From an uncultured Bacteroidales bacterium (GTDB lineage: Bacteria; Bacteroidota; Bacteroidia; Bacteroidales; Muribaculaceae), in contig CADBBK010000007.1 in assembly GCA_902792895.1 (NCBI GenBank), positions 1-64,000 of the forward strand: DNA of 64,000 bases, read 5' to 3'. Both the position numbers and the translations under genes were made by a program. This document shows positions 1 to 64,000 of the stretch, one piece after another; the stretch's first letter is position 1; every line of letters starts with the position of its first letter. The notes beneath the pieces were generated by a model. It saw only the letters and a program-made list of their open reading frames with translations. It did no database searches and was not told where the DNA came from.

Positions 1-1
1 G

Positions 2-85
2 TACCCAGAGCCGGGGTCGAACCGGCACGGGTGTTACCCCATTGGTGTTTGAGACCAACGCGTCTACCGATTCCGCCATCTGGGC
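2..85 (-). tRNA. tRNA-Leu (anticodon CAA)
   Basis: Read on the minus strand this folds as a class II tRNA. The acceptor arm GCCCAGA pairs with TCTGGGT, allowing a G-U closing pair. The anticodon arm is TTGGT-CTCAAAC-ACCAA with anticodon CAA, followed by a long variable arm and a TTCGACC T-loop. It therefore decodes UUG leucine codons. The 3' end abuts the window edge, so a genomic CCA cannot be judged. A Bacteroidetes promoter lies just upstream at 99-132. Confidence 0.95.
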
Positions 86-98
86 GTAAAAGCGGGTG

Positions 99-132
99 CA
101 AAGATAAGGGAATTTTTTGAATCGGGGGCAAA
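99..132 (-). promoter_or_regulatory. Promoter of tRNA-Leu
   Basis: The minus strand reads TATCTTTG at 99-106, an exact match to the Bacteroidetes -7 consensus TAnnTTTG. A TTTG lies 22 bp upstream at 129-132. The mature tRNA starts 13 bp downstream of the -7 element. Confidence 0.6.
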
Positions 133-202
133 AAATCGGACATTTTTTGTCAAAATGCGATTTTTTAGGGCAAGATGGACTGCAATAGGGGGCGGTTATA
201 GT

Positions 203-210
203 AAATTTGC
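203..210 (+). promoter_or_regulatory. Promoter of tcdA (-7 element)
   Basis: The motif TAAATTTG lies about 25 bp before the ATG at 234. It overlaps the alternative TTG start at 207, which argues against that start. No clear -33 element is visible. Confidence 0.5.
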
Positions 211-233
211 GGGGTAAAAGAAACGTTCGGGAT

Positions 234-965
234 ATGGAGAATGATCAGAATAGAAACGTGGAGAATCCGTTTGCGCGCACGGAGTTGATGCTGGGCGCCG
301 AGGCGATGGAGCGGCTGGCCCGCAGCCGTGTGGCGGTGTTCGGCATCGGTGGCGTGGGCGGCTATGTGGTCGAGGCACTAGCCCGCAGCGGCGTGGGTGC
401 GCTGGACCTGATTGATGATGACACGGTGAGCGTGTCGAACATCAACCGACAGATCTATGCGCTGCACAGCACCATCGGACGGCCGAAGGTGGACGTGGCT
501 GCCGAACGTGTCCGGGACATCAATCCGCAGTGCCAGGTGACCACCCATAGGATGTTCTACCTGCCGGAAAACGCCGATGAAATCGACCTTTCTTGCTTTG
601 ACTATGTGGTGGACAGCCTGGACACCATCACAGCCAAGATGGAGATTGCGCGGCGCTGCCTGCGGCTGGGGGTGACGCACATCTGCTCGATGGGGGCGGC
701 CTACAAGATGGATCCGATGGCATTCCGCGTGGCGGACTTTGACGCGACGCGCATCGACCCGCTGGCACGCATGCTGCGCAAGTTGCTGCACCGTGAGGGC
801 ATCCACCACTTCAAGTGCGTCTATAGCGAGGAGGAGCCGCGTTGGAATCCTGATGTACCCGTCTATGTCGATGGAAAAAAACAGCCGGGCAGCAACGCAT
901 TCGTTCCTGCCGCGGCCGGTCTGTTGATCGCGCGCGAGGTGATTGTGGACCTCACCCACGAATAA
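234..965 (+). CDS. tcdA: tRNA threonylcarbamoyladenosine dehydratase TcdA (ThiF/E1-like)
   Basis: This 243-residue protein belongs to the E1-like ATP-dependent family that cyclises t6A37 in tRNA to ct6A. A Rossmann glycine motif (GIGGVGGY) sits near residues 37-44, and the family motif with NINRQ near residues 69-73. Its length fits the family (E. coli TcdA is about 268 residues). I chose the ATG at 234 rather than the in-frame TTG at 207, because a consensus -7 promoter covers the TTG and transcription would begin after it. The gene is convergent with the lytic transglycosylase gene, with only 11 bp between their stops. TcdA is inferred from the whole-protein pattern; other ThiF-family members are less likely given the length and the absence of a rhodanese domain. 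Confidence 0.88.
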   Translation: MENDQNRNVENPFARTELMLGAEAMERLARSRVAVFGIGGVGGYVVEALARSGVGALDLIDDDTVSVSNINRQIYALHSTIGRPKVDVAAERVRDINPQCQVTTHRMFYLPENADEIDLSCFDYVVDSLDTITAKMEIARRCLRLGVTHICSMGAAYKMDPMAFRVADFDATRIDPLARMLRKLLHREGIHHFKCVYSEEEPRWNPDVPVYVDGKKQPGSNAFVPAAAGLLIAREVIVDLTHE

Positions 966-976
966 TCATCTACTTC

Positions 977-3013
977 TTATTTCTTCTTGGACTTCTTGGA
1001 GCTCTTGCCCGAGGAGCCGGACTTGCTCGACGAACCGGATTTGCTGGATTTACTCGTCGAACTGGATTTGCTTGACTTGCCAGACTTGCTCTCCTTTGAG
1101 GATTTGCTCTCCTTCGAGGACTTGCCTCCCTTCTTCTCGCCGGCAGCAGCCTTGCGGGCTTCTTCCTTGGTGGGAATCTTGATTTTCTCACCTGCCTTGA
1201 TCTTGTTGCCGTCCTCGATGCCGTTGGCGCGCTCGATGTCCTTTACCGATACGCCAGCCTTCTCGGCAATCTTGGTGAGGGACTCACCCTTCTGCACGGT
1301 GACCTCGGAGGGCTGTTTGGGTTTCTCGTGCTTCTTGTGCTTGCTCTTGGAGCTGCGCTCGGCGTTGTCTCTCCTATTGTGGCTCTTGCTGTTGTCCTTG
1401 CTGTAGCGGTTGTTGCGGTCACGCCAGTCACGCGAGTTGCTGCGCGAGGCTTGCTGACGAGCCGTCTGGTCCTCCTTGCGGGTATTGCTCTTCTTGGCCG
1501 TGGCCTGCGCGGTGGTTTCCTTGTCCACGTTGACGGTGTAGGAGCCCTTGTAGGGCGCCTTGGTGGCAGCCTGGGCCTCGATGTTCTTCACCTCGTCGAA
1601 CTGTGCCTGCTCGTTGTAGGCCTCCTCACCACTCGATGTGGCGGTTGCCTCGCTGCTGCTGACGGTCTGCACGAGGGCCATATCCTCGTTGTCGGCGCTG
1701 GCGTTGCTGTGGACAGGCGCCTTGACCTTGAGGTTATCGCCACGATGCACGCGCTCGCTGCTCATGTTGTTGAGCGACATGAGTTCGCTGGTAGTCATGT
1801 TGTACTTGGCAGCGATGGATGACAGCGTCTCGCCGCGCCCCACCTTGTGGTTGATGGTGCGGATTTCGCCACTGGCCATGCGTCCCGAGAGGTACTCCTC
1901 GGCGGTGGCTACCTGGCCGCCGGGTTCAACCACCTGGCGGTGTTCATACAGGTCGTCGCGGTAGTTGTCGATGCTGTCCTGGCTCATGATGAAGCTGTAC
2001 ACCTGCTGTGAGGGCAGCACGAGCATGTAGGGATGGTTGTCGCCGGGGATGACATCGGCGCGGAACTGCGGATTGAGGGTACGGATCTCCTCGATGGGGA
2101 TGTTGAGCACCTGGGCAATCTGAGAGAAATGGATGCGGCGGTTCACGCTGACGGTGTCGGTGATGAGCGGCTTGCTGGCCAGCGACGGGCTGATGTTGTG
2201 CTGCTTGTAGTAGGTCATCGCATAGTTGGCGGCGATGAAGGCAGGCACATAACCGCGCGTCTCGCGGGGCAGGTCGTTGTAGATGTCCCAGAAATCGCCC
2301 GCATCACCGTTGCGGTGCAGCGCCTTGTTGACGTTGCCTGGACCGCAGTTATAGGCGGCGATGGCCAGCGACCAGTCATTATAGATCTGGTACAGGTTCT
2401 TGAGGTACTTGGCGGCCATGGCGCTGGAGCGGTAGGGATCGCGGCGCTCATCGACGAGCGAGTTGATCTCCAGTCCCAGACCCTTGCCCGTGCCGATCAT
2501 GAACTGCCACAGTCCAGCGGCTCCCACACGTGACACGGCATTGGGGTCCAGGGCGCTCTCGACGATAGGCAGGTACTTGAGCTCGAGCGGCAGACCTTCC
2601 TTCTCGAGTGCCTGTTCAAAAATGGGCATGTAGTACAGGCTCATGCCCAGCATCTCCTCGACCAGCGTGCGGCTGCGGTAGACGTAGCGCTCGATGTGCT
2701 TGCGCACGACCTGGTTGTAGGGCATCTCGATGACTGAGGGGATGGCTGCCAGACGGCGGATGTAGGTTTCCTCGCCCACCTCGCCCGGCGACTTGTTCTC
2801 CACATCGGCATCAAGCACGGTGTAGTTCTGCAAGTACCAGTTGGTCATCATCTTGTACACGTCGGTGTCAAAACTCTCGGGGAAGACGATGTCATCGTCG
2901 GTGATGGACTGCTTCAACGAGAGGATGTTGTTCTTCTCACGCGGCGCGGCCAGCAGCGAGGTCGCCGCCAGTACCGCAGTGAGCATTAATGTGATGAGTC
3001 GTTTTTTTGTCAT
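977..3013 (-). CDS. Membrane-bound lytic murein transglycosylase (MltD-like) with two LysM domains
   Basis: This 678-residue exported protein is predicted to cleave peptidoglycan glycan strands to 1,6-anhydro ends. A signal peptide occupies residues 1-22. The SLT domain follows, with the ES motif (Glu near residue 152), GLWQFM, and the AYNCGPGNV motif typical of family 1 lysozyme-like transglycosylases. LysM domains lie near residues 385-430 and 575-620, separated by a Ser/Arg/Asn-rich linker. The last 50 or so residues are almost only Ser, Lys and Gly, which is unusual for MltD. It is the last gene of the parA-parB-DUF5683 run, about 30 bp after DUF5683, so co-transcription is likely. Confidence 0.9.
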   Translation of the reverse strand: MTKKRLITLMLTAVLAATSLLAAPREKNNILSLKQSITDDDIVFPESFDTDVYKMMTNWYLQNYTVLDADVENKSPGEVGEETYIRRLAAIPSVIEMPYNQVVRKHIERYVYRSRTLVEEMLGMSLYYMPIFEQALEKEGLPLELKYLPIVESALDPNAVSRVGAAGLWQFMIGTGKGLGLEINSLVDERRDPYRSSAMAAKYLKNLYQIYNDWSLAIAAYNCGPGNVNKALHRNGDAGDFWDIYNDLPRETRGYVPAFIAANYAMTYYKQHNISPSLASKPLITDTVSVNRRIHFSQIAQVLNIPIEEIRTLNPQFRADVIPGDNHPYMLVLPSQQVYSFIMSQDSIDNYRDDLYEHRQVVEPGGQVATAEEYLSGRMASGEIRTINHKVGRGETLSSIAAKYNMTTSELMSLNNMSSERVHRGDNLKVKAPVHSNASADNEDMALVQTVSSSEATATSSGEEAYNEQAQFDEVKNIEAQAATKAPYKGSYTVNVDKETTAQATAKKSNTRKEDQTARQQASRSNSRDWRDRNNRYSKDNSKSHNRRDNAERSSKSKHKKHEKPKQPSEVTVQKGESLTKIAEKAGVSVKDIERANGIEDGNKIKAGEKIKIPTKEEARKAAAGEKKGGKSSKESKSSKESKSGKSSKSSSTSKSSKSGSSSKSGSSGKSSKKSKKK

Positions 3014-3042
3014 ATTGTCATGTCGTTATTTATTTCATCATT

Positions 3043-3891
3043 CTAGAAGCTGAAGGCACATTGCAGCCCCAGCGACGGCAACCGGCCGCCAGTGACGCCC
3101 GGGTCGATGGCCGTGGGGGCGACATCGAGTGTCAGGTCGGGCGAGATATCGAAGTGGGCCAACGAGGCATCCACATAGGCATCCACGATATTGATCAGGT
3201 ACACGCCCACCATGGCGATGACGCAGATCTCGCGGTAGCGCCTGTAGTAGTCGCGCTTGTTCTTCATCACCTTCTGCAGCCACGCGACATCCAGGTCGCT
3301 CTCATTCACCGTCGGCGGGAAGAAGCCCATGTAGCTGCGCGTGTCAGGGTCATCATCCATCACGTCGCGGTAGCCTCTGGAGTAGTCCTTGTACATGCGG
3401 TTGTTCCACGTCGCACCGTAGGTCAGGCCCACAAAGGCCCCCACCACGATGGGCAGTTTCCAGTAGCGGCGGTTATAGAGCTGGCCCAAGCCCGGGCACA
3501 ATGCCGACAGCCACAGCGCCCGCTGCGGGTCGGGGTTGAACGTGCGCATCTTGCCCAGCGGCTCGGCGGTGGCCACTGAGTCCACCAGCACCTCCACGCC
3601 GGTGATGCCCTTGATGGAATCGATCGAGGCAAACATCACCGTGTCGCCCGACGCATTGACCACCCGCACGGGTGCCTCGCTGGCCAGGCGCGCAGTGTCA
3701 CTCACCGCAACGGGCCGACGGACGTGATGGACCGGCACCGTGGGCTCGTCCACCGCTGTGGTCACCGTGTCGCTGACGACTGTGACGACAGTCGGCTGCG
3801 CCATCAGGTCACAGCAGCCCCACAGCACGCACAGCAGCAGCACCGCGGCCATGCGGCGCCACCTCACGCGATATGTCATCAAGCGCTCCAC
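3043..3891 (-). CDS. DUF5683 family membrane protein
   Basis: This 282-residue protein has an N-terminal hydrophobic segment (about residues 14-31) that may act as a signal or anchor. The DUF5683 core begins with NPDPQRALWLSALCPGLGQ and contains the conserved GLGQLYNRRYWKLP region, followed by a hydrophobic stretch and a TATA-poor tail ending in aromatic Phe. The family has no known reaction. In Bacteroidetes it commonly sits between parB and a lytic transglycosylase, exactly as here, with a 12-bp gap to parB. A role at the cell envelope coupled to growth or division is only an inference from that context. Confidence 0.8.
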   Translation of the reverse strand: MERLMTYRVRWRRMAAVLLLCVLWGCCDLMAQPTVVTVVSDTVTTAVDEPTVPVHHVRRPVAVSDTARLASEAPVRVVNASGDTVMFASIDSIKGITGVEVLVDSVATAEPLGKMRTFNPDPQRALWLSALCPGLGQLYNRRYWKLPIVVGAFVGLTYGATWNNRMYKDYSRGYRDVMDDDPDTRSYMGFFPPTVNESDLDVAWLQKVMKNKRDYYRRYREICVIAMVGVYLINIVDAYVDASLAHFDISPDLTLDVAPTAIDPGVTGGRLPSLGLQCAFSF

Positions 3892-3903
3892 CGTGTGAAC
3901 TTG

Positions 3904-4785
3904 TCAAGCATTCTTCAATGTATCAAAGATACTGATGATCTTCTCCAGCTGCTCCTCGGTGCTGAACGGGAAGGTGATTTTGCCCTTGCCGGTCCTGTCG
4001 CACGAGAATTTCACGGGCACCCCGAAGGCCGACGACAGATGCCGTTGCAGGATCTCATAGTCCTTGGCATTCACCGGCTTGGTGTCGTCCTGCTGGCCAG
4101 CGCGCTCCTCGAGGGCGGCCTGCTGCATCTGCTTGGCACGCTGCTCGACCTGCCGCACCGACAAGCCCTTCTTGATGGTCTCGTTATACAGTTTGAGCTG
4201 CAGTTTGGGATCATCGAGCGACAGCAGTGCCCTGGCATGTCCCATGTCAAGGGCGTGGTCGTGCAGACCCAGCTGCACCTCGGCGGGCAGCTTGAGCAGG
4301 CGCAGGAAGTTGGCAATCGTGGCACGCTTCTTTCCGATGCGCTCACTCAGGCGCTCCTGCGTCAGCTTGTACTGCTCAATGAGTTTCTTGAACGTCAAGG
4401 CAATCTCGATGGCATTCAAGTCCTCGCGCTGGATGTTCTCGATCAGCGCCATCTCGGTCACCTCGCTGTCGTTGGCCGTGCGGATGTAGGCCGGCACGCT
4501 CTCCAAGCCTGCCAGCAAGGCGGCACGGTAACGGCGTTCGCCCGAGATGATCTGGTAACTGTTGTCGCCCATGCTGCGCAAGGTCAGCGGCTGGATGATG
4601 CCCAGCTCGCGGATGCTGGCAGCAAGTTCCTCGAGCGCCTCGCTGTCAAAGTTCTGGCGGGGCTGGTCGGGGTTGGGGTTAATCTGGCTGATGGGAATCT
4701 CGTTGATGGCCGACGAACCGCCAGTCTGTATGTCATCCATCGAGATGAGTGAGTCAAGGCCTTTGCCTAGAGCGCTACGTTTCAT
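3904..4785 (-). CDS. parB: Chromosome-partitioning protein ParB
   Basis: This 293-residue protein is a parS-binding CTPase of the ParB/Spo0J family. Its N-terminus reads RSALGKGLDSLI, as in most ParB proteins. The CTP-binding part contains the GERRYRAA motif (about residues 79-86) and ENIQREDLN (about 113-121), followed by the helix-turn-helix region (LSERIGKKRATIANFLRLLKL) and a C-terminal dimerisation segment. It lies 48 bp after parA on the minus strand and forms the partition operon with it. Confidence 0.96.
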   Translation of the reverse strand: MKRSALGKGLDSLISMDDIQTGGSSAINEIPISQINPNPDQPRQNFDSEALEELAASIRELGIIQPLTLRSMGDNSYQIISGERRYRAALLAGLESVPAYIRTANDSEVTEMALIENIQREDLNAIEIALTFKKLIEQYKLTQERLSERIGKKRATIANFLRLLKLPAEVQLGLHDHALDMGHARALLSLDDPKLQLKLYNETIKKGLSVRQVEQRAKQMQQAALEERAGQQDDTKPVNAKDYEILQRHLSSAFGVPVKFSCDRTGKGKITFPFSTEEQLEKIISIFDTLKNA

Positions 4786-4833
4786 ATTGTGGTAGTGATT
4801 GTTGTTTGTTTGATTGCTAATTTAGGTGGATTA

Positions 4834-5595
4834 TCAGCCGCGGGAGATGATTTCCTGCGCCAGTTGCCTGTGGCTGACCGAGCCGCGGCAGTCGGGGTCA
4901 TACAGGATGACCGGCAGGCCGTGGCTGGGCGCCTCGCTGATGCGGATGTTGCGCGGTATCACGGTGTTGAACACCATGTCGCCGAAGTGGCCCTTCAGCT
5001 CCTCAAAGATCTCGTTGGCGAGGCGCAGGCGCGCGTCATACATCGTCACCAGGAAACCCTCGATGCGCAGCCCCGAGTTGAGTTTGCCCTTGATGATGCG
5101 GATGGTGTTGAGCAGCTTGCTGATACCCTCCAGGGCAAAGTACTCGGCCTGGACGGGGATGATGACACTGTCGGCCGCCGTCAGGGCGTTGACGGTAATC
5201 AGTCCCAGCGACGGGCTACAGTCGATGATGATATAGTCGTAGTCGCCCTTGACCTGGCCGATGGCATTGCGCAGCACGCGCTCACGGCCCTGCTTCTCGA
5301 CCAGTTCCAGCTCGGCACCCACCAGGTCGATGCGCGAGCCCAGCAGTTTCAGCCCTTCGACGCAGGTGTCCACCGTGGCGCTGGCCACGGGGTAATCATC
5401 GACCAGGCATTCATAGATGGTCGACGACATGTTTTTGGGCTCGATACCGAGTCCCGAGGTGGCGTTGGCCTGCGGGTCGGCATCGATGAGCAGCACACGC
5501 TTGCCGCTGGTTGCCAGAGCCGCCGACAGGTTGATCGATGTCGTGGTCTTGCCCACGCCCCCTTTCTGATTGGCTATTGCTATTATTTTTCCCAT
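4834..5595 (-). CDS. parA: Chromosome-partitioning ATPase ParA/Soj
   Basis: This 253-residue protein is a deviant Walker-type ATPase that drives origin segregation with ParB. The deviant Walker A box KGGVGKTT is at about residues 11-18, with Walker B near IIDCSPS and the LIDADPQANAT motif near residues 37-47. Its length matches Soj-type chromosomal ParA proteins. It is the first gene of the parA-parB-DUF5683-mltD run. The leader upstream contains a long hairpin (5651-5700) and a half-match to parS (5706-5721). Confidence 0.96.
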   Translation of the reverse strand: MGKIIAIANQKGGVGKTTTSINLSAALATSGKRVLLIDADPQANATSGLGIEPKNMSSTIYECLVDDYPVASATVDTCVEGLKLLGSRIDLVGAELELVEKQGRERVLRNAIGQVKGDYDYIIIDCSPSLGLITVNALTAADSVIIPVQAEYFALEGISKLLNTIRIIKGKLNSGLRIEGFLVTMYDARLRLANEIFEELKGHFGDMVFNTVIPRNIRISEAPSHGLPVILYDPDCRGSVSHRQLAQEIISRG

Positions 5596-5650
5596 TGTGG
5601 ATAATCTTCAATTTGTCAGTTGTGTCTTGCAAGCCTTGGCTTGCCCAAAG

Positions 5651-5700
5651 GGCTACAGTTCCAAGGGTTAACCATCAGATGCCAACCCTTAACTGTAGCC
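5651..5700. repeat. Long hairpin in the parA leader
   Basis: The arms 5651-5669 and 5684-5700 pair over 17 bp, with a 2-base bulge (CC) on one side and a 14-base loop. No T-run follows on either strand, so a classical terminator is unlikely. It lies 56 bp upstream of the parA start. Confidence 0.7.
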
Positions 5701-5880
5701 TCGAATGTTTCACGGGCACAAAGTAACAATTTTTCGCTCAATAAACCTTGAAAAAGTCCGTTAAAATGGGTGAATTGTTGAAAACTGGCCTTAATTGTCA
5801 ACAACTCGTGGAACATTTAATTTTATGCCGTTTAGGCCTGTTTTATGCGTTCCCATGAGCGATGGATAGAATAATTTTTG

Positions 5881-5888
5881 TAAGTTTG
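5881..5888 (+). promoter_or_regulatory. Promoter of the NhaC antiporter gene (-7 element)
   Basis: TAAGTTTG matches TAnnTTTG, about 72 bp before the ATG at 5961. No strong -33 element is visible. The leader contains the 7-nt repeat tract. Confidence 0.55.
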
Positions 5889-5924
5889 CACTCCAGAATC
5901 AACGGCTAACGGCTGAAAGCTTCA

Positions 5925-5954
5925 ACTAACGCCTAATGCCTAACACCTAACGCC
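5925..5954. repeat. 7-nt TTAGG-type repeat tract, copy A
   Basis: About four units of the form CCTAAYR on the plus strand (CCTAACG, CCTAATG, CCTAACA, CCTAACG). Related tracts lie at 9631-9676, 23009-23046 and 24625-24680. This one is immediately upstream of the nhaC start codon. Confidence 0.7.
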
Positions 5955-5960
5955 AAGAAT

Positions 5961-7430
5961 ATGACCAACCGTGAACTCCCCCACCCCCTGATAGCCATCA
6001 TCCCCGTCGTGGTGCTGATAGGCCTGCTGGCTATCGTGATTACCCTGTTTGGTGCCGATGCGCTGAGCGGAGGCAGCCAGATTGCCCTGCTCATGGCGAT
6101 GGCGGTGTGCGTCACCATCTCGATGGTGCGTTACCGCGTGCCGTGGAAGGTCTTTGAGGACCAGATGACGCGCACCATCGGCGACGTGTCCGTGACACTG
6201 CTCATCCTGCTCACGGTGGGCATGCTGGCCGGCTCATGGATGGTGAGCGGTGTGGTGCCCACGCTCATCTACTACGGGGTGCAGATTCTCTCGCCGCGTT
6301 TCTTCCTCGTCAGTGCCTGCGTCATCTGCGCCCTGGTGTCGCTGCTCTCGGGCAGTTCGTGGACCACCGTGGCCACCATCGGCGTGGCGCTGTTGGGCAT
6401 CGGGCAGGCGCTGGGCATCTCCGAGGCCTGGACGGCAGGCGCCATCATCTCGGGAGCCTACTTCGGCGACAAGATGTCGCCGCTGAGCGACACCACCATC
6501 CTCGCCTCGTCGTCGGTGAGGGTGGACATCTTTGAACACATCCGCTACATGGTGCTCACCACCACCCCTTCGATCCTCATCACACTGGCCATCTTCCTCA
6601 TCGCCGGCCTGGGGCATGGCAGCGAGGAGAGTCTGCACATCGAGCAATACACCACCGGCCTGGCTAACACCTTCAACATCTCGCTGTGGACACTGCTCGT
6701 GCCCCTGGTGACCGGCGTGCTCATCGCACGCAAGGTGCCGTCGCTCATCGTGCTGTTTGCCTCATCGGTCATGGCAGGCGTGATGGCGCTTATCTTCCAG
6801 CCGCACATCCTCACCCAGATTGCCGCCGATGCGACGCTCAGCACCCCCATGGCGCTGTTCAAGGGGCTGGCCATCACTTTCTACGGCGCGACAGCGGTGC
6901 AGACAGGCTATGAAGCGCTCAACGACCTGGTATCGACCGGCGGCATGGCAGGCATGCTCAACACCATCTGGCTCATCCTGTGCGCCATGTGCCTCGGTTC
7001 GGTCATGGTCGCCAGTCGCATGATTGAGAGCATCACCGGCGTCATCATCAGGTTTGTACGCACCAGGTTCACCCTGGTCACCTCCACCGTGGGTACCGGA
7101 CTGTTCCTCAACCTCACTACCGGCGACCAGTTCATCAGCATCGTCCTCACCGCCGACATCTTCCGCAACGTCTATGACCGCGAGGGATACGAGGCACGGC
7201 TGCTCAGCCGCACCACCGAGGACGCCGCCACCGTCACCTCGGTGCTCGTGCCCTGGAACACCTGCGGCATGACGCAGGCCACCGTCCTGGGTGTCCCCAC
7301 CCTCACCTACCTACCCTACTGTTTCTTCAACCTCATCAGCCCCCTGATGTCGATGCTCGTCGCCGCCATCGGCTGGCGCATCCACCGCCGCCCACAATCC
7401 CCGGACACCGATAACCAACCCACACACTAA
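5961..7430 (+). CDS. nhaC: Na+/H+ antiporter, NhaC family
   Basis: This 489-residue inner-membrane protein has about twelve hydrophobic segments across its full length. Recognisable NhaC family stretches include GSSWTTVATIGVALLGIG and GAYFGDKMSPLSDTT in the first half, and LLSRTTEDAATVTSVLVPWNTCG in the second. It should exchange internal Na+ for external protons. It may equally exchange an organic substrate, since the NhaC family includes malate-lactate antiporters, and the sequence does not decide this. It is monocistronic and convergent with the LRR gene. A nested palindrome in the gap probably ends both transcripts. Confidence 0.85.
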   Translation: MTNRELPHPLIAIIPVVVLIGLLAIVITLFGADALSGGSQIALLMAMAVCVTISMVRYRVPWKVFEDQMTRTIGDVSVTLLILLTVGMLAGSWMVSGVVPTLIYYGVQILSPRFFLVSACVICALVSLLSGSSWTTVATIGVALLGIGQALGISEAWTAGAIISGAYFGDKMSPLSDTTILASSSVRVDIFEHIRYMVLTTTPSILITLAIFLIAGLGHGSEESLHIEQYTTGLANTFNISLWTLLVPLVTGVLIARKVPSLIVLFASSVMAGVMALIFQPHILTQIAADATLSTPMALFKGLAITFYGATAVQTGYEALNDLVSTGGMAGMLNTIWLILCAMCLGSVMVASRMIESITGVIIRFVRTRFTLVTSTVGTGLFLNLTTGDQFISIVLTADIFRNVYDREGYEARLLSRTTEDAATVTSVLVPWNTCGMTQATVLGVPTLTYLPYCFFNLISPLMSMLVAAIGWRIHRRPQSPDTDNQPTH

Positions 7431-7439
7431 GAATCTTGA

Positions 7440-7581
7440 CCTCACGCTAAGACGCTAAGCCGCTAAGAATCTTATATGGCATCCGCATTCCAGTCGATGG
7501 AAATGCGGATGCCATATAAAATATTGTATTTGTTGTATTTATTGTTTTCTAAACTTAGCGGCTTGGCGGCTTAGCGTGAGG
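7440..7581. repeat. Nested palindromic intergenic element
   Basis: The outer arms 7440-7467 and 7554-7581 are 28 bp each and match at 26 positions. Inside them, 7472-7492 and 7498-7519 form a second arm pair of about 21 bp with one bulge and a 5-base loop. A TTGTATTTATTGT-like A/T module lies between the arms on the right side. It fills the gap between two convergent genes. The right outer arm and the A/T module recur at 26558-26610, so this is a dispersed element and not only a local terminator. Confidence 0.8.
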
Positions 7582-7592
7582 ATGCGTGAAGT

Positions 7593-9392
7593 TTACCAGT
7601 TGCCCGCAAGGAGGTAGTCGATGATGGCGCTCACGTCGGCGATGGCCACCTCGCCGTCCTGGTCGGCATCGGCACCCGACAGGTTGACACCCGAGGCATT
7701 GCCCGTGAGCAGGTAGTCGGTCAGCTTGCTCACGTCGCTGATGCTCACCTCACCGTCACCATCCGCATCGCCACGCATCGATGAGTTGCCGGTATAGGGC
7801 ACCCAACTGGAATTACTCCAATTATAATGGTAGAGATCCCAATGCTTTGCGCTGGCTTGGTTGATATGGGCGTCAGTGATGACATTCCCATCGGTGGCAC
7901 CAGTATTGGGATTGGGGTCAACGAAAACATATGCCTTCCCCGTATCACCGCTGCGTGTGGGCAGCCCGGCAATCAGATTTCCCATCGCGTTACTCTTGAG
8001 CTGGTTGTAATAAATACTCATGGTTTTAAGATTCGGGCAATTGCTCACATTCATGCTCGCAATCTGGTTGGAGTGAGCACTTATTAATTCAAGGCTGGTG
8101 CAACTACTCACGTCGAGGCTTGTCAAATTGTTGTATTGACACCACAGTTCCTCAAGATTCGTGTGGTGAGCGATATCAAGGCTGGAAATCTGGCAGCGCA
8201 TGCAGTCGAGAAAGGTCAGCGCGGTACAGTCACTCAGGCCAGTGATTTCAGTAAGGCTGGGGTTTGACTCGCACGTGAGCCACGACAATTGGCTGCAACC
8301 GGTCACATTAAGACTGACCAGTTCGTCATTGTAGGCACATTCGAGGCTCGTGAGCTGTGAATTGTCATCCACCCACAGTTGCACCAGACTGGGCATATTG
8401 TTAAGCACTAACGAGGCCAGGTTGTTGGCAGAGCAAACAACGACCCTCAAATACTGCAGGTCTTGTAAATCATCGAGGCTGGTCAAGGCGCAGCAATAGC
8501 AGCTCAGATTCTCCAGCGCCGGGCATGCATCCAAACCGTTAATCGTCTGAAGATTGTAATTGTTGTTACAGGACAGCTGTGTCAATGCGCTACAGCCCGA
8601 CAAGTAAAGGTTCTGCAGGTTGCAATTATCGCATTTTAGCTCGGTCAAGCTCTGGTTTCCAGACACCCTGAGGGTTTTGAGTTTTCTCAATCCCGAAACG
8701 TCGAGTGACGTCAGTTTGTTGTTGGCGGCATACAGGGATTCCAAATCAGGCATGCTCATGACCGCGCTCAAGTCGCCCATCTTGCAGTCCTCACAGTCCA
8801 GATAGGTGATAGCCGTACAGGACCCCAAATTGCCAATATATGATAGATTAGGGTTACTGTTACAGTTGAGATTGGTCATCGCTGTACAATTATAGACTTC
8901 CAGATTGGTCAACGCGTTGCTATAACACGTTAATGACTTCAAGTTCAGGTTGTTATTCACCCACAGGGTTTTCAAGGCGCTGTGATTGACGACATAGACC
9001 GAGGTGAGGTAGTTACTCTGCAGATACAGTCCCTGCAGAAGCGTGTTATTATTCACATTAATAGAGTACAACTGGTTCTTACCCAGATTCAGGTAAGTCA
9101 ACTTGGTGAGGGCGCTCACGTCGATCGAAGTGAGTTTATTATTGTAGAAATCCAACTTTGTCAACTGGGTAAAGTACTCGACACCCTTGGCGTCATAGAT
9201 GTACTTGCTCTCCACCACGAGCTCGGTGCGGGCATTGAGTTGCGCCGTGGTGATGGTGCCGCTGGGATACTCGCTCAACAGATAGGAGCGGAAGTTCGCG
9301 TCAGGGAAGTTCGTGCTGTTGATGGTCACATCGGCGTGGGCTGCGAGTGCAGCCATCAGTGCAGCCAGTGAAAAAAGTAATAGTTTTTTCAT
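7593..9392 (-). CDS. Secreted leucine-rich-repeat protein with dockerin-like tail
   Basis: This 599-residue protein has a signal peptide (residues 1-20, ending AAHA). About twenty short leucine-rich repeats of the BspA/internalin-like kind follow, with recurring L..L.C..N.L..L and NLxxLxVxxC patterns over roughly residues 60-500. The last 60 or so residues form two calcium-loop motifs (DADGDGEVSISD and DADQDGEVAIAD), as in type I dockerin modules. It probably binds ligands outside the cell. The gene is visibly poorer in GC than its neighbours in the LRR part but not in the tail, which suggests separate origins. No cohesin partner is seen nearby. Confidence 0.85.
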   Translation of the reverse strand: MKKLLLFSLAALMAALAAHADVTINSTNFPDANFRSYLLSEYPSGTITTAQLNARTELVVESKYIYDAKGVEYFTQLTKLDFYNNKLTSIDVSALTKLTYLNLGKNQLYSINVNNNTLLQGLYLQSNYLTSVYVVNHSALKTLWVNNNLNLKSLTCYSNALTNLEVYNCTAMTNLNCNSNPNLSYIGNLGSCTAITYLDCEDCKMGDLSAVMSMPDLESLYAANNKLTSLDVSGLRKLKTLRVSGNQSLTELKCDNCNLQNLYLSGCSALTQLSCNNNYNLQTINGLDACPALENLSCYCCALTSLDDLQDLQYLRVVVCSANNLASLVLNNMPSLVQLWVDDNSQLTSLECAYNDELVSLNVTGCSQLSWLTCESNPSLTEITGLSDCTALTFLDCMRCQISSLDIAHHTNLEELWCQYNNLTSLDVSSCTSLELISAHSNQIASMNVSNCPNLKTMSIYYNQLKSNAMGNLIAGLPTRSGDTGKAYVFVDPNPNTGATDGNVITDAHINQASAKHWDLYHYNWSNSSWVPYTGNSSMRGDADGDGEVSISDVSKLTDYLLTGNASGVNLSGADADQDGEVAIADVSAIIDYLLAGNW

Positions 9393-9443
9393 AATCGTTA
9401 TCGTTTATAAGTTAATAAATGTTTCAATATTCAAGTCGTGCCG

Positions 9444-9474
9444 CAAATTTAGCGATAATTTCCCGTATATCCAA
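9444..9474 (-). promoter_or_regulatory. Promoter of the LRR protein gene
   Basis: The minus strand has TAAATTTG at 9444-9451 and TTG at 9472-9474, 20 bp apart, the standard Bacteroidetes spacing. The start codon is about 50 bp downstream. Confidence 0.7.
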
Positions 9475-9630
9475 TAAAACAACGACAAATGCTAATATTT
9501 TCTCACTACCCCACCCACCCCTCATAATGGGAAAACAATAAATACAATTATTGATTATCAATACAATTTATTGTCCTTTATAGTCGGCGGATACGATTAA
9601 TTCGCAGGCATCAGGAATGGTCGGATGCCA

Positions 9631-9676
9631 CCTAAAGCCTAAAACCTAAAGCCTAAAACCTAAAACCTAAAACCTA
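9631..9676. repeat. 7-nt TTAGG-type repeat tract, copy B
   Basis: About six units alternate CCTAAAG and CCTAAAA on the plus strand, so they read TTTTAGG/CTTTAGG on the minus strand, which is the direction of the flanking genes. Confidence 0.85.
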
Positions 9677-9750
9677 GAGTCTTTCTTGTCTTCAAGACTT
9701 TGACGCGCAGATTATGCAAGCCTGTAGATGCGCTAAGGAGCAGTGTAGTA

Positions 9751-9817
9751 AAAAAATAAACACCGCGTTTCACAACGCGATGTTCATTTAGGATGAATAG
9801 TATTAATATTTCCAACT
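9751..9817 (-). ncRNA. Candidate small RNA with own promoter and terminator
   Basis: A complete promoter (9824-9855) points left and would start transcription near 9817. About 35 bases later a 10-bp perfect stem (9760-9769 with 9774-9783, one G-U pair, GTGA loop) is followed by a T-rich run (9751-9759 on the minus strand), a canonical intrinsic terminator. The predicted transcript is about 65 nt. It contains only a 5-codon frame (ATG to TGA), so it is more likely an untranslated RNA. I recognise no known RNA family. The alternative is that only the terminator is real and serves the upstream M6 gene. Confidence 0.45.
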
Positions 9818-9823
9818 TTGCTG

Positions 9824-9855
9824 CAAAGATAGTGCCTTTAAAATTACGCACCAAA
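9824..9855 (-). promoter_or_regulatory. Orphan Bacteroidetes promoter
   Basis: TATCTTTG (9824-9831) and TTTG (9852-9855) are both exact consensus matches with 20 bp between them. No start codon of a credible gene lies downstream before the terminator at 9751-9783. Confidence 0.65.
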
Positions 9856-9956
9856 TTTTGAATGCAAAAAATTGTTATAATTAGTTAACTGATTTCGGTA
9901 GGGTGTTATCAAACTCAGTTGATTTTTCCCTATTAGAAACCAATAGATTAGCCTGT

Positions 9957-12188
9957 TTACTTATTCAGGATCATGTCGATAAGTACCGACAAGTCGGACA
10001 CCTCAATCGCGCCATCCTCATCGACGTCGGCGGCCAGCATGTTGATGCTAACGTCGGGGAGACCCAACAGGTAATCTACCAGAACCGAGACATCACTGAT
10101 GGCGACCTCGCCGTCATCGTCCACGTCGCCAAGGATATACTCGGGCTCCCAAGTGTTCTCGTAGCAGATCTCGATGTCGTCAATGAAGCATGAGCTGCCC
10201 GAGGCCTTGAGACGGAACATAATGGGCTGGTTGGTGGGCAGTGAGGTGATTGTAGCATTGGCCATACCACCGGCAGCAACGTAGAACTCGTAGGGATAGG
10301 TATCCAGTGATTTCCATCGCTGGCCGTTGTTAACCGAGTACTGCGGCGTAACGTAAACACCCGCTGACGAGGGATTGTAAATCTTGAAGCGAACTACCTG
10401 AGGAATCTTGTTCAGGTTCTCGGCGGTGTTGAAGTAGCCGCCACTCTTCATAGCCACGACATGGCCGCTTCCCACTTGGGCAGTGTCCACAACGGCGCAA
10501 TTATAGAAGTCCCACTTGGCATACACACCAGCCACGCCGCGCTCGTTGAGCGTAGCGCCCACGGGCATCTTCTCGAAGTCCTCGATAGAATTCTTGGAGT
10601 TGTCCTTCACCACGTCGAAGGTGATGATGCTGTCGTTCATGGCGATGTTGATAAATGCATAGGAGCTCATCTTGCCGTCCCATGTGTTCAGATTGGGTTG
10701 GGTGGCATTAGAGATGCTGGTGACATTGCTGGTACCGGGGAACGGGTCACGCGGGCTGTCGTTCATGCCGTTGAAGTTAGCGCGAAGCAACTCGTAGTAA
10801 TTGTGGTTGGGATTGGCATTGACCAGGTTGTTCTCCCACACATCAGCATTGGTCGAATCCACGCGCCAAATCAGCATTCCGGGACCTGGCAGGTTCTTGT
10901 CCCACTTGATGCGCTGGCGGTTCTCGATGATGAAGTACTCGTTCTTGTTGGCGGTGTTCAGGCGGTAACCCGTGTTGCTCTTCTCAAGGGCAGGCACGGT
11001 AATGGTGCCCTCACCCTCGATCACGGTGGGCTGGGCAAATCCCAGTGCATAGCGCTCAAACAGGCTGTAGCCGGCAGGGTTGCGGCCGTTGTTGTTCTTG
11101 AAGCCGCTGGCCATGACTGACCATGTCAACGGATAGGCGTGGTTGACACCGCCGCTGCCGTCATTATCGGTATCATAGAAGTCGGGCAGGCCCAAGCAGT
11201 GGCTGAACTCGTGGCAGATGGTGCCGATGCCGGCGAGGCTGCCCATCGAGACATAATCACCCTCAGCACCGGTCATATTAGTCGAGCAGGCGTAGAGCTT
11301 GAAGTTCACGCCATCCAGCACGGGCGACTCCACGAAATCCTTCATGTGGGGCCACAGGTAGTCACGATTGTTGTCGCTGTGGTCCGAGCCGAAACCGGCC
11401 ACGAGGAAGAACACCATGTCGGCAGTGCCGTCCTCATCGGTATCATACTGGCTGAAATCCACCTCGGGGTCAAGAGCCTCGAGAGCGGCAAAGAAGATGG
11501 AATCGCACTTGAACTGATGGGCGTCGGTGCACTGGAAGGGGACGTCCACGGGGCCCAGGATGTCAAAGTGCGGGTCAAACTGCTGGAAAGAGTTGTCGTA
11601 GTAGTAGTCACGCACACTGCCCATGCAATCGACCTTGGTGCCAGCGGGAAGCGTGAAGCCCTTGTAGTCATGGCTATTGATCATCTCGTCGTAGAAGTCG
11701 TAGGGTGTGTAGTTCGAGGGCGTGTAGTCAACAAACTTACGATCGGTGTAGTTAATCAAGATAATCAAGCCGCGGAACTTGCTGTAGTCCATGTGGCCAC
11801 CGTGGCCCACACCGCGCAACAGGCTGTTGCGGTGGTTGAGCATCTGCTTGCCACGCTGAAGCATCTCGTTGCTGACCAACTTCTTGGGCAGGCTGCTGAG
11901 GGCTGCACGGTCGGCAGCAGTGCGATAATCGGCATCACGGGCGATGCGGTCGCCAGCGACCAGACGGTCGCCGTCAAGACGGGCATAGGTGTAGTAACCT
12001 GCCGCATTCTTGACCACAGTGTAGCCGTCGATGGTCGTCAAGTAATTGAGGAACTCGTCACCATGCAGCTGCACGGTCAGCGTGGTACCGTCGGGCTGGA
12101 CCACCTTAGAGGGCGTTGGATCAGCGGGGACGGCACGTGCGGTTATGCACAACAGTGAAACCACAAGTAAGATTAAGGTTTTTTTCAT
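9957..12188 (-). CDS. Secreted M6 family metalloprotease with dockerin-like tail, paralog 1
   Basis: This 743-residue zinc protease is of the immune-inhibitor-A/M6 type. A signal peptide spans residues 1-19. The N-terminal propeptide motif contains QPDGTTLTVQLHGDEF and DGYTVV. The zinc site HEFSHCLGLPDFYD fits HExxHxxGxxD near residue 325. A beta-rich segment of about 140 residues follows, and the final 60 residues carry two calcium loops (DVDDDGEVAISD and DVDEDGAIEVSD), a dockerin-like pair. It probably degrades extracellular proteins. It is the third gene of a three-paralog array on the minus strand, 123 bp after paralog 2; a nested hairpin lies in that gap. Confidence 0.92.
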   Translation of the reverse strand: MKKTLILLVVSLLCITARAVPADPTPSKVVQPDGTTLTVQLHGDEFLNYLTTIDGYTVVKNAAGYYTYARLDGDRLVAGDRIARDADYRTAADRAALSSLPKKLVSNEMLQRGKQMLNHRNSLLRGVGHGGHMDYSKFRGLIILINYTDRKFVDYTPSNYTPYDFYDEMINSHDYKGFTLPAGTKVDCMGSVRDYYYDNSFQQFDPHFDILGPVDVPFQCTDAHQFKCDSIFFAALEALDPEVDFSQYDTDEDGTADMVFFLVAGFGSDHSDNNRDYLWPHMKDFVESPVLDGVNFKLYACSTNMTGAEGDYVSMGSLAGIGTICHEFSHCLGLPDFYDTDNDGSGGVNHAYPLTWSVMASGFKNNNGRNPAGYSLFERYALGFAQPTVIEGEGTITVPALEKSNTGYRLNTANKNEYFIIENRQRIKWDKNLPGPGMLIWRVDSTNADVWENNLVNANPNHNYYELLRANFNGMNDSPRDPFPGTSNVTSISNATQPNLNTWDGKMSSYAFINIAMNDSIITFDVVKDNSKNSIEDFEKMPVGATLNERGVAGVYAKWDFYNCAVVDTAQVGSGHVVAMKSGGYFNTAENLNKIPQVVRFKIYNPSSAGVYVTPQYSVNNGQRWKSLDTYPYEFYVAAGGMANATITSLPTNQPIMFRLKASGSSCFIDDIEICYENTWEPEYILGDVDDDGEVAISDVSVLVDYLLGLPDVSINMLAADVDEDGAIEVSDLSVLIDMILNK

Positions 12189-12222
12189 AAAGTTACATTT
12201 TAGATATATGGTTAATAAGAAA

Positions 12223-12303
12223 GCGGCTATTCAGCCATCTTTTTGGGAGACCAGCCTCTCACACTTAGCGAGAGAGGCCCTTACAACATGACTGAATAGC
12301 CGC
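12223..12303. repeat. Nested hairpin between M6 paralogs 1 and 2
   Basis: The outer arms 12223-12238 and 12288-12303 match at 15 of 16 positions. A shorter inner stem (CCTCTC with GAGAGG, around 12255-12278) lies inside. On the minus strand the structure is followed by TTTCTT, so it may attenuate read-through between the two protease genes. Confidence 0.65.
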
Positions 12304-12311
12304 CGCGGATT

Positions 12312-14525
12312 TTATCGGCTGATAATTGCGTCAATAATCACGTTCACGTCGGCAATGGTAACCTCGCCATCGCCGTTCACGTCGGCGTTCTGGAGCACCG
12401 ACTCATCGACCTCGCTGCCCAGGATGATGCCGATCACGAGGTTGATGTCGGCAATCGACACCTCGCCGTCACCGTTCACGTCACCGAGAGGGGGCTGGTC
12501 GGGCCACATGTTCTGATAGTACAGCATCACGTCATCCAGGTAGCAGCAATTCTTGGAACTGCCGCCAATCTGATTGATGCGCAGCATGATAGGCTCATCA
12601 AAGGGCAGAGGAACGGTGGATGCGCCCCATGAGTTGCCGTCAACGGTCAGCTGGCCCTGCTCGCCCTCAAGCCACGTCTCGCCGTTGTCGGTCGAGTACG
12701 AGAGCCTGAACTTGGCACGGGTGCTGGTGGGGTTGTACACCACATAGCGCACGGCATAGGGGATGATCTTCAACGGCTTGCTGGTCGAGATCATGCTCGG
12801 CGACTTCATCGCCACGGCATGCTCGCCGCTGCACTGGCCCTCGCCGGGACTTGCCACGGCGCTTTTCGAAAAGTTCCACTTGCAATACACGCCGGGCACG
12901 TTCTTGAGGCTCAGCTCGCTGCTGACCTCCATCGCCTCGAAGTCCTCGGTGATGGTCAGGATGGAGTTCTCCTCCTGCAGCGAGAAGGTAATGAGCTGGT
13001 TGTCCTCAGCAATGTCCATAAACAGGAAGTCGTTGAACGACTTGTCCCATGTCTTCACACTGGGGTTGGTGAAGTTGGTGATCGATGTCACGCCTGCAGC
13101 GCCGGGGAAAGGATCATGGTCGCTGTCATGGCCGATATAATCGGCGCGCAGCAGCTCGTAGTACATGTGGTTGGGGTTAGCGTTCACGTTGTTGTACCAC
13201 CACACCTCGGCATCGGTCGAGTCCACTCTCGCCACCAGCATGCCGTGGCCGGGCAGGAAGCGGTCCCACTTGCCGGGCTGGCGATTCTCTATGAGGAAGA
13301 ACTCGTTCTCGTTGGGCGTATTCAGGCGGTAGCCCATATTGCTCAAGTCCAGGGGCTCCATTGCATATTCACCGGCCGTGTCGAGCAGCACGGGCTGGGT
13401 AAAGCCCAGGGCATAGCGCTCATACAGGCTATAACCCACCGGGTTGCGCCCGAAGTTGCCGCCGCTGCCACCTGCCATGACCGACCACTCGCCAGGATTC
13501 AGGCTCTCACCGCCGCTACCGCTGTAGTCGGTGTCATACAGGTCTGGCAGACCCAGCACATGGCCGAACTCGTGGCAGAAGGTGCCGATGCCGTTCACGT
13601 CGCTGTAGTAGTTCTCCCAGCCGGCAATCTCGGTCGAGCAGGCATACAGGTCAAAGCGCACCCCGTCGTGCGGGGGAGCGGTGTACAGGTAGAACATGTG
13701 GGGCCACAGGTAGCTCTCGCTGTTGCCGCTGTAGTTGGCCGAGTAGCCTGCCACCAGGAAGAACACCATGTCCACATAGCCGTCGCCGTTGATGTCGTAG
13801 TCGTTGAAGTCAATCTGGGCGTCCACCGAGTCCAGCGCGGCGTGGAAGATGACATCGGCATTGTCGGTCGACTGCGGATAACGGCACGAGTAGGGCACGT
13901 TGACCGGGCCTACCACGTCAAAATGCGGATCAAACTGCTGGTTCGAGTTATCATAGAAATAGTCCCTCACGCTGCCCGTCATGGCCACATGGCGGCCGTT
14001 GAGCGTGTAGCCCTTGAAGTCGTGGGTGTTGACCATGTCGTCATAGAAACTGTTGGCCTCGGGCATCGTGAATTTCTTGTCTTTGTAGTTGATCAGGATA
14101 ATCAGGCCACGGAAATTGTCGTAGTCCATGGCCCCCTCGGCACCTACGCGGTGCATCGCGCTGTTGCGGCGACTGAGTTTCTGGATGCCTGCCTCGCGCA
14201 TCGAGCGGCTCGTCAGGCCCTTGGGAATCGAGGCCAGCGCCACATGGTCGGCGACCGTGCGCTTGCCCAGGTCATGGGCGATGCAGTCACCAGCTACCAG
14301 GCGGTCGCCGTCGAGCTGGGCATAGGTGAAATAGCCGGCCTGGTTCCTCACCACGGTGTAGCCGTCGAGCGTGGTGACAAAATGGAAGAATTCATCGCCA
14401 TGCAGCTGCACCGTCAGCGTCGTGCCATCGGGCTGCAGCACCTGCATGGGCGTGGGGTCAGCAGGGACTGCCCGTGCCGCCAGGCACAGCAATCCCGCCA
14501 CTAACAAGAACAATTTTCTCTTCAT
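12312..14525 (-). CDS. Secreted M6 family metalloprotease with dockerin-like tail, paralog 2
   Basis: This 737-residue protein has the same plan as paralog 1. It has a signal peptide (residues 1-19), an N-terminal region that is nearly identical to that of paralog 1 (RAVPADPTP then QPDGTTLTVQLHGDEF), and the zinc motif HEFGHVLGLPDLYD near residue 315. The C-terminal pair of calcium loops (DVNGDGEVSIAD and DVNGDGEVTIAD) is very regular. No promoter of the TAnnTTTG type is evident just upstream, so it may be read from the promoter in front of paralog 3. It should be an extracellular zinc endopeptidase; substrate unknown. Confidence 0.92.
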   Translation of the reverse strand: MKRKLFLLVAGLLCLAARAVPADPTPMQVLQPDGTTLTVQLHGDEFFHFVTTLDGYTVVRNQAGYFTYAQLDGDRLVAGDCIAHDLGKRTVADHVALASIPKGLTSRSMREAGIQKLSRRNSAMHRVGAEGAMDYDNFRGLIILINYKDKKFTMPEANSFYDDMVNTHDFKGYTLNGRHVAMTGSVRDYFYDNSNQQFDPHFDVVGPVNVPYSCRYPQSTDNADVIFHAALDSVDAQIDFNDYDINGDGYVDMVFFLVAGYSANYSGNSESYLWPHMFYLYTAPPHDGVRFDLYACSTEIAGWENYYSDVNGIGTFCHEFGHVLGLPDLYDTDYSGSGGESLNPGEWSVMAGGSGGNFGRNPVGYSLYERYALGFTQPVLLDTAGEYAMEPLDLSNMGYRLNTPNENEFFLIENRQPGKWDRFLPGHGMLVARVDSTDAEVWWYNNVNANPNHMYYELLRADYIGHDSDHDPFPGAAGVTSITNFTNPSVKTWDKSFNDFLFMDIAEDNQLITFSLQEENSILTITEDFEAMEVSSELSLKNVPGVYCKWNFSKSAVASPGEGQCSGEHAVAMKSPSMISTSKPLKIIPYAVRYVVYNPTSTRAKFRLSYSTDNGETWLEGEQGQLTVDGNSWGASTVPLPFDEPIMLRINQIGGSSKNCCYLDDVMLYYQNMWPDQPPLGDVNGDGEVSIADINLVIGIILGSEVDESVLQNADVNGDGEVTIADVNVIIDAIISR

Positions 14526-14770
14526 TGCTTTTCTCTTGATGGTTAATTGGATATAGTTAATTGGGTTTTTTATTTTGTGAACGATACAGCAGCCGGCCTT
14601 GTGAAATGGCTCATGCCAATTTTTCTAGTGATGGCGAATCGTATCATCCCTTGGTGGAATTCGTCTGGTTCGCGTCACTCGCATTAGCCCCAAAGGGTGT
14701 GATGACTGGCCGCTATATCATTGCCTCTGTTCTTTATGATTCGGGCAGTTTCCTGCCGTCAAGTGCACGT

Positions 14771-17026
14771 TCAATGGAGAATCTCATCGATGATCGCGTT
14801 GATGTCGGCAACTGTGATTTCACCGTCACCATTCACGTCACAATTCTTAGCGAACACACCCGACAAGATGTGCTGGATCACAACATCGATGTCGGCCACC
14901 GAAATCTCGCCGTCACCATTCACGTCGAGCGAAGGCTTCACTTCGGGACCGCCCTCCTCGCCGTTGTAGTACAGCGTGAAGTCATCGACGTAGCTGGCCG
15001 TGTTCTTGTTGCCGGCGCGCATGTAGATGCGGAACTTGGCGCCCTGGGTATTCTGCAGGTCAAGGTTCCAGTAGCAGATGGTCTTGGACTTGGCAGGAGC
15101 CTCGGCGGTGGCATCACCCTTGGAACTTTGGGCGGTCACCCACACGGGGTTGCCCTCGGCATCGTCCTCGACCGAGTACTCCAGCGAGTACTTGCCCAGA
15201 GTGGACGACGGGTTGAACACCGTCAGGCTGGCCAGGTAGATGTTGTAGTACACCGGCGTGGTGCTGTAGAGCATGCTGGGCAGCTTCATCATCACGCTGT
15301 TCTCGCCGTTGGCCTTGTCCTCGCCCGGTGCACGCACGCCCGACTTGTTGAACGACCAGGTGGCAAAGGCACCCTCCACGTCCTTGTCGGTCGTGCTCGT
15401 CGACACGGGCATCGACTCAAAGTCCTCTACCAGCGCTTGCAGCGAGCCGTCCTCTACCGCCTTGAAGGTGATGATGCCGTCCTGCTCGGCGATGCCCACC
15501 AGATTGAACGGGTTGGCATATCCCCCCCACGTCGTCAGGGCGGGCGTGCTCTCGTTGGTGAGCATCACGTTGCCCGAGTTGCCGGGGAAGGGGTCGCTGC
15601 CCGACTCTCCGCTGGTCGAGTTGCCGGCACGCAGCATTTCGAAGTAGTTGTGCGCCGGGTTGCAGTTCACCTTGTTGTCGTTCCACACGCTGGCGTTGGT
15701 GCTGTCCACGCGCGTCACAATCATGCCGTGGCCGGGCAGGTAGGCGTCCCATCCCGTCTTCTGGCGGTTCTCGATGGTGAAGAACTCGTTCTCCACGGGC
15801 GTGCGCAGGATGTAGCCCTCACGCGCGGTGTTCACGGGCCCCAGCGTGAAGCTGCCAGGCTCGGTGATCTCGTGCGCCGTGGCCCATCCCAGGGCATAGC
15901 GCTCATAGAACGTGTAGCCCACGGGCGAACGGCCGTAGTTGTAGTCGCCGCCGCCGGCCATCACGTCCCAGCCACCGGGGTGGTGGCTCTCGCCACCGCT
16001 CTTGTCGTAGTCGGTGTCGTAGAAGTCGGGCAGACCCAACACATGGCTGAACTCGTGAGCCACCGTGCCGATACCCTCGACAGTGACGGTGCTCGGCGTG
16101 GACTCGAAGCCGTAGAGCTCGGTCGAACTGGCATAGCGGTCGATGCGCTTGCCGTCATAGCTGCTGTAGGTCCAGCTCAGGCTAGACGCGTGGGGCCACA
16201 GGTAGCCGGCATTGTTGCCCGAGTAGCTCGACGAGTAACCGGCAACGAGGAAGTACACCATGTCAATCTTGCCGTCGTTGTTGTTGTCATACTGCGAGAA
16301 GTTCACATCGGGGTTGGCCTTCTTCAGCGCATTGTTGAAGATGGTCGAAGCCATGCTCTGGCACTGGTTGGCGCGTGCCTCGGTCTCGCCGTTGGCACCA
16401 TAGCAGGCGCGGTAGGGACCCACCACGTCAAAGGGGGGCTTGAACGCGCCGTTGGACTGGTCGTTGAAGTAGTCGTGCACACTGCCGGGGCAGCTCACGT
16501 CACGACCGGTGATCGGGTCATGGTAGCCCGTGAAATTCTCGCTGCTGAACATCGTGGTGTAGAACGCCTGCGGGTCGTCCATGCAGAACTGCTTGTTCGA
16601 GAAGTCGATCAGCACCACCAGACCGCGGAAGTGCTCCAGGTCAAAGTTCGACAGATCCACGTTGCGCTTGGCGCGCAGCACATGGCCCTGGGCCACTGCC
16701 ATCTCATCGACCATCTGCTTGGACAACTGCGACAGCAGAGCCTGCTCGGCGGGCGTGCGCATGTCGGCATCGTGGGCCAGCACGCCGCTGGGCACCAGAT
16801 GCATGCCGTCGCGCTGGGCGTACTCATAGGCGCCCGCCTTGGTCAGCACGATGGTGTAACCGTCGGCTGTAGTGTTAAAGTGATAGAACTCGTCGCCGTG
16901 CAGGCAGACCGTGACCAGTGTTCCGTCGGGTTGCGGCATCAACACGCTGCCGGGGTGGGCAGGAGAGGCCAGAGCCTGGATGAATGCCAGGGCCGACGCG
17001 AACAGTAACAAGCATATTCTTTTCAT
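14771..17026 (-). CDS. Secreted M6 family metalloprotease with dockerin-like tail, paralog 3
   Basis: This 751-residue protein is the most divergent of the three paralogs and the first in transcription order. It has a signal peptide (residues 1-20), the M6 propeptide motif MPQPDGTLVTVCLHGDEF, and the zinc site HEFSHVLGLPDFYDTD near residue 322. The tail has two calcium loops (DVNGDGEISVAD and DVNGDGEITVAD), with a shorter linker than in its paralogs. A consensus -7 promoter lies 85 bp upstream. The 245 bp between its stop and paralog 2 contain no recognised feature. Confidence 0.92.
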   Translation of the reverse strand: MKRICLLLFASALAFIQALASPAHPGSVLMPQPDGTLVTVCLHGDEFYHFNTTADGYTIVLTKAGAYEYAQRDGMHLVPSGVLAHDADMRTPAEQALLSQLSKQMVDEMAVAQGHVLRAKRNVDLSNFDLEHFRGLVVLIDFSNKQFCMDDPQAFYTTMFSSENFTGYHDPITGRDVSCPGSVHDYFNDQSNGAFKPPFDVVGPYRACYGANGETEARANQCQSMASTIFNNALKKANPDVNFSQYDNNNDGKIDMVYFLVAGYSSSYSGNNAGYLWPHASSLSWTYSSYDGKRIDRYASSTELYGFESTPSTVTVEGIGTVAHEFSHVLGLPDFYDTDYDKSGGESHHPGGWDVMAGGGDYNYGRSPVGYTFYERYALGWATAHEITEPGSFTLGPVNTAREGYILRTPVENEFFTIENRQKTGWDAYLPGHGMIVTRVDSTNASVWNDNKVNCNPAHNYFEMLRAGNSTSGESGSDPFPGNSGNVMLTNESTPALTTWGGYANPFNLVGIAEQDGIITFKAVEDGSLQALVEDFESMPVSTSTTDKDVEGAFATWSFNKSGVRAPGEDKANGENSVMMKLPSMLYSTTPVYYNIYLASLTVFNPSSTLGKYSLEYSVEDDAEGNPVWVTAQSSKGDATAEAPAKSKTICYWNLDLQNTQGAKFRIYMRAGNKNTASYVDDFTLYYNGEEGGPEVKPSLDVNGDGEISVADIDVVIQHILSGVFAKNCDVNGDGEITVADINAIIDEILH

Positions 17027-17111
17027 TGTCGTTATGATTTAGTTGTTTTGTTGGTTTTCTGCTTGAAGGTGCTAGCGCCGCAAGTGTAATGGTTCACGGA
17101 CATATAGCCCG

Positions 17112-17119
17112 CAAATATA
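17112..17119 (-). promoter_or_regulatory. Promoter of the M6 protease array (-7 element)
   Basis: The minus strand reads TATATTTG followed by C, an exact TAnnTTTG match 85 bp upstream of the paralog 3 start. It is the only strong promoter seen for the three-gene array. Confidence 0.6.
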
Positions 17120-17190
17120 CACCTTTTTTTGCATTTTATAGCATTTCTGCCACACATTTTCGGCAATACGCTACGTTTTAGCACTCGACA

Positions 17191-18138
17191 TCAGCCGACG
17201 CGGCCGTCGTCAGCGGCGGCAAGAGCGGCATTGCGGCGCAGCGTCCTGAGGCCGAGACGGGAGATGGCGCTGTGCCCGAACGTGCGGCGGAACACGCCCG
17301 TGGTCATCGTCAGCAGGCCCTCGAGGGTGAGGCTGCTGACGGCATCGGTGATGGCAAAGTCCTCGATTGTTGTCGGGACGGCATGGGCATTGTGCGGGCA
17401 ACACTGCTGGCACGCGTCACAGCCCACCACGCGGCCGCCGGCCACGCGGGCCACCCATGCGGGCAGCTCCAGGTCGCGGTTCTCGACCAGCAGGCACGAC
17501 AGGCAGCGGCGGCAGTCGGCAGCACCCTGTCCGTCGAGAGCCCCGGTGGGGCAGACCAGCTCGCAGCGACCGCAGTCACCGCAGGTGAGGGTACACGGCT
17601 TGTCGGGCGGCAATTGGGCCGTCGTGACGATTTCGCCTAGGAAGAAATAGGAACCTTTGCCAGGGATGATCAGGCAGTTGTTACGGCCCACGAAGCCCAG
17701 TCCGGCCTGTTGGGCCCAGTAGCGCTCACGGATGGGGGCCGAATCGACACACGGGCGGGTGGCGCACTGCGTGAGCTGCTCGATGTAGGCGGCCAGACTG
17801 CTGAGGCGCTCTCGCAGCACCTCGTGGTAGTCGCGCCCGTAGGCATAATAGGCCACGCGCGGCGCCCCCTGGGGCTGGAATCGCGCGGGATAATAGTTCA
17901 TCGCCAGGCTGATGACCGTACGCGCCCCCTCGAGCAGCAGCGACGGGTCGCAGCGCAGGTCGCGGTTACGTGCCGCCCAGGCCATGCAGCCGTTGCGACC
18001 CTGCTCCAGCCAGTGGTCATAGCGTGACACAGCAGCGGACGCGACGGGAGTGGCGGCGGCAAAGCCACAAGCGTCAAATCCCAGGCTTGCGGCCTGGGAT
18101 TTGATCAGTGTTGCTATGTCACAGCTCGGGGATGGCAT
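17191..18138 (-). CDS. queG: Epoxyqueuosine reductase QueG
   Basis: This protein of about 315 residues performs the last step of queuosine biosynthesis, reducing epoxyqueuosine in tRNA using cobalamin and two [4Fe-4S] clusters. The cluster-binding motifs CGDCGRCELVCPTGAL and CRRCLSC...CDACQQCCPHN are both complete. The earlier part has the family motif GFVGRNNCLI and the YARGRDYH-like sequence YAYGRDYHEVL. I prefer the ATG at 18138 (MPSPSCDIATLIK) over the in-frame ATG at 18189, because the extra 17 residues are not like QueG. Even so it overlaps the end of the upstream deacetylase gene by 20 bp, which suggests translational coupling. Confidence 0.9.
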   Translation of the reverse strand: MPSPSCDIATLIKSQAASLGFDACGFAAATPVASAAVSRYDHWLEQGRNGCMAWAARNRDLRCDPSLLLEGARTVISLAMNYYPARFQPQGAPRVAYYAYGRDYHEVLRERLSSLAAYIEQLTQCATRPCVDSAPIRERYWAQQAGLGFVGRNNCLIIPGKGSYFFLGEIVTTAQLPPDKPCTLTCGDCGRCELVCPTGALDGQGAADCRRCLSCLLVENRDLELPAWVARVAGGRVVGCDACQQCCPHNAHAVPTTIEDFAITDAVSSLTLEGLLTMTTGVFRRTFGHSAISRLGLRTLRRNAALAAADDGRVG

Positions 18139-18736
18139 CGAACTTGTAGCCCTGCCCTTGCAGCCACTCGATGGCGCGTGGCAAGGCATATTTCATGTTT
18201 TTCTCGGCCTTGAGCGAGTCGTGGAAGACGATAATGGAGCCGTTGCGAGCATATCGCTTGACGTTGGCCAGCACCTGTTCGCCCGTGAGTTTGCGGCTGT
18301 AGTCTCGCGTCACCAGGTCATACATGATGATCGTGAAGCGCGAGCGTAGCACCTTGGACTGTCCCCAGCGCAGCAGGCCGTGGGGCGGGCGGAAGAGCGT
18401 GCTGCCAATCAGTTCGTTGGCACGGAACACATTGTACAGGTAGTGCTTGGTGCCCACGTGGGCGCCCTGCAGGTGGCTCATCGTGTGGTTGCCCACCGAG
18501 TGGCCGCGGCGCCGCACCTCCTCGAGCAGCTCGGGATGACGCTCAACGTTCTCGCCCACCATGAAGAAGGTGGCCTTGATGCCGTAGCGGTCGAGGGTGT
18601 CGAGCACCCACGGCGTGACGTCGGGGATGGGGCCGTCGTCAAAGGTCAAGTAGACCGTGTGGTCGCGCTTGTGGATGCGCCACACGGTCTCGGGGAATAA
18701 CATGCGATACAGCAGAGGCGGACGCTCAACTAACAC
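18119..18736 (-). CDS. Polysaccharide deacetylase family protein (NodB domain)
   Basis: This 205-residue protein is a carbohydrate esterase family 4-like enzyme. The metal and catalytic motifs are visible: TFDDGP (about residues 30-35), SVGNHTMSH (about 80-88) and RPPHG (about 116-120). The substrate may be peptidoglycan or another N-acetylated glycan; the sequence does not tell. No signal peptide is evident, though a hydrophobic start is possible. It lies 24 bp after the GT117 gene and overlaps queG, forming a three-gene run. Confidence 0.88.
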   Translation of the reverse strand: MLVERPPLLYRMLFPETVWRIHKRDHTVYLTFDDGPIPDVTPWVLDTLDRYGIKATFFMVGENVERHPELLEEVRRRGHSVGNHTMSHLQGAHVGTKHYLYNVFRANELIGSTLFRPPHGLLRWGQSKVLRSRFTIIMYDLVTRDYSRKLTGEQVLANVKRYARNGSIIVFHDSLKAEKNMKYALPRAIEWLQGQGYKFDAIPEL

Positions 18737-18760
18737 GGCATCAGGTCATGAGGTTGAACA

Positions 18761-21700
18761 TCACTCCTCGGCAGCGGCCTGCTCGGCAGCAGCCTGCTCG
18801 GCTTGCATCTCGCGGTCAAACTGCTTGAGGTTGTTCTGCAAGCGCTCAATGTTGACGCCGGCGGCCGACATCTTGTCGATCATGGCCTTATACTTGGCCT
18901 CGCCGCACTGCTGGTAGTAGTCGTGCAGCATGTAGACCATGTACTGCTGGTCGATGAACTTGTCGTAGGTGTTCAGACGGCTGTACTGCGACGGGTCAAG
19001 CGACTGGTAGAAGCGCAGGTAGCCGGCATAGCGCATCATCTCGTCCTCAAGGATTTTGTTACCCTTGTCGATGCTGGTGCTGTCGCCGCTGAGTGTACCC
19101 AGGTTGTAGTAGATGCGTGCCACCTGGTCACCCATCTGCACGGTGAACGGGCAGTTGTACAACGGCAGCTTCTCCATCATCAGGTCGAGGATGGTGCGGG
19201 CCTTCTTGTAGCGGTCGGCGACATAAGCCTCCTGGGTCATACCGGCGGGGATGGGCAGGACGCCACGACTGGCGCGGTCACCCTCGCTGACCAGCGCATC
19301 GGCGAGGTCGACCAGGGTGCTGCGCATCGTGGTCACCATGCGGCTCACGGTCTCGTCGAGGTAGATCTCGCCGGGCTTGGCGGTGTCCAGACCGCCCCAC
19401 AGGAACTTGTTGACCACGTTGTCATACATCACGTCGGTTGACACACCGATCATGCGGCTGTCGGCATAGGGGTCGATCATCGGCGTCACCTGATAGGTGA
19501 GACCCGTCAGGCGCAGGTAGGGGTCAAAGCCCAGGTAATAGCTGTTGGGCACCGTGATGGCAAAGTAGCAGGGACGCTTCCAGCCATCGGTGATGCTGCT
19601 GGCAATGATGTCGAACGACATCAGCTGGCTGGCCGTCATGCCCGAGCCCATGCGCTTGAGGTCCAGATTGATGGTGGGCTGGATCATGTCGCGCTGCTCC
19701 TCGCGAACGACACCGGCCTTGATGGCCTGGTCGGCGTTGACGGGGATATACACATTGCTATAGCGGATCTCGTTGATGCCGTAGTCGTTGCGGCTGCTCT
19801 CGGGGCCGTAGATGAACGCCAGTGACTTCAAGGCATCGGTCGGCGTCTCGTCGGGCTGGATGAAGTAGCTGAACTGGCGGTTGTCGTAGGCATAGGTGTC
19901 CAGACCGGCCTGCATGGGCAGCGGAGCCGACTCATAGGCGGCACGCTGCATCTGGTTGATGTACCAGTCGGTGGACAGGTAGCTCAGGTTGACGGCGCGC
20001 ACGTCGGTGCGGTAGCCCTCCACCTCCTGCAGGTACCACAGAGGGAAGGTGTCGTTGTCACCGTTGCAGAAGAGCACACCGTTCGGAGCCACGCTCGACA
20101 GGTAGTTGCGGCCGAAGTCGCGCGCCGCGGTGCGTCCGCTGCGGTCGTGGTCGTCCCACGTCTGGCTCACCATCTGCAGCGGCACGAGGATACCGATCAG
20201 GGCAGCAACGGCGGCGATGGCGGCGGCCAGGCCATGGTTCTCCTTGACAGGTGCCACAGCGGCCTCACCCTTGGCGGGCTTCTTGTCCTTCTTCTTCAGG
20301 GCCCACATCACGAGGCTCCACAGGCCTGCAACGCCCATACCGATCCAGATGCTGAACGCATAGAACGAACCGGCGTAGGCATAGTCACGCTCACGAGGCT
20401 GGTTGGGGGTCTGGTTCAGGTACAGCACGATGGCGATACCCGTCATGAAGAACAGGAAGAACACCACCCAGAACTGCTCGATGCCGCGACGGCCGCGGTA
20501 AGCCTGCCACAACAGGCCGATGATACCCATCAGCAGCGGCAGCAGGTAGAACACGTTGTGGCCCTTGTTGCCCTTGCCCAGGTCATCGGGCAGCAGGCTC
20601 TGGTCGCCCAGGCGCGGGTTGTCGATGAACGAGTAGCCCGAAATCCAGTTGCCGTGGGTGATCTCGCCCATGCCCTGGAGGTCGTTCTGGCGACCGGCGA
20701 AGTTCCACATGAAGTAGCGCCAGTACATATAGTTCAACTGATAGTCGACAAAGAAGCGCAGGTTCTCCATCATCGTCGGCCTCGTCTTCAGCTCCTTGGA
20801 CGCCGCATTGCCGTTGGCATCCAGCTGCGTCGTTGCCTCGACCTGGGTGCCTTCCATGCCCAGCCACTCGACATACTCACGCTCGTGCTTGTCGTCGTGG
20901 ATGCGCGGGAACAGCATGTTCTGCTCGGGGCTGTAGCGGTAGTTCTTCTTGTAACCCAGCTCCTTGTAGCGGTCAGGCTGGTCGGGGCTGGTCTTCACCT
21001 CGGGAGCATACTGCATCGGGCCCTCGGTGACAGCGGGCTGCATGACACCGCCGGAGGTCTGCTGATACATCACGTCGCTGTAGAGCGTGCGGCCATACAG
21101 CAGCGGCGTCTCACCGTACTGCTCACGGCTCAGGTACTTGGCCAGCGCAAACGTGTTGTTCGGCGAGTTCTCGTCAAGAGGGGTGTTCTGCGAACTGCGG
21201 ATCAGAATCAGCGCATAGCTGCTGAAACCGATGAAAATCACCAGGATGCACGACACGATGTTGGTGAACACGCGGACGGGAACATGCTTGCAGAACTTCA
21301 CCAGGTAAACGATCAGCGCTACCAACAGCAGCAGCGGCAGCCACAGGCTCTCGCCCAGCAGCAGCATGCCCGACAGCACGATCGCCAAGGCGAACGACAG
21401 CTTGATGCGCAGTGCGCTCTTGTTGCTGTACAGCTCCCAAAGAGCCCATGCACAAGCAGCCAGGAACACGATGGCATAAACCAGCACGCCCGAGTTGAAC
21501 GACATGCCCAGCGTGTTCACGAAGAACAGGTCAAAATTCTGGCCCATCTCCACAAAGCCCGGTTCCAGGCCGTAGAGAATCAAGCCCACGATCACAAACG
21601 ACACCAGCAGCGTCAGCAGCGAGCCCTTTGCCGAGGACTCCTTGCCCTTCAGGCGGCACTGGCGATAGTAGAATATCAGCGCGATGGCAGGGATGCACAG

Positions 21701-22294
21701 CAGGTTCAGCAGGTGGACGCCAAGCGACACGCCGAACACATAGGCAATCAGCACAATCCAGCGGTCACTGCCAGGCTCCTGAACGCGGTTTTCCCACTTC
21801 AGAATCAGCCAGAATACCAGCGCCGTGCAGAACGACGAGAAGGCATACACCTCGGCCTCGACGGCACTGAACCAGAACGTGTCGCTCCACGTGTAAGCCA
21901 GCGCACCGCAGATGCCGCTGCCCATCACCACCAGGTACTGGGCCAGCGTCATGCTGTCCTCCTGGCCCTCCTTCACCACCAGTTTCTTCACCAGGTGGGT
22001 GATGGACCAGAACAGCAGCAGGATGGTCAGCGCACTGAAGATCGCCGACATCGCATTCACGCACTTGGCCACAGCCATCACGTTGCCGCCAGCAAACTGG
22101 CTCGCAAAGTTGGCGGCAAGGATGAATATCGGGTTGCCGGGCGGGTGACCGATTTCAGTCTTAAAACCTTGGGCAATAAACTCCGGGCAGTCCCAGAAGC
22201 TGGCGGTGGGCTCGATGGTCAGCAGGTAGGTCGCTGCCGCCACTACAAAGATGAGCCATCCCAGCGCATTGTTGATGAGATTGTACTTCTTCAT
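18761..22294 (-). CDS. GT117 family membrane glycosyltransferase (DUF2723, TMEM260-like)
   Basis: This 1177-residue protein has about 12-14 transmembrane helices in its first 700 residues, followed by a large soluble C-terminal part. The N-terminal family signature reads TASFWDCPEFIA then GHPPGNP near residues 30-58, as in GT-C fold enzymes. The human homolog TMEM260 is a protein O-mannosyltransferase, so a role in glycosylating exported proteins is plausible, but donor and acceptor are inferences. The last residues are a short acidic Glu/Ala repeat (EQAAAEQAAAEE). It has its own promoter at 22431-22438 with a leader of about 130 nt. Confidence 0.85.
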   Translation of the reverse strand: MKKYNLINNALGWLIFVVAAATYLLTIEPTASFWDCPEFIAQGFKTEIGHPPGNPIFILAANFASQFAGGNVMAVAKCVNAMSAIFSALTILLLFWSITHLVKKLVVKEGQEDSMTLAQYLVVMGSGICGALAYTWSDTFWFSAVEAEVYAFSSFCTALVFWLILKWENRVQEPGSDRWIVLIAYVFGVSLGVHLLNLLCIPAIALIFYYRQCRLKGKESSAKGSLLTLLVSFVIVGLILYGLEPGFVEMGQNFDLFFVNTLGMSFNSGVLVYAIVFLAACAWALWELYSNKSALRIKLSFALAIVLSGMLLLGESLWLPLLLLVALIVYLVKFCKHVPVRVFTNIVSCILVIFIGFSSYALILIRSSQNTPLDENSPNNTFALAKYLSREQYGETPLLYGRTLYSDVMYQQTSGGVMQPAVTEGPMQYAPEVKTSPDQPDRYKELGYKKNYRYSPEQNMLFPRIHDDKHEREYVEWLGMEGTQVEATTQLDANGNAASKELKTRPTMMENLRFFVDYQLNYMYWRYFMWNFAGRQNDLQGMGEITHGNWISGYSFIDNPRLGDQSLLPDDLGKGNKGHNVFYLLPLLMGIIGLLWQAYRGRRGIEQFWVVFFLFFMTGIAIVLYLNQTPNQPRERDYAYAGSFYAFSIWIGMGVAGLWSLVMWALKKKDKKPAKGEAAVAPVKENHGLAAAIAAVAALIGILVPLQMVSQTWDDHDRSGRTAARDFGRNYLSSVAPNGVLFCNGDNDTFPLWYLQEVEGYRTDVRAVNLSYLSTDWYINQMQRAAYESAPLPMQAGLDTYAYDNRQFSYFIQPDETPTDALKSLAFIYGPESSRNDYGINEIRYSNVYIPVNADQAIKAGVVREEQRDMIQPTINLDLKRMGSGMTASQLMSFDIIASSITDGWKRPCYFAITVPNSYYLGFDPYLRLTGLTYQVTPMIDPYADSRMIGVSTDVMYDNVVNKFLWGGLDTAKPGEIYLDETVSRMVTTMRSTLVDLADALVSEGDRASRGVLPIPAGMTQEAYVADRYKKARTILDLMMEKLPLYNCPFTVQMGDQVARIYYNLGTLSGDSTSIDKGNKILEDEMMRYAGYLRFYQSLDPSQYSRLNTYDKFIDQQYMVYMLHDYYQQCGEAKYKAMIDKMSAAGVNIERLQNNLKQFDREMQAEQAAAEQAAAEE

Positions 22295-22430
22295 CGTCTA
22301 ATACTTGTCAAATAATAGTTAGGTTTTATCTTGTTGTTTGTTGATTTTCACGTTCCTGGATAGCAGGAGGCACTCCCCGGCAAAATCGTTGGCCACATCT
22401 GCCGAGGCGCCCTTCAAATTATCCAAACGG

Positions 22431-22438
22431 CAAAATTA
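22431..22438 (-). promoter_or_regulatory. Promoter of the GT117 gene (-7 element)
   Basis: The minus strand reads TAATTTTG, a TAnnTTTG match, giving a leader of about 130 nt before the ATG at 22294. Confidence 0.5.
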
Positions 22439-22487
22439 CTCATAATCTTTTAAAACGCCCCCCTCAACACCCCATATTTGACAAAAT

Positions 22488-22519
22488 TTTGTATTTTTGG
22501 GAAATTCATTTTAACTTTG
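22488..22519 (+). promoter_or_regulatory. Promoter of the small repeat protein gene
   Basis: TTTG at 22488-22491 and TAACTTTG at 22512-22519 are 20 bp apart. The start codon is at 22577, giving a leader of about 50 nt. Confidence 0.7.
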
Positions 22520-22576
22520 TGCCTCAATATAAGTCTAAATGACAAATTTCCACGGTTTTTAACAATAGAGAGAATT

Positions 22577-23008
22577 ATGAAACAGATTAGATTATATGTG
22601 ATGGTTGCGGTGCTGGCAGTGGCTGGCATGATGGCAACCGGGGCCAGCGCTCAGGTGCTGCGCGATGCGGACTTCAACAGCATCGGCCGCATCAACGGCA
22701 ATGGCGTGGTGCGCAACGAGGCTGGCCGCTCGGCGGGCTCGTTTGACGCCGACGGCACGGTGCGCGACGTGACGGGCAAGGCTGTGGGCACGATCAAGCA
22801 GCTGGAAATCTTTGACACCGAGGGCAACCGCATCGGCTATATCAACCCCGACGGAACGGTGCGCGATGGCGAGAGCAATGTGCTGGGCTACATCAACATC
22901 AATGATGGCAAGGTGACCGACGCCCAGAAACAGACCATCGGGTTTGCACGCGGCGTGCGCGTGGACTGGATAGCCTGCTACTATTTCTTCCATTTTTTCG
23001 GGAAATAA
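22577..23008 (+). CDS. Small exported repeat protein (resembles 5-fold beta-flower proteins)
   Basis: This 143-residue protein has a signal peptide (residues 1-27, cleavage after AxA near GASAQ). Five or so short repeats follow in which Gly, Asp and Val recur: IGRINGNGVVRN, SFDADGTVRD, IGYINPDGTVRD, LGYININDGKVTD and so on. This pattern resembles the Bacteroidales proteins called 5-fold beta-flower, though that match is from memory of the repeat style. The C-terminus is hydrophobic and aromatic (WIACYYFFHFFGK). I chose the ATG at 22577, since the longer frame starts upstream of the promoter. Function unknown. Confidence 0.75.
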   Translation: MKQIRLYVMVAVLAVAGMMATGASAQVLRDADFNSIGRINGNGVVRNEAGRSAGSFDADGTVRDVTGKAVGTIKQLEIFDTEGNRIGYINPDGTVRDGESNVLGYININDGKVTDAQKQTIGFARGVRVDWIACYYFFHFFGK

Positions 23009-23046
23009 GGCTTTAGGTTTTAGGCTTTAGGTTTTAGGCTTTAGGA
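23009..23046. repeat. 7-nt TTAGG-type repeat tract, copy C
   Basis: Five units alternate GGCTTTA and GGTTTTA on the plus strand. They begin directly after the stop codon of the preceding gene and end 44 bp before the next start. Confidence 0.85.
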
Positions 23047-23089
23047 TTGGGCCTGGCCGCGATTATCAAATCATCAGGAATTCATCGAT

Positions 23090-24088
23090 ATGAAGCGTAT
23101 TATCACTATCATTTCTCTCGCTATGTGTATCACCATGACCGCCCTCGCTGGCGGCAAGGCTCTCATGATGCCCCCGTTCCTCAAGGCGGGCGACAAAATC
23201 GCCATCATCTCGCCGGCCAGCACGCCCGGTGACCAGAACCCCATCTTGGCGGCTGCTACGCTGCGCTCATGGGGCTTCGTGCCTGTCATCGGCGAGCATG
23301 TGCTCACAGCCTATCACACCTATGCCGGCACCATCGAGGAACGTTGCGCCGACCTGCGCTGGGCGCTCAACGACCAGGAGATCAAGGCCATCGTTTGCTC
23401 ACGCGGCGGCTATGGCTCGTCGATGCTGCTCGGGACGATGACGCACGAGGATTTCAGGCTCCACCCCAAGTGGATTATCGGCTATAGCGACATCACCGCG
23501 CTGCACAGCGCTATGGTGTGCAGCGGCGTGATGAGCATCCACGCCAACATGGGCGGTGCCCTGGGCAGCCGAGGTGCCGACGACAGCGTCAATCTGATGC
23601 TGTGCAACCTGCTGATGGGCAATCTGCCCAGCTACAGCATCCCCGCCCACCCGCTGAACAAGATGGGTAAGGCCCAGGGTATCGTCATCGGCGGCAACAT
23701 GGCGGTGTTCAGCAACATCGGCGGCAGCCGCGAGTGGGACTTCCTGGACCGCGACAACATCAAGGGTAAGGACATCATCCTGTTCTTTGAGGACGTGAGC
23801 GAGAATATGCCGCGCGTCAACAGCATGCTGCAACAGCTGCGCCTCAAGGGCGTGCTCGATCACGTCAAGGGCATCATCGTGGGCCGCTTCACCGAGTATG
23901 AGCCCCGCGACGGCTATACCGACATGCCCGAGATGCTGAGCGAGACCTTAAACAAGTACAACATCCCCGTGTGCTACGACTTCCCCGTGAGCCACGACGA
24001 GGACTGGAACTACCCGATGATTGAGGGCTGCCCCGCGACGCTCTCGGTCACCCCCGAAGGTGTGACGCTCACCTTTAAGAAACCATGA
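23090..24088 (+). CDS. LD-carboxypeptidase, S66 family
   Basis: This 332-residue exported serine peptidase of the LdcA family releases the terminal D-residue from murein tetrapeptides or related peptides. A signal peptide covers residues 1-20. The nucleophile region reads SRGGYGSSMLL near residue 105, the family motif IIGYSDITALH follows, and the later acid/His region reads VSHDEDWNYPM. Unlike cytoplasmic E. coli LdcA it is exported, so it may act on murein or on recovered peptides in the periplasm. The stop codon overlaps the start of the next gene by 4 bases (ATGA), so the two are translationally coupled. Confidence 0.88.
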   Translation: MKRIITIISLAMCITMTALAGGKALMMPPFLKAGDKIAIISPASTPGDQNPILAAATLRSWGFVPVIGEHVLTAYHTYAGTIEERCADLRWALNDQEIKAIVCSRGGYGSSMLLGTMTHEDFRLHPKWIIGYSDITALHSAMVCSGVMSIHANMGGALGSRGADDSVNLMLCNLLMGNLPSYSIPAHPLNKMGKAQGIVIGGNMAVFSNIGGSREWDFLDRDNIKGKDIILFFEDVSENMPRVNSMLQQLRLKGVLDHVKGIIVGRFTEYEPRDGYTDMPEMLSETLNKYNIPVCYDFPVSHDEDWNYPMIEGCPATLSVTPEGVTLTFKKP

Positions 24089-24627
24089 CACGAAAAGACA
24101 AACTCCTGCTGCTCGCCATTGTAGGCGTGCTAGCACTGGTCGTAGCCCATGCCTTCCTGTCGGTGGACGTGGTGCGTGGCGGACGCAAGGTCATCTCGCG
24201 CGTCGAACTCAAGAACCTGGACCCGGCCAACAACGGCATCAACATCGAGGTGAGACAGCCGTGGTTCAACCCCCACAAGGAACTGGCCTTTAACGTAGGT
24301 GAGCCCGACGAACGCAATTTCGACCGCTTTGACGTCACCCGCTGCCTGCTGCAGTGTGCCCAGGAACTGGGCGAGCACGACTTCGACCGCATCTTCCTGT
24401 GCAACAAGGGCGACCGCCTGTACTACATCAATTCGGAGGATTTCAAGCGACTCGGCCAGCAGTACAAGACCGGCGAGACGCTCAACACCCTGAGCCTGTA
24501 TGTCAAGATTCCTCAGGTGACCTATACGCTCAACGACAGCCTAGCGTTCCCCGTGCATGAGGGCATGCTGGGCAGCATCTCGGACGCCCAGGATTGGAAC
24601 ACGATGATGTCCAATCTGCTGAGGTAG
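24085..24627 (+). CDS. Membrane-anchored protein of unknown function
   Basis: This 180-residue protein has an N-terminal hydrophobic segment (residues 7-24) that looks like a signal anchor. The remainder is soluble, and I recognise no family. It contains IFLCNKGDRLYYINSEDF in the middle and a mixed alpha/beta pattern. It overlaps the LD-carboxypeptidase by 4 bases, so it probably works with it or needs the same dosage; a regulator or partner of murein peptide processing is an inference from position only. Confidence 0.8.
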   Translation: MTRKDKLLLLAIVGVLALVVAHAFLSVDVVRGGRKVISRVELKNLDPANNGINIEVRQPWFNPHKELAFNVGEPDERNFDRFDVTRCLLQCAQELGEHDFDRIFLCNKGDRLYYINSEDFKRLGQQYKTGETLNTLSLYVKIPQVTYTLNDSLAFPVHEGMLGSISDAQDWNTMMSNLLR

Positions 24628-24680
24628 GCTTTTTAGGCGTTAGGTTTTAGGCGTTAGGTTTTAGGTTTTAGGTTTTAGGC
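24625..24680. repeat. 7-nt TTAGG-type repeat tract, copy D
   Basis: Seven or so units of GGCGTTA, GGTTTTA and GGCTTTT type on the plus strand, directly after the end of the preceding gene. This is the longest of the four tracts. Confidence 0.85.
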
Positions 24681-24691
24681 CAAAAATAGGC

Positions 24692-24731
24692 AACACCGCC
24701 GCACGACTGTTAATTGTCGGACGGCGGCGTT
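24692..24731. terminator. Hairpin between convergent genes
   Basis: AACaCCGCCG-CGAC pairs with GTCG-CGGCGGcGTT around an 8-base loop. It lies between two genes that converge, so it probably terminates both. There is no long T-run on either side. Confidence 0.5.
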
Positions 24732-24767
24732 CCATAGGAAAAGATTCTTATTATTTCTCTTCGTCGG

Positions 24768-26231
24768 TTAGAACTTGAAGTCGATGCCAGCACCGAACAC
24801 CTTGTTGGTGCGGCTGTAAGTATCCTTGCCAGGCAGCGTGGTGTTGAAGTAGTTCTCCTCGCTGCGGTTGTAGTCCTTGTAGGTGGTCCAGAAGTAGCCC
24901 ACGTTGACCTTTATCTTCTCGGTCACGTTGACAGCGCCACCGAAGCCGACTGAGTAACTGTCGCAGGAGAAAGAAGTGTGGGTCTGGTAAGCGTCGCTCA
25001 AGCCGTAGTCGGTATTCTGGAAACCGCCGCTCACGGTGAACATCTTGTTGATGTCCCACTCCACACCGGCGAGAACCTCATGCGTGCCATGCTTGAGGGC
25101 CTTCTGCTTGTCGTGAGCCATCTCGGCGTGCTTGTCGTCATAGTAGTGGTACTCGACGGTGGCGCGCAGTTTGTTGGGGATGAACTCATAGCCCAGGGCG
25201 GTGTAGAGTACTGCGGGCAGATCGTTGGGGGTGTTCACGCCATGCTTGTAGTCGGCAAGGGCCGTTTCAAACGCAGCAGGTTCGGCAATCGCGGTTTTGG
25301 TATCGTTCTCGATGCTGAGGTTGGTCTTGAACTCATATTTGGCGGCAAGGGTAAAGCCCTTCCACACAAAATCCAAACCGACGATGGGCGTAATACCCCA
25401 ACCCGTCTGCGAGCAGTTCAGGTCGATATTGGCCATCTCGCCGTTCTGGTTAACCAGCGAGCTCAACGTCGGAGCAAGAGGAGGATAGGCAATGGCAATC
25501 TGCTGTACGGCACTTGACAGTTCGGGCTTGGGCAGCACCTTGACAAAGCCGGTATAGTTGCCGTCAAAGTAGTTCATACGACCACCAACGTAGGCGCTCA
25601 TCCAATCCAGAATCTTATAGGTAGCACCCAACTGCAGGCCGTAGATGTACTGGCGGCCTTTCATCGACGAGTTGATGTCATACTTGTCGGCCGTCAGAGG
25701 CAACAGACCAGCCACACGGGGATCGGCCAGGATAGCAGCCGTAGCGGGGTTCTCGGCCAGGGTCTTCTTCAGGCCAGCCGTCTGAGCATAGATACCGGCC
25801 ATGATGCTGGCATCAAACACGGGCAGGCCACTGTCAAATGAGCACTTGCCACCGCCACCAGTGAAGCCGAAGAAACCCGAGAACGTCCAGCGGTCCTTCT
25901 TATAAGCGCCATAGAGCGACGGAATCACGGGAGCCGATGCTTTGCCCTTGTACAGGCGGGTGTGGTCGGGCTCGGGGAAGAGGGCAAACGTGGTGAGAGC
26001 GTCGCGCGACTGCGTGGCACTTTGAATATTCAGCGACAGGGTCCAGCCGTCATGATCCATATAGGCCAAACCGGCGGGGTTGGTGTAAACGGCGTCAATC
26101 TCGTGGCTGGCACCGCGAGCCATCATGCGCATGAAGGCAATATGCTGGTTGGTGTTATGCAGCAGTCCACCTGCAAAAGAGGTCATAGAAACAGCTGCAA
26201 CTGCGAGTAATAATGTTGTAATCCTTTTCAT
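24768..26231 (-). CDS. Outer-membrane transport protein, OmpP1/FadL type
   Basis: This 487-residue protein has a signal peptide (residues 1-20 after the chosen start). The mature N-terminus includes the FadL-type hatch-like text with ARGASHEIDAVYTNPAGLAY, and alternating beta strands follow to a terminal Phe, as in outer-membrane beta barrels. It may let hydrophobic compounds cross the outer membrane; the substrate is unknown. I start at 26231 (MKRITTLLL) instead of the frame's first Met at 26363, because the promoter at 26291-26298 lies between them and the signal peptide begins at 26231. Confidence 0.83.
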   Translation of the reverse strand: MKRITTLLLAVAAVSMTSFAGGLLHNTNQHIAFMRMMARGASHEIDAVYTNPAGLAYMDHDGWTLSLNIQSATQSRDALTTFALFPEPDHTRLYKGKASAPVIPSLYGAYKKDRWTFSGFFGFTGGGGKCSFDSGLPVFDASIMAGIYAQTAGLKKTLAENPATAAILADPRVAGLLPLTADKYDINSSMKGRQYIYGLQLGATYKILDWMSAYVGGRMNYFDGNYTGFVKVLPKPELSSAVQQIAIAYPPLAPTLSSLVNQNGEMANIDLNCSQTGWGITPIVGLDFVWKGFTLAAKYEFKTNLSIENDTKTAIAEPAAFETALADYKHGVNTPNDLPAVLYTALGYEFIPNKLRATVEYHYYDDKHAEMAHDKQKALKHGTHEVLAGVEWDINKMFTVSGGFQNTDYGLSDAYQTHTSFSCDSYSVGFGGAVNVTEKIKVNVGYFWTTYKDYNRSEENYFNTTLPGKDTYSRTNKVFGAGIDFKF

Positions 26232-26290
26232 TGTTATACCTATTTTATAATAATCAAACCTGAAGTGGAGATTTTTTACTTTTAGGACAA

Positions 26291-26298
26291 CAAAATTA
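26291..26298 (-). promoter_or_regulatory. Promoter of the FadL-type gene (-7 element)
   Basis: The minus strand reads TAATTTTG, a TAnnTTTG match, 60 bp upstream of the chosen start. Confidence 0.55.
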
Positions 26299-26725
26299 CT
26301 GCTATGGCGCAACATACTGGACAAAAAGTAAGAAAAAATGGCCATTTTGCCCCAAATCGCCACATTATTACATTTTTTAACAATCTCAAACTGTTAAAAA
26401 CGCAGGAAATCACCGCCTCTCAACGTCAAACGATGCTCGGCAGCTTGAGCCGCTCATCCGTAAGGCCCTTAGCCTCGAGTAATCCCGCAAACCGAAAGAA
26501 AAACAAGAAAAGGAAAACAATAAGTACAATAAATACAATTGTTTGTCGACCAATAATTTGTATTTATTGTACTTATTGTTGTTCTATATCCTTAGCGGCT
26601 TAGCGTGAGGCGCGAACTGGTAAAAGCGAGGAGATTCTCTTATTCGGGTCCTTGGGCCGTGACAGAGTCACGGCATAGGCAACCCTGAGGCGGATACCCC
26701 TCTAAACTGCTGGCGTTAGCGAGCA
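26299..26725. other. Gene-free region upstream of the FadL-type gene
   Basis: It contains a 23-bp perfect inverted repeat (26516-26580), the shared arm sequence at 26591-26610 and a short CCGTGAC/GTCACGG hairpin at 26657-26673. No credible gene was seen. Confidence 0.7.
26516..26580. repeat. 23-bp perfect inverted repeat, A/T-rich
   Basis: The arms 26516-26538 and 26558-26580 are perfect reverse complements with a 19-base loop. The right arm is followed at 26591-26610 by CTTAGCGGCTTAGCGTGAGG, which closely matches the outer arm of the 7440-7581 element. Both sites therefore carry parts of one dispersed intergenic element. Confidence 0.85.
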
Positions 26726-27439
26726 TCAAAGGGTAACGACGGTGCCGATGGGCTCTCCGCTCATCACCTTGCGCAGGTTACCCACAACGTCCATGTTGAA
26801 CACATGGATGGGCAGATTGTTGTCGCGTGCCATCACGGTGGCGGTCATGTCCATGACCTTGAGGCCACGGTTGTAGATCTCGTCGTAGGTGATGCGGTCA
26901 AACTTGGTAGCCGTGGGGTCCTTCTCGGGGTCGGCGGTGTAGATGCCGTCCACGCGGGTACCCTTGAGCATGACGTCGGCCTCGACCTCGATGGCGCGTA
27001 GCGTGCTGCCCGTGTCGGTGGTGAAGAAGGGGCTACCCGTGCCGCAGGAGCAGATGGCGACCTTACCGGCCTTCATGGCCTCGATGGCGCGCCACTTGCT
27101 GTAAGGCTCACCGATGGGGAACATGCCGATGGCGGTGAACACCTGGGCTGGCTGGCCGATGCCCTCGAGTGCCGACGACAGTGCCAACGCGTTGATGACG
27201 GTGGCGAGCATACCCATCTGGTCGCCCTTGACACGGTCAAAACCCTGGGCGGCACCCTTGAGGCCGCGGAAGATGTTGCCGCCGCCCACGACGATGGCTA
27301 CCTGGACACCAGCGTCCACGATTTCCTTGATTTGGGTGGCATAGTCGGCCACACGCTGCGGATCGATGCCGCTACTCTGTTCTGCTGCCAGCGACTCGCC
27401 GCTGAGCTTGAGCAATATGCGATGATAGATAGGTTTCAT
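26726..27439 (-). CDS. pyrH: UMP kinase PyrH
   Basis: This 237-residue protein phosphorylates UMP to UDP in pyrimidine nucleotide synthesis. It has the amino acid kinase fold with KLSGESL near residues 11-17, VVGGGNIFRG near residues 51-60, and the family motif GTGSPFFTTDT. Length and motifs match bacterial PyrH. It lies 93 bp after the TPR protein gene on the same strand and has no obvious promoter of its own, so it may be co-transcribed. Confidence 0.95.
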   Translation of the reverse strand: MKPIYHRILLKLSGESLAAEQSSGIDPQRVADYATQIKEIVDAGVQVAIVVGGGNIFRGLKGAAQGFDRVKGDQMGMLATVINALALSSALEGIGQPAQVFTAIGMFPIGEPYSKWRAIEAMKAGKVAICSCGTGSPFFTTDTGSTLRAIEVEADVMLKGTRVDGIYTADPEKDPTATKFDRITYDEIYNRGLKVMDMTATVMARDNNLPIHVFNMDVVGNLRKVMSGEPIGTVVTL

Positions 27440-27532
27440 GATTGAATTGTCGGTTTTAGGGTTAAAAAAATGAGCTGGCCCAACAACATGTTAAGACCAA
27501 CTCAATCTTTACTGAATCAACATGATCAGAAA

Positions 27533-28213
27533 TTACTTGCCTGCAAGAGCATTGGCACGCTCCAGATACTTGTCGATGCTGAAGCCGCTCTGCTGGATAA
27601 AGGTGGGATTCATGTCCTTAATAGCCTGATAAACGGCAGCCTCCTCGGCATACTTCTTCTGCTCATGCAGCACGGTGGCCTTCTTGAGCATGAAGGCGGG
27701 AGCGTAGTCCTCGTTGTCGCCAGCCATTGCGATAGCCTTATCGTAGGCGGCAAGTGCCTTGTCATACTTCTTGAGGTTGACATAGCAGTCACCCAGCAGG
27801 CACTGCGATGCGGGAGCGATGAGCACGTCCTCGGCCTTGAAAGCCTCGAGGTGCTTGATAGCCTTCTCATACTCGCCCTTGCCGTACAGGATAGTGGCAG
27901 CGTTGAGGTGAGCACGCTCACCGGGCTTGTTGCTGAACTCGGCAGCGACCTTCTCGTAGATCTTCAGAGCCTCATCCTCATTGCCCTGGAGCTTCTGGAG
28001 GTCAGCGTTACCGATTTCGGTGATTGCCTTCTCTTCGTTGGGCTTCTTTACCCAGTTGATGTAACCAAACACGAGCAGAATCACGGCAGCGATGGCCATG
28101 AGAGCCCAGTAGATGTACTTCTTGTTTTCTTCAATGCGCTGTGCCGCTGTTGAGAGTGATTCATTCACTTCTTCAAGGGTTGTGCGGGCACCCTGATCTT
28201 GTTTTTTTGCCAT
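27533..28213 (-). CDS. Membrane-anchored tetratricopeptide-repeat protein
   Basis: This 226-residue protein has a short cytoplasmic N-terminus, one transmembrane helix (about residues 34-53), and then roughly four TPR-like units (for example DEALKIYEKVA, YEKAIKHLEAF, YDKALAAYDKA, YAEEAAVYQAI). The plan resembles YfgM-type proteins, in which a TM helix precedes TPRs that contact the envelope machinery. A role as a periplasmic scaffold is an inference. It is probably co-transcribed with pyrH. Confidence 0.82.
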   Translation of the reverse strand: MAKKQDQGARTTLEEVNESLSTAAQRIEENKKYIYWALMAIAAVILLVFGYINWVKKPNEEKAITEIGNADLQKLQGNEDEALKIYEKVAAEFSNKPGERAHLNAATILYGKGEYEKAIKHLEAFKAEDVLIAPASQCLLGDCYVNLKKYDKALAAYDKAIAMAGDNEDYAPAFMLKKATVLHEQKKYAEEAAVYQAIKDMNPTFIQQSGFSIDKYLERANALAGK

Positions 28214-28256
28214 TTCTATTGCGTTATTTATAATGTATTCGACAGTTTAGCGGGTG

Positions 28257-28264
28257 CAAAAGTA
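28257..28264 (-). promoter_or_regulatory. Promoter of the TPR protein gene (-7 element)
   Basis: The minus strand reads TACTTTTG followed by C, matching TAnnTTTG, 44 bp upstream of the start codon. It probably also serves pyrH. Confidence 0.55.
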
Positions 28265-28379
28265 TAACTTATTCTTAAAATGAAAAAGCAAAATGGCAAC
28301 ATTTTTTGATTTTTAGGTGATTTTGGCGGCTTTACACACCTCATCTACACCCCGTGACAACGTTTAGCGTAAAAAATTT

Positions 28380-28411
28380 TTTGCGATTTTCATTGTAAAG
28401 CAGTATCTTTG
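28380..28411 (+). promoter_or_regulatory. Promoter of the zinc-ribbon protein gene
   Basis: TTTG at 28380-28383 and TATCTTTG at 28404-28411 are both exact matches, 20 bp apart. The ATG is at 28432. Confidence 0.75.
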
Positions 28412-28431
28412 CCACCGCTTCTAGATACATT

Positions 28432-29046
28432 ATGGAACTCAAGTGCCCACAATGCGGAAAATGGATGGCCGTGTCACAGGAAGAGCTTGTGATTCACGGC
28501 AGTCAGGTCGTGTGCCCGCAGTGTCTCGCGGTGTGCCTCTATGAGAACGGGGCGCTCGTGCCGCGCGACGACTCGGACGCACCCTACCGCCATAACGCCA
28601 GCGTGGAGATGTCCCCGCGCGAGAGCACCAAGTTCTGCTACAGTTGCGGCAAGCAGTTGCCCAGCGGCATCAGTTTCTGCCCCTACTGCGGTGCCGACTT
28701 GAGGGCGCCGTTTGCGGGAGGCAAGCCACATGCCGTCAATGAGCCGCAGCCGCCCAGCCGCCAGCCCGAGCCCGTCAAGGAAAAGCCCAAGCCCGCCGAG
28801 AAGCCCAAACCCTCGCGCCAGCCATCGGCACCCGTCAACACGCGCCGCGAGCCCGAGCCTGACCAGGTTGAGGACAAACTGCGCACCATGACGCACCGCT
28901 ACACCAACATGCACCCGCACCTGCACCAACGCGGCACAATGCCGGGGCCCGTGTTCAAAATCGTTGCCTACACGATTATCGTGCTGCTGGTACTGCTGTT
29001 CGTTTACATCGTCATCGCCGGTGCCAGCATCGAGATGCCGACATAA
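28432..29046 (+). CDS. Zinc-ribbon protein with C-terminal membrane anchor
   Basis: This 204-residue protein has two zinc-ribbon units: CPQCGKW with CPQCLAVC (about residues 5-40), and CYSCGKQ with CPYCGAD (about residues 67-85). A Pro/Lys/Glu-rich linker follows (residues 95-145), then a basic stretch and a single hydrophobic helix (about 175-197) close to the C-terminus. The zinc ribbons should sit in the cytoplasm, with the protein tail-anchored. I recognise no characterised homolog; function unknown. The N-terminal unit resembles the MJ0042-type zinc finger of short regulatory proteins. Confidence 0.8.
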   Translation: MELKCPQCGKWMAVSQEELVIHGSQVVCPQCLAVCLYENGALVPRDDSDAPYRHNASVEMSPRESTKFCYSCGKQLPSGISFCPYCGADLRAPFAGGKPHAVNEPQPPSRQPEPVKEKPKPAEKPKPSRQPSAPVNTRREPEPDQVEDKLRTMTHRYTNMHPHLHQRGTMPGPVFKIVAYTIIVLLVLLFVYIVIAGASIEMPT

Positions 29047-29086
29047 CTTCACACGGACAATCCAGATTAATTGATATGATAAATAG

Positions 29087-29112
29087 AAATGCCGCAGGAG
29101 TCTGCGGCATTT
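29087..29112. terminator. Bidirectional intrinsic terminator
   Basis: A perfect 11-bp stem AAATGCCGCAG/CTGCGGCATTT with a 4-base loop lies between the zinc-ribbon gene and the aminopeptidase gene, which converge. The A/T flanks suit both directions. Confidence 0.75.
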
Positions 29113-29152
29113 CCTCGTTTGTTTCGGGCCGTTAGGCCAGTGTGTTGCGTCA

Positions 29153-30553
29153 TCAGTTGGCAGCCATGAAGTCCTCCACATCCTTGGGATGGTAGGGGAT
29201 GCGCTTCTCGCCCAGGAAGCGGCAGCCATCGGCAGTGATGAGGATGTCGTCCTCGATGCGGATGCCACCAAAGTCCTTGTAGGTCTCCAGTTTGTCGAAG
29301 TTCAGGAACTCGGCGCAGTGTCCGCTGGCACGCCAGTCGTCGATGAGGGCGGGAATGAAGTAGATGCCCGGTTCGTCGGTCACGACGAAGCCCTCCTGCA
29401 GGCGGCGTCCCATACGCAGGCAGTTGGTGCCGAACTGCTCCAGGTTAGGCCTGGTTTCGTCATCAAAGCCCACATAGATCTGTCCCAATCCTTCCATATC
29501 ATGCACGTCCATACCCATCATGTGTCCCAGTCCGTGAGGCAGGAACATGGCGTGGGCACCAGCTGCAACAGCCTCGTCTACGTCGCCCTTCATCAGGCCG
29601 AGTTCCTTGAGGCGCTCGGTCATCAGGCGACAAACCGAGAAATGCACGTCCATATACTTCACACCGGGTTTGGAGATGTCCAGAGCGTGGTCGTGGCACT
29701 CCTCGACGATGCGGTAGATATCCAGTTGGCGCTGGTCATACTTGCCGGTCACGGGCATCGTGCGCGTGTTGTCGCTGCAGTAGAACTCCATCGTCTCGGC
29801 ACCGCAGTCACACAGGGCCAGTCGTCCAGCCTCCAACGGAGCCATCGACGGATTGCCGTGCATGATTTCGCCATGCTGCGAGAAGATAGTGGCAAAGCTC
29901 ACCTTGGCGCCATAGCTCTCGGCAATGCCGTCCACCTGGCCACCGATGTACTTCTCGGTGACGCCGGGCTTGATGAGGCGCATCGCTGTAGTGTGCATCA
30001 TGTAGCCCACCTCGGCAGCGCGTTCCAGTTCGACAATCTCCTCGGCCGTCTTCACCGCGCGCATGTTGATTACTGCCATGCGCAGGTCATGGGACACGGC
30101 CTCGGCCTGCTTGTCGGGGTGGATGCCCAGCAAGTCCATGATCTGGATCTTGGTGTCGTGGCGGTAGGGCGGCAGGAAATGGATGCGGCGGCCCTTGGCG
30201 CGCGCCTCGTCACAAATCACCTGCAGCTGCTTCATCGGCGCCGAATGGGCCACACCCACCTGGGCGGCCATGTCGGCCACGCTGTCCACCGAGCCATACC
30301 ACACGATATCCTCGATATCGATGTCGTCGCCAACGAGCGTTTCCACATCATTGTCGATGTCGATGACACCCACGAGCCCGTCGCGCTGCTGCCCGAAGTA
30401 GTAGAGGAACGACGAGTCCTGACGGAAGGGATAGTAAGCGTTGTTGGGATAGTTACAAGGCGACTCATTGTTGCCAAAAAGCAGAATCACGCCGTCGCCA
30501 ACGCGCTTTTTCAACTCGTTGCGGCGATTGATGTAGGTCTGTTTGCTAAACAT
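29153..30553 (-). CDS. Xaa-Pro aminopeptidase (M24B, PepP-like)
   Basis: This 466-residue enzyme removes the N-terminal residue from peptides with proline in position two. The N-terminal AMP_N domain (roughly 1-140) contains FLPPYRHD; the C-terminal pita-bread metallopeptidase domain has the expected ligands: Asp in CDCGAETMEFYCSDN, His in FLPHGLGHMMGMDVHD, Glu in DEPGIYF and Glu in GGIRIEDDI. Two manganese ions are likely. No signal peptide, so it is cytoplasmic. No clear TAnnTTTG promoter is seen upstream; it may be read from the panB direction or from a weaker promoter. Confidence 0.93.
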   Translation of the reverse strand: MFSKQTYINRRNELKKRVGDGVILLFGNNESPCNYPNNAYYPFRQDSSFLYYFGQQRDGLVGVIDIDNDVETLVGDDIDIEDIVWYGSVDSVADMAAQVGVAHSAPMKQLQVICDEARAKGRRIHFLPPYRHDTKIQIMDLLGIHPDKQAEAVSHDLRMAVINMRAVKTAEEIVELERAAEVGYMMHTTAMRLIKPGVTEKYIGGQVDGIAESYGAKVSFATIFSQHGEIMHGNPSMAPLEAGRLALCDCGAETMEFYCSDNTRTMPVTGKYDQRQLDIYRIVEECHDHALDISKPGVKYMDVHFSVCRLMTERLKELGLMKGDVDEAVAAGAHAMFLPHGLGHMMGMDVHDMEGLGQIYVGFDDETRPNLEQFGTNCLRMGRRLQEGFVVTDEPGIYFIPALIDDWRASGHCAEFLNFDKLETYKDFGGIRIEDDILITADGCRFLGEKRIPYHPKDVEDFMAAN

Positions 30554-30723
30554 AATGTCTTCTATCTATTTTATTGAATGGTTACTGTTTTATTCCTGAT
30601 TATCGGTAGTCTGAACTAATGCTAGTCTGACAAAATAAAACGCTGATGCTCAATTCATCGATTTGGCCTCAGATGGCTGACGCGCTGAGATATAGCGTAT
30701 AGTCTCATCGCACGCACGTTAAA

Positions 30724-31545
30724 CTAGTACTGTTCGTCGGCGTTGGGGAAATCACCGCTCTTGACATCGGTGATGTAGTTGCCCACGCTGTCGATGATCT
30801 GCTCACCCAGGTTGTTGTACACGCGCAGGAACTTGGGCTTGAACTCGCGGTTAAGCCCCAGCATGTCGTGCAGCACAAGCACCTGTCCGCTGCAGGCACC
30901 GCCACCGCCAATGCCGATGGTGGGCACGTTGATGGACTGTGTGACCTTGGCGGCCAGCGTGGCTGGAATCTTCTCCAGCACGATGCCAAAGCAGCCTATC
31001 TCGGCCAGCACCTTGGCATCGGCCAGCAGACGCGTGGCCTCGGCCTCGTCCTGGGCACGCGTGGAGTAGGTGCCGAACTTGTTGATGCTTTGCGGCGTAA
31101 GGCCCAGATGTCCCATCACAGGGATGCCGGCGCGCAGTATCATCTCAATGGCCGGGCGCATCTCGCGTCCGCCCTCCAGTTTCACACCATCGGCGCCGGT
31201 TTCCTGCATGATGCGCACGGCATTGCGCTGTGCCTCCATCGGGTCACCCTGATAGGTACCGAAAGGCATGTCCACGATGACCATGGCACGCTTGACGGCA
31301 CGCACCACCGTGCGGCCATACACGATCATGTCGTCGATGGTAATGGGGATGGTGGTGGCATTGCCCTGCATGACGTTGCTGGCACTGTCACCCACGAGGA
31401 TGATGTCGATGCCGGCCTGGTCCACAAGGGTGGCCATGGTGTAGTCATAGGCGGTTATCATCGCGATTTTTTCTCCCGCGAGGCGCATGTCGGCGATGCG
31501 CTTGGTTGTGACCTTGCGGGGGTCTGATACGGTATAGGTTGACAT
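30724..31545 (-). CDS. panB: 3-methyl-2-oxobutanoate hydroxymethyltransferase PanB
   Basis: This 273-residue protein transfers a hydroxymethyl group from 5,10-methylene-THF to 2-oxoisovalerate, the first step of pantothenate synthesis. Family motifs visible include KIAMITAYDYTMA (about residues 23-35), LVGDSASNVM with the metal-binding Asp, and GLTPQSIN. I start at 31545 (MSTYTVSD), because the promoter (31591-31621) lies inside the longer frame that begins at 31644. Confidence 0.95.
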   Translation of the reverse strand: MSTYTVSDPRKVTTKRIADMRLAGEKIAMITAYDYTMATLVDQAGIDIILVGDSASNVMQGNATTIPITIDDMIVYGRTVVRAVKRAMVIVDMPFGTYQGDPMEAQRNAVRIMQETGADGVKLEGGREMRPAIEMILRAGIPVMGHLGLTPQSINKFGTYSTRAQDEAEATRLLADAKVLAEIGCFGIVLEKIPATLAAKVTQSINVPTIGIGGGGACSGQVLVLHDMLGLNREFKPKFLRVYNNLGEQIIDSVGNYITDVKSGDFPNADEQY

Positions 31546-31590
31546 GATTTTTCTTATTTCAGTTTTTAATAATGAACATTCAAACGGTTG

Positions 31591-31621
31591 CAAATGTACT
31601 CGTTTGCAAGCAAAGGACAAA
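31591..31621 (-). promoter_or_regulatory. Promoter of panB
   Basis: TACATTTG at 31591-31598 and TTTG at 31618-31621 on the minus strand, 19 bp apart. This also decides the panB start at 31545. Confidence 0.7.
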
Positions 31622-31742
31622 ATTTTGCACTGCCATTCAACCAAAAAACGATGAAAACGCCCTAATATTAGGTGGCAATTGCTAATTTTTGATAATTTGG
31701 GCCACGATATAACATAAAAATCGAAAAACTGACATTATTCAT

Positions 31743-31773
31743 TTTGTCTTGTCGGTGATTTACATTAATTTTG
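31743..31773 (+). promoter_or_regulatory. Promoter of the Lys/Cys repeat protein gene
   Basis: TTTG (31743-31746) and TAATTTTG (31766-31773) are 19 bp apart. The leader to the ATG at 31828 is about 48 nt and A/T-rich. Confidence 0.75.
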
Positions 31774-31827
31774 GCCCCGCAAAATCAATTATCAATCTAT
31801 AAATAAAAAGTAAATAGTAAAATCATT

Positions 31828-32550
31828 ATGAAGAAATTCTTTTTGATGCTTGCCGTGGCTGCTATCGCCACCACTTCGATGGTTGCCCAGAACAACAACA
31901 ATGGCGCAATCGAAGAACCCGACCGCGTACAGATGAAGGCATTCTCCAAGAATCCCTCGGGTACCGATATCCCCACTGGATATGACAGCCCCCAGGTGGT
32001 GAACACTCCCAAGCACGAGTGCAAGGACCACAAGGACGGACAGCCCTGCACCAAGCCCGCCGACCAGCAGTGCCCCGACTGCAAGGCCAAGGCTGCTGCT
32101 GCCAAGCAGGAGTGCAAGAAGGCTGAGGGTCAGAAGTGCGACAAGGCCGCTGCCAACCACGAGTGCAAGAAGGGCGAGGCCCAGAAGTGCGACAAGGCTG
32201 CTGCCAACCATGAGTGCAAGAAGGGCGAAGCCCAGAAGTGCGACAAGGCTCCTGCAATGATGCTTAGCAAGAACGCCGAAGCCAAGAAGTGCGACAAGGC
32301 TGCCGACCAGCAGTGCAAGAAGGGTGAAGCCCACAAGTGCGACAAGGCTGCCGCCAACCACGAGTGCAAGAAGGGCGAAGGCCACAAGTGCGACAAGGCC
32401 GCCGCCAACCACGAGTGCAAGAAGGGCGAAGGCCAGAAGTGCGACAAGGCTGCCGCCAACCACGAGTGCAAGAAGGGCGAAGGTCAGAAGTGTGACAAGC
32501 CCGCCGACCAGCAGTGCCCCGACTGCAAGGAAAAGGCCAAAAAGAACTGA
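31828..32550 (+). CDS. Exported Lys/Cys-rich 17-residue-repeat protein
   Basis: This 240-residue protein has a signal peptide (residues 1-21, ending SMVAQ), then a linker of about 40 residues without Cys, then a Cys-rich part to the end. The Cys-rich part holds 21 cysteines. Its core is a tandem repeat of KCDKAAANHECKKGEGQ with alternating C-x8-C-x7-C spacing, in eight units at 32134-32550; unit 3 is degenerate and has lost one Cys. The segment KPADQQCPDCK occurs once before and once after the repeats. Lys is very frequent, so the protein is strongly basic. It has no lipobox and no type IX-like tail. No known family is recognised. Metal binding or a disulfide-linked structural role are possible but unproven. 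Confidence 0.85.
   Translation: MKKFFLMLAVAAIATTSMVAQNNNNGAIEEPDRVQMKAFSKNPSGTDIPTGYDSPQVVNTPKHECKDHKDGQPCTKPADQQCPDCKAKAAAAKQECKKAEGQKCDKAAANHECKKGEAQKCDKAAANHECKKGEAQKCDKAPAMMLSKNAEAKKCDKAADQQCKKGEAHKCDKAAANHECKKGEGHKCDKAAANHECKKGEGQKCDKAAANHECKKGEGQKCDKPADQQCPDCKEKAKKN
32134..32550 (+). repeat. 51-bp in-frame tandem repeats
   Basis: Units begin at 32134, 32185, 32236, 32287, 32335, 32386, 32437 and 32488. All are 51 bp except unit 4 (48 bp) and the longer last unit. Units 1, 2, 5, 6 and 7 are nearly identical in protein, with some silent changes, so recombination could change copy number. Confidence 0.9.
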
Positions 32551-32574
32551 TCTGACTGATTCAGACACTTGATT

Positions 32575-32629
32575 CCACGCGAAACCACTGAATGGCAACA
32601 CATCGGTGATTTAGCGTGGGATTTTTTTT
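32575..32629 (+). terminator. Terminator after the Lys/Cys repeat gene
   Basis: CCACGC (32575-32580) and GCGTGG (32614-32619) close a long stem with two internal mismatches; eight T residues follow at 32622-32629. Confidence 0.6.
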
Positions 32630-32657
32630 CAAATTTGCACTAATCCCCAACAAACCG

Positions 32658-34406
32658 ATGTCAACGGGAGGAAAACGAGTTCTCACAATAGTGTATTGCA
32701 TCATGGCGCTGTTGCCGCTGGCCGCTCAGGCCAAGGGCGATGCGGCGACGTGTCCCGTTGTGAAGATTGAGGCAGAACGGCTGGCCGACCTGAATATTCC
32801 CCGCGAGGGTACCTTGCTGTTGTGCCTGAACGGTGAGCCTACTGTCATAGGAAGCCATACCACCAACTTCGTACCCACGCCCACTATCGAGTATTTCAAG
32901 GACGGCAAGTGGCACGTGGTGCAAATGGCTTACGGCCATGACGACGGCTTTGCCGTGGAACTCTCAACGGGCCAGGTACTCATCGGCGGCGGTCATGAAC
33001 ACAATTTGGGCATCGGGCAGAGTTTCGAGGTGGAACTCTACGATCCACTGTCTCACACCTGCGAGGGGTTTGGCAGTCTCGACACCAAGCGGGCATTGGC
33101 ATCGGCCCTTGCGCTAGACGATGGTCGTGCCGTCATCGCCGGCAATTGGTATCACGAGGATGCCGTCGAGATGTATGACGGCAAGGGCGGTTTCGTTGGT
33201 GTGAAAGGCGTGAGTTGCGGACGGGCAACACCTTACATCCTGCGCACGGCCAAGGATGATGCCATCATCTTCACTCCAATTAATTCAAAGGGGCAATTCA
33301 CACCCCACCCGGTGATTGACCGCTTGCGTGGCGAGGCTTATAGTGAACCCTTACTCGAGGAGTGGGGACTGCCTGGTGGATATTATGCCAATAACTCGGC
33401 AAGTGCATTTATCGGTAATGAGTCCCAAGGCGATTATTCCTACTTGTTGATGGTCGAGAATGAGCAGGGACAAGCAGCGATTGCCCGTGTGACCAATGGG
33501 CAGTTCTCGCTGTTGCCCACCGATGTCCCTGTGCCGATGGCTTGCCAATGGGGCAAGATCTATTATGATGCGACCATTTATGCCGACCGTCGTGATCGGC
33601 GGGCATATTTATTGGGTTCTGACCCCGACAAGTACTGCCAATCTCCCAAACTCGATGCGGCGCGCGTCTATATCCTCACCATCGACTATGCCACGGTTCC
33701 TGCACGCTTGACACTAGGCTATACCGACGTGCTCAAGGACTTTGACGTCCGCTCCGCCCTCATGACCGCCGACGGCGACCTAATGATGGCGGGCGGAGTA
33801 CCGATGCAGAACAATTTCAAACCCTCGGGCGCCACCTGGCTGCTGCACGTCAGTGCGCGTGCCCAAGCAGCAGGCATGGGATTTCCCTGGTGGGGATGGG
33901 CGCTTATCGTCTTGGCCATCGCCGCATTGGCGGCTGGGCTGGTATGGCTGTTGCGCCACAGGAAAAGCACACCGGTTATTGAAACTGAAACTCCCTCCGA
34001 GGAGCCCTGCGAGAAAGTCCAGGAGGCTACAGTAGCGGGCACTGACGATACCGAACTCATGCAACGCATCTGTCAGGTGATGGAACAGCATCAACTCTTC
34101 ATGAATCCCAACCTGAAAATCACCGACCTTGCCACCACGCTGGGCACAAATCGTAGCGCGATCTCGGCCTGCATCAACTCGCAGCGCAACTGCTCGTTCC
34201 CGCAGTTCGTCAACACCTATCGCGTAGCCTACGCCCAGGAACTGCTGCGCAGTCAGCCCGATATTAAGATTGCCGAGGTATGTGTAAAATCGGGCTTTCC
34301 CAGCGAAGCCTCATTTTTCCGCATCTTCAAGGCCATCACCGGCACCACTCCCAGTGCCTGGAAAACCGCTAATCCGGCATCCAGCCACTTTTTCAAAAAA
34401 CCATAA
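32658..34406 (+). CDS. Membrane-bound one-component regulator: exported sensor, TM helix, AraC-type DNA-binding domain
   Basis: This 582-residue protein has a signal or anchor sequence (residues 5-25), a sensor region to about residue 400 with beta-propeller/kelch-like repeats (RALASALALDDGRAVIAGNW and VELSTGQVLIGGGHEH), one transmembrane helix (about 408-430), and a C-terminal AraC/XylS domain with two helix-turn-helix parts (about 465-575; LKITDLATTLGTNRSAIS and IKIAEVCVKSGFPSEASFF). It is built like the Bacteroidetes hybrid sensors, but without histidine kinase or receiver parts. It probably senses something outside the inner membrane and acts on nearby genes. I chose the ATG at 32658; the longer GTG start at 32616 lies in the upstream terminator and promoter-like region. 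Confidence 0.83.
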   Translation: MSTGGKRVLTIVYCIMALLPLAAQAKGDAATCPVVKIEAERLADLNIPREGTLLLCLNGEPTVIGSHTTNFVPTPTIEYFKDGKWHVVQMAYGHDDGFAVELSTGQVLIGGGHEHNLGIGQSFEVELYDPLSHTCEGFGSLDTKRALASALALDDGRAVIAGNWYHEDAVEMYDGKGGFVGVKGVSCGRATPYILRTAKDDAIIFTPINSKGQFTPHPVIDRLRGEAYSEPLLEEWGLPGGYYANNSASAFIGNESQGDYSYLLMVENEQGQAAIARVTNGQFSLLPTDVPVPMACQWGKIYYDATIYADRRDRRAYLLGSDPDKYCQSPKLDAARVYILTIDYATVPARLTLGYTDVLKDFDVRSALMTADGDLMMAGGVPMQNNFKPSGATWLLHVSARAQAAGMGFPWWGWALIVLAIAALAAGLVWLLRHRKSTPVIETETPSEEPCEKVQEATVAGTDDTELMQRICQVMEQHQLFMNPNLKITDLATTLGTNRSAISACINSQRNCSFPQFVNTYRVAYAQELLRSQPDIKIAEVCVKSGFPSEASFFRIFKAITGTTPSAWKTANPASSHFFKKP

Positions 34407-34471
34407 CAACAGTAAACAACTTAAACAACTTTAATTGTTGTTCCTGTTGTTTGATAAAAGGGGGCAAAGGT

Positions 34472-34510
34472 AAAAACGACTCTCAAATTATCTTTTGAGA
34501 GTCGGTTTTT
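34472..34510 (+). terminator. Terminator after the AraC-type gene
   Basis: An 11-bp perfect stem CGACTCTCAAA/TTTGAGAGTCG with a 6-base loop, followed by GTTTTT; flanking A and T runs extend it. Confidence 0.8.
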
Positions 34511-34543
34511 ACATTTTGAGAGTCCACAAAAACAGCGATGCAG

Positions 34544-34551
34544 TAAATTTG
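34544..34551 (+). promoter_or_regulatory. Promoter of the beta-helix protein operon (-7 element)
   Basis: TAAATTTG matches TAnnTTTG. The best TTTG upstream (34515-34518) is 25 bp away, longer than usual, which may mean activator dependence. The leader of about 125 nt carries a TGTGTC/GACACA inverted repeat at 34587-34603. Confidence 0.5.
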
Positions 34552-34681
34552 TAATCCAATAATATATCTCCAAAACCACATATATCTGTGTCAATCCGAC
34601 ACATTTATCCCTAGCGCTCATCCGAACCCAATTAGGATACTACATATTTTTAATTATTAACCAATTTAACCTAACTACATT

Positions 34682-35698
34682 ATGAAGAAATTTTTATTAT
34701 CTTTGATGGTGCTTTGCTGCGCATTGGCGGGCAAGGCTCAAGCAACCACCGATGTGCCCAAGGCTGTTTTGCAGCATGGCGACCAAGTGAGTGTGTTTCA
34801 AGGGGCCGGTGCCTTTCAACAGGCTATGGACGCCGCAGTTAACGGTGATGTCATTACCCTTTCTGACGGACAATTCGTTCCAGCGCCCATCAACAAGTCT
34901 GTCAGCATCTATGGTGCAGGTTACGTAAAGAATGCCGAGACGGGAACGGCACAATCGTGTCTTTACGGTAATGTTTTTATCGGCGCTCAGGGTGACACGC
35001 TCTGTAACGTTCACCTGGAAGGAGTCTTAATCACTAATGGTTCTCTGTATGTCGGTTATGCGAACAATAACAGCACTAAAGTTCCGTTAAAGAATCTGAC
35101 CATCGAGAAATGCTGGATGTCTCAAGCCATGCAAATGGGCAGTTATAACGAGAACTTGACCCTCAAGCAATGCGTGTTAGCAAGCGGCCTTATCAGAGGT
35201 CTCAGCAAGAACACGCTGATTACCAATTGTCTTCTGTACGGATCAATCAGCGGATTTACCGAAGAATTCGAGATTCTGATTGACCACAGTTTGAGTACGG
35301 GTTACAATATTTCCGGTAATAACGGTCAAGGCATAACTTGGACGAACTGCGTCTTTGGGGTAAGTACAAGCTATACTATATGTGGATGGTATTGTGTAGT
35401 GAAAAATTGCCTTAAAGATGGAGGATACTTTAATACGGGTACAGTTTATGAAAACATTTATACCGTAAGTGGTGTTGAACAGATGTTTGCTGATGCAGAA
35501 AACGCAAGTTTCTCAGCTAACCGCACTTTTGAGTTGCAGCAGCCTGATGTGTGGATTGGCACCGACGGCACGCCTGTCGGCCCATCGGGCGGCATAGGCT
35601 GGAGCACGGTTCCCAGGGTTCCTGTCATCAAGAGCCTGGAACTGAATGTCGAGGGCCAGCAGTTGCACATCAACTATGAGGCCGAGGCAAGAGATTAA
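34682..35698 (+). CDS. Exported beta-helix-like protein
   Basis: This 338-residue protein has a signal peptide (residues 1-20). Repeating Asn/Ile/Val-rich rungs such as NLTIEKCWM, NLTLKQCVLASG, NTLITNCLLYGS and WTNCVFG suggest a right-handed parallel beta helix of the pectate-lyase type. No catalytic residues can be assigned. The coding sequence is visibly poorer in GC than flanking housekeeping genes. It ends 25 bp before the next gene, so both probably form an operon downstream of the AraC-type regulator. A carbohydrate-binding or lyase role is an inference from the fold. Confidence 0.7.
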   Translation: MKKFLLSLMVLCCALAGKAQATTDVPKAVLQHGDQVSVFQGAGAFQQAMDAAVNGDVITLSDGQFVPAPINKSVSIYGAGYVKNAETGTAQSCLYGNVFIGAQGDTLCNVHLEGVLITNGSLYVGYANNNSTKVPLKNLTIEKCWMSQAMQMGSYNENLTLKQCVLASGLIRGLSKNTLITNCLLYGSISGFTEEFEILIDHSLSTGYNISGNNGQGITWTNCVFGVSTSYTICGWYCVVKNCLKDGGYFNTGTVYENIYTVSGVEQMFADAENASFSANRTFELQQPDVWIGTDGTPVGPSGGIGWSTVPRVPVIKSLELNVEGQQLHINYEAEARD

Positions 35699-35723
35699 CT
35701 CATCGTTAAAACCATGTGAGACT

Positions 35724-36809
35724 ATGAGCATTATCAAATACTGCATAGCAGCGCTCGCCACTGTCAGTTGTATGGTGGCGACGGCCCAGGGTGGCATCGT
35801 GGAGCGCGAGTACTGGCTGGACAACAACACTGTCCAGAGCCAGTCGTTAGGTGCTTCGCCGACCACGCTCGACATCTCGTCGCTGCCTGCGGGCCTGCAC
35901 TGGTTCACGATGCGCGTGAAAGACGGTGAGGGCATGTGGAGCCCCACTTTAACCAAGGCGTTCATTATCCCCAATGAGTTAGATAATAGCACCGCGACAA
36001 CAATCCAGGGCGGTGAATACTGGCTGGACGAAAACTTTGCCAATCGTCAGTCAATTGGTGCCACGCCCGTGACACTCGACATTTCGTCGCTGTCGGCGGG
36101 GTTGCACTGGTTCACGATGCGTGTAACGGATGACTTGGGCTTCTGGAGTCCCGCTTTGACAAGGGCGTTCATCATCCCCAATCAAAAGGACCTCAGCACC
36201 GCCACGTCGATTGAGCGCCGCGAGGTTTGGTTTGACAATAATGTTGCCGAACGCCAGACCATCGGTGTTGCACCTGTCATGCTCGACATCTCGTCGTTGC
36301 CCGCTGGCCTGCACAGCTTGACGATGCGTGTGCAGGACGATTTGGGCTATTGGAGTTCGTCGGTATCGAAGTACTTCATCATTCCCGAAGCGACGGTGGA
36401 AGAGGATAGCGTGGAACTGGTGCGCTACTGCTACTGGATTGACGACGATGTGGCAAATCTAGTTGTGTGCGACCTTCCTGTCTGTGGCAAAGTGGTGGCC
36501 GGTGTGATAGATGTTGACATAGCCACGCTGACGAGTGGCCAACACACCATCTCGTGGATTGTTGGCGACAAAAAAGACGTCTGGGGCTTCTTTACAGGTG
36601 AGGTCAACACCATGGAGTTCTTTAACAACCGTGGTGACGTGAACGACGACCGTTGTGTTGACATCAGTGATGTGAGCGATCTCATTGACTTCTTGCTTGG
36701 CACTACCACCGACATCAATACGAGTGCTGCCAACGTGAACTATGACGACGGCATTGACATCAGCGACTTGAGCGAACTCATTGACTACTTGCTTTATGGC
36801 ACTTGGTGA
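35724..36809 (+). CDS. Exported 69-residue-repeat protein with dockerin-like tail
   Basis: This 361-residue protein has a signal peptide (residues 1-22). Three repeats of exactly 69 residues start near residues 30, 99 and 168; each carries YWLD, TLDISSLPAGLH, MRV and FIIPN landmarks. A fourth, diverged copy follows to about residue 300. The tail has two calcium loops (DVNDDRCVDISD and NVNYDDGIDISD), a dockerin-like pair whose second loop is weak. I chose the start at 35724, where the signal peptide begins. Function unknown. It lies in an operon with the beta-helix gene. Confidence 0.82.
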   Translation: MSIIKYCIAALATVSCMVATAQGGIVEREYWLDNNTVQSQSLGASPTTLDISSLPAGLHWFTMRVKDGEGMWSPTLTKAFIIPNELDNSTATTIQGGEYWLDENFANRQSIGATPVTLDISSLSAGLHWFTMRVTDDLGFWSPALTRAFIIPNQKDLSTATSIERREVWFDNNVAERQTIGVAPVMLDISSLPAGLHSLTMRVQDDLGYWSSSVSKYFIIPEATVEEDSVELVRYCYWIDDDVANLVVCDLPVCGKVVAGVIDVDIATLTSGQHTISWIVGDKKDVWGFFTGEVNTMEFFNNRGDVNDDRCVDISDVSDLIDFLLGTTTDINTSAANVNYDDGIDISDLSELIDYLLYGTW

Positions 36810-36856
36810 TTTAAGATAATCAACTTCCCGTAATAGCCAGTTCTCCATCTCAAGAA

Positions 36857-36888
36857 AACCCTGATTTCATCGATGAAATCGGGGTTTT
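36857..36888 (+). terminator. Intrinsic terminator after the 69-residue-repeat gene
   Basis: A palindromic stem CCCTGATTTCAT/ATGAAATCGGGG with almost no loop (CG centre), followed by TTTTT at 36885-36889. Confidence 0.85.
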
Positions 36889-37038
36889 TCTGTTTTTATA
36901 CCCCTATGGAGCCACCTGAGAAATCGCCAGCCAGAAAGATAGAATACGATTTAGATAAATAGAAAAACCAAATTACCACATAGCATTGATTAATAACACT
37001 TTATCGTTTCGATTCAGTTTGATTTTTTCTTTTATCTA

Positions 37039-37069
37039 TTGGGCGGGCCAAGAAGATGTCATAATTTTG
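37039..37069 (+). promoter_or_regulatory. Promoter of the multimodular SGNH-like protein gene
   Basis: TTG (37039-37041) and TAATTTTG (37062-37069) are 20 bp apart. This rules out the longer frame that begins at 37039. Confidence 0.7.
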
Positions 37070-37074
37070 TGACA
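37057..37074. promoter_or_regulatory. Possible operator over the -7 element
   Basis: TGTCA (37057-37061) and TGACA (37070-37074) flank the -7 element as an inverted repeat with 8 bp between; a further TGTCA lies at 37107-37111. A regulator bound here would cover the promoter. Confidence 0.4.
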
Positions 37075-37113
37075 GAACAACATCATTATGTTATAACCAA
37101 AATGACTGTCACA

Positions 37114-40100
37114 ATGAAAAAAACAACAACTTTACTCAGTCTGGCTGTTACCCTGCTGCTGTTAGGCATGGGTAGCGGCAGTGCTTGGGCACAGGACGCC
37201 CTGCAGATTGCTGCAGGTGCCGCTCAGGTGACTCAGGACTTTGACGGCATGTGGAACAGCGATGCCCAGGAGGCGACGCTCGACATGCCGCAGGGCTGGC
37301 GCGTGGAGCGCCAGATGAATGCCCCGCGCACCGTGGGCAGTTACAGCAATGCCTCGACCACCGTCATGTACACCGGCGGCACGAGCCTTGCCAGCAATGC
37401 CAAGAACGGTACGTGGAACTTCGCTTCCAGCAGCATGCCCAGCGACTGCTCGGTGGGCGGCCTGTCGACCACCGTCGACGGCGGCACGCGCTGCATCAAC
37501 GTAATGACCTGCCTGCGCAACGCGGGTGACGAGGCCATCACCAAGTTGACGCTCAACTACGACATCGAGAAGTACCGCGACGGCGACAATGCTGCCGGCT
37601 TTGCCGTGCAACTCTATGTATCGACCGATGGTGCCACGTGGAACAATGCCGGTGAGGACTTCTACACCTACTTCGCCCCCGATGCCGCCACCCAGGGTGC
37701 TGCGGTAGTGCCCATCAGCACCACCGCCATCACGGGCAAGCAGCTCAAGGTGGACGTTGCCGCCGGCAGCGATCTGTACCTGGCTTGGAACATCAGCGTG
37801 GCCAGCGGCACCAGCCCCAACAAGGCGATGGGCCTGTCGATTGACAACGTGGTGATTGACGCCACCTTTGCCTCGCAGGACCAGTCCTGCTACATCTATG
37901 TCGAGGACGTGACCAAGTGGGCTGCCATGTACATGGCGGTTGACGGTGCAACTGCCGAGCTGCCCGCCAGCAGCGCCGTGGTGAACGGCGTGACCTACAA
38001 GGTGTGGGAACTCGATATGGACGGCAACGACCATTCGTTGGCCCTGACCGACAACAATGGCAACACCTTGACCACCAGCATCACGGCCGACCGTGACTAC
38101 TACCTATGCGTGACCAAGGAAGAGGTGACCGAAATCACCGACCCCGAGAACTACACGGGCTATGTGGATCCCAGCAGACCTCCGTTTGTCGCTTCGGGCA
38201 TCTACCTGCGCGGTGAGGTGAACAGTTGGGGTGCTGTCACCGACTGGGAATTCAGCGACGAGGGCAGCGGCACCTATGTGCTGTATGACAAGACGCTGAG
38301 CGGCCAGTTCAAGGTGGCTGACGCCAACTGGAGCAGTGCATGCAACTACGGCAGCAACGGCACCAGTGTCCAGATGGGCATTCCCTACAGCCTCGTGCTG
38401 GGCACCAACGACAACATCTCGTGCGGCGGCAACGCTTTCATGTGCAAGCGCATCGTCCTCACCATCAACAACGGTGCGGCCACCCTGCTGCTCGAGAGCG
38501 ATGACGATGACACGGGCCTGACCGCAGTTTATGTCATCGGCGACAACAACGGCTGGAACTACATGGATGCATCGGGCAAACTCGACCTGGTTGAGGGCAA
38601 GACCTTCAAGGGCCAGGTGACCATGCCTGCCGTGGGTGACGGCTACAGCCACTGGCGCATCTATCAGCGCCTGGGCATGGGCGGCGTGTGGGGTGCCGAG
38701 AGCGACCTCACCGGCGACAACACCAGCGGCACGCTCATCAAGGGCGCCAACGGTAAGGTGTCGACCGCTGCCGGTACCTACGACGTGACCTTCAACCTCG
38801 AGACCGGCGAGTACAGCCTCGTACTGGCCGCTTCCACGCCCACCACGATGACGCTGCAGCCCGCCGACGTCGTGCTCGTGCCCGAGTTGCCCGAGCAGGT
38901 CAAGGTGCTCTCGCTGAACAACAGCCTCATTTATTATAATGACCAGGATGCCGTGTTCAACGGCATTGCCCAGGCCATGGGCAAGGATGCCTACTGGACC
39001 AAGCACACCCTGCTGGGCAAGTCGCTCAAGGCCCATTGGGACGAGGGTGACGGCGTGGCCGAGGACGGCAATCCCGGTGCCAAGATGCTCGTGCGCAGCG
39101 AGGCTTGGAGCCACATCATCCTGCAGGAGCAGAGTTCGCTGCCCCGCACCGACATCGAGACCTTCCGTGCCAACGTGAAGCGCTGGGTGGACTACATCCG
39201 CGAGTACTGCCCCAACCCCAACGCCATTATCATCATGCCCGTCAACTGGGCCTATAGCGGCGACTGGGAGAACTACACCGCCTTCAACTCCACCTTTGTC
39301 AAGAACTACCAGGATGTAGCCCTTGACCTGGGCGTGACGCTGTGCCCCGTGGGCATGGCCTATCAGGAGGTCTATGACCTCGAGGGCAGTGAGGGTACCC
39401 TCACGTGGTTCCTCGATGACCGCCACCCGACCCTCAAGGCCACCTACATGGCTGCTGCCATGGAGTACGGCCTGATCTACGGCGCAGACCCGATGGACAT
39501 CACTTGGGCCCCCAGCGGCATGAGTGCTGCCGACGCAGCCGCCATGCGCGGCTATGCCAGCCGTGCCCTGAACGGCTTCACCAACTATGTGGACCACACC
39601 GCTGGCCAGGTACATTACAAGGTGACCGTGCGTGACCAGTTCGGCATGGAAATCGAGGCTCCCGAGCCCGTGGTGATGACCTTGAGCGACGGTGGTGACA
39701 TCGACGACAACCAGGTGTTCACCAGCAACGGCACCAACGGCGAGTACACCGTGACCGCCACGACGGGTGACTTCACCCAGACGGCAACCGTCAAGGTGGC
39801 TACCGCCCTGACCGAGGTGGTGACCTATCCCGCCATCGAACTCAACGAGAGCGTGCTCAGCGCCAGCGAGACGTTCAACCTGATGGGTGACGAGGCCACC
39901 GCCACGCTGCCCGAGGCATGGCGCATCGACCGCATCCTCACCGCTCCGCGCACCGTGGGCCGCTATGACCAGGCCGACGAGCAGACGATGTACAGCGGCG
40001 GCGTGAGCCTGCCGAGCAACGCCAAGAACGGCACGTGGAACTTCGGCGACAACGCCGGTGACGACCGTGCCCTGGGTGGCATCTCGACCGGTGTAGCCGA

Positions 40101-41007
40101 CGCCACTCGCTGCATCAACGTGTATGCCCACCTGCTCAACACGGGCAAAAAGGACATCGAGAATGTCAACATCTCCTACAACATCGAGAAGTACCGCAAG
40201 GGTAGCAACAGTGCAGGATTTGCCGTGCAGTTATATTACTCCATCGACGGCCGCAACTGGACCAGCGCCGGCAATGACTTCTACACCTACTTCTCGCCCG
40301 ACGGCGAGACCGCAGGCTATGAGACCGTGCCCGGCGAGGTGGTACCCGTGAGCGCCACCCTCGGCACCAAGCTCGCACGCGGCTGTGACCTGTACCTGGC
40401 CTGGAACATCGGCGTGGCCAGCGGCACGACCTGCAACGCAGCCATGGCACTGGGTATCGACGACTTCAGCATCAGCGGTGAACTGCCCAAGATTCCCGCT
40501 TCGCAGCACTACATCTTCGTCAACGACCAGACGGGCTGGGATGCACTCGGCCTGTACGCCTGGGGTGACAGCGAACTCTTCGGCGCATGGCCCGGCGAGG
40601 CCAGCGTGGGCGACTCGATTGTCAACGACACCAACTACAAGGTGTTCCTGCTCGACGCCAACAGCGGTAACTACCACCTGATTTTCAACAACTGGAACAA
40701 CGGCGTGCAGTTGCCCGACTACGACATCGTTGCCGACCGTGACTACTACTTCACCATCACCGCCGACGGTGTGGTCGAGGACCAGGCCACCGTCATCGAG
40801 AACGTTGTCGACAATGCCCCGAGCATCCAGGTAAACGGCAAGATGGCTGCCTATCCCGGTGTCATCACCGTCTATAACCTCCAGGGCCAAGTCGTTGCCC
40901 GCGGCAGCGACGCCATCGGCCTGTCCCATCTGTCACGCGGCATCTACATCGTGCAGGGCCGCAGCGGCAGCTATAGCGACACCATCAAAGTAACCATCGG
41001 CTCATAA
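37114..41007 (+). CDS. Multimodular exported protein with SGNH/DUF4886-like domain and type IX-like sorting tail
   Basis: This 1297-residue protein has a signal peptide (1-27). Module A (about 29-253) reappears diverged as module A' (about 905-1123); both contain YSNA/YDQA, SLASNAKNGTWNF, RCIN and NxSVASGT-like text. A CBM26-like segment follows each (about 255-340 and 1128-1225, DRDYYxxxT). Two SusE/SusF-like segments span about 360-575. The central domain (about 590-815) resembles DUF4886 SGNH hydrolases: VKVLSLNNS (Ser604), LQEQSS, and DDRH with Asp768 and His771. The usual GNSFS block is replaced by NNSLI. The tail (VYNLQGQVVARG to KVTIGS) matches type IX C-terminal signals. It may be a cell-surface glycan esterase. 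The ATG at 37102 is an alternative start. Confidence 0.8.
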   Translation: MKKTTTLLSLAVTLLLLGMGSGSAWAQDALQIAAGAAQVTQDFDGMWNSDAQEATLDMPQGWRVERQMNAPRTVGSYSNASTTVMYTGGTSLASNAKNGTWNFASSSMPSDCSVGGLSTTVDGGTRCINVMTCLRNAGDEAITKLTLNYDIEKYRDGDNAAGFAVQLYVSTDGATWNNAGEDFYTYFAPDAATQGAAVVPISTTAITGKQLKVDVAAGSDLYLAWNISVASGTSPNKAMGLSIDNVVIDATFASQDQSCYIYVEDVTKWAAMYMAVDGATAELPASSAVVNGVTYKVWELDMDGNDHSLALTDNNGNTLTTSITADRDYYLCVTKEEVTEITDPENYTGYVDPSRPPFVASGIYLRGEVNSWGAVTDWEFSDEGSGTYVLYDKTLSGQFKVADANWSSACNYGSNGTSVQMGIPYSLVLGTNDNISCGGNAFMCKRIVLTINNGAATLLLESDDDDTGLTAVYVIGDNNGWNYMDASGKLDLVEGKTFKGQVTMPAVGDGYSHWRIYQRLGMGGVWGAESDLTGDNTSGTLIKGANGKVSTAAGTYDVTFNLETGEYSLVLAASTPTTMTLQPADVVLVPELPEQVKVLSLNNSLIYYNDQDAVFNGIAQAMGKDAYWTKHTLLGKSLKAHWDEGDGVAEDGNPGAKMLVRSEAWSHIILQEQSSLPRTDIETFRANVKRWVDYIREYCPNPNAIIIMPVNWAYSGDWENYTAFNSTFVKNYQDVALDLGVTLCPVGMAYQEVYDLEGSEGTLTWFLDDRHPTLKATYMAAAMEYGLIYGADPMDITWAPSGMSAADAAAMRGYASRALNGFTNYVDHTAGQVHYKVTVRDQFGMEIEAPEPVVMTLSDGGDIDDNQVFTSNGTNGEYTVTATTGDFTQTATVKVATALTEVVTYPAIELNESVLSASETFNLMGDEATATLPEAWRIDRILTAPRTVGRYDQADEQTMYSGGVSLPSNAKNGTWNFGDNAGDDRALGGISTGVADATRCINVYAHLLNTGKKDIENVNISYNIEKYRKGSNSAGFAVQLYYSIDGRNWTSAGNDFYTYFSPDGETAGYETVPGEVVPVSATLGTKLARGCDLYLAWNIGVASGTTCNAAMALGIDDFSISGELPKIPASQHYIFVNDQTGWDALGLYAWGDSELFGAWPGEASVGDSIVNDTNYKVFLLDANSGNYHLIFNNWNNGVQLPDYDIVADRDYYFTITADGVVEDQATVIENVVDNAPSIQVNGKMAAYPGVITVYNLQGQVVARGSDAIGLSHLSRGIYIVQGRSGSYSDTIKVTIGS

Positions 41008-41044
41008 AAGAGGAGCAAGCCTATTATTTATCACATTTAGCATC

Positions 41045-41079
41045 GGCTGCCGCGCTCGAGTAGTGCGGCAGCCTTTTTT
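41045..41079 (+). terminator. Intrinsic terminator
   Basis: GGCTGCCGC (41045-41053) pairs with GCGGCAGCC (41065-41073), followed by six T residues. Confidence 0.9.
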
Positions 41080-41144
41080 CGCCCCTCGATGGCCTGCACT
41101 TCTCATCAATTTTGCCTTAATAGTGTCCTAAATTGCGTTAACTA

Positions 41145-41176
41145 TTTGGGCAGTCGGGCAAAATGTCGTAATTTCG
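41145..41176 (+). promoter_or_regulatory. Promoter of dusB
   Basis: TTTG at 41145-41148 and TAATTTCG at 41169-41176 (one mismatch to TAnnTTTG), 20 bp apart; the ATG is at 41212. Confidence 0.6.
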
Positions 41177-41211
41177 CCCCGTAAAAACGAAACCAAGGCA
41201 CATTTATCTCG

Positions 41212-42249
41212 ATGAAAATAGGAAATATAGATTTGGGCGAGCGCCCCGTGATGCTGGCACCCATGGAGGATGTCACCGACCAGTCGTTCAGGCTTATCTG
41301 CCGTGAACAGGGCGCCGATATGGTCTATACCGAGTTTGTCAGCGCCGACGCGCTGATACGCAACATCGAGCGCTCCATCCAGAAGATGACGATTGCCCCC
41401 GGTGAACGTCCAGCCGCCATCCAGATCTATGGCCGTGACGTGGATTCGATGGTCGAGGCCGCACGCATCGCCGCGACGGCCCAGCCCGACATCATCGACA
41501 TCAACTGGGGCTGCCCCGTGAAGAAAATCGCCGGCAAAGGCTCTGGTGCGGGCATGCTGCGCAACATCCCCCTGATGCTCGAGATTACCAGTGCCATCGT
41601 CAAGGCCGTGGACGTGCCAGTGACGGTGAAAACACGCCTGGGATGGGACCATGACCACAAAATCATCGTGGAACTCGCCGAGCAACTGCAGGACTGCGGC
41701 ATCGCTGCCCTCACCATCCACGGCCGCACCCGCTCACAAATCTACACCGGTGAGGCCGACTGGACCCTCATCGGCGAGGTGAAGAACAATCCCCGCATGC
41801 ACATTCCCATCATCGGCAACGGCGACGTGACCACACCCCAGCGCCTGAAGGAATGCTTCGACCGCTACGGCGTCGACGGCGTGATGGTGGGCCGTGCGAG
41901 CATCGGCGCCCCGTGGATTTTCCGCGAGATGAAGCAGTACCTGCTCACTGGCGAGGTACCCCAAATCAGCAACGAGGAAAAGATGGCCCTGGTGCGCCGC
42001 CAGATTGACGAGAGCATCGACCGCATCGACGAGTACCGCGGCATCCTGCACATCCGTCGCCACCTGGCCGCCACTCCGCTGTTCAAGGGCATCCGCAACT
42101 TCCGCCCCACACGCATCGACATGCTGCGGGCTGACACGCGCGCCCAACTCGATGCCATTCTCGACCACATCGAGAGAGATATCCTGCCCAATATAGATAA
42201 TCCGGAATACTTCCCGCAAACTGATAATAACGAGGAGACAAACCAATGA
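41212..42249 (+). CDS. dusB: tRNA-dihydrouridine synthase (DusB type)
   Basis: This 345-residue flavoenzyme reduces uridine in the D-loop of tRNA. The FMN TIM-barrel motifs are present: VMLAPMEDVTDQSFR (about residues 14-28), WGCPVKKIAGKGSGAGML with the catalytic Cys (about 99-116), GRTRSQIYTGEADW, and the later GNGDVTTPQ and DGVMVGRASIGAPW. Length fits the DusB clade. The last 4 bases overlap the start of the DUF2807 gene (ATGA), implying translational coupling. Confidence 0.93.
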   Translation: MKIGNIDLGERPVMLAPMEDVTDQSFRLICREQGADMVYTEFVSADALIRNIERSIQKMTIAPGERPAAIQIYGRDVDSMVEAARIAATAQPDIIDINWGCPVKKIAGKGSGAGMLRNIPLMLEITSAIVKAVDVPVTVKTRLGWDHDHKIIVELAEQLQDCGIAALTIHGRTRSQIYTGEADWTLIGEVKNNPRMHIPIIGNGDVTTPQRLKECFDRYGVDGVMVGRASIGAPWIFREMKQYLLTGEVPQISNEEKMALVRRQIDESIDRIDEYRGILHIRRHLAATPLFKGIRNFRPTRIDMLRADTRAQLDAILDHIERDILPNIDNPEYFPQTDNNEETNQ

Positions 42250-42953
42250 AAAAAGTATTTATCACCATGCTGCTGTGGGTGGCTGTCATGATGACTGCCA
42301 GTGCGCAACCTGCACGCCACGAGATCAAGGTGGGCAATTTCACCCGCCTGGTGGTCACCGACAACGTCAACGTCACCTACCGCTGCAACGCCGACTCGGC
42401 GGGCATCGCCGTCGTCCATGGCACCAAGGAGGTCAGCAAGAACTTCATCTTCACGCTCAATGACAAGGGACGTCTGTCGATTCAGATCGAAGACGAGTTT
42501 GAGCGCCATGGTCAGATTCCCAACATCACTATCTACTCAGCATCGCTCGACGAGGCCGAGAATGCCGGCGACAGCACCCTGCGCATCATGGGACTGCCGC
42601 CCATGAAGGCCTTCAAAGTGCGCAACATCGATAACGGCAAAGTCATTGCCAAGGGATTGCGTGCCTCCAAACTCGAGTTGCAGATCCTCAGCGGAAAGGG
42701 AAAAATCATTGCCGACGGCTCCTGTGACGACCTCGCCATCAGGCTCATCGGCACCGGAGAAATCCAGGCCGACAACGTGAAGGCCACCACAGTGACGTGC
42801 CGCATCATGGGCACCGGCAACATCGGCTGCGACGTGAATGGCGGCGAACTCAAGGTGAGCGGCAGCGGCACGGGCAAGGTCTACTACAAGGGTCAGCCCT
42901 CCAAGGTGACCGTGCGCAAACTCGGCACCATCAAGGCCATCCCCATGGAGTGA
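42246..42953 (+). CDS. Exported DUF2807 (GIN domain) protein
   Basis: This 235-residue protein has a signal peptide (residues 1-20, ending TASAQ). A DUF2807 beta-helix-like domain follows, with LVVTDNVNVTY near the start and the repeated GKGKIIADG, GTGEIQADN, GTGNIGCDV and GSGTGKVYYKG rungs, which are characteristic. The family is common in Bacteroidetes as putative adhesive or anti-adhesive surface protein, with no fixed function. It starts within dusB but its job is probably unrelated to tRNA. Confidence 0.88.
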   Translation: MKKVFITMLLWVAVMMTASAQPARHEIKVGNFTRLVVTDNVNVTYRCNADSAGIAVVHGTKEVSKNFIFTLNDKGRLSIQIEDEFERHGQIPNITIYSASLDEAENAGDSTLRIMGLPPMKAFKVRNIDNGKVIAKGLRASKLELQILSGKGKIIADGSCDDLAIRLIGTGEIQADNVKATTVTCRIMGTGNIGCDVNGGELKVSGSGTGKVYYKGQPSKVTVRKLGTIKAIPME

Positions 42954-42962
42954 AATCTCCTG

Positions 42963-44306
42963 TCAGCGCTTGCGCCCGAGGATGGAGCGGAAGAAGAAAA
43001 TCGTCAACGGGATAGCGAGGATGAAGGCCAGCACATCACACACGGCCTGACAGATTTCCACGCCGAACAGCCCCAGCACACGGGGCAAAATCAAGATTAA
43101 CGGAATAAAGAAAATGCCATTGCGGGCGGCAGCCAGCACATTGGCCGACACGCTGCGGTTACAAGTCTGCAGCGTCATGTTGCACACGGTAACCACCGCT
43201 GCCATGGGCAGGGCCACCAGTTGCCAGCGCAGGGCGACGGCTCCCACAGCGACCACCTCGGGGTCGTCACGCAGGAGGTCCACCAACTGCTCGGCGAAGA
43301 CAAAGGCGGGACCGCACATCACCGCCAGCACGGCCATGTCGAGCAGGATAGTGAAATAGAAACCCCGGAGCAAACGCTTATAATTGCCCGCACCATAGTT
43401 GAAGCCGCAGAAGGGCTGATACCCCTGCCCCACCCCGATGATGATGGCAAAGATGATGAACGCCAGCCGCGACACGATGGACATGCCGGCAATCGCCGCG
43501 TCGCCATACACGCCGGCGGCCACGTTGAGCATCAGCGTGGCGATACTTGCCAGCGCCTGACGCGTGAGCGACGGTGTGCCGCCCTTGAGAATCTCTTGCT
43601 GGAAGTGCCACTTGCGCGAGGCCTGCGAGAGTTTGATGGGGATGTTCTCGCCACGGCGCGACATCACCCACAGCACGATGAAACCGAATAACTGGCTCAG
43701 CACCGTGCCGATGGCTGTACCCAAAATGCCCAGCCCGAAGGTGAACATGAACAGCGGCACCAGCACCACGTTGAGCACCGCACCCGATATCATGCCGTAC
43801 ATCGCCTGGGTGGCATTGCCCTGGAAACGCATCTGGTTGTTGATAACCATCGAAGCGGTCATCAACGGTGCGCCCAGCAGAATCACGCCCATGAACTGCA
43901 TGGTATAGGGCAGGATGGTGGGCGTCGAGCCCAAGGCAATAGACAACGGTTTGAGGAATACCAGGCCCAGGACGGCAATAATGACACCATAGACGATACT
44001 GCCCACAAACGAAGTCGCAGCCATCTGCCGCGCCTCGTCCAGGCGACGTGCGCCCAAGTGACGCGACATGTAGGTGCCTGAGCCCTGACCGAACAAGAAC
44101 CCGATGGACTGGATGATGGCCATCACAGGGAAGACAACCCCCACAGCAGCAGTCGCCTGGGTGTTGATGAGGCCCACAAAATAGGTATCTACCAGATTGT
44201 AGATGCTCGTGACAAGCATACTGATAATGGTAGGCACCGCCATCGCGGGAATCACGCGACGGATTGGGGCCGTGGTCAGAAAAGTATAGTTGTCTTGCTT
44301 GCGCAT
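42963..44306 (-). CDS. MATE family efflux transporter
   Basis: This 447-residue inner-membrane protein has about twelve transmembrane helices. It has the MATE hallmarks: an N-terminal IPAMAVPTIISMLVTSIYNL segment and the FLFGQGSGTYMSRHLGAR region (about residues 72-89). MatE domains should export toxic compounds or metabolites using Na+ or protons; the substrate cannot be read from sequence. It is convergent with the DUF2807 gene with a 9-bp gap. Its promoter lies at 44398-44405. Confidence 0.92.
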   Translation of the reverse strand: MRKQDNYTFLTTAPIRRVIPAMAVPTIISMLVTSIYNLVDTYFVGLINTQATAAVGVVFPVMAIIQSIGFLFGQGSGTYMSRHLGARRLDEARQMAATSFVGSIVYGVIIAVLGLVFLKPLSIALGSTPTILPYTMQFMGVILLGAPLMTASMVINNQMRFQGNATQAMYGMISGAVLNVVLVPLFMFTFGLGILGTAIGTVLSQLFGFIVLWVMSRRGENIPIKLSQASRKWHFQQEILKGGTPSLTRQALASIATLMLNVAAGVYGDAAIAGMSIVSRLAFIIFAIIIGVGQGYQPFCGFNYGAGNYKRLLRGFYFTILLDMAVLAVMCGPAFVFAEQLVDLLRDDPEVVAVGAVALRWQLVALPMAAVVTVCNMTLQTCNRSVSANVLAAARNGIFFIPLILILPRVLGLFGVEICQAVCDVLAFILAIPLTIFFFRSILGRKR

Positions 44307-44397
44307 CGAGAATCTTGGCTTTTTAAAGTCAACTTAGCAGTGCCTCATCCACTGAAGCAAACTTCACGGCATTCGCATTGCTCAAGTTTTGAGGGTG

Positions 44398-44405
44398 CAA
44401 AGGTA
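44398..44405 (-). promoter_or_regulatory. Promoter of the MATE gene (-7 element)
   Basis: The minus strand reads TACCTTTG, a TAnnTTTG match, about 92 bp upstream of the start codon. Confidence 0.55.
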
Positions 44406-44553
44406 CAACTTTTCAGCAAACCAAGCGCAAAGCAACCACCCTCTTTTTTCCTTATGCATCTCCAAAAATGTGATTCTTTACTGGCAACACCTTATGCGAA
44501 GATTCATCTTGTTGCTTTACATTTAATTATTGGGGAATTTTCCTTTTAAAAAA

Positions 44554-44584
44554 TTGCAGGTATCGAGAATTTTGACTATTTTTG
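44554..44584 (+). promoter_or_regulatory. Promoter of the FKBP gene
   Basis: TTG (44554-44556) and TATTTTTG (44577-44584) are 20 bp apart. Confidence 0.6.
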
Positions 44585-44718
44585 TATACAAGTGGTGCAA
44601 ACGACGAATTTCAATCAATGGCTCCGCAAAACTAAATCGCTAAAAATAAACAGTATACGATACTTTTGAAAACTCTTTTATTAACTTATTCATCCCGATG
44701 ACGGGTTATAGTACAATT

Positions 44719-45558
44719 ATGAGAAAACTCTTCACTTTAATCATTGTCCTCTTGTTTTCAATGTTTGCCATTGAGAGTTATTGCCAGAGTCTTGGTAATC
44801 AAGAAAAACTCACTGAATCGATGGACTCCCTGAGCAAAGTTTTCGGTGACCTATACGGCGCCGGTATGGGACAGCAACTGCGTGAAATAGACCCCTCCAC
44901 CAACATGGAGATGGCACTTAAGGGCATTGAGTACATAGCCAATGCCGACACCTGCAATGATTTCGTGATGGGCCTGCAGATGGGTATGCAGATCGCACAA
45001 CTCTATCAGGGTGTTGAGCAGCAGTGCGGGATACCCCTCAACAAGGACCTGTTCATGAAGCACATGCGCGACGCATTCCTAAGCGACATCACCTTGAGCC
45101 AGGATGAAATGTATGAACTTCAGAACAAGATTGAACCTATGCTCTACAAGGTAGTAGAACAGTCCCCCAGGGCTATCGCCAACAAAAAGGCAGGTGAGGA
45201 ATACATGGCCGGGCTGAAGAATGACAAGAACTACACCTTCACCCAGAGCGGCATCGCCTTTAAAGTGATTAAGGAAGGAACCGGAGATTACTTCAACGAA
45301 GATGATATTGTAATCGTCCGCTATGAGGGGCGCCACCTGAATGGTGAAGTATTTGAAGCTAGTGATGAAGAGCCCGATACGTTAGACCTCACCAGTACTA
45401 TTGCCGGTTTTGCCGTGGTGGTTCAACTTATGAAGCCAGGCGGCAAAGTGACGGCAGTCATTCCTCCCGAACAAGCGTATGGCGCCATGGGCACCAATTA
45501 TATCGAGCCTAATGAGACTTTGATTTTTGACATTGAGGCTATCGGAGTCCAGGAATAA
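44719..45558 (+). CDS. Exported FKBP-type peptidyl-prolyl cis-trans isomerase
   Basis: This 279-residue protein has a signal peptide (residues 1-24 from MRKLFTLI), an N-terminal FKBP_N dimerisation part rich in helices (about 25-170), and a C-terminal FKBP domain (about 180-279). Family positions are partly kept: VRYEGRHLNGEVFEAS, PGGKVTAVIPPEQAYGAMG and IEPNETLIFDIEAIGV. It should help fold exported proteins. Met at 44698 is an alternative start, but the signal peptide fits best from 44719. Confidence 0.9.
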   Translation: MRKLFTLIIVLLFSMFAIESYCQSLGNQEKLTESMDSLSKVFGDLYGAGMGQQLREIDPSTNMEMALKGIEYIANADTCNDFVMGLQMGMQIAQLYQGVEQQCGIPLNKDLFMKHMRDAFLSDITLSQDEMYELQNKIEPMLYKVVEQSPRAIANKKAGEEYMAGLKNDKNYTFTQSGIAFKVIKEGTGDYFNEDDIVIVRYEGRHLNGEVFEASDEEPDTLDLTSTIAGFAVVVQLMKPGGKVTAVIPPEQAYGAMGTNYIEPNETLIFDIEAIGVQE

Positions 45559-45581
45559 TTTAATCTCGACGAAATCACGCG

Positions 45582-45624
45582 AATGTCGGTTTCTGCCAAA
45601 ATCAAGTTGGTAGAAGCCGACATT
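45582..45624. repeat. Hairpin downstream of the FKBP gene
   Basis: AATGTCGGTTTCT pairs with AGAAGCCGACATT at 12 of 13 positions around a 17-base loop. No T-run follows on either strand, so termination is uncertain. Confidence 0.5.
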
Positions 45625-45776
45625 TGTGGTTGAAAAGTGAGTCCGCCGACTTTGTGATGATGGATGAATGATGTGCGAGGAGGTGATGTGGATGCCAAGT
45701 TGTTAAAGTTGTTTTTTATAATCCCACGGCAAACAATTCATGGATTTATATAGAAATGTATTTCTTGTTTTCAAAG

Positions 45777-46463
45777 TCAGTTGTCTGAGTCGAGCAGCCA
45801 CTTGATGCCCTTGACCACGCGCAGCGGCGGGTTCTTGAAGTGATTGCCGGGGTTGAGTTCAAACTTGGTGGGGACGCCTCGCCCGGCCAGCAGGGCGGCT
45901 ATGGCCTGGGTGCGCTCGCCCACGGTCTGCAGCACGGCGTTGCGCGAGGTGCTTTCCTGTTCGCCCACCGAGAGGTAGGTCCCCTGTAGCGCCACGGCAA
46001 GCTCATGCTCACGGGCATATTCAAGCCAGCCAGGATACCACATCGAGCCCGATGCCGACAGGATGCGTGTGAACAGGTCGGTTTGGAAGGCGCTCCACAC
46101 CGCAAACAATCCGCCCAACGAGTAACCCGCCAGGCAACGCCATGCGGGCGGCGCATCGAGCAGACGCTCGACCTGCGGCACCACCTCGGTCGTGAGCATG
46201 GGCAACCACTGGGGAGCCTCGCCCGCAAAATTGTCATTCTTGGAAACCACCGTCTCGATGGGCCACGGCGACAACTCCTGGTTCCAGTGCAGCCCGCTGA
46301 TGGTCACCAGGTTAAACCCGCTGCAGTCCACTTGCTTGCAGGCCTCAAGCAACAACTGCCCATTCTCATGATAATCAATCGAATAGACTAACGGCGCGCT
46401 CCCCTGCACCAGCCGGTACAGGCACACCCTGCGGTGGCCGAATTTCAATTCCTGTATCTCCAT
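45777..46463 (-). CDS. Alpha/beta hydrolase, putative esterase
   Basis: This 228-residue cytoplasmic protein has an alpha/beta-hydrolase plan of the esterase D/IroE kind (PF00756-like). The nucleophile elbow GYSLGG is near residue 112, and a late acid/His pair is suggested by SVGEQE and NPGNHFKN. The substrate is unknown. A TAATTTTG -7 element on the minus strand (46469-46476) ends only 5 bp before the ATG, so the mRNA may be leaderless. It is divergent from the CPBP protease gene. Confidence 0.75.
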   Translation of the reverse strand: MEIQELKFGHRRVCLYRLVQGSAPLVYSIDYHENGQLLLEACKQVDCSGFNLVTISGLHWNQELSPWPIETVVSKNDNFAGEAPQWLPMLTTEVVPQVERLLDAPPAWRCLAGYSLGGLFAVWSAFQTDLFTRILSASGSMWYPGWLEYAREHELAVALQGTYLSVGEQESTSRNAVLQTVGERTQAIAALLAGRGVPTKFELNPGNHFKNPPLRVVKGIKWLLDSDN

Positions 46464-46488
46464 AGGGGCAAAATTACAAATAAAACGC

Positions 46489-46496
46489 TACCTTTG
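46489..46496 (+). promoter_or_regulatory. Promoter of the CPBP protease gene (-7 element)
   Basis: TACCTTTG matches TAnnTTTG, 27 bp before the ATG at 46523. A minus-strand -7 (46469-46476) lies just left of it, so the two divergent promoters overlap. Confidence 0.55.
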
Positions 46497-46522
46497 TAGC
46501 TCGGACCCAACAATTTTTGACT

Positions 46523-47350
46523 ATGGCATTACCCTCACTTCCCAACAAGAAACGGCCACTGTGGAAATGGATTCTCCTGTTTATCGTAGCTGCTTTTCTG
46601 TCTATCATCGGCTACGGAATGGTCGTCGCTGGCTTTCAGGCATCCAGCAACTTCCTTCACCCCTGTTTCACCATCGTTGCCGCCGCCATCATCCTGGGCC
46701 TTTATGCCCTGTTTGTCCGTTGGATAGAACGACATTGGCCCACCGACCTGTCGCTGCGCCGCCTCGTGCCCGACACCCTGCTGGGCTTGCTCGTGGGCTT
46801 CATCTTCATGGTGCTGGTCGTGAGCACGATTGTGGCCACCGGCTCGGCCACACTAGGCTGGAGAGGTTTCATGGCTAACCAGCAGTTGGACATGTTCATG
46901 ATGTTCCTTGCGGTCGCCGTGGGTGAGGAGATGATATTCCGTGGCGTCATCTTCCGTTGGATTGACGAGCGGTGGAACACTTGGGTGGCACTGCTGATCT
47001 CGGCCATCCTCTTCGGGTGGATACACATCAGCAACGACAATGCCACCTGGTGGTCGTCGCTGGGCATCGCCATCGAGGCCGGCCTGCTGCTCGGCGCCGC
47101 CTACAAGTGGTCGGGCAACCTGTGGGTTCCCATCGGCATCCACTGGGCATGGAATTACACCCAGGGCAACATCTTCGGTTTCGCCGTGTCGGGGACCCAT
47201 GCCGGGACTACCATGCTCACCCCTACCGTCCACGGCCCGGACATCATCACGGGCGGTGGTTTTGGCCCCGAAGCCTCGATTATCTCTGTCACGCTGGGCG
47301 TCCTGCTCACCCTCGTTTTCCTCACCAACCGCTACCGCCGACGCGCCTGA
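46523..47350 (+). CDS. CPBP family intramembrane metalloprotease
   Basis: This 275-residue inner-membrane protein has about eight hydrophobic segments. The abortive-infection/CAAX-protease motifs are in order: EEMIFRG (about residues 135-141), FGWIHISN (about 165-172) and HWAWN (about 211-215). It is a Rce1-like membrane protease or, in some bacteria, a factor in bacteriocin immunity; its substrate is unknown. I chose the ATG at 46523 over the TTG at 46517. Confidence 0.88.
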   Translation: MALPSLPNKKRPLWKWILLFIVAAFLSIIGYGMVVAGFQASSNFLHPCFTIVAAAIILGLYALFVRWIERHWPTDLSLRRLVPDTLLGLLVGFIFMVLVVSTIVATGSATLGWRGFMANQQLDMFMMFLAVAVGEEMIFRGVIFRWIDERWNTWVALLISAILFGWIHISNDNATWWSSLGIAIEAGLLLGAAYKWSGNLWVPIGIHWAWNYTQGNIFGFAVSGTHAGTTMLTPTVHGPDIITGGGFGPEASIISVTLGVLLTLVFLTNRYRRRA

Positions 47351-47369
47351 CGGGCTGGCGCTGTGACGT

Positions 47370-48071
47370 TTAAAACGGGCCCTCGTAATCCTTAGCACAA
47401 GTTGCCGACGTGTCGGTGATGTCGTGTTGGATTCTGGAACTTGCTCCATAGCACTGACGTTTTTGACGGCTATGCTCACGCACCTTGATGCGCAGTGAGT
47501 TCAACAAGTGTTTATAGCTGCGGTCACTTTCCTCGGTAAATTCCCAGTCGTTGAGCACAGCCCGCACCATCTGCCGGTACTCGTCGGGCGTGATGTCCAG
47601 CGACATGCAGGCCTGTTCGACACGAAGGCTATTATTGAAAATTTCCTTTTCAAAATTTTCGTTCTCGCGCGAGTCAACAACATCAACAACAAGATTTTTT
47701 TTATTTTTTTCTTCTATAGGGGGTGTGGGGGAAAGGTCTTCTTTTTTGCTTTTTTTTGTGGGTTTTTCCTCGGTTTCATCGGCCGGAATCGTCATCTCGG
47801 TGGCCGACTTGCGGCGCGGCCGGCCACCTTTGGCACCGTTGACGCGGTTGGTGGCCAAGCGCTGCAGGCTCTCGTCAATCGACGGCCGCAACATGGCAAA
47901 GGCCAGTCGCAGTCCCGAGTTGCTGAGATACTGCTCAATGTCCTCTTTACCAGCCATGTGTGCTGCCAGTGCCTTGAGCAGACGGCCCAACTCACCGGGC
48001 TTGAGTACAGCGGTCACCAGCGCCAGGTCATCGATATCAACCATGATGTTTAGCATGTTTTTCATGTTCAT
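47370..48071 (-). CDS. DUF6291-like protein, phage or mobile-element type
   Basis: This 233-residue protein has an N-terminal region (about 10-85) ending AFAMLRPSIDESLQRLA then NGAKGGRPRRKS, which resembles DUF6291. The middle (85-130) is a Lys/Glu linker encoded by runs of eight, seven, six and eight A bases on the coding strand. The C-terminal part (about 145-215) is helical and basic (RSYKHLLNSLRIKVREHS). Such proteins are usually found in phage or integrated elements next to replication genes, but no other mobile genes are seen here. Function unknown. Its leader has three 11-bp repeats. Confidence 0.65.
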   Translation of the reverse strand: MNMKNMLNIMVDIDDLALVTAVLKPGELGRLLKALAAHMAGKEDIEQYLSNSGLRLAFAMLRPSIDESLQRLATNRVNGAKGGRPRRKSATEMTIPADETEEKPTKKSKKEDLSPTPPIEEKNKKNLVVDVVDSRENENFEKEIFNNSLRVEQACMSLDITPDEYRQMVRAVLNDWEFTEESDRSYKHLLNSLRIKVREHSRQKRQCYGASSRIQHDITDTSATCAKDYEGPF

Positions 48072-48075
48072 TTTT

Positions 48076-48108
48076 CGGTTTTAAGTCGGTTTTAGGTCGG
48101 TTTTTTTT
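48076..48108. repeat. Three 11-bp direct repeats in the leader of the DUF6291-like gene
   Basis: CGGTTTTAAGT, CGGTTTTAGGT and CGGTTTTTTTT follow head to tail between the promoter and the start codon, as an operator or iteron array would. Confidence 0.7.
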
Positions 48109-48118
48109 CTTTCTGCAG

Positions 48119-48150
48119 CAAATGTACAGCCTGTCACAACCTGTCCGCAA
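48119..48150 (-). promoter_or_regulatory. Promoter of the DUF6291-like gene
   Basis: TACATTTG at 48119-48126 on the minus strand with TTG at 48148-48150, 21 bp apart. Confidence 0.55.
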
Positions 48151-48247
48151 GACCAAAAAGCACAAGAGGGGCGCCTCTGCCCTTTCTGGTGAGGATTGGA
48201 GCAGGATTTGGCATGATTTTTGAGAATCGGGGCGCGAGAATCAGGAT

Positions 48248-48281
48248 TTTGACCATCTGATGGAAAAAATGATTACCTTTG
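48248..48281 (+). promoter_or_regulatory. Promoter of the lipoprotein gene
   Basis: TACCTTTG at 48274-48281; TTTG at 48248-48251 is 22 bp upstream. The start codon is about 38 bp downstream. Confidence 0.55.
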
Positions 48282-48318
48282 CGGGCAATCAACGATTATC
48301 TTTTTTAATAACTATCAA

Positions 48319-49116
48319 ATGACGATGAAACAGATCAAGCAATGGTTGATGGTTGCCGCCGTGATGGCACTGTGCGGCACGATGACGGGCTGCAAGGGCA
48401 ATGCCCAGCGCCCTGTGAACGGAACGATGGAAGAGGCTGTTGCGCCGGGCGAAGCGCCCCAGGCTGTAGTGGACCTGATGAAGCATGTCACCATCGATGA
48501 CTGCTACGAGACGCTCATGGATGACAAGACCACAGGCATCGGCGTGTGGAGCCTGATGAAGTGCTCCGACACGGTTTCGTGCGAGGGCTACGGCATGGTC
48601 ATCGGCAAGGGAGACGTGAAGACTGCCCTGCCCCAGCTGCGCCACGGCCGCATGTCACGGGCTCGCTACGACGCTGCCACGGGCGACTTGTGGATTCTGG
48701 GCAGTGACCTGGAGGGCACCGGCGTCAATGTCGAGCGTCCCTACCTGCTCCGCTTTGGTGACGACGGCTATGCCACCATCGTGAATTCGATTGACCCCTA
48801 CGAGGTGCAGCAGGCCCTTTGCAAGGTTCTGACCTACAGCATCGACGGCCAGGATATCACCTTCTATAACGAAGGTAAGCCGCTGACCACCGTGACCAAC
48901 CACATCGAGGACATGGGCGGTTTCATGGACGATGCCATCTACATCGGCGAGCAGATTGCCTACAGCATCGAGGGCCCGCTGACGGTACAAGTCACCCCCG
49001 GTATCAACTTCGTGGTCGGCAAGGTACTGCACTACGACGACATGCCCACCATCACCGCTACCGTCAACTTGACGGACAACGGCATCACCTTGAGCGACAT
49101 CAAGGCTGAGCAGTAA
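48319..49116 (+). CDS. Lipoprotein of unknown function
   Basis: This 265-residue protein has a signal sequence with a lipobox-like end (GTMTGC), with the acylated Cys near residue 25. The mature part is beta-rich with alternating short strands (SYSIDGQDITFYN, VTNHIEDMGGF), and I recognise no family. The ATG at 48325 (MKQIKQW) is an alternative start. It ends at a strong bidirectional terminator shared with the Na/Pi symporter gene. Confidence 0.8.
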   Translation: MTMKQIKQWLMVAAVMALCGTMTGCKGNAQRPVNGTMEEAVAPGEAPQAVVDLMKHVTIDDCYETLMDDKTTGIGVWSLMKCSDTVSCEGYGMVIGKGDVKTALPQLRHGRMSRARYDAATGDLWILGSDLEGTGVNVERPYLLRFGDDGYATIVNSIDPYEVQQALCKVLTYSIDGQDITFYNEGKPLTTVTNHIEDMGGFMDDAIYIGEQIAYSIEGPLTVQVTPGINFVVGKVLHYDDMPTITATVNLTDNGITLSDIKAEQ

Positions 49117-49140
49117 GGGGTCCTGGAGGCCGAAAAAAGG

Positions 49141-49175
49141 GGGGACGGTTCAACAACATGAATCGTCCCCTTTTT
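49141..49175. terminator. Bidirectional intrinsic terminator
   Basis: A 12-bp stem (49141-49152 with 49159-49170, one G-U pair) with TTTTT on the right and AAAAAA on the left serves the lipoprotein gene and the converging Na/Pi symporter gene. Confidence 0.9.
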
Positions 49176-49192
49176 AGGCTCTAATCGGAGCT

Positions 49193-51022
49193 TTACTTGC
49201 CGCCCATGGCAACCTTCTCGGGGTTGAGCTCGCCGATGGGGAGGTTGCTCGTTACCGAAGAACTGCGGCGCATGATATCCTCCATGCTGTCGATGACGTT
49301 GACAATGAAGTCGCCCAGTTTCTCGGCCTCGCACACGATATCCATGTAGAAGATACCAGCCTTGTAGGGGTACTTCTTCTGGTTGACGTTCTCGATGTTC
49401 TCGGTGCGGCAGGCGTTGCGGAAGTTGTTGATTTCGCGCTCCTTGTTGTAGCTGCGCATGAGGTCCTCGGCAGTGACATTGTCGATGTCGCTGAGCACAG
49501 CAAGCATGTTGGTCATCGCCTCGCTGACGAGACGCAGCATCTCATCGATGTTGGCATAGTTGTACTCGTTGAAGTGGGCGTCGGCCTCCTCCTTGCGCAC
49601 AAGGGCCTTGGCAATGTTGTTGCAGCTGTCGCCGATGCTCTCCAGCTCGCTGATGATGCTCAACAGGCTGGCCACGCGGGCCTTGGCCTGGCTACTCAAG
49701 CGTCCATCGAGCACCTTGTTGAGGTAGCTGCCGATTTCAAACTCCATGCGGTCGGTGATGTCCTCATACTTCTGAATACGCGAGAGAATCTTGTTGAACT
49801 CGGGTGTACCAGTCTTGGTGTGCACGAGTTCCTTGACCATGCCAAGCATGCGCTCCACGCGGTTGGCAAACACGACAATCTCGCGCTGTGCCTGGTCGAT
49901 ATTCAACTCGCTCGCACTCATCAGACCGCCCTGGATGTACTTGAGCTGGAACTCCTCATCCTCCTTCTTGCGGCTCTTGATGATGCTGTTGAGCAACTTG
50001 ACGTACAACTTGGTGAACCATATCATGATCAATAGGTTGCACACCTTGAAGATGGTGTGGAACATCGTCATGCCGATGGACATGGCCACCTGCTCCTGCG
50101 CCAGGGCACTGCCGTCAACACTGGCACCAGCCTTGACACTGTTGTACAGGGCCAGGGGGTCGCCCAGGTGGAACAGGTCCTTGACCACCCAGGTCACCAT
50201 CGACACGAAGGGATGGAAAATAATCAGTACCCACACGGCACCGAACAAGTTGAACAGCGCATGGCCCAATGCGGCTTTCTTGGCCTCGGCATTACCGCCA
50301 AGCGATGCCAGCAACGGGGTGATGGAGGTACCGATGCTCGCACCCAGCACCATTGCACAGGCGATGTCAAACGAAATCCAACCCTTGGCCGCCATAATCA
50401 GCACTACGGCAAACGTCGCGGCACTCGACTGAATCACCATCGTGACGAGCCAGCCGACGAGGGTGAAAATCAGAATCGACAGGAAGCCCATCGACGTGAA
50501 CTGCTGCAGGCCGGCGAAGACCTCGGGCGACTTGGACAGGTCAGGCACATTGGCGCTGATGGCATCCAGACCCATGAACAGGAACGAGAAACCGATGAGC
50601 AACTCACCGATGTTCTTGTAGTTGTTCCGCTTGATGAAAAGCATGGGCACGGCTATCGCCAGCAAGGGCAACAGGAAGGCCGACATCTTGACCTTGAAGC
50701 CGAAGATGGCGATAATCCACTCGGTGAACGTAGTACCCACCGCGGCACCGAAGCTCACTGCGAGCGACTGCTCCAGCGGCATCAGGCCGGCGTTGACAAA
50801 GCTGACCACCATCGATACCGATGCCGACGAACTCTGAATCAGGGCGGTGATAACAATACCGGTGATAACGGCTAAGACACGGTTCTTGGTCATCCATGCC
50901 AGGATGGAACGCAGACGGCTACCTGCAGCCTTCTGCAAACCTTCACTCATGATTTTCATTCCGTAGAGGAACAAGCACACGGCACCTAGCAAAGCCAAAA
51001 GATCAACAAAGCTGTAATCCAT
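49193..51022 (-). CDS. Na/Pi cotransporter family protein with PhoU-like domain
   Basis: This 609-residue inner-membrane protein has two inverted Na_Pi_cotrans repeats, each with the QSSSA/QSSAA signature: QSSSASVSMVVSF near residue 65 and IQSSAATFAVVL near residue 200. A C-terminal cytoplasmic PhoU-like helical domain covers about 360-590. It should take up phosphate, or another anion, with sodium. No pst/pho genes are visible nearby. Confidence 0.92.
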   Translation of the reverse strand: MDYSFVDLLALLGAVCLFLYGMKIMSEGLQKAAGSRLRSILAWMTKNRVLAVITGIVITALIQSSSASVSMVVSFVNAGLMPLEQSLAVSFGAAVGTTFTEWIIAIFGFKVKMSAFLLPLLAIAVPMLFIKRNNYKNIGELLIGFSFLFMGLDAISANVPDLSKSPEVFAGLQQFTSMGFLSILIFTLVGWLVTMVIQSSAATFAVVLIMAAKGWISFDIACAMVLGASIGTSITPLLASLGGNAEAKKAALGHALFNLFGAVWVLIIFHPFVSMVTWVVKDLFHLGDPLALYNSVKAGASVDGSALAQEQVAMSIGMTMFHTIFKVCNLLIMIWFTKLYVKLLNSIIKSRKKEDEEFQLKYIQGGLMSASELNIDQAQREIVVFANRVERMLGMVKELVHTKTGTPEFNKILSRIQKYEDITDRMEFEIGSYLNKVLDGRLSSQAKARVASLLSIISELESIGDSCNNIAKALVRKEEADAHFNEYNYANIDEMLRLVSEAMTNMLAVLSDIDNVTAEDLMRSYNKEREINNFRNACRTENIENVNQKKYPYKAGIFYMDIVCEAEKLGDFIVNVIDSMEDIMRRSSSVTSNLPIGELNPEKVAMGGK

Positions 51023-51176
51023 TAAGTGATAGTAATTTATGGGTGATTATTGTCATTTATACCGCAAAAGTACAACATTTTGCTCTAACAAGCGCTATTT
51101 TATCATCACAAAATCATGATAAACACGCAAATGCTAAACAGTTAAACGGGAATAAGCAATTCTTAATAGAGAATTG

Positions 51177-52181
51177 TCATTCCGGTGCATGGGCGGCACG
51201 GAGCGCCTGGGTGAGGTCCGGACCATTGTAGGTCACCAGGCCAGTGGTGTCGGTGACGGCATACCAGGGCATGGACGACAGGCCCAGCAACTGTATGCCC
51301 TGCTCGAGCGGGCCACCGGGAGCCCAGTAGTGCTGCCATGCGGCAGGGTCGGTGGCAATGGTTTGGTGCCAACGCAGGGTGTCGCTCTCAGCCAGGATGT
51401 CGACAACACGCACGTCAGTACCCTCGACGGCGGTCTCAATCTTACGATTGACGGCATCGCGGTCGGCCTTCGGGTTGGCCCAGAAGCGCAGCAGCGTGAC
51501 GCGGCCGGTGAGCGTGATGGACTCGAAGTCAGCCCCATGGCGCAGCAGCGTGAGTGTCATCATGCGTGGCAGGCTACCATTGCTGTGAGCGGCAAACACC
51601 GCCTTGAGCGCATCGGTGAGTGACTCGGGACGCACCTTGGCGTCGATGGACTCCAACAGTTTGTCCATCTTGGCACGGTCGGTGAAGTCCCCGTAGTCGG
51701 CGACAAGCAGGACCGTAGACAGCAGGTCGGCGGGATGGCCGGCAATGTATTTCTCGATTGCGGCATCCAGGCGGCTGGGATTGGGATCGGTGTAGAAACC
51801 CGCATGCTCGTCGCGGAAGAGTTGCCAGTCCTCGTTCAGGCGGTTACCCTTGACCTTGACACCCATCGGCTTGGAAGCATCACCCTGCACCTTGAGGTGG
51901 TCACCGTTGGCGGCAACGAGCGACACCAGGGGTTTGCCGGTGATGTCTGACAGCAAGACGAGCACAGGCTGGGCAGCCTGCCCCTTGAAGGAGAAGTGCC
52001 CTTTCTTGTCCACTGGAATCTTATCGTCGATGACGCCCGAGTCGCCACAGAAGGTCATCCTGACCATTGTGCCGTTGAGCCCAGTGAGCTGGCCATCGAT
52101 CTTGAAGTCACTGCTGGAGCACGAGGCCATCAGCAGGGCCAGCGTCAGCGCCATGAGGAGTAATAACGGGTTCTTATTCAT
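51177..52181 (-). CDS. DUF4369 lipoprotein with thioredoxin-like fold lacking CxxC
   Basis: This 334-residue protein has a lipoprotein signal (LLMASC, Cys near residue 21), then a DUF4369 domain (about 25-125: FKIDGQLTGLNGTMV), a helical middle, and a C-terminal thioredoxin-like domain (about 225-330: TLLRFWANPKADRDAVNRK). In the related thiol-disulfide proteins of Bacteroidetes the latter has FWxxWCxPC; here neither Cys is present. It is therefore probably not an oxidoreductase and may bind something else. It lies 36 bp after ispG on the same strand. Confidence 0.82.
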   Translation of the reverse strand: MNKNPLLLLMALTLALLMASCSSSDFKIDGQLTGLNGTMVRMTFCGDSGVIDDKIPVDKKGHFSFKGQAAQPVLVLLSDITGKPLVSLVAANGDHLKVQGDASKPMGVKVKGNRLNEDWQLFRDEHAGFYTDPNPSRLDAAIEKYIAGHPADLLSTVLLVADYGDFTDRAKMDKLLESIDAKVRPESLTDALKAVFAAHSNGSLPRMMTLTLLRHGADFESITLTGRVTLLRFWANPKADRDAVNRKIETAVEGTDVRVVDILAESDTLRWHQTIATDPAAWQHYWAPGGPLEQGIQLLGLSSMPWYAVTDTTGLVTYNGPDLTQALRAAHAPE

Positions 52182-52217
52182 TGGGAGGTCTGTGAGAATT
52201 ATCGGTTGGTGATGGAA

Positions 52218-54032
52218 CTACACCCAATCGCCCTGCTCCTTGATGAGGTCGATGAGGCGGTCGATGGCTTCATCCTCGGGGATGTTCATCTCGATGCACT
52301 GCTTGCCCTTGTAGAGGCTTACGCGGCCCGCGGCGGCACCGACATAGCCGTAGTCGGCATCGGCCATCTCGCCCGGTCCGTTGACGATGCAGCCCATCAC
52401 GGCAATCTTGAGATGGGTGAGGTGGGCCGTCGCCTGCTGGACACGCTGCACGGTGGTCTGCAGGTCAAACATCGTCCTGCCACAACCCGGACAAGAGATG
52501 AACTCGGTCTTGCTGATGCGCTGACGCACGGCCTGCAGGATGGCGAAGGCATAGCGCACCACATCGGCACAACTATGACAGTTGGGTGCCTCGAGCCAGA
52601 TGCCGTCGGCACGGCGGTTGAGCATCACGGCGCCCAGGTCGGCTCCGGCCTTGACCTGGAGCCACTCGCTGGAGCTGTCGGTATAGGTGTTGCGCACCAC
52701 GACGGGGCATTTGATGCCTGCAGCGTCGAGGGCGTGGGTGAAGGCTTGCTGCTCACCGGGGATGTTCTTGCCCACGGGAGTGATGACGAGCACGGTGTCG
52801 TTGCGGTCGCGCAGGAACTCCAGCCTTTCCACCGGCGTGGAGGCCGGCAACTGCAGGAAACGCAGGTCGGTAGCCGGGCTGCGGTCCCACTCGCCCAGCG
52901 TGAGCAGGGGATAGACGTTGCGTTCACCGCGCCAGCAGTCCAGAGGCACGAGGAACTGGTGCATGCCGTCAATCAGGCCGTCACTGCTATAGTAAAAGTC
53001 GGGCTGCAGGTCAGCACCATCTAGTTCGTCGGGGCGGTAACTGGCGATGACCACAGGCTGCTGCGAACCACCGATGCACCTGTTGACGGTGAAGGTGGCA
53101 CGTCGCTCGGGCGCCAGTGCGTCATAGCCCGGGTTGCTCTCGGTCAGGATAGCGTCATGTCCCTCGCGCTGACTGATGTAGTCCACGAGTTTGCGGGCCA
53201 CAGGCACCTCCTCCTCGGGTTCCTCGCTGAGCGAGACGCGGATGGTGTCACCCAGGCCCTCGGCCATGAGGGCACCGATACCCACGGCACTCTTGATGCG
53301 GCCGTCCTCGCCAAAGCCCGCCTCGGTCACGCCCAGGTGGAGCGGGAAATGCATGTCCTCACGGTCCATCGCAGCCACCAGGCGGCGCACTGCCTCGACC
53401 ATGACAACGACATTGGAGGCCTTCATCGAGATGACCACATCGAGGAACTGTTCCTGGACAAACACGCGCAGGAACTCCATCACGCTCTCGACCATGCCAG
53501 CCGCCGTGTTGCCGTAGCGGCTCATGATGCGGTCGCTGAGCGAGCCATGGTTCACACCCAGGCGCACCGCCGTGTGATGCTCGCGGCAAACGGCGATGAA
53601 CGGCAGCAGGGCCTCACGGATGCGGCCCAATTCGGCGGCATATTCCTCATCGGTATATTCCATCTGCTTGAAGGTGCGGGCCGGGTCCACAAAGTTGCCC
53701 GGGTTAATGCGCACGCCCTCGCACACCGCAGCAGCAGCAAGGGCCGCGTTAGGATTGAAATGGATGTCGGCAATCAGCGGAATGTTGCAGTCCTGTGCCC
53801 GCAGTCGGGCTGAGATGTCACCGATGCTTTCGGCCTGCTTCACGCCCTGGGCCGTGAGCCGCACATAGTCGGCGCCGGCATAGGCAATGCGCTGGCACTG
53901 GGCCGCACTGGCTTCTACATCATCGGTGGCGGTATTAGTCATCGTCTGTACGCGCACAGGCCACTCGCTGCCCATGGCGATGCCACCCACATTCACGCTG
54001 ACGGTGGCACGGCGTTTATAGTTGAAATCCAT
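52218..54032 (-). CDS. ispG: 4-hydroxy-3-methylbut-2-enyl diphosphate synthase IspG, long form
   Basis: This 604-residue enzyme converts MEcPP to HMBPP in the non-mevalonate isoprenoid pathway. The TIM-barrel part has VRVQTMTNTATDDVEAS near the start and the C-terminal cluster motif is CPGCGRTMFDL with a later MGCIVNGPGEMADADYGYVG, giving the three Cys of the [4Fe-4S] centre. It has the large central insertion (about residues 255-440) found in Bacteroidetes, Chlamydiae and plants. It precedes the thioredoxin-like lipoprotein gene. Confidence 0.95.
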   Translation of the reverse strand: MDFNYKRRATVSVNVGGIAMGSEWPVRVQTMTNTATDDVEASAAQCQRIAYAGADYVRLTAQGVKQAESIGDISARLRAQDCNIPLIADIHFNPNAALAAAAVCEGVRINPGNFVDPARTFKQMEYTDEEYAAELGRIREALLPFIAVCREHHTAVRLGVNHGSLSDRIMSRYGNTAAGMVESVMEFLRVFVQEQFLDVVISMKASNVVVMVEAVRRLVAAMDREDMHFPLHLGVTEAGFGEDGRIKSAVGIGALMAEGLGDTIRVSLSEEPEEEVPVARKLVDYISQREGHDAILTESNPGYDALAPERRATFTVNRCIGGSQQPVVIASYRPDELDGADLQPDFYYSSDGLIDGMHQFLVPLDCWRGERNVYPLLTLGEWDRSPATDLRFLQLPASTPVERLEFLRDRNDTVLVITPVGKNIPGEQQAFTHALDAAGIKCPVVVRNTYTDSSSEWLQVKAGADLGAVMLNRRADGIWLEAPNCHSCADVVRYAFAILQAVRQRISKTEFISCPGCGRTMFDLQTTVQRVQQATAHLTHLKIAVMGCIVNGPGEMADADYGYVGAAAGRVSLYKGKQCIEMNIPEDEAIDRLIDLIKEQGDWV

Positions 54033-54112
54033 ACTGAGTGTTTCCTTAATTGTTACATTGTCCTTTATTCTTACTTCTTAATCCTTATATATCTTTACAA
54101 AAAATGATGCCG

Positions 54113-54757
54113 TTATCCCAGCAGACTCATCGTCAGGCACACGCACAGGAAACCCACGACGGCCCCTGACACCACCTGCCACATGTCGTGGCGACGCAGC
54201 ACCAGCCTTGCCGACCCCAATGCGCCCGCCACCACAACGGCGATGCACAGCGGCAACAGCAGGTCGAAGGCATTCAGCCCCATCACGTGAATCTGGTAGA
54301 TGAGGGCCACCACCCCGCCGATGCCGGCCATGTGGGCACTGATTTTCCAGCGCAGGTTGATGAGTGCCACTACCAGCACCGTGACAGCCGAGCCCACCAT
54401 GAACATGATGAACCACTGCGGCTGGTGACGGTAGTACAGGTAGAAGGCAGCCACCGCATAGCACAGCGCGGCGAACAGGTAGGGGCGCAGGCGCTGCTCA
54501 CGCACCTCGACATGGAGGCTGCTGATGACCTTGAAATGGCGCAGCACGCTCAGGAAGATGAGCGGCAGGATACACGTGATGCCCATGCACACAAGCAGAA
54601 TCGACACGCGGGTGCCATAGGACTGCAGGCACAGCACCGACATCCACAGGGCCAGGAAGATGCCATAGGTGGGCATCAGCAACGGGCTCAATGCCGTGGT
54701 CAGGAAATTGGCCAGGCCGGCAATGAACTTGTTGATGGTATATCTGGTGATTGGCAT
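54113..54757 (-). CDS. PAP2-like membrane phosphatase
   Basis: This 214-residue protein has about six transmembrane helices. Motifs resemble the membrane-associated PAP2 family of Bacteroidetes: VREQRLRPYLF (about residues 84-94, a degenerate K/R-x6-RP motif), KISAHMAGIGG (about 137-147) with the central His, and RLVLRRHDMWQVVSGAVVGF (about 182-201), motif 3. It could dephosphorylate a lipid diphosphate, for instance undecaprenyl-PP or another isoprenoid, which would suit its place next to ispG, but this is inference. Confidence 0.78.
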   Translation of the reverse strand: MPITRYTINKFIAGLANFLTTALSPLLMPTYGIFLALWMSVLCLQSYGTRVSILLVCMGITCILPLIFLSVLRHFKVISSLHVEVREQRLRPYLFAALCYAVAAFYLYYRHQPQWFIMFMVGSAVTVLVVALINLRWKISAHMAGIGGVVALIYQIHVMGLNAFDLLLPLCIAVVVAGALGSARLVLRRHDMWQVVSGAVVGFLCVCLTMSLLG

Positions 54758-54803
54758 AATTCGTCGATGATACTAGACGGGGTGACAACAGCGGCAGCCG
54801 GGC

Positions 54804-56372
54804 TTACCGCGACATCTTGCGGCGCTGGGTGCTACTGGGGATTTTCAGCTGTTCGCGGTACTTGGCCACCGTGCGGCGCTCCAGCTTGTAACCCATCTCC
54901 TTGAGACGGCTGCACAAGGCATCGTCGCTCAGCGGGTGGCTCTTATCCTCGGCATCAACCAACTTCTTGAGGTCGTCATACACCTGGTGCCTGGACATGC
55001 CGTTGATGTCCTCACTGAAGAAGGACTTGAGGCTCTTTACGCCCCACGGCAACTGCACATACTTGTTGTTGACCGCCCTGGAAACGACCGACACATCCTT
55101 GCCGATCATCTCGGCAATCTGCTGCTGCCCTAGGGGATGCAGGTCACGCTCGTCGCCGGACTCGAAATACTTGGCCTGGCACTTGACAATGGCCTCCATC
55201 GTCTTGAACAGGGTTTCCTGCCGCTGTCTGAGCACCTCGATGAACGTGCTGGCGCGCTGGTAGGCATCAACGATGGTCTTCTTTTCTTTCTGTTCCTTGA
55301 CGCTCAAGGGCACGCCCGACTTGTAGCGCTCGACCTGCAGGGCGAAACTCTCGCTAATCTGCAGTTCGGGGATGTTATTGCACAGGGTGACCGTCAATCG
55401 CCTGGTGTTCTCGTCCCACTCCACCTGGAAGTCGGGTGTCAGCTGCTGGTTGTTGTCGCTCCTGGAACTAAAGGCACCTCCGGGACGCGGATTGATACCA
55501 TGCCTAATCTGCTGTTCGAACACCTGCCTGGCGCGCTCAGCGCTGATTTTCAACCGATTGGCTATCGCAGCAAAGTTGCCGCTGGCAAACAGGTCAAAGC
55601 AGGTATCCACCATCTTGATGGCGAGCTGCACGTCTTCGCTGTCAGGCTTACGTTCCAGTTGCAGCCTGATGCACTCCTTCAAATCCCGGGCGGCGATGCC
55701 TGGCGGGTCAAGCTTCTGCACAATGGCGAGGGCCTCCTCGATTTGGTTTCGTGCAATGATGATGCCCTTATTCAAGAAACTTCTTTCGATATCAGCGATG
55801 CTGCACCTCATATATCCGTCATCCTCAAGGCTCCCGACAATTTCCCTGGCGATGTCCAACTTTAACTCGTCCAGTTGGAGTTCGCCCAACTGCCCCAGCA
55901 GGAAATCCATCAACGATGTCTCGGCCACGGCAATGGGGCCGACATGCTCGTCATCGGCACTGCGGTTGTTGGCCATGTAACGCGACCACTCATTGGAGTC
56001 GTCGTCTTCGTCAACGGGGATTTCGCGCTCGGGCACCTCCAGTTCCGTATCGGGCTCGGTCTGATACTCTTCTTTATTATCGGTGCCGCCTTCATCAGCA
56101 TCATCTTTGCCTGCAGCATCGTCCTGGTTCTTTTCCTCGCCTCGCTCCTGGTCCTCGTCGCGATCGGGGCCGTTGTCGTTCGACTCCTCGGCATCGGGGT
56201 CAGGTTCACTGTCTTTTACCTTTTCGAGGGCAGGAATTTCATCCACCTTGTTGTCGATATATTCCGACAACTCGGCATCATTTTTCTCGAGTACCGTACC
56301 CAACTGGCGCTGTAGTTCAAGCGACAAGCGCTGCGCTAGTTTTTGTTCCTGTGTGAGCTGTAACTTTGACAT
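54804..56372 (-). CDS. rpoN: RNA polymerase sigma-54 factor RpoN
   Basis: This 522-residue protein has the activator-interacting region I at the N-terminus (LTQEQKLAQRLSLELQRQL), an unusually acidic linker (about residues 55-130, mostly Asp and Glu), core-binding region, the central helix-turn-helix (SERARQVFEQQI), and the RpoN box ERRTVAKYREQ near residue 500. It directs RNA polymerase to -24/-12 promoters in concert with enhancer-binding ATPases, none of which are visible in the window. A promoter lies 27 bp upstream. Confidence 0.95.
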   Translation of the reverse strand: MSKLQLTQEQKLAQRLSLELQRQLGTVLEKNDAELSEYIDNKVDEIPALEKVKDSEPDPDAEESNDNGPDRDEDQERGEEKNQDDAAGKDDADEGGTDNKEEYQTEPDTELEVPEREIPVDEDDDSNEWSRYMANNRSADDEHVGPIAVAETSLMDFLLGQLGELQLDELKLDIAREIVGSLEDDGYMRCSIADIERSFLNKGIIIARNQIEEALAIVQKLDPPGIAARDLKECIRLQLERKPDSEDVQLAIKMVDTCFDLFASGNFAAIANRLKISAERARQVFEQQIRHGINPRPGGAFSSRSDNNQQLTPDFQVEWDENTRRLTVTLCNNIPELQISESFALQVERYKSGVPLSVKEQKEKKTIVDAYQRASTFIEVLRQRQETLFKTMEAIVKCQAKYFESGDERDLHPLGQQQIAEMIGKDVSVVSRAVNNKYVQLPWGVKSLKSFFSEDINGMSRHQVYDDLKKLVDAEDKSHPLSDDALCSRLKEMGYKLERRTVAKYREQLKIPSSTQRRKMSR

Positions 56373-56398
56373 TGTCGTAGAGGTTTTGAGTTAACCCA

Positions 56399-56406
56399 CA
56401 AAGATA
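56399..56406 (-). promoter_or_regulatory. Promoter of rpoN (-7 element)
   Basis: The minus strand reads TATCTTTG, an exact TAnnTTTG match, 27 bp upstream of the start codon. Confidence 0.55.
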
Positions 56407-56507
56407 CGAAATAAATAGATAGCAAGCACTATGGCAGCCCGATTTTTTTCACATCAGGCTGTCAGATGAGGGGTGATGGGGACAGATGGGGGACGATGGG
56501 GAGAGCG

Positions 56508-58214
56508 TCAGAACCGTTTCTTGCCCTTGAGGTTCAGGATGCGGGCATACTCGCCGGGCTTGTCAAACATCTCCTTGGCCTGGTCCAGGTATTCATCGTC
56601 CTTGATGGAATTCTCGACCTGGCCGCGCTGGTAGTACACGCGGTCCATGATTTCCTGCGACAGCAGGTAGGCGATGTCGCGGCGGTGCAGGTCCAGGTCG
56701 TGGTCCAGGTCGTGCTTGAGCAGGGCCTCGAGACGGTCGAACTGGGCCGCCGTCGAGTCGTTCATGTAACCCTCGGCCGTGGCGGTCTTGCGCAGGGCGG
56801 CAAGCTGCTGCTCGCACACCTTGTCGTACTCAAACTTGTCGGGGTTGAGAAACTCCTTGAACTCGTTGAACATGTCGTCGGTCACCTCAAAGTCGGCTGG
56901 GCTGGCAATGCCGCCCTGGTGCTGAGCAACATAGCGCGTGGCGAAGTCAAAGTCCCAGTGGTCGCGCATGATGTTGTACACGATGCGTTTCAACTCACGC
57001 GGCTCCACCTTGATGTCGGGCATGATGCCGCCGCCCTCGAGCACCTCGCGGCCGTGTGCAGTGTGGAACACGCGGGCCGTGCTGTCGGTCGTGGTCTTCT
57101 TGTAGGAGCCGTCGGCATTGCGGTTACCATAGTCCACCTCCTGGATGAGGCGTCCGCTGGGGATGTAGTACTTGGCGATGGTGACCTTGAGCATGCCGTC
57201 GTAGGGCAACGAGCGGGTGGACTGCACCAACCCCTTGCCGAAGGAGCGCGACCCGATGATCACGGCACGGTCCAGGTCCTGCAGGGCTCCCGCAGTGATT
57301 TCGCTCGCACTGGCCGAGCCGCCGTCGATGAGCACTGCCAGGGGAATCTTGGTGTCAACAGGGTCGGAGGTGGTCTTGTAGGTGCGCTCGCTCGACTTGT
57401 CGCGGCCGCGCATCACGAGCACCTGGGTGCCCTTGGGGACAAAGCAGCCCACAATCTGGATAGCTCCCTCGACGATACCGCCGCCATTGCTGCGCAGGTC
57501 CAGCACGATGTTCTTCACGTGCGGGTCCTTCTTGAGTGCGATGACAGCGTCACGCACCTGCTGGGCCGACTTCTCGTTGAAGGTCGTCAGGTCGATATAG
57601 CCGATGTTGTCGCGCGTCACGCCATAGTAGGGCACGGGGTTGACACTGATGGTCTCGCGGTTGAACGAGAAGGTCTTGATGCTGTCCTCGTCATAGGGGC
57701 GCACCACCTTCACCGTCAGGTGGGTGTTGGCCTGTCCCTTGAGGCGCTTGCTCACCTGCTCACTCGTCCAGGTGTCGGTGCTGTCGCCGTCGATCATGAT
57801 GATGCGGTCGCCAGCGCGCAGACCTGCCCGCGCTGCCGGGCTGCCCTCATAGGGGCCACTGATGTAAACCCCCTTGCGGCCATCGACCGTGCGCTCCATC
57901 AGGTAGCTGCCGATGCCGCCGTACTCACCCGTGCTTAGCGTCATGAACTCGTCGGTCTCCTTCGACGGGATGTACTCGGTATAGGGGTCGATGTCGTCAA
58001 GCATCGCATTGATGGCGTTCTCGATGGCCTTCTGGGCATCGATTGTATCGACATAGAAGGTGTTCAGCTCCTTGTACAGCGAGTTGAAGATGTCCAGGCT
58101 GCGGGCTACAGCAGTGTCATCGTTCACCGCCCTATCGGTATCGGCAAGGGCTGTCGGGGCAGCCAGGCACAGCGCCACGCAACCCCAAGCGAGATATTTA
58201 AGCGTCTTTTTCAT
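56508..58214 (-). CDS. C-terminal processing protease, S41 family
   Basis: This 568-residue exported serine protease has a signal peptide (residues 1-24), an N-terminal cap helix region, a PDZ domain (about 85-170: YISGPYEGSPAARAGLRAGDRI), and the S41 catalytic core: GGSASASEITAGALQD with the nucleophilic Ser (about residues 305-320) and RSFGKGLVQ with the Lys. It trims or degrades periplasmic proteins at their C-termini. The gene is divergent from the tRNA-Asn pair. A weak -7 (TATTTTCG, 58235-58242) lies 20 bp upstream. Confidence 0.93.
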   Translation of the reverse strand: MKKTLKYLAWGCVALCLAAPTALADTDRAVNDDTAVARSLDIFNSLYKELNTFYVDTIDAQKAIENAINAMLDDIDPYTEYIPSKETDEFMTLSTGEYGGIGSYLMERTVDGRKGVYISGPYEGSPAARAGLRAGDRIIMIDGDSTDTWTSEQVSKRLKGQANTHLTVKVVRPYDEDSIKTFSFNRETISVNPVPYYGVTRDNIGYIDLTTFNEKSAQQVRDAVIALKKDPHVKNIVLDLRSNGGGIVEGAIQIVGCFVPKGTQVLVMRGRDKSSERTYKTTSDPVDTKIPLAVLIDGGSASASEITAGALQDLDRAVIIGSRSFGKGLVQSTRSLPYDGMLKVTIAKYYIPSGRLIQEVDYGNRNADGSYKKTTTDSTARVFHTAHGREVLEGGGIMPDIKVEPRELKRIVYNIMRDHWDFDFATRYVAQHQGGIASPADFEVTDDMFNEFKEFLNPDKFEYDKVCEQQLAALRKTATAEGYMNDSTAAQFDRLEALLKHDLDHDLDLHRRDIAYLLSQEIMDRVYYQRGQVENSIKDDEYLDQAKEMFDKPGEYARILNLKGKKRF

Positions 58215-58325
58215 TCATCACATGATTTTGGCTGCGAAAATACTATTATTCCCCGAATATTGTCCACTTTAGCAGCCTAAAAAACCTTTATCACACGAAA
58301 AAAAGCAAGTTTTTTGCAAAAAATA

Positions 58326-58356
58326 TTGCACAGTTCAAATATTGGCAGTAACTTTG
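58326..58356 (+). promoter_or_regulatory. Promoter of the tRNA-Asn pair
   Basis: TTG (58326-58328) and TAACTTTG (58349-58356) are 20 bp apart; the first tRNA begins at 58399. Confidence 0.65.
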
Positions 58357-58398
58357 CACCGCATTTTTCGGCAGGGGTCTGCCGAGGGGTGCAAAAAC

Positions 58399-58472
58399 GC
58401 TTCTTTAGCTCAGTTGGTTAGAGCATCTGACTGTTAATCAGGGGGTCCTTGGTTCAAGTCCAAGAAGAAGCG
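58399..58472 (+). tRNA. tRNA-Asn (anticodon GTT), copy 1
   Basis: GCTTCTT pairs with AAGAAGC, the anticodon arm contains CTGTTAA with anticodon GTT, and the T-arm is CTTGG-TTCAAGT-CCAAG. The CCA end is not encoded. Confidence 0.97.
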
Positions 58473-58494
58473 CTTAACTTTCATAACAATGACT

Positions 58495-58568
58495 GCTTCT
58501 TTAGCTCAGTTGGTTAGAGCATCTGACTGTTAATCAGGGGGTCCTTGGTTCAAGTCCAAGAAGAAGCG
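58495..58568 (+). tRNA. tRNA-Asn (anticodon GTT), copy 2
   Basis: Identical over all 74 bases to the copy at 58399-58472, 22 bp downstream, and presumably in the same transcript. Confidence 0.97.
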
Positions 58569-58574
58569 CCCGAA

Positions 58575-58600
58575 GGCGGGACTGCGCAAGCAGCCCCGTC
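58575..58600 (+). terminator. Terminator of the tRNA-Asn pair
   Basis: CGGGACTGC and GCAGCCCCG pair with one mismatch around a GCAA tetraloop; TCTTTGGTTATT follows. Confidence 0.6.
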
Positions 58601-58741
58601 TTTGGTTATTATCCCCCTAACCGCAACGCCTCACCACTACATTAATAAAAGAAAGACGATGAGTTCGATGAATTAGCGTGTCGTCGGGGGGTGTTTGATG
58701 GATATCGTCAGAGGCGGGAGGTGAAAACGGAAAGTTTTTTG

Positions 58742-58749
58742 TAATTTTG
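58742..58749 (+). promoter_or_regulatory. Promoter of mfd (-7 element)
   Basis: TAATTTTG matches TAnnTTTG but ends 7 bp before the ATG at 58757, so transcription would start at or beside the start codon. Confidence 0.5.
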
Positions 58750-58756
58750 CAGTCTT

Positions 58757-61700
58757 ATGGAGATTACGCAACTGTGTGAACTGTTTAACACGGCTAGTCG
58801 CAAGGCGGCAGTGAAGAAGCTGCTGGCCGGTAGCGGCAATGCCGTCATCGACGGACTGGCGGGGTCGAGTGCAGCGATGCTGCTCTCGAGGCTGCCCAAG
58901 CGGGAGTGTCCCTACCTGATTGTGGTCAACGACCTGGACGAGGCTGGATACATGTACAACGACCTGTGCCAGCTGACGAGCGACAAGCAGGTGCTGATAT
59001 TCCCGTCGGGCTACAAGCGCGACATCAAGTACGGCCAGGTGGATGCCCCCAACGAGATCCTGCGCACCGAGGTGCTGAACCGGTGGTTTGACGACGCTAC
59101 AGTGCAATGGGTGGTCACCTACCCCGAGGCGCTGGCCGAGCGCGTGCGTAGCCGTGAGGACGTGGCAGCCAGCACAGTGCAGTTGCGCGTGGGCGGCACA
59201 GCCGACCTGACGGAGGTGTCGGCACGGCTGCGCGAACTGGGTTTCGTGATGGTGGACTATGTGTATGAGCCGGGGCAGTTCAGCGTGCGCGGCTCAATCC
59301 TCGACGTGTTCTCCTACAGCAACGAGCGCCCCTACCGCATTGACTTCTGGGGCGACGACATCGACAGTATACGCACATTCAACGTCGAGACGCAGTTGAG
59401 CGAGGAGCGCCTGGAACAGGTGAGCATCCTCAACGGCGACGCGTCGAGCAGCGGCCGCGAGAACAACGTGTCGCTGCTGGAGTACGTGGGTGAGAAGACC
59501 ATCGTGCTGTGCCGCAGCAAGCACTGGCTGACGACGCGCATCGGCGAGATTGCCCGCGAGGGCATGTCGGCCAGCGCACTGATAGCGGGCGAGGGCGACA
59601 CCCAGGCCACCAGCAAGCTGGTGGACGCCGACCAGTTTGTCGAGCGCCTGTCGCACATGCGGTGCATCGAGTTCACCAACGGCGAGGCGGCCCCTGAGCG
59701 CGGTGTCAAGCGGTTGTCGCTGCACTGCAAGCCACAGGGCATCTACCACAAGAACTTTGACCTCATCGGGCAGTCGTTCACCGACTTCCTGTCCCGCGAT
59801 TACCGAATCCTCATCCTGAGCGACAGCGCCAAGCAGATTGAGCGCCTGCACTCCATCTTTGAGGACCGTGGCGACAATATCACGTTTGAGCCCGTGTTGC
59901 GCACCATCCACGAGGGCTTTGTGGACGATGACCTGCAGTTGTGCGTGTTCACCGACCACCAGATCTTTGACCGTTTCCACAAGTACAACCTCAAGAGCGA
60001 CCGAGCGCGTTCGGGCAAACTGGCGCTGTCGCTCAAGGAACTCAGCCAGATCGAGAAGGGCGACTTCATCGTGCATGAGGACCTGGGCGTGGGACGCTTT
60101 GGCGGCCTGATGCGCATGAACATGAACGGCACGCCCCAGGAGATGATCAAGCTCATCTACCTGCACGGCGACGAGGCCTATGTGTCCATCCACTCGCTGC
60201 ACAAACTCACCAAGTACCGCAGCAAGGACGGCGAGCCCCCACGGCTCAACCGACTGGGTTCCAACACGTGGGCCAAGATGAAGGCGCGCACCAAGAGCCG
60301 CCTGAAGGACATCGCCCGCGAACTCATCCGCCTGTATGCCGCGCGCTGCGAGCAGCGGGGCTTCGCCTTCACCCCCGACGGCTACCTGCAGCAAGAGCTC
60401 GAGGCATCGTTCATCTACGAGGACACCCCCGACCAACTGACAGCGACACAGGCCGTCAAGGCCGACATGGAGAGCGACAAGCCGATGGACCGCCTCATCT
60501 GCGGCGACGTGGGCTTCGGCAAGACCGAGATTGCTGTGCGCGCTGCCTTCAAGGCTGCCATCGACGGCAAGCAGACGGCCGTGCTGGTACCGACGACGGT
60601 GCTGGCGTTCCAGCATTACCGCACCTTCAGCGAGCGCCTGCACGACTTCCCCGTGCGCGTGGACTACCTGAGCCGCGCCCGCAAGCCCAAAGAGGTGAAG
60701 CAACTGCTGGCCGACCTCAAGGAGGGCAAAATCGACATCCTCATCGGCACCCACAAACTCATCGGCAAGACGGTGCAGTTCCATGACCTGGGGCTGCTGG
60801 TCGTGGACGAGGAGCAGAAGTTCGGTGTTGCCGTCAAGGACAAACTCAAGCAGTTGAAACTCAACGTGGACACGCTGACGATGAGCGCCACGCCTATCCC
60901 GCGCACGCTGCAGTTCTCGCTCATGGGCGCCCGTGACCTGAGCACGCTGACCACCCCGCCCGCCAACCGCTACCCCATTCTCACCACCGTGGGAACGCTC
61001 AACGATGACATAGTCGCCGAGGCCATCAACTTCGAACTCTCGCGCAACGGCCAGGTGTTCTTTGTCAACCACCGCATCGAACAGCTAGAGCAGTTGGAGA
61101 ACATGATACACCGCGTGGTGCCCGATGCACGCGTCGCCGTGGGCCACGGCCAGATGCCGCCCGAGCGGCTGGAGCAGACCATCATTGACTTTGGCAACCA
61201 TGACTATGACGTGCTGCTGTCGACGACCATCATCGAGAACGGCATCGACATGCCCAACGTCAACACCATCATCATCAACAATGCCGACCGCTACGGACTG
61301 AGCGACCTGCACCAGCTGCGTGGCCGTGTGGGCCGCAGCAACCGCAAGGCCTTCTGCTACCTGCTCGTGCCGCCGGGCAAACCGCTTGCCACCGACGCTC
61401 GCCGCCGACTGCAGGCCATCGAAAGTTTCAGCGACCTGGGAGCCGGCATCCAGATTGCGATGCAGGACCTGGACATCCGCGGTGCGGGCAACCTGCTGGG
61501 TGCCGAGCAGAGCGGTTTCATCGCCGACCTGGGCTACGAGACCTACCAGCGAGTGCTCAAGGAGGCCGTGACCGAGTTGCGCAACGAGGAGTTTGTCGAT
61601 ACCTTTGCCGGCAACGACCAGCAGGGCGAGGACACCGAGTTCATCACCGACTGTGTGGTAGATACCGACCTGGAACTGATGTTCCCCGCCAGCTATGTGC

Positions 61701-62107
61701 CGCAGGAGAGCGAGCGCATCACGCTGTACCGCGAACTCGACAACATGGAAACCGACGAGCAGGTCGAGGAATTTGAGGAGCGGATGAAGGACCGTTTCGG
61801 CAAGATTCCCGACATGGCCGCCGAACTCATCCGCATCGTGCCGTTGCGCCGCACGGCGCGTCGCCTGGGCATCGAGAAACTGGTCATCCGCCAGCAGAAC
61901 ATGCACCTGTTCCTCGTGGGCGAGGAGAACGTGGCCTACTACCAGTCACCGGCCTTCGGGCGCCTGCTCCAATACCTGCAGCAGAATCCCAAGCGCTGCG
62001 GCCTGCGCCAGAAAAACGGCCGCCGCAGCATCGTCATCTTCAGCATCCCCAGCGTGAGCAGCGCCCTGACGGTGCTGCGCACCATCACCCATCTGGACAG
62101 CATCTAA
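58757..62107 (+). CDS. mfd: Transcription-repair coupling factor Mfd
   Basis: This 1116-residue protein removes stalled RNA polymerase from DNA damage and recruits UvrA. In order it has a UvrB-homologous N-terminus (to about 350), the RNA polymerase-interacting domain (about 430-530, GDFIVHEDLGVGRFGG), the RecG-like motor with Walker A GDVGFGKTE (about 578-586) and DEEQ box (about 688), TRG motif (YGLSDLHQLRGRVGRS), and the C-terminal TRCF domain. Length is normal. Upstream, the -7 promoter almost touches the ATG, so a leaderless mRNA or a later start is possible. Confidence 0.96.
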   Translation: MEITQLCELFNTASRKAAVKKLLAGSGNAVIDGLAGSSAAMLLSRLPKRECPYLIVVNDLDEAGYMYNDLCQLTSDKQVLIFPSGYKRDIKYGQVDAPNEILRTEVLNRWFDDATVQWVVTYPEALAERVRSREDVAASTVQLRVGGTADLTEVSARLRELGFVMVDYVYEPGQFSVRGSILDVFSYSNERPYRIDFWGDDIDSIRTFNVETQLSEERLEQVSILNGDASSSGRENNVSLLEYVGEKTIVLCRSKHWLTTRIGEIAREGMSASALIAGEGDTQATSKLVDADQFVERLSHMRCIEFTNGEAAPERGVKRLSLHCKPQGIYHKNFDLIGQSFTDFLSRDYRILILSDSAKQIERLHSIFEDRGDNITFEPVLRTIHEGFVDDDLQLCVFTDHQIFDRFHKYNLKSDRARSGKLALSLKELSQIEKGDFIVHEDLGVGRFGGLMRMNMNGTPQEMIKLIYLHGDEAYVSIHSLHKLTKYRSKDGEPPRLNRLGSNTWAKMKARTKSRLKDIARELIRLYAARCEQRGFAFTPDGYLQQELEASFIYEDTPDQLTATQAVKADMESDKPMDRLICGDVGFGKTEIAVRAAFKAAIDGKQTAVLVPTTVLAFQHYRTFSERLHDFPVRVDYLSRARKPKEVKQLLADLKEGKIDILIGTHKLIGKTVQFHDLGLLVVDEEQKFGVAVKDKLKQLKLNVDTLTMSATPIPRTLQFSLMGARDLSTLTTPPANRYPILTTVGTLNDDIVAEAINFELSRNGQVFFVNHRIEQLEQLENMIHRVVPDARVAVGHGQMPPERLEQTIIDFGNHDYDVLLSTTIIENGIDMPNVNTIIINNADRYGLSDLHQLRGRVGRSNRKAFCYLLVPPGKPLATDARRRLQAIESFSDLGAGIQIAMQDLDIRGAGNLLGAEQSGFIADLGYETYQRVLKEAVTELRNEEFVDTFAGNDQQGEDTEFITDCVVDTDLELMFPASYVPQESERITLYRELDNMETDEQVEEFEERMKDRFGKIPDMAAELIRIVPLRRTARRLGIEKLVIRQQNMHLFLVGEENVAYYQSPAFGRLLQYLQQNPKRCGLRQKNGRRSIVIFSIPSVSSALTVLRTITHLDSI

Positions 62108-62228
62108 AACGAGCATTGATTTAGCCGTTCGCCAAGGCCCTGCGGGGCTCATGCTAATTTCACGAATTTATCTAATTAAAGGTTTATATTTAAATAAACT
62201 TTCAGGGTCTATTTCTAAATCGTTCCAC

Positions 62229-62267
62229 AAAAAAAGTCAGCGGCTCCCCTTACAGGAAACCGCTGAC
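62229..62267 (-). terminator. Intrinsic terminator of the following minus-strand gene
   Basis: GTCAGCGG (62236-62243) pairs with CCGCTGAC (62260-62267), with further inner pairing; on the minus strand seven T residues follow (62229-62235). Confidence 0.9.
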
Positions 62268-62293
62268 CTATCTAGTTAAAAACTAAAGCCTTA

Positions 62294-64000
62294 TTACTTC
62301 AGCACCTTCAGGGTGGTGCCGTCGGAGTACTTCTCCAGGTAGATGCCCCTGGAGGGAGCCTGTTCAAGCTGGCGGCCCTGCAGGTCGTAATACCCGACGA
62401 TGTAGGCATCATCGGCCACGATGGTCTCAACGCCCGAGTTGTCGGGAATCAGTGCTGCATCAAAGTAATCCTGAAGGCTCAGGTAACCCGTCTTGTTGAT
62501 GCCGATGCTCAACGGATAGCTGCAACCGGTGAAGGTGCGGTTGGTGTCGTCGCAGTTGAATTCCACCTGGGGCACCAGCAGGCCTGTGCTGTTGTCAAAC
62601 GCGGTGAGGAAGAGAGGATAAGTGGCGGAGTACTCTTCCTTGTAGTTGCCCAGGAACTGGGAGAAATTCATCACCAGCTTGCCGTCAACCAAGCGTCCCA
62701 TCACCCAAGCATTGGGCAGGAGCTCACACATGCCACGGATATAGACCTCGTCCTCGAAGAAGACCACCTTGACCTTCATCTGGCGCGGCACGAGCGGGCC
62801 ATAGGGGCCAGCCTTGGTCCTATAGGAGAAGTTGTAATCATGCTCCTGGAGGCCGATGGGCGGTATCACGACAATGTCGGGATACTGCGAGAGCGTCAAT
62901 CCCTGGTAGTAATTGATGTATTGCAGTTCGTCCTTATGGACGGTGGTGAAGATGTAATCAATCGTCGAGAAACTGCCGTCGCCGTTGATGGTCAGTTCCA
63001 TGTTCTTCTGCGTTGTATTGCCGGTCGTCGGGTCAAATGCGGCGCACTTGAAGTAGAACAGCATACCGTAGGAGCCCAGCAGCTGGGGATTCTCAAAGAC
63101 AATCTTATCACCCTGGTGTACACCCTTGATCCAAGCATCGGGCAGATACCTGGAGATGCCCTGCAACCACACGTCTTCACCGTCCATGCCCATCTTCACG
63201 ACAACGGCAACGGGGTCCCAATCCATGCCGTCGTTGACGGCAGTGGTCATGTAGAAGTCAGAAGTCACCAGTCCCTCGGGAGGCGACAAGGGCTGCTCTT
63301 CGGCAAGGACATATACCGAGGCATAGTCGCCATCCTGCAGCCACTCGTAATCCAGATACTGGAACACGTCGCCAAAGGCACGGTTCATCGTTCCCAGAAT
63401 CAAGGTCTGGTCGGTGCCGTTCAGTCTCACGGTGCCGTCGTCCTCGATGGTGTAGGTCACTTCCTCGACCGACTCGTCATAGAAGTAGGTGCCGGCTTCC
63501 TCGTCATATCTGAACATAGCCACCTGTACCGCCATCTCCAGCGACTTGGTGTAGGCGATGTACTGGCCCATGGGCACGGTAATCGTCCTGCCGTCGTCGC
63601 TCAGCGTACCCTCTACCCAGCCGTCGTAATAGGACAGGGAAACGGGATGCTGGACATAGACCTTGTTGTCGGGCGCATAGACGATGCTCAACGCACCCTC
63701 CTGCTGGCCGTAGACAATCTCATAGGGGCTCTCACCCTCGGGTACGGTGTAATCCTTCTCGACCTCACTGACGACACCGCCCATGCGCATGTACAGCTTC
63801 AGTTCGCCCTCGGGCTGGGTCTCGATTACCGGCGGCACGAAGGTCTCTTTCTCGGTGAGGGTGTAATGGAAGACCATCTCGAGGTTGGACTGTCCCGAGA
63901 TTTCGCTTGAGATGCAGTTGGCGGGCACGGTCAGCGTATAGGTGCCGACCACGCTCAGCGGGTATTCCTTATAGATCACGGCATTGCCGCCAATCTCCAT
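62294..64000 (-). CDS. Secreted repeat protein with type IX-like tail (5' truncated by window)
   Basis: This is the last 568 residues of a larger exported protein; the frame runs to the window edge and no signal peptide is seen, so the start is outside. It contains two or three related beta-rich modules, marked by VWLQGISRYLPDAWIKG with LLGSYG, then VYIRGMCELLPNAWVMG with FLGNYK. The tail (GYYDLQGRQL, then SRGIYLEKY and LKVLK) resembles a type IX secretion signal. Function unknown. It might be a surface adhesin or glycan-binding protein. Confidence 0.78.
   Translation of the reverse strand: MEIGGNAVIYKEYPLSVVGTYTLTVPANCISSEISGQSNLEMVFHYTLTEKETFVPPVIETQPEGELKLYMRMGGVVSEVEKDYTVPEGESPYEIVYGQQEGALSIVYAPDNKVYVQHPVSLSYYDGWVEGTLSDDGRTITVPMGQYIAYTKSLEMAVQVAMFRYDEEAGTYFYDESVEEVTYTIEDDGTVRLNGTDQTLILGTMNRAFGDVFQYLDYEWLQDGDYASVYVLAEEQPLSPPEGLVTSDFYMTTAVNDGMDWDPVAVVVKMGMDGEDVWLQGISRYLPDAWIKGVHQGDKIVFENPQLLGSYGMLFYFKCAAFDPTTGNTTQKNMELTINGDGSFSTIDYIFTTVHKDELQYINYYQGLTLSQYPDIVVIPPIGLQEHDYNFSYRTKAGPYGPLVPRQMKVKVVFFEDEVYIRGMCELLPNAWVMGRLVDGKLVMNFSQFLGNYKEEYSATYPLFLTAFDNSTGLLVPQVEFNCDDTNRTFTGCSYPLSIGINKTGYLSLQDYFDAALIPDNSGVETIVADDAYIVGYYDLQGRQLEQAPSRGIYLEKYSDGTTLKVLK

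Follow-up and report, generated by a model that had tools for sequence, protein, structure and literature searches.

Which function could be served by a protein in which a signal peptide is followed by an array of short units with cysteines at regular distances? The question is raised by one gene in the 64,000-nucleotide stretch of DNA analysed here (the window), whose product the original prediction had described as an exported repeat protein rich in Lys and Cys. Comparison of this array gene with its relatives leads us to consider it probable, on grounds of sequence and of predicted structure, that the product is an exported, metallothionein-like metal sponge or chelator.

The features of the gene and of its surroundings are collected in Table 1. 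The 21 cysteines counted in the original prediction, the degenerate third unit, the fourth unit of 16 residues and the PADQQCPDC motif at each end of the protein were all found again, the motif in the longer form KPADQQCPDC. The C-x8-C-x7 alternation is clear, though not strict as had been claimed, with exceptions among the successive Cys spacings (8,7,2,10,7,8,7,8,7,16,7,7,8,7,8,7,8,7,7,2). The second cap is made of the last unit plus PADQQCPDC, and TRF describes the array as a 51-bp repeat in 8.0 copies with 85% matches (score 535). Cysteine makes up 9.6% of the mature chain, in which CxxC occurs twice and 45 Lys are present with a net charge of +10; from position 63 to the end at 240 aromatic residues are absent, and the set V, I, L, F, W, Y and M is represented there by M, M and L alone. 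Cleavage of the signal peptide is predicted before Gln21, and A20 and Q21 are invariant in 28 aligned members of the family, as are the four Cys, the KPADQQ and the flanking K of the N-terminal cap. The protein is predicted to be exported through a Sec-type signal, which would bring it to the periplasm and give it a location in the envelope. When the N-terminal module of the window protein served as query, 11 of the 101 genus genomes gave a match at E<=0.1.

Table 1. The array gene, its parts and its flanking signals, with positions in the window
Feature	Position	Strand	Basis or remark
Remnant of type B promoter region	31639..31690	+	local alignment; common to most relatives
Bacteroidetes-type promoter (type A), TTTTG-19 nt-TAATTTTG	31742..31773	+	-7 box pattern
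Array gene ORF	31828-32550	+	240 aa, 21 Cys
Predicted Sec signal peptide, residues 1-20 (MKKFFLMLAVAAIATTSMVA/Q)	31828..31887	+	by eye
N-terminal module with EEPDRVQMKAFSKNPSGTDIPTGYD	31891..32013	+	missing in some relatives
N-terminal cap HECKDHKDGQPCTKPADQQCPDCK	32014..32085	+	28-member alignment, pN/pS
Cys/His array, 17-residue units KCDKAAANHECKKGE(G/A)(Q/H)	32107..32460	+	spacing, TRF, codon comparison
Degenerate unit KCDKAPAMMLSKNAEAK	32236..32286	+	unit comparison
C-terminal cap HECKKGEGQKCDKPADQQCPDCK	32461..32529	+	homologous to lipoprotein-family cap
Probable intrinsic terminator, hairpin then T8	32571..32630	+	fold statistics
AraC-type regulator gene	32655-34406	+	HTH_18, E 2.9e-15

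The statement that the protein belongs to no known family holds: searches of Pfam and NCBIfam at E<=1, and of PHROGs, were without a match, and the profile of its family matched no solved structure in the PDB. No match to a characterised family appeared, similar arrays being present behind an LTXXQ-type domain in two genomes, and no such family is named in the literature searched, as judged on titles and the openings of abstracts. The predicted exported family belongs to none of the described metallothionein families tested. Its defining set is a signal peptide, a Cys/His array and a KPADQQC-x2-CK cap, all present in the window protein, and the cap pattern occurs in 132 of 133 proteins (132 listed relatives and that of the window). 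A protein search gave at least 247 relatives at E<=1e-3 and a profile search 317, the best 120 being listed in each case; three source names among the matches listed read 'hypothetical protein', one of them belonging to a MAG of the Muribaculaceae. When genome contigs were scanned, relatives came up at 41 loci, whose titles comprise 23 RUG (which we take to mean rumen uncultured genome), 6 RGIG naming organs of roe deer, water buffalo or goat, 1 sheep, 10 SRR bins and 1 SIG149 (L048); a ruminant is named in 7 of the 41 titles, and the relatives come in part from ruminant guts.

Within the genus, 44 of 101 genomes match the family at E<=1e-3, including the non-canonical G156, G222, G227 and G235 and the fragment G230, as do 25 of the 48 of good quality; since the remaining 57 (23 among those of good quality) gave no match, the function is dispensable. 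The weak match in G156 was discarded as signal-peptide similarity in an unrelated frame, while G227 carries a divergent member ending HCDKCGTAEQQCGDCKDCKKN, on a contig other than that of its panB. In a family-level scan 40 of 397 genomes matched, three of them outside the genus and all three weakly (G342, G123, G160); in G099, also outside the genus, no array protein was seen (L005). Nothing pointed to a mobile origin: none of the 44 stretches of viral contigs that fitted a search pattern encodes a relative, and the one plasmid match (Paenibacillus, 26.5% identity, E 1e-8) was put down to low complexity.

On one side of the gene, panB lies upstream and divergent in all 38 loci tested, window included (L030, L046 and L047, at contig ends, and L048 were left out of the test). 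A PanB tree with 65 rows has a branch (support 84/96, recovered in 84% of bootstrap trees) that separates the 38 bearers from all other rows, so that bearers of the array gene are one PanB subclade by this sequence evidence. The comparison genomes had been chosen for panB, which 27 of 30 had, and at these 27 loci no family member was seen by eye in about 1.5 kb on the upstream side (at most 4 ORFs each). The PanB of the other bearers is 95-99% identical to that of the window, whereas for the array protein the best-matching segment shows 38-68% identity at 40 of the 41 loci (the other holds a 22-residue piece); the array gene therefore evolves fast.

On the other side, the gene that follows was tallied over 42 loci. 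It encodes an AraC-type protein at 13 of them, in one case as a piece of 91 aa, and a protein of 1300 aa at 20, with a short ORF intervening at three of these. A putative dus gene follows at one locus and other genes at three (L048 included), while five loci have no sequence there. The AraC-type regulator announced downstream of the window gene is indeed there, and has, by eye, an extracytoplasmic N-terminal part and a membrane span. The link between the two genes at which the original prediction hinted did not stand, the AraC-type gene being next in only 13 of 42 loci, as against 38 of 38 for panB where tested. A conserved pair or operon is out, also by virtue of the probable terminator between them. 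The fold of 32551-32640 has a z-score of -4.7, with none of 200 shuffles as stable, and although a simple consensus terminator scan did not report it, the transcript probably stops at this hairpin and its T8 tract, the array gene probably being transcribed alone. A search for RNA elements over window positions 30500-33000 returned one match, far under its gathering score.

Ahead of the gene, the promoter that had been predicted is present, called with what we take to be the Bacteroidetes consensus (-7 box TAnnTTTG). This box occurs in 37 of the 38 intergenic regions between panB and the array gene, L040 being without it. Eight regions, window included, are of type A, with TTTG 19 nt before the -7 box, and 29, by reading, are of type B, a long conserved block ending approximately in TTATTGCTAATTTTGGC (partial in L038). 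The remnant in the window aligns to the type B consensus with a score of 52 (maximum of 200 shuffles 35), and all eight type A regions do so with scores of 52-82 (maxima of 33-39 in 200 single-base shuffles); in the two alignments inspected, those of the window and L024, the type B-like stretch lies upstream of the type A promoter. Because type A regions retain this remnant, type A is probably a promoter added to a type B region. The idea that type B promoters define a regulon was not supported: a 25-nt pattern (<=3 mismatches) matched in 4 of 10 genomes, once each (G187, G180, G254, G277) and by coordinates always directly upstream of the array gene, the pattern being insensitive, as it missed the other six family-bearing genomes, that of the window among them.

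Elsewhere in the window, telomere-like heptamer arrays (TTTTAGG / TTTAGGC) stand at 9631-9672 (-), 23011-23045 (+) and 24659-24679 (+); all three lie clear of ORFs of at least 80 aa, and none was found in the 41 related loci or in 20 single-base shuffles. Two adjacent tRNA-Asn genes, 75 and 78 bases long, lie at 58399-58571 (+).

The original prediction had held the array to be kept regular, which is true of the unit sequence and fails for the unit number, since the latter varies greatly between alleles. Among the listed proteins, under near-identical N-terminal modules, the number of Cys spans 6-16 among the 17 proteins of one group, 10-21 among the 8 of a second and 13-23 among the 4 of a third, with a few members cut short and some of the variation possibly due to assembly collapse, as most come from metagenomes. 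By eye, P0049, P0043 and P0115 have nearly the same array behind different N-terminal modules, which suggests recombination between alleles.

Variation of this kind, together with the 57 genomes of the genus, out of 101, that gave no match, is what would be expected of a fast-evolving gene without selected function, whose repeats grow and shrink by slippage. However, the codons of the five full units of the window protein show 22 silent and 10 residue-changing differences over 10 pairs (pS 0.267, pN 0.024), and pN/pS of the cap is 0.15 over 33 of 39 loci, the other six falling outside the exact cap pattern used. Because of these values the + frame looks translated and under selection, and the promoter region is conserved as well; an absence of function is largely refuted by purifying selection and in our view scarcely credible. 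An antisense open frame of 269 aa, at 31792-32601 (-), spans the whole array gene; it is without support and has probably arisen from the repeat and from codon use.

If the frame is selected, its cysteines may serve either bonds or ligands, and their numbers and neighbours bear on the choice. For the disulfide ladder mentioned in the original prediction, a form can be drawn up in which Cys pair within or between chains into a tough mesh in the periplasm or at the surface, with the repeats as spacers. Exported Cys at regular spacing, fixed caps and a variable repeat number suit such an envelope polymer, and odd Cys numbers would permit inter-chain links. In fact, mature Cys numbers show no parity: 52 are even and 52 odd among the 104 of the 120 listed proteins that start with MK, and 43 even and 57 odd among 100 proteins with two caps, where 10 more without the searched signal end were left out.

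As for a thiol oxidase, no DsbB was found in 101 genomes of the genus, nor any VKOR above cut-off, with one weak VKOR match among the 101 and a sensitivity in Bacteroidales that is possibly low. A VKOR search of 60 genomes from the order produced one weak match, a 545-aa open frame that is presumably a VKOR fusion; this frame as query found nothing in the 101 genus genomes, in a search run without a positive control. At most, these results lean towards free thiols.

Another line of evidence is the placing of His. Among the 132 soluble members, His occupies position -2 of 672 of 2025 Cys, and 37% of Cys have some His within 3 residues (shuffled mean 23%, maximum 26%). The 133 proteins hold 243 caps, 145 of them distinct; with the reservation that the positions were picked after viewing the sequences, His at -2/-3 is found in none of 26 distinct caps with Cys at -1 and in 111 of 119 without it. 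At the 38 loci of the PanB tree, caps have His only in 25 cases, Cys only in 12, neither in one and both in none, so that 12 of 13 loci without the cap His carry the -1 Cys; the table leaves out the off-tree L030 (Cys only) and L046 (neither), and L008 and L027 fit by their second cap only. Pairs that swap one for the other number 11 over all branches of the tree and one on well-supported branches, and cannot be taken for many independent events. The exclusion looks like an exchange of ligands, and a His at -2 that is excluded by Cys at -1 is unexpected for disulfides. Thus, of what the original prediction had offered, metal binding gains from the His positions and the ladder loses support because of the missing parity, the failure to find a known oxidase in the genus and the fixed His positions, while none of the observations argues for cross-linking by lysines; we hold the disulfide-cross-linked polymer to be unlikely.

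AlphaFold gives the window protein a mean pLDDT of 53.8, with about 80 around the caps and about 34-57 in the array blocks, and shows in the array no four-helix bundle like that of Csp1, at low confidence. The first cap alone reaches a weak mean of 68.4, with a helix after CPDC, metals being outside the model. Many Cys in a predicted exported protein, in an array without a confident fold, could also act as a redox or electrophile buffer, that is, as exposed extracytoplasmic thiols sacrificed to oxygen, hypochlorous acid or polysulfide. Such a buffer leaves the His positions, the invariant PADQQCxxC cap and the exclusion between His and Cys unexplained, and appears to us distinctly improbable.

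The metal sponge, by contrast with such a buffer, accommodates the His positions, and further evidence comes from a second group of proteins. The locus L048 encodes a 91-aa protein with the lipobox FAACG, units HECTHNHEGEHKCDHNH and cap GEECDKPADQQCDKCK, downstream of what we assume to be electron-transfer flavoprotein genes. Of its 30 relatives found, 29 resemble one another, all of them with a lipobox and 27 with the cap pattern, and P0162 shares the signal region only; the NCBIfam PG1828 lipoprotein model covers the first 33 residues of the L048 protein, below cut-off (26.1 vs 50). With hhalign the lipoprotein cap aligns to that of the window family over 29 columns (98.4%, E 4.1e-15, both profiles being shallow), and we regard the two caps, on this alignment, as homologous. 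The lipoprotein units are His-x-Cys-x-His repeats with the cap behind them, and among 239 Cys, 141 have a His at -2 and 104 have one at +2, other positions being almost free of His. That 59.0% of the Cys have some His no more than 3 residues away is not beyond chance (mean of 200 shuffles 50.6%, maximum 59.4%), and it is only the -2/+2 register that is striking. After the lipid Cys, the number of Cys is even in 10 and odd in 19 of 29.

The composition of these lipoproteins bears on another explanation, which starts from the 45 Lys and the net charge of +10 of the mature window protein and sees in it a cationic surface or secreted polymer, binding mucin, LPS or DNA or serving as a source of antimicrobial peptides, with the Cys just holding it together. 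The related lipoproteins are lower in Lys (12.8% vs 21.2%) and higher in His (11.1% vs 4.3%) than the window family, with Cys kept at 9.6%, and no peptide-maturation enzyme was recognised among the few window neighbours tested; we find a Lys-based role highly improbable.

Arrays of His and Cys are also found in two genus genomes, G222 and G235, behind a signal peptide and an LTXXQ-type domain. Against the Pfam LTXXQ cut-off of 24.3 bits, P0164 of G222 scores 30.0, above, and P0163 of G235 15.9, below; the sole solved-structure match of the G235 protein at E<=1 is Spy (E 0.11). The matches outside the genus in G342 and G123 are LTXXQ-type proteins too (33.4 and 20.2 bits), and the low-complexity arrays on such proteins may be convergent with that of the window. 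In another genus, L100:528-1097 (-) encodes an LTXXQ-type protein, under the Pfam cut-off, whose N-terminal part holds the Cys-rich stretch CTNDCAKTEQCQKQKNCKKECKKDGDCKKQKDC and may have arisen in parallel. A wider proposal would join these forms into a superfamily of exported metallothioneins of gut Bacteroidales, built of one Cys/His unit in about 1-8 copies with PADQQCxxC caps, occurring as soluble proteins, lipoproteins or Spy/CpxP fusions, with repeat number tuning the extracytoplasmic metal capacity of a population; we see it as evenly balanced.

For the window protein itself, the preferred mechanism would run as follows. The Cys/His array between its two Cys/His caps would take up ions of soft or borderline metals, such as Zn or Cu, through thiolate and imidazole ligands, the thiols staying reduced in the periplasm of an anaerobe. 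The free chain would be disordered and fold around metal, the number of units would set the binding capacity, and the role would be metal buffering or detoxification at the envelope. Counted against it are the 9.6% Cys of the mature chain, the lack of CxC in all 132 relatives and the lack of a recognised metal gene alongside, among five neighbouring window ORFs compared with Pfam and among the locus neighbours; the Cys content and CxC of classical metallothioneins are unlike those of the window protein. Copper and zinc are fed as supplements, and bacterial metallothioneins are, to our knowledge, known chiefly from the cytoplasm. If the reading is true, an exported, repeat-tuned metallothionein bears on the handling of both metals by the ruminant-gut community and offers a simple model of repeat number setting binding capacity.

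Among known systems, the bacterial metallothioneins SmtA/BmtA and MymT resemble the window protein in part, being small and Cys-rich, with a binding part free of aromatics that is expected to fold on metal. They are not known to be exported, whereas the window protein has a predicted export signal, 9.6% Cys, no CxC, variable tandem units, two caps and no family match. A zinc finger within a metal cluster figures in the title of a reference given beside SmtA (PMC7558416). Csp1 is described as an exported metal-storage protein with many Cys per chain that carries a Tat signal and forms a rigid bundle of four helices (PMC7558416); the window protein, likewise rich in Cys and predicted to be exported, differs in its Sec-like signal (by eye), in an array without confident fold and in having no PDB profile match. 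The LTXXQ domain, which we take to be that of the Spy/CpxP/ZraP group, precedes the His/Cys arrays of the two genus genomes described above and is absent, as PF07813, from the window protein according to Pfam. In the sources consulted, ZraP is called a zinc-responsive periplasmic chaperone, and it is said to be disputed whether its regulator contributes directly to zinc resistance (PMC7657598, PMC13339815). Finally, the PADQQC-cap lipoproteins (P0133-P0161, L048) differ from the window family in their lipobox, His-rich units, single cap and other genomic place (one locus, L048), and share with it a homologous cap, a Cys array and predicted export.
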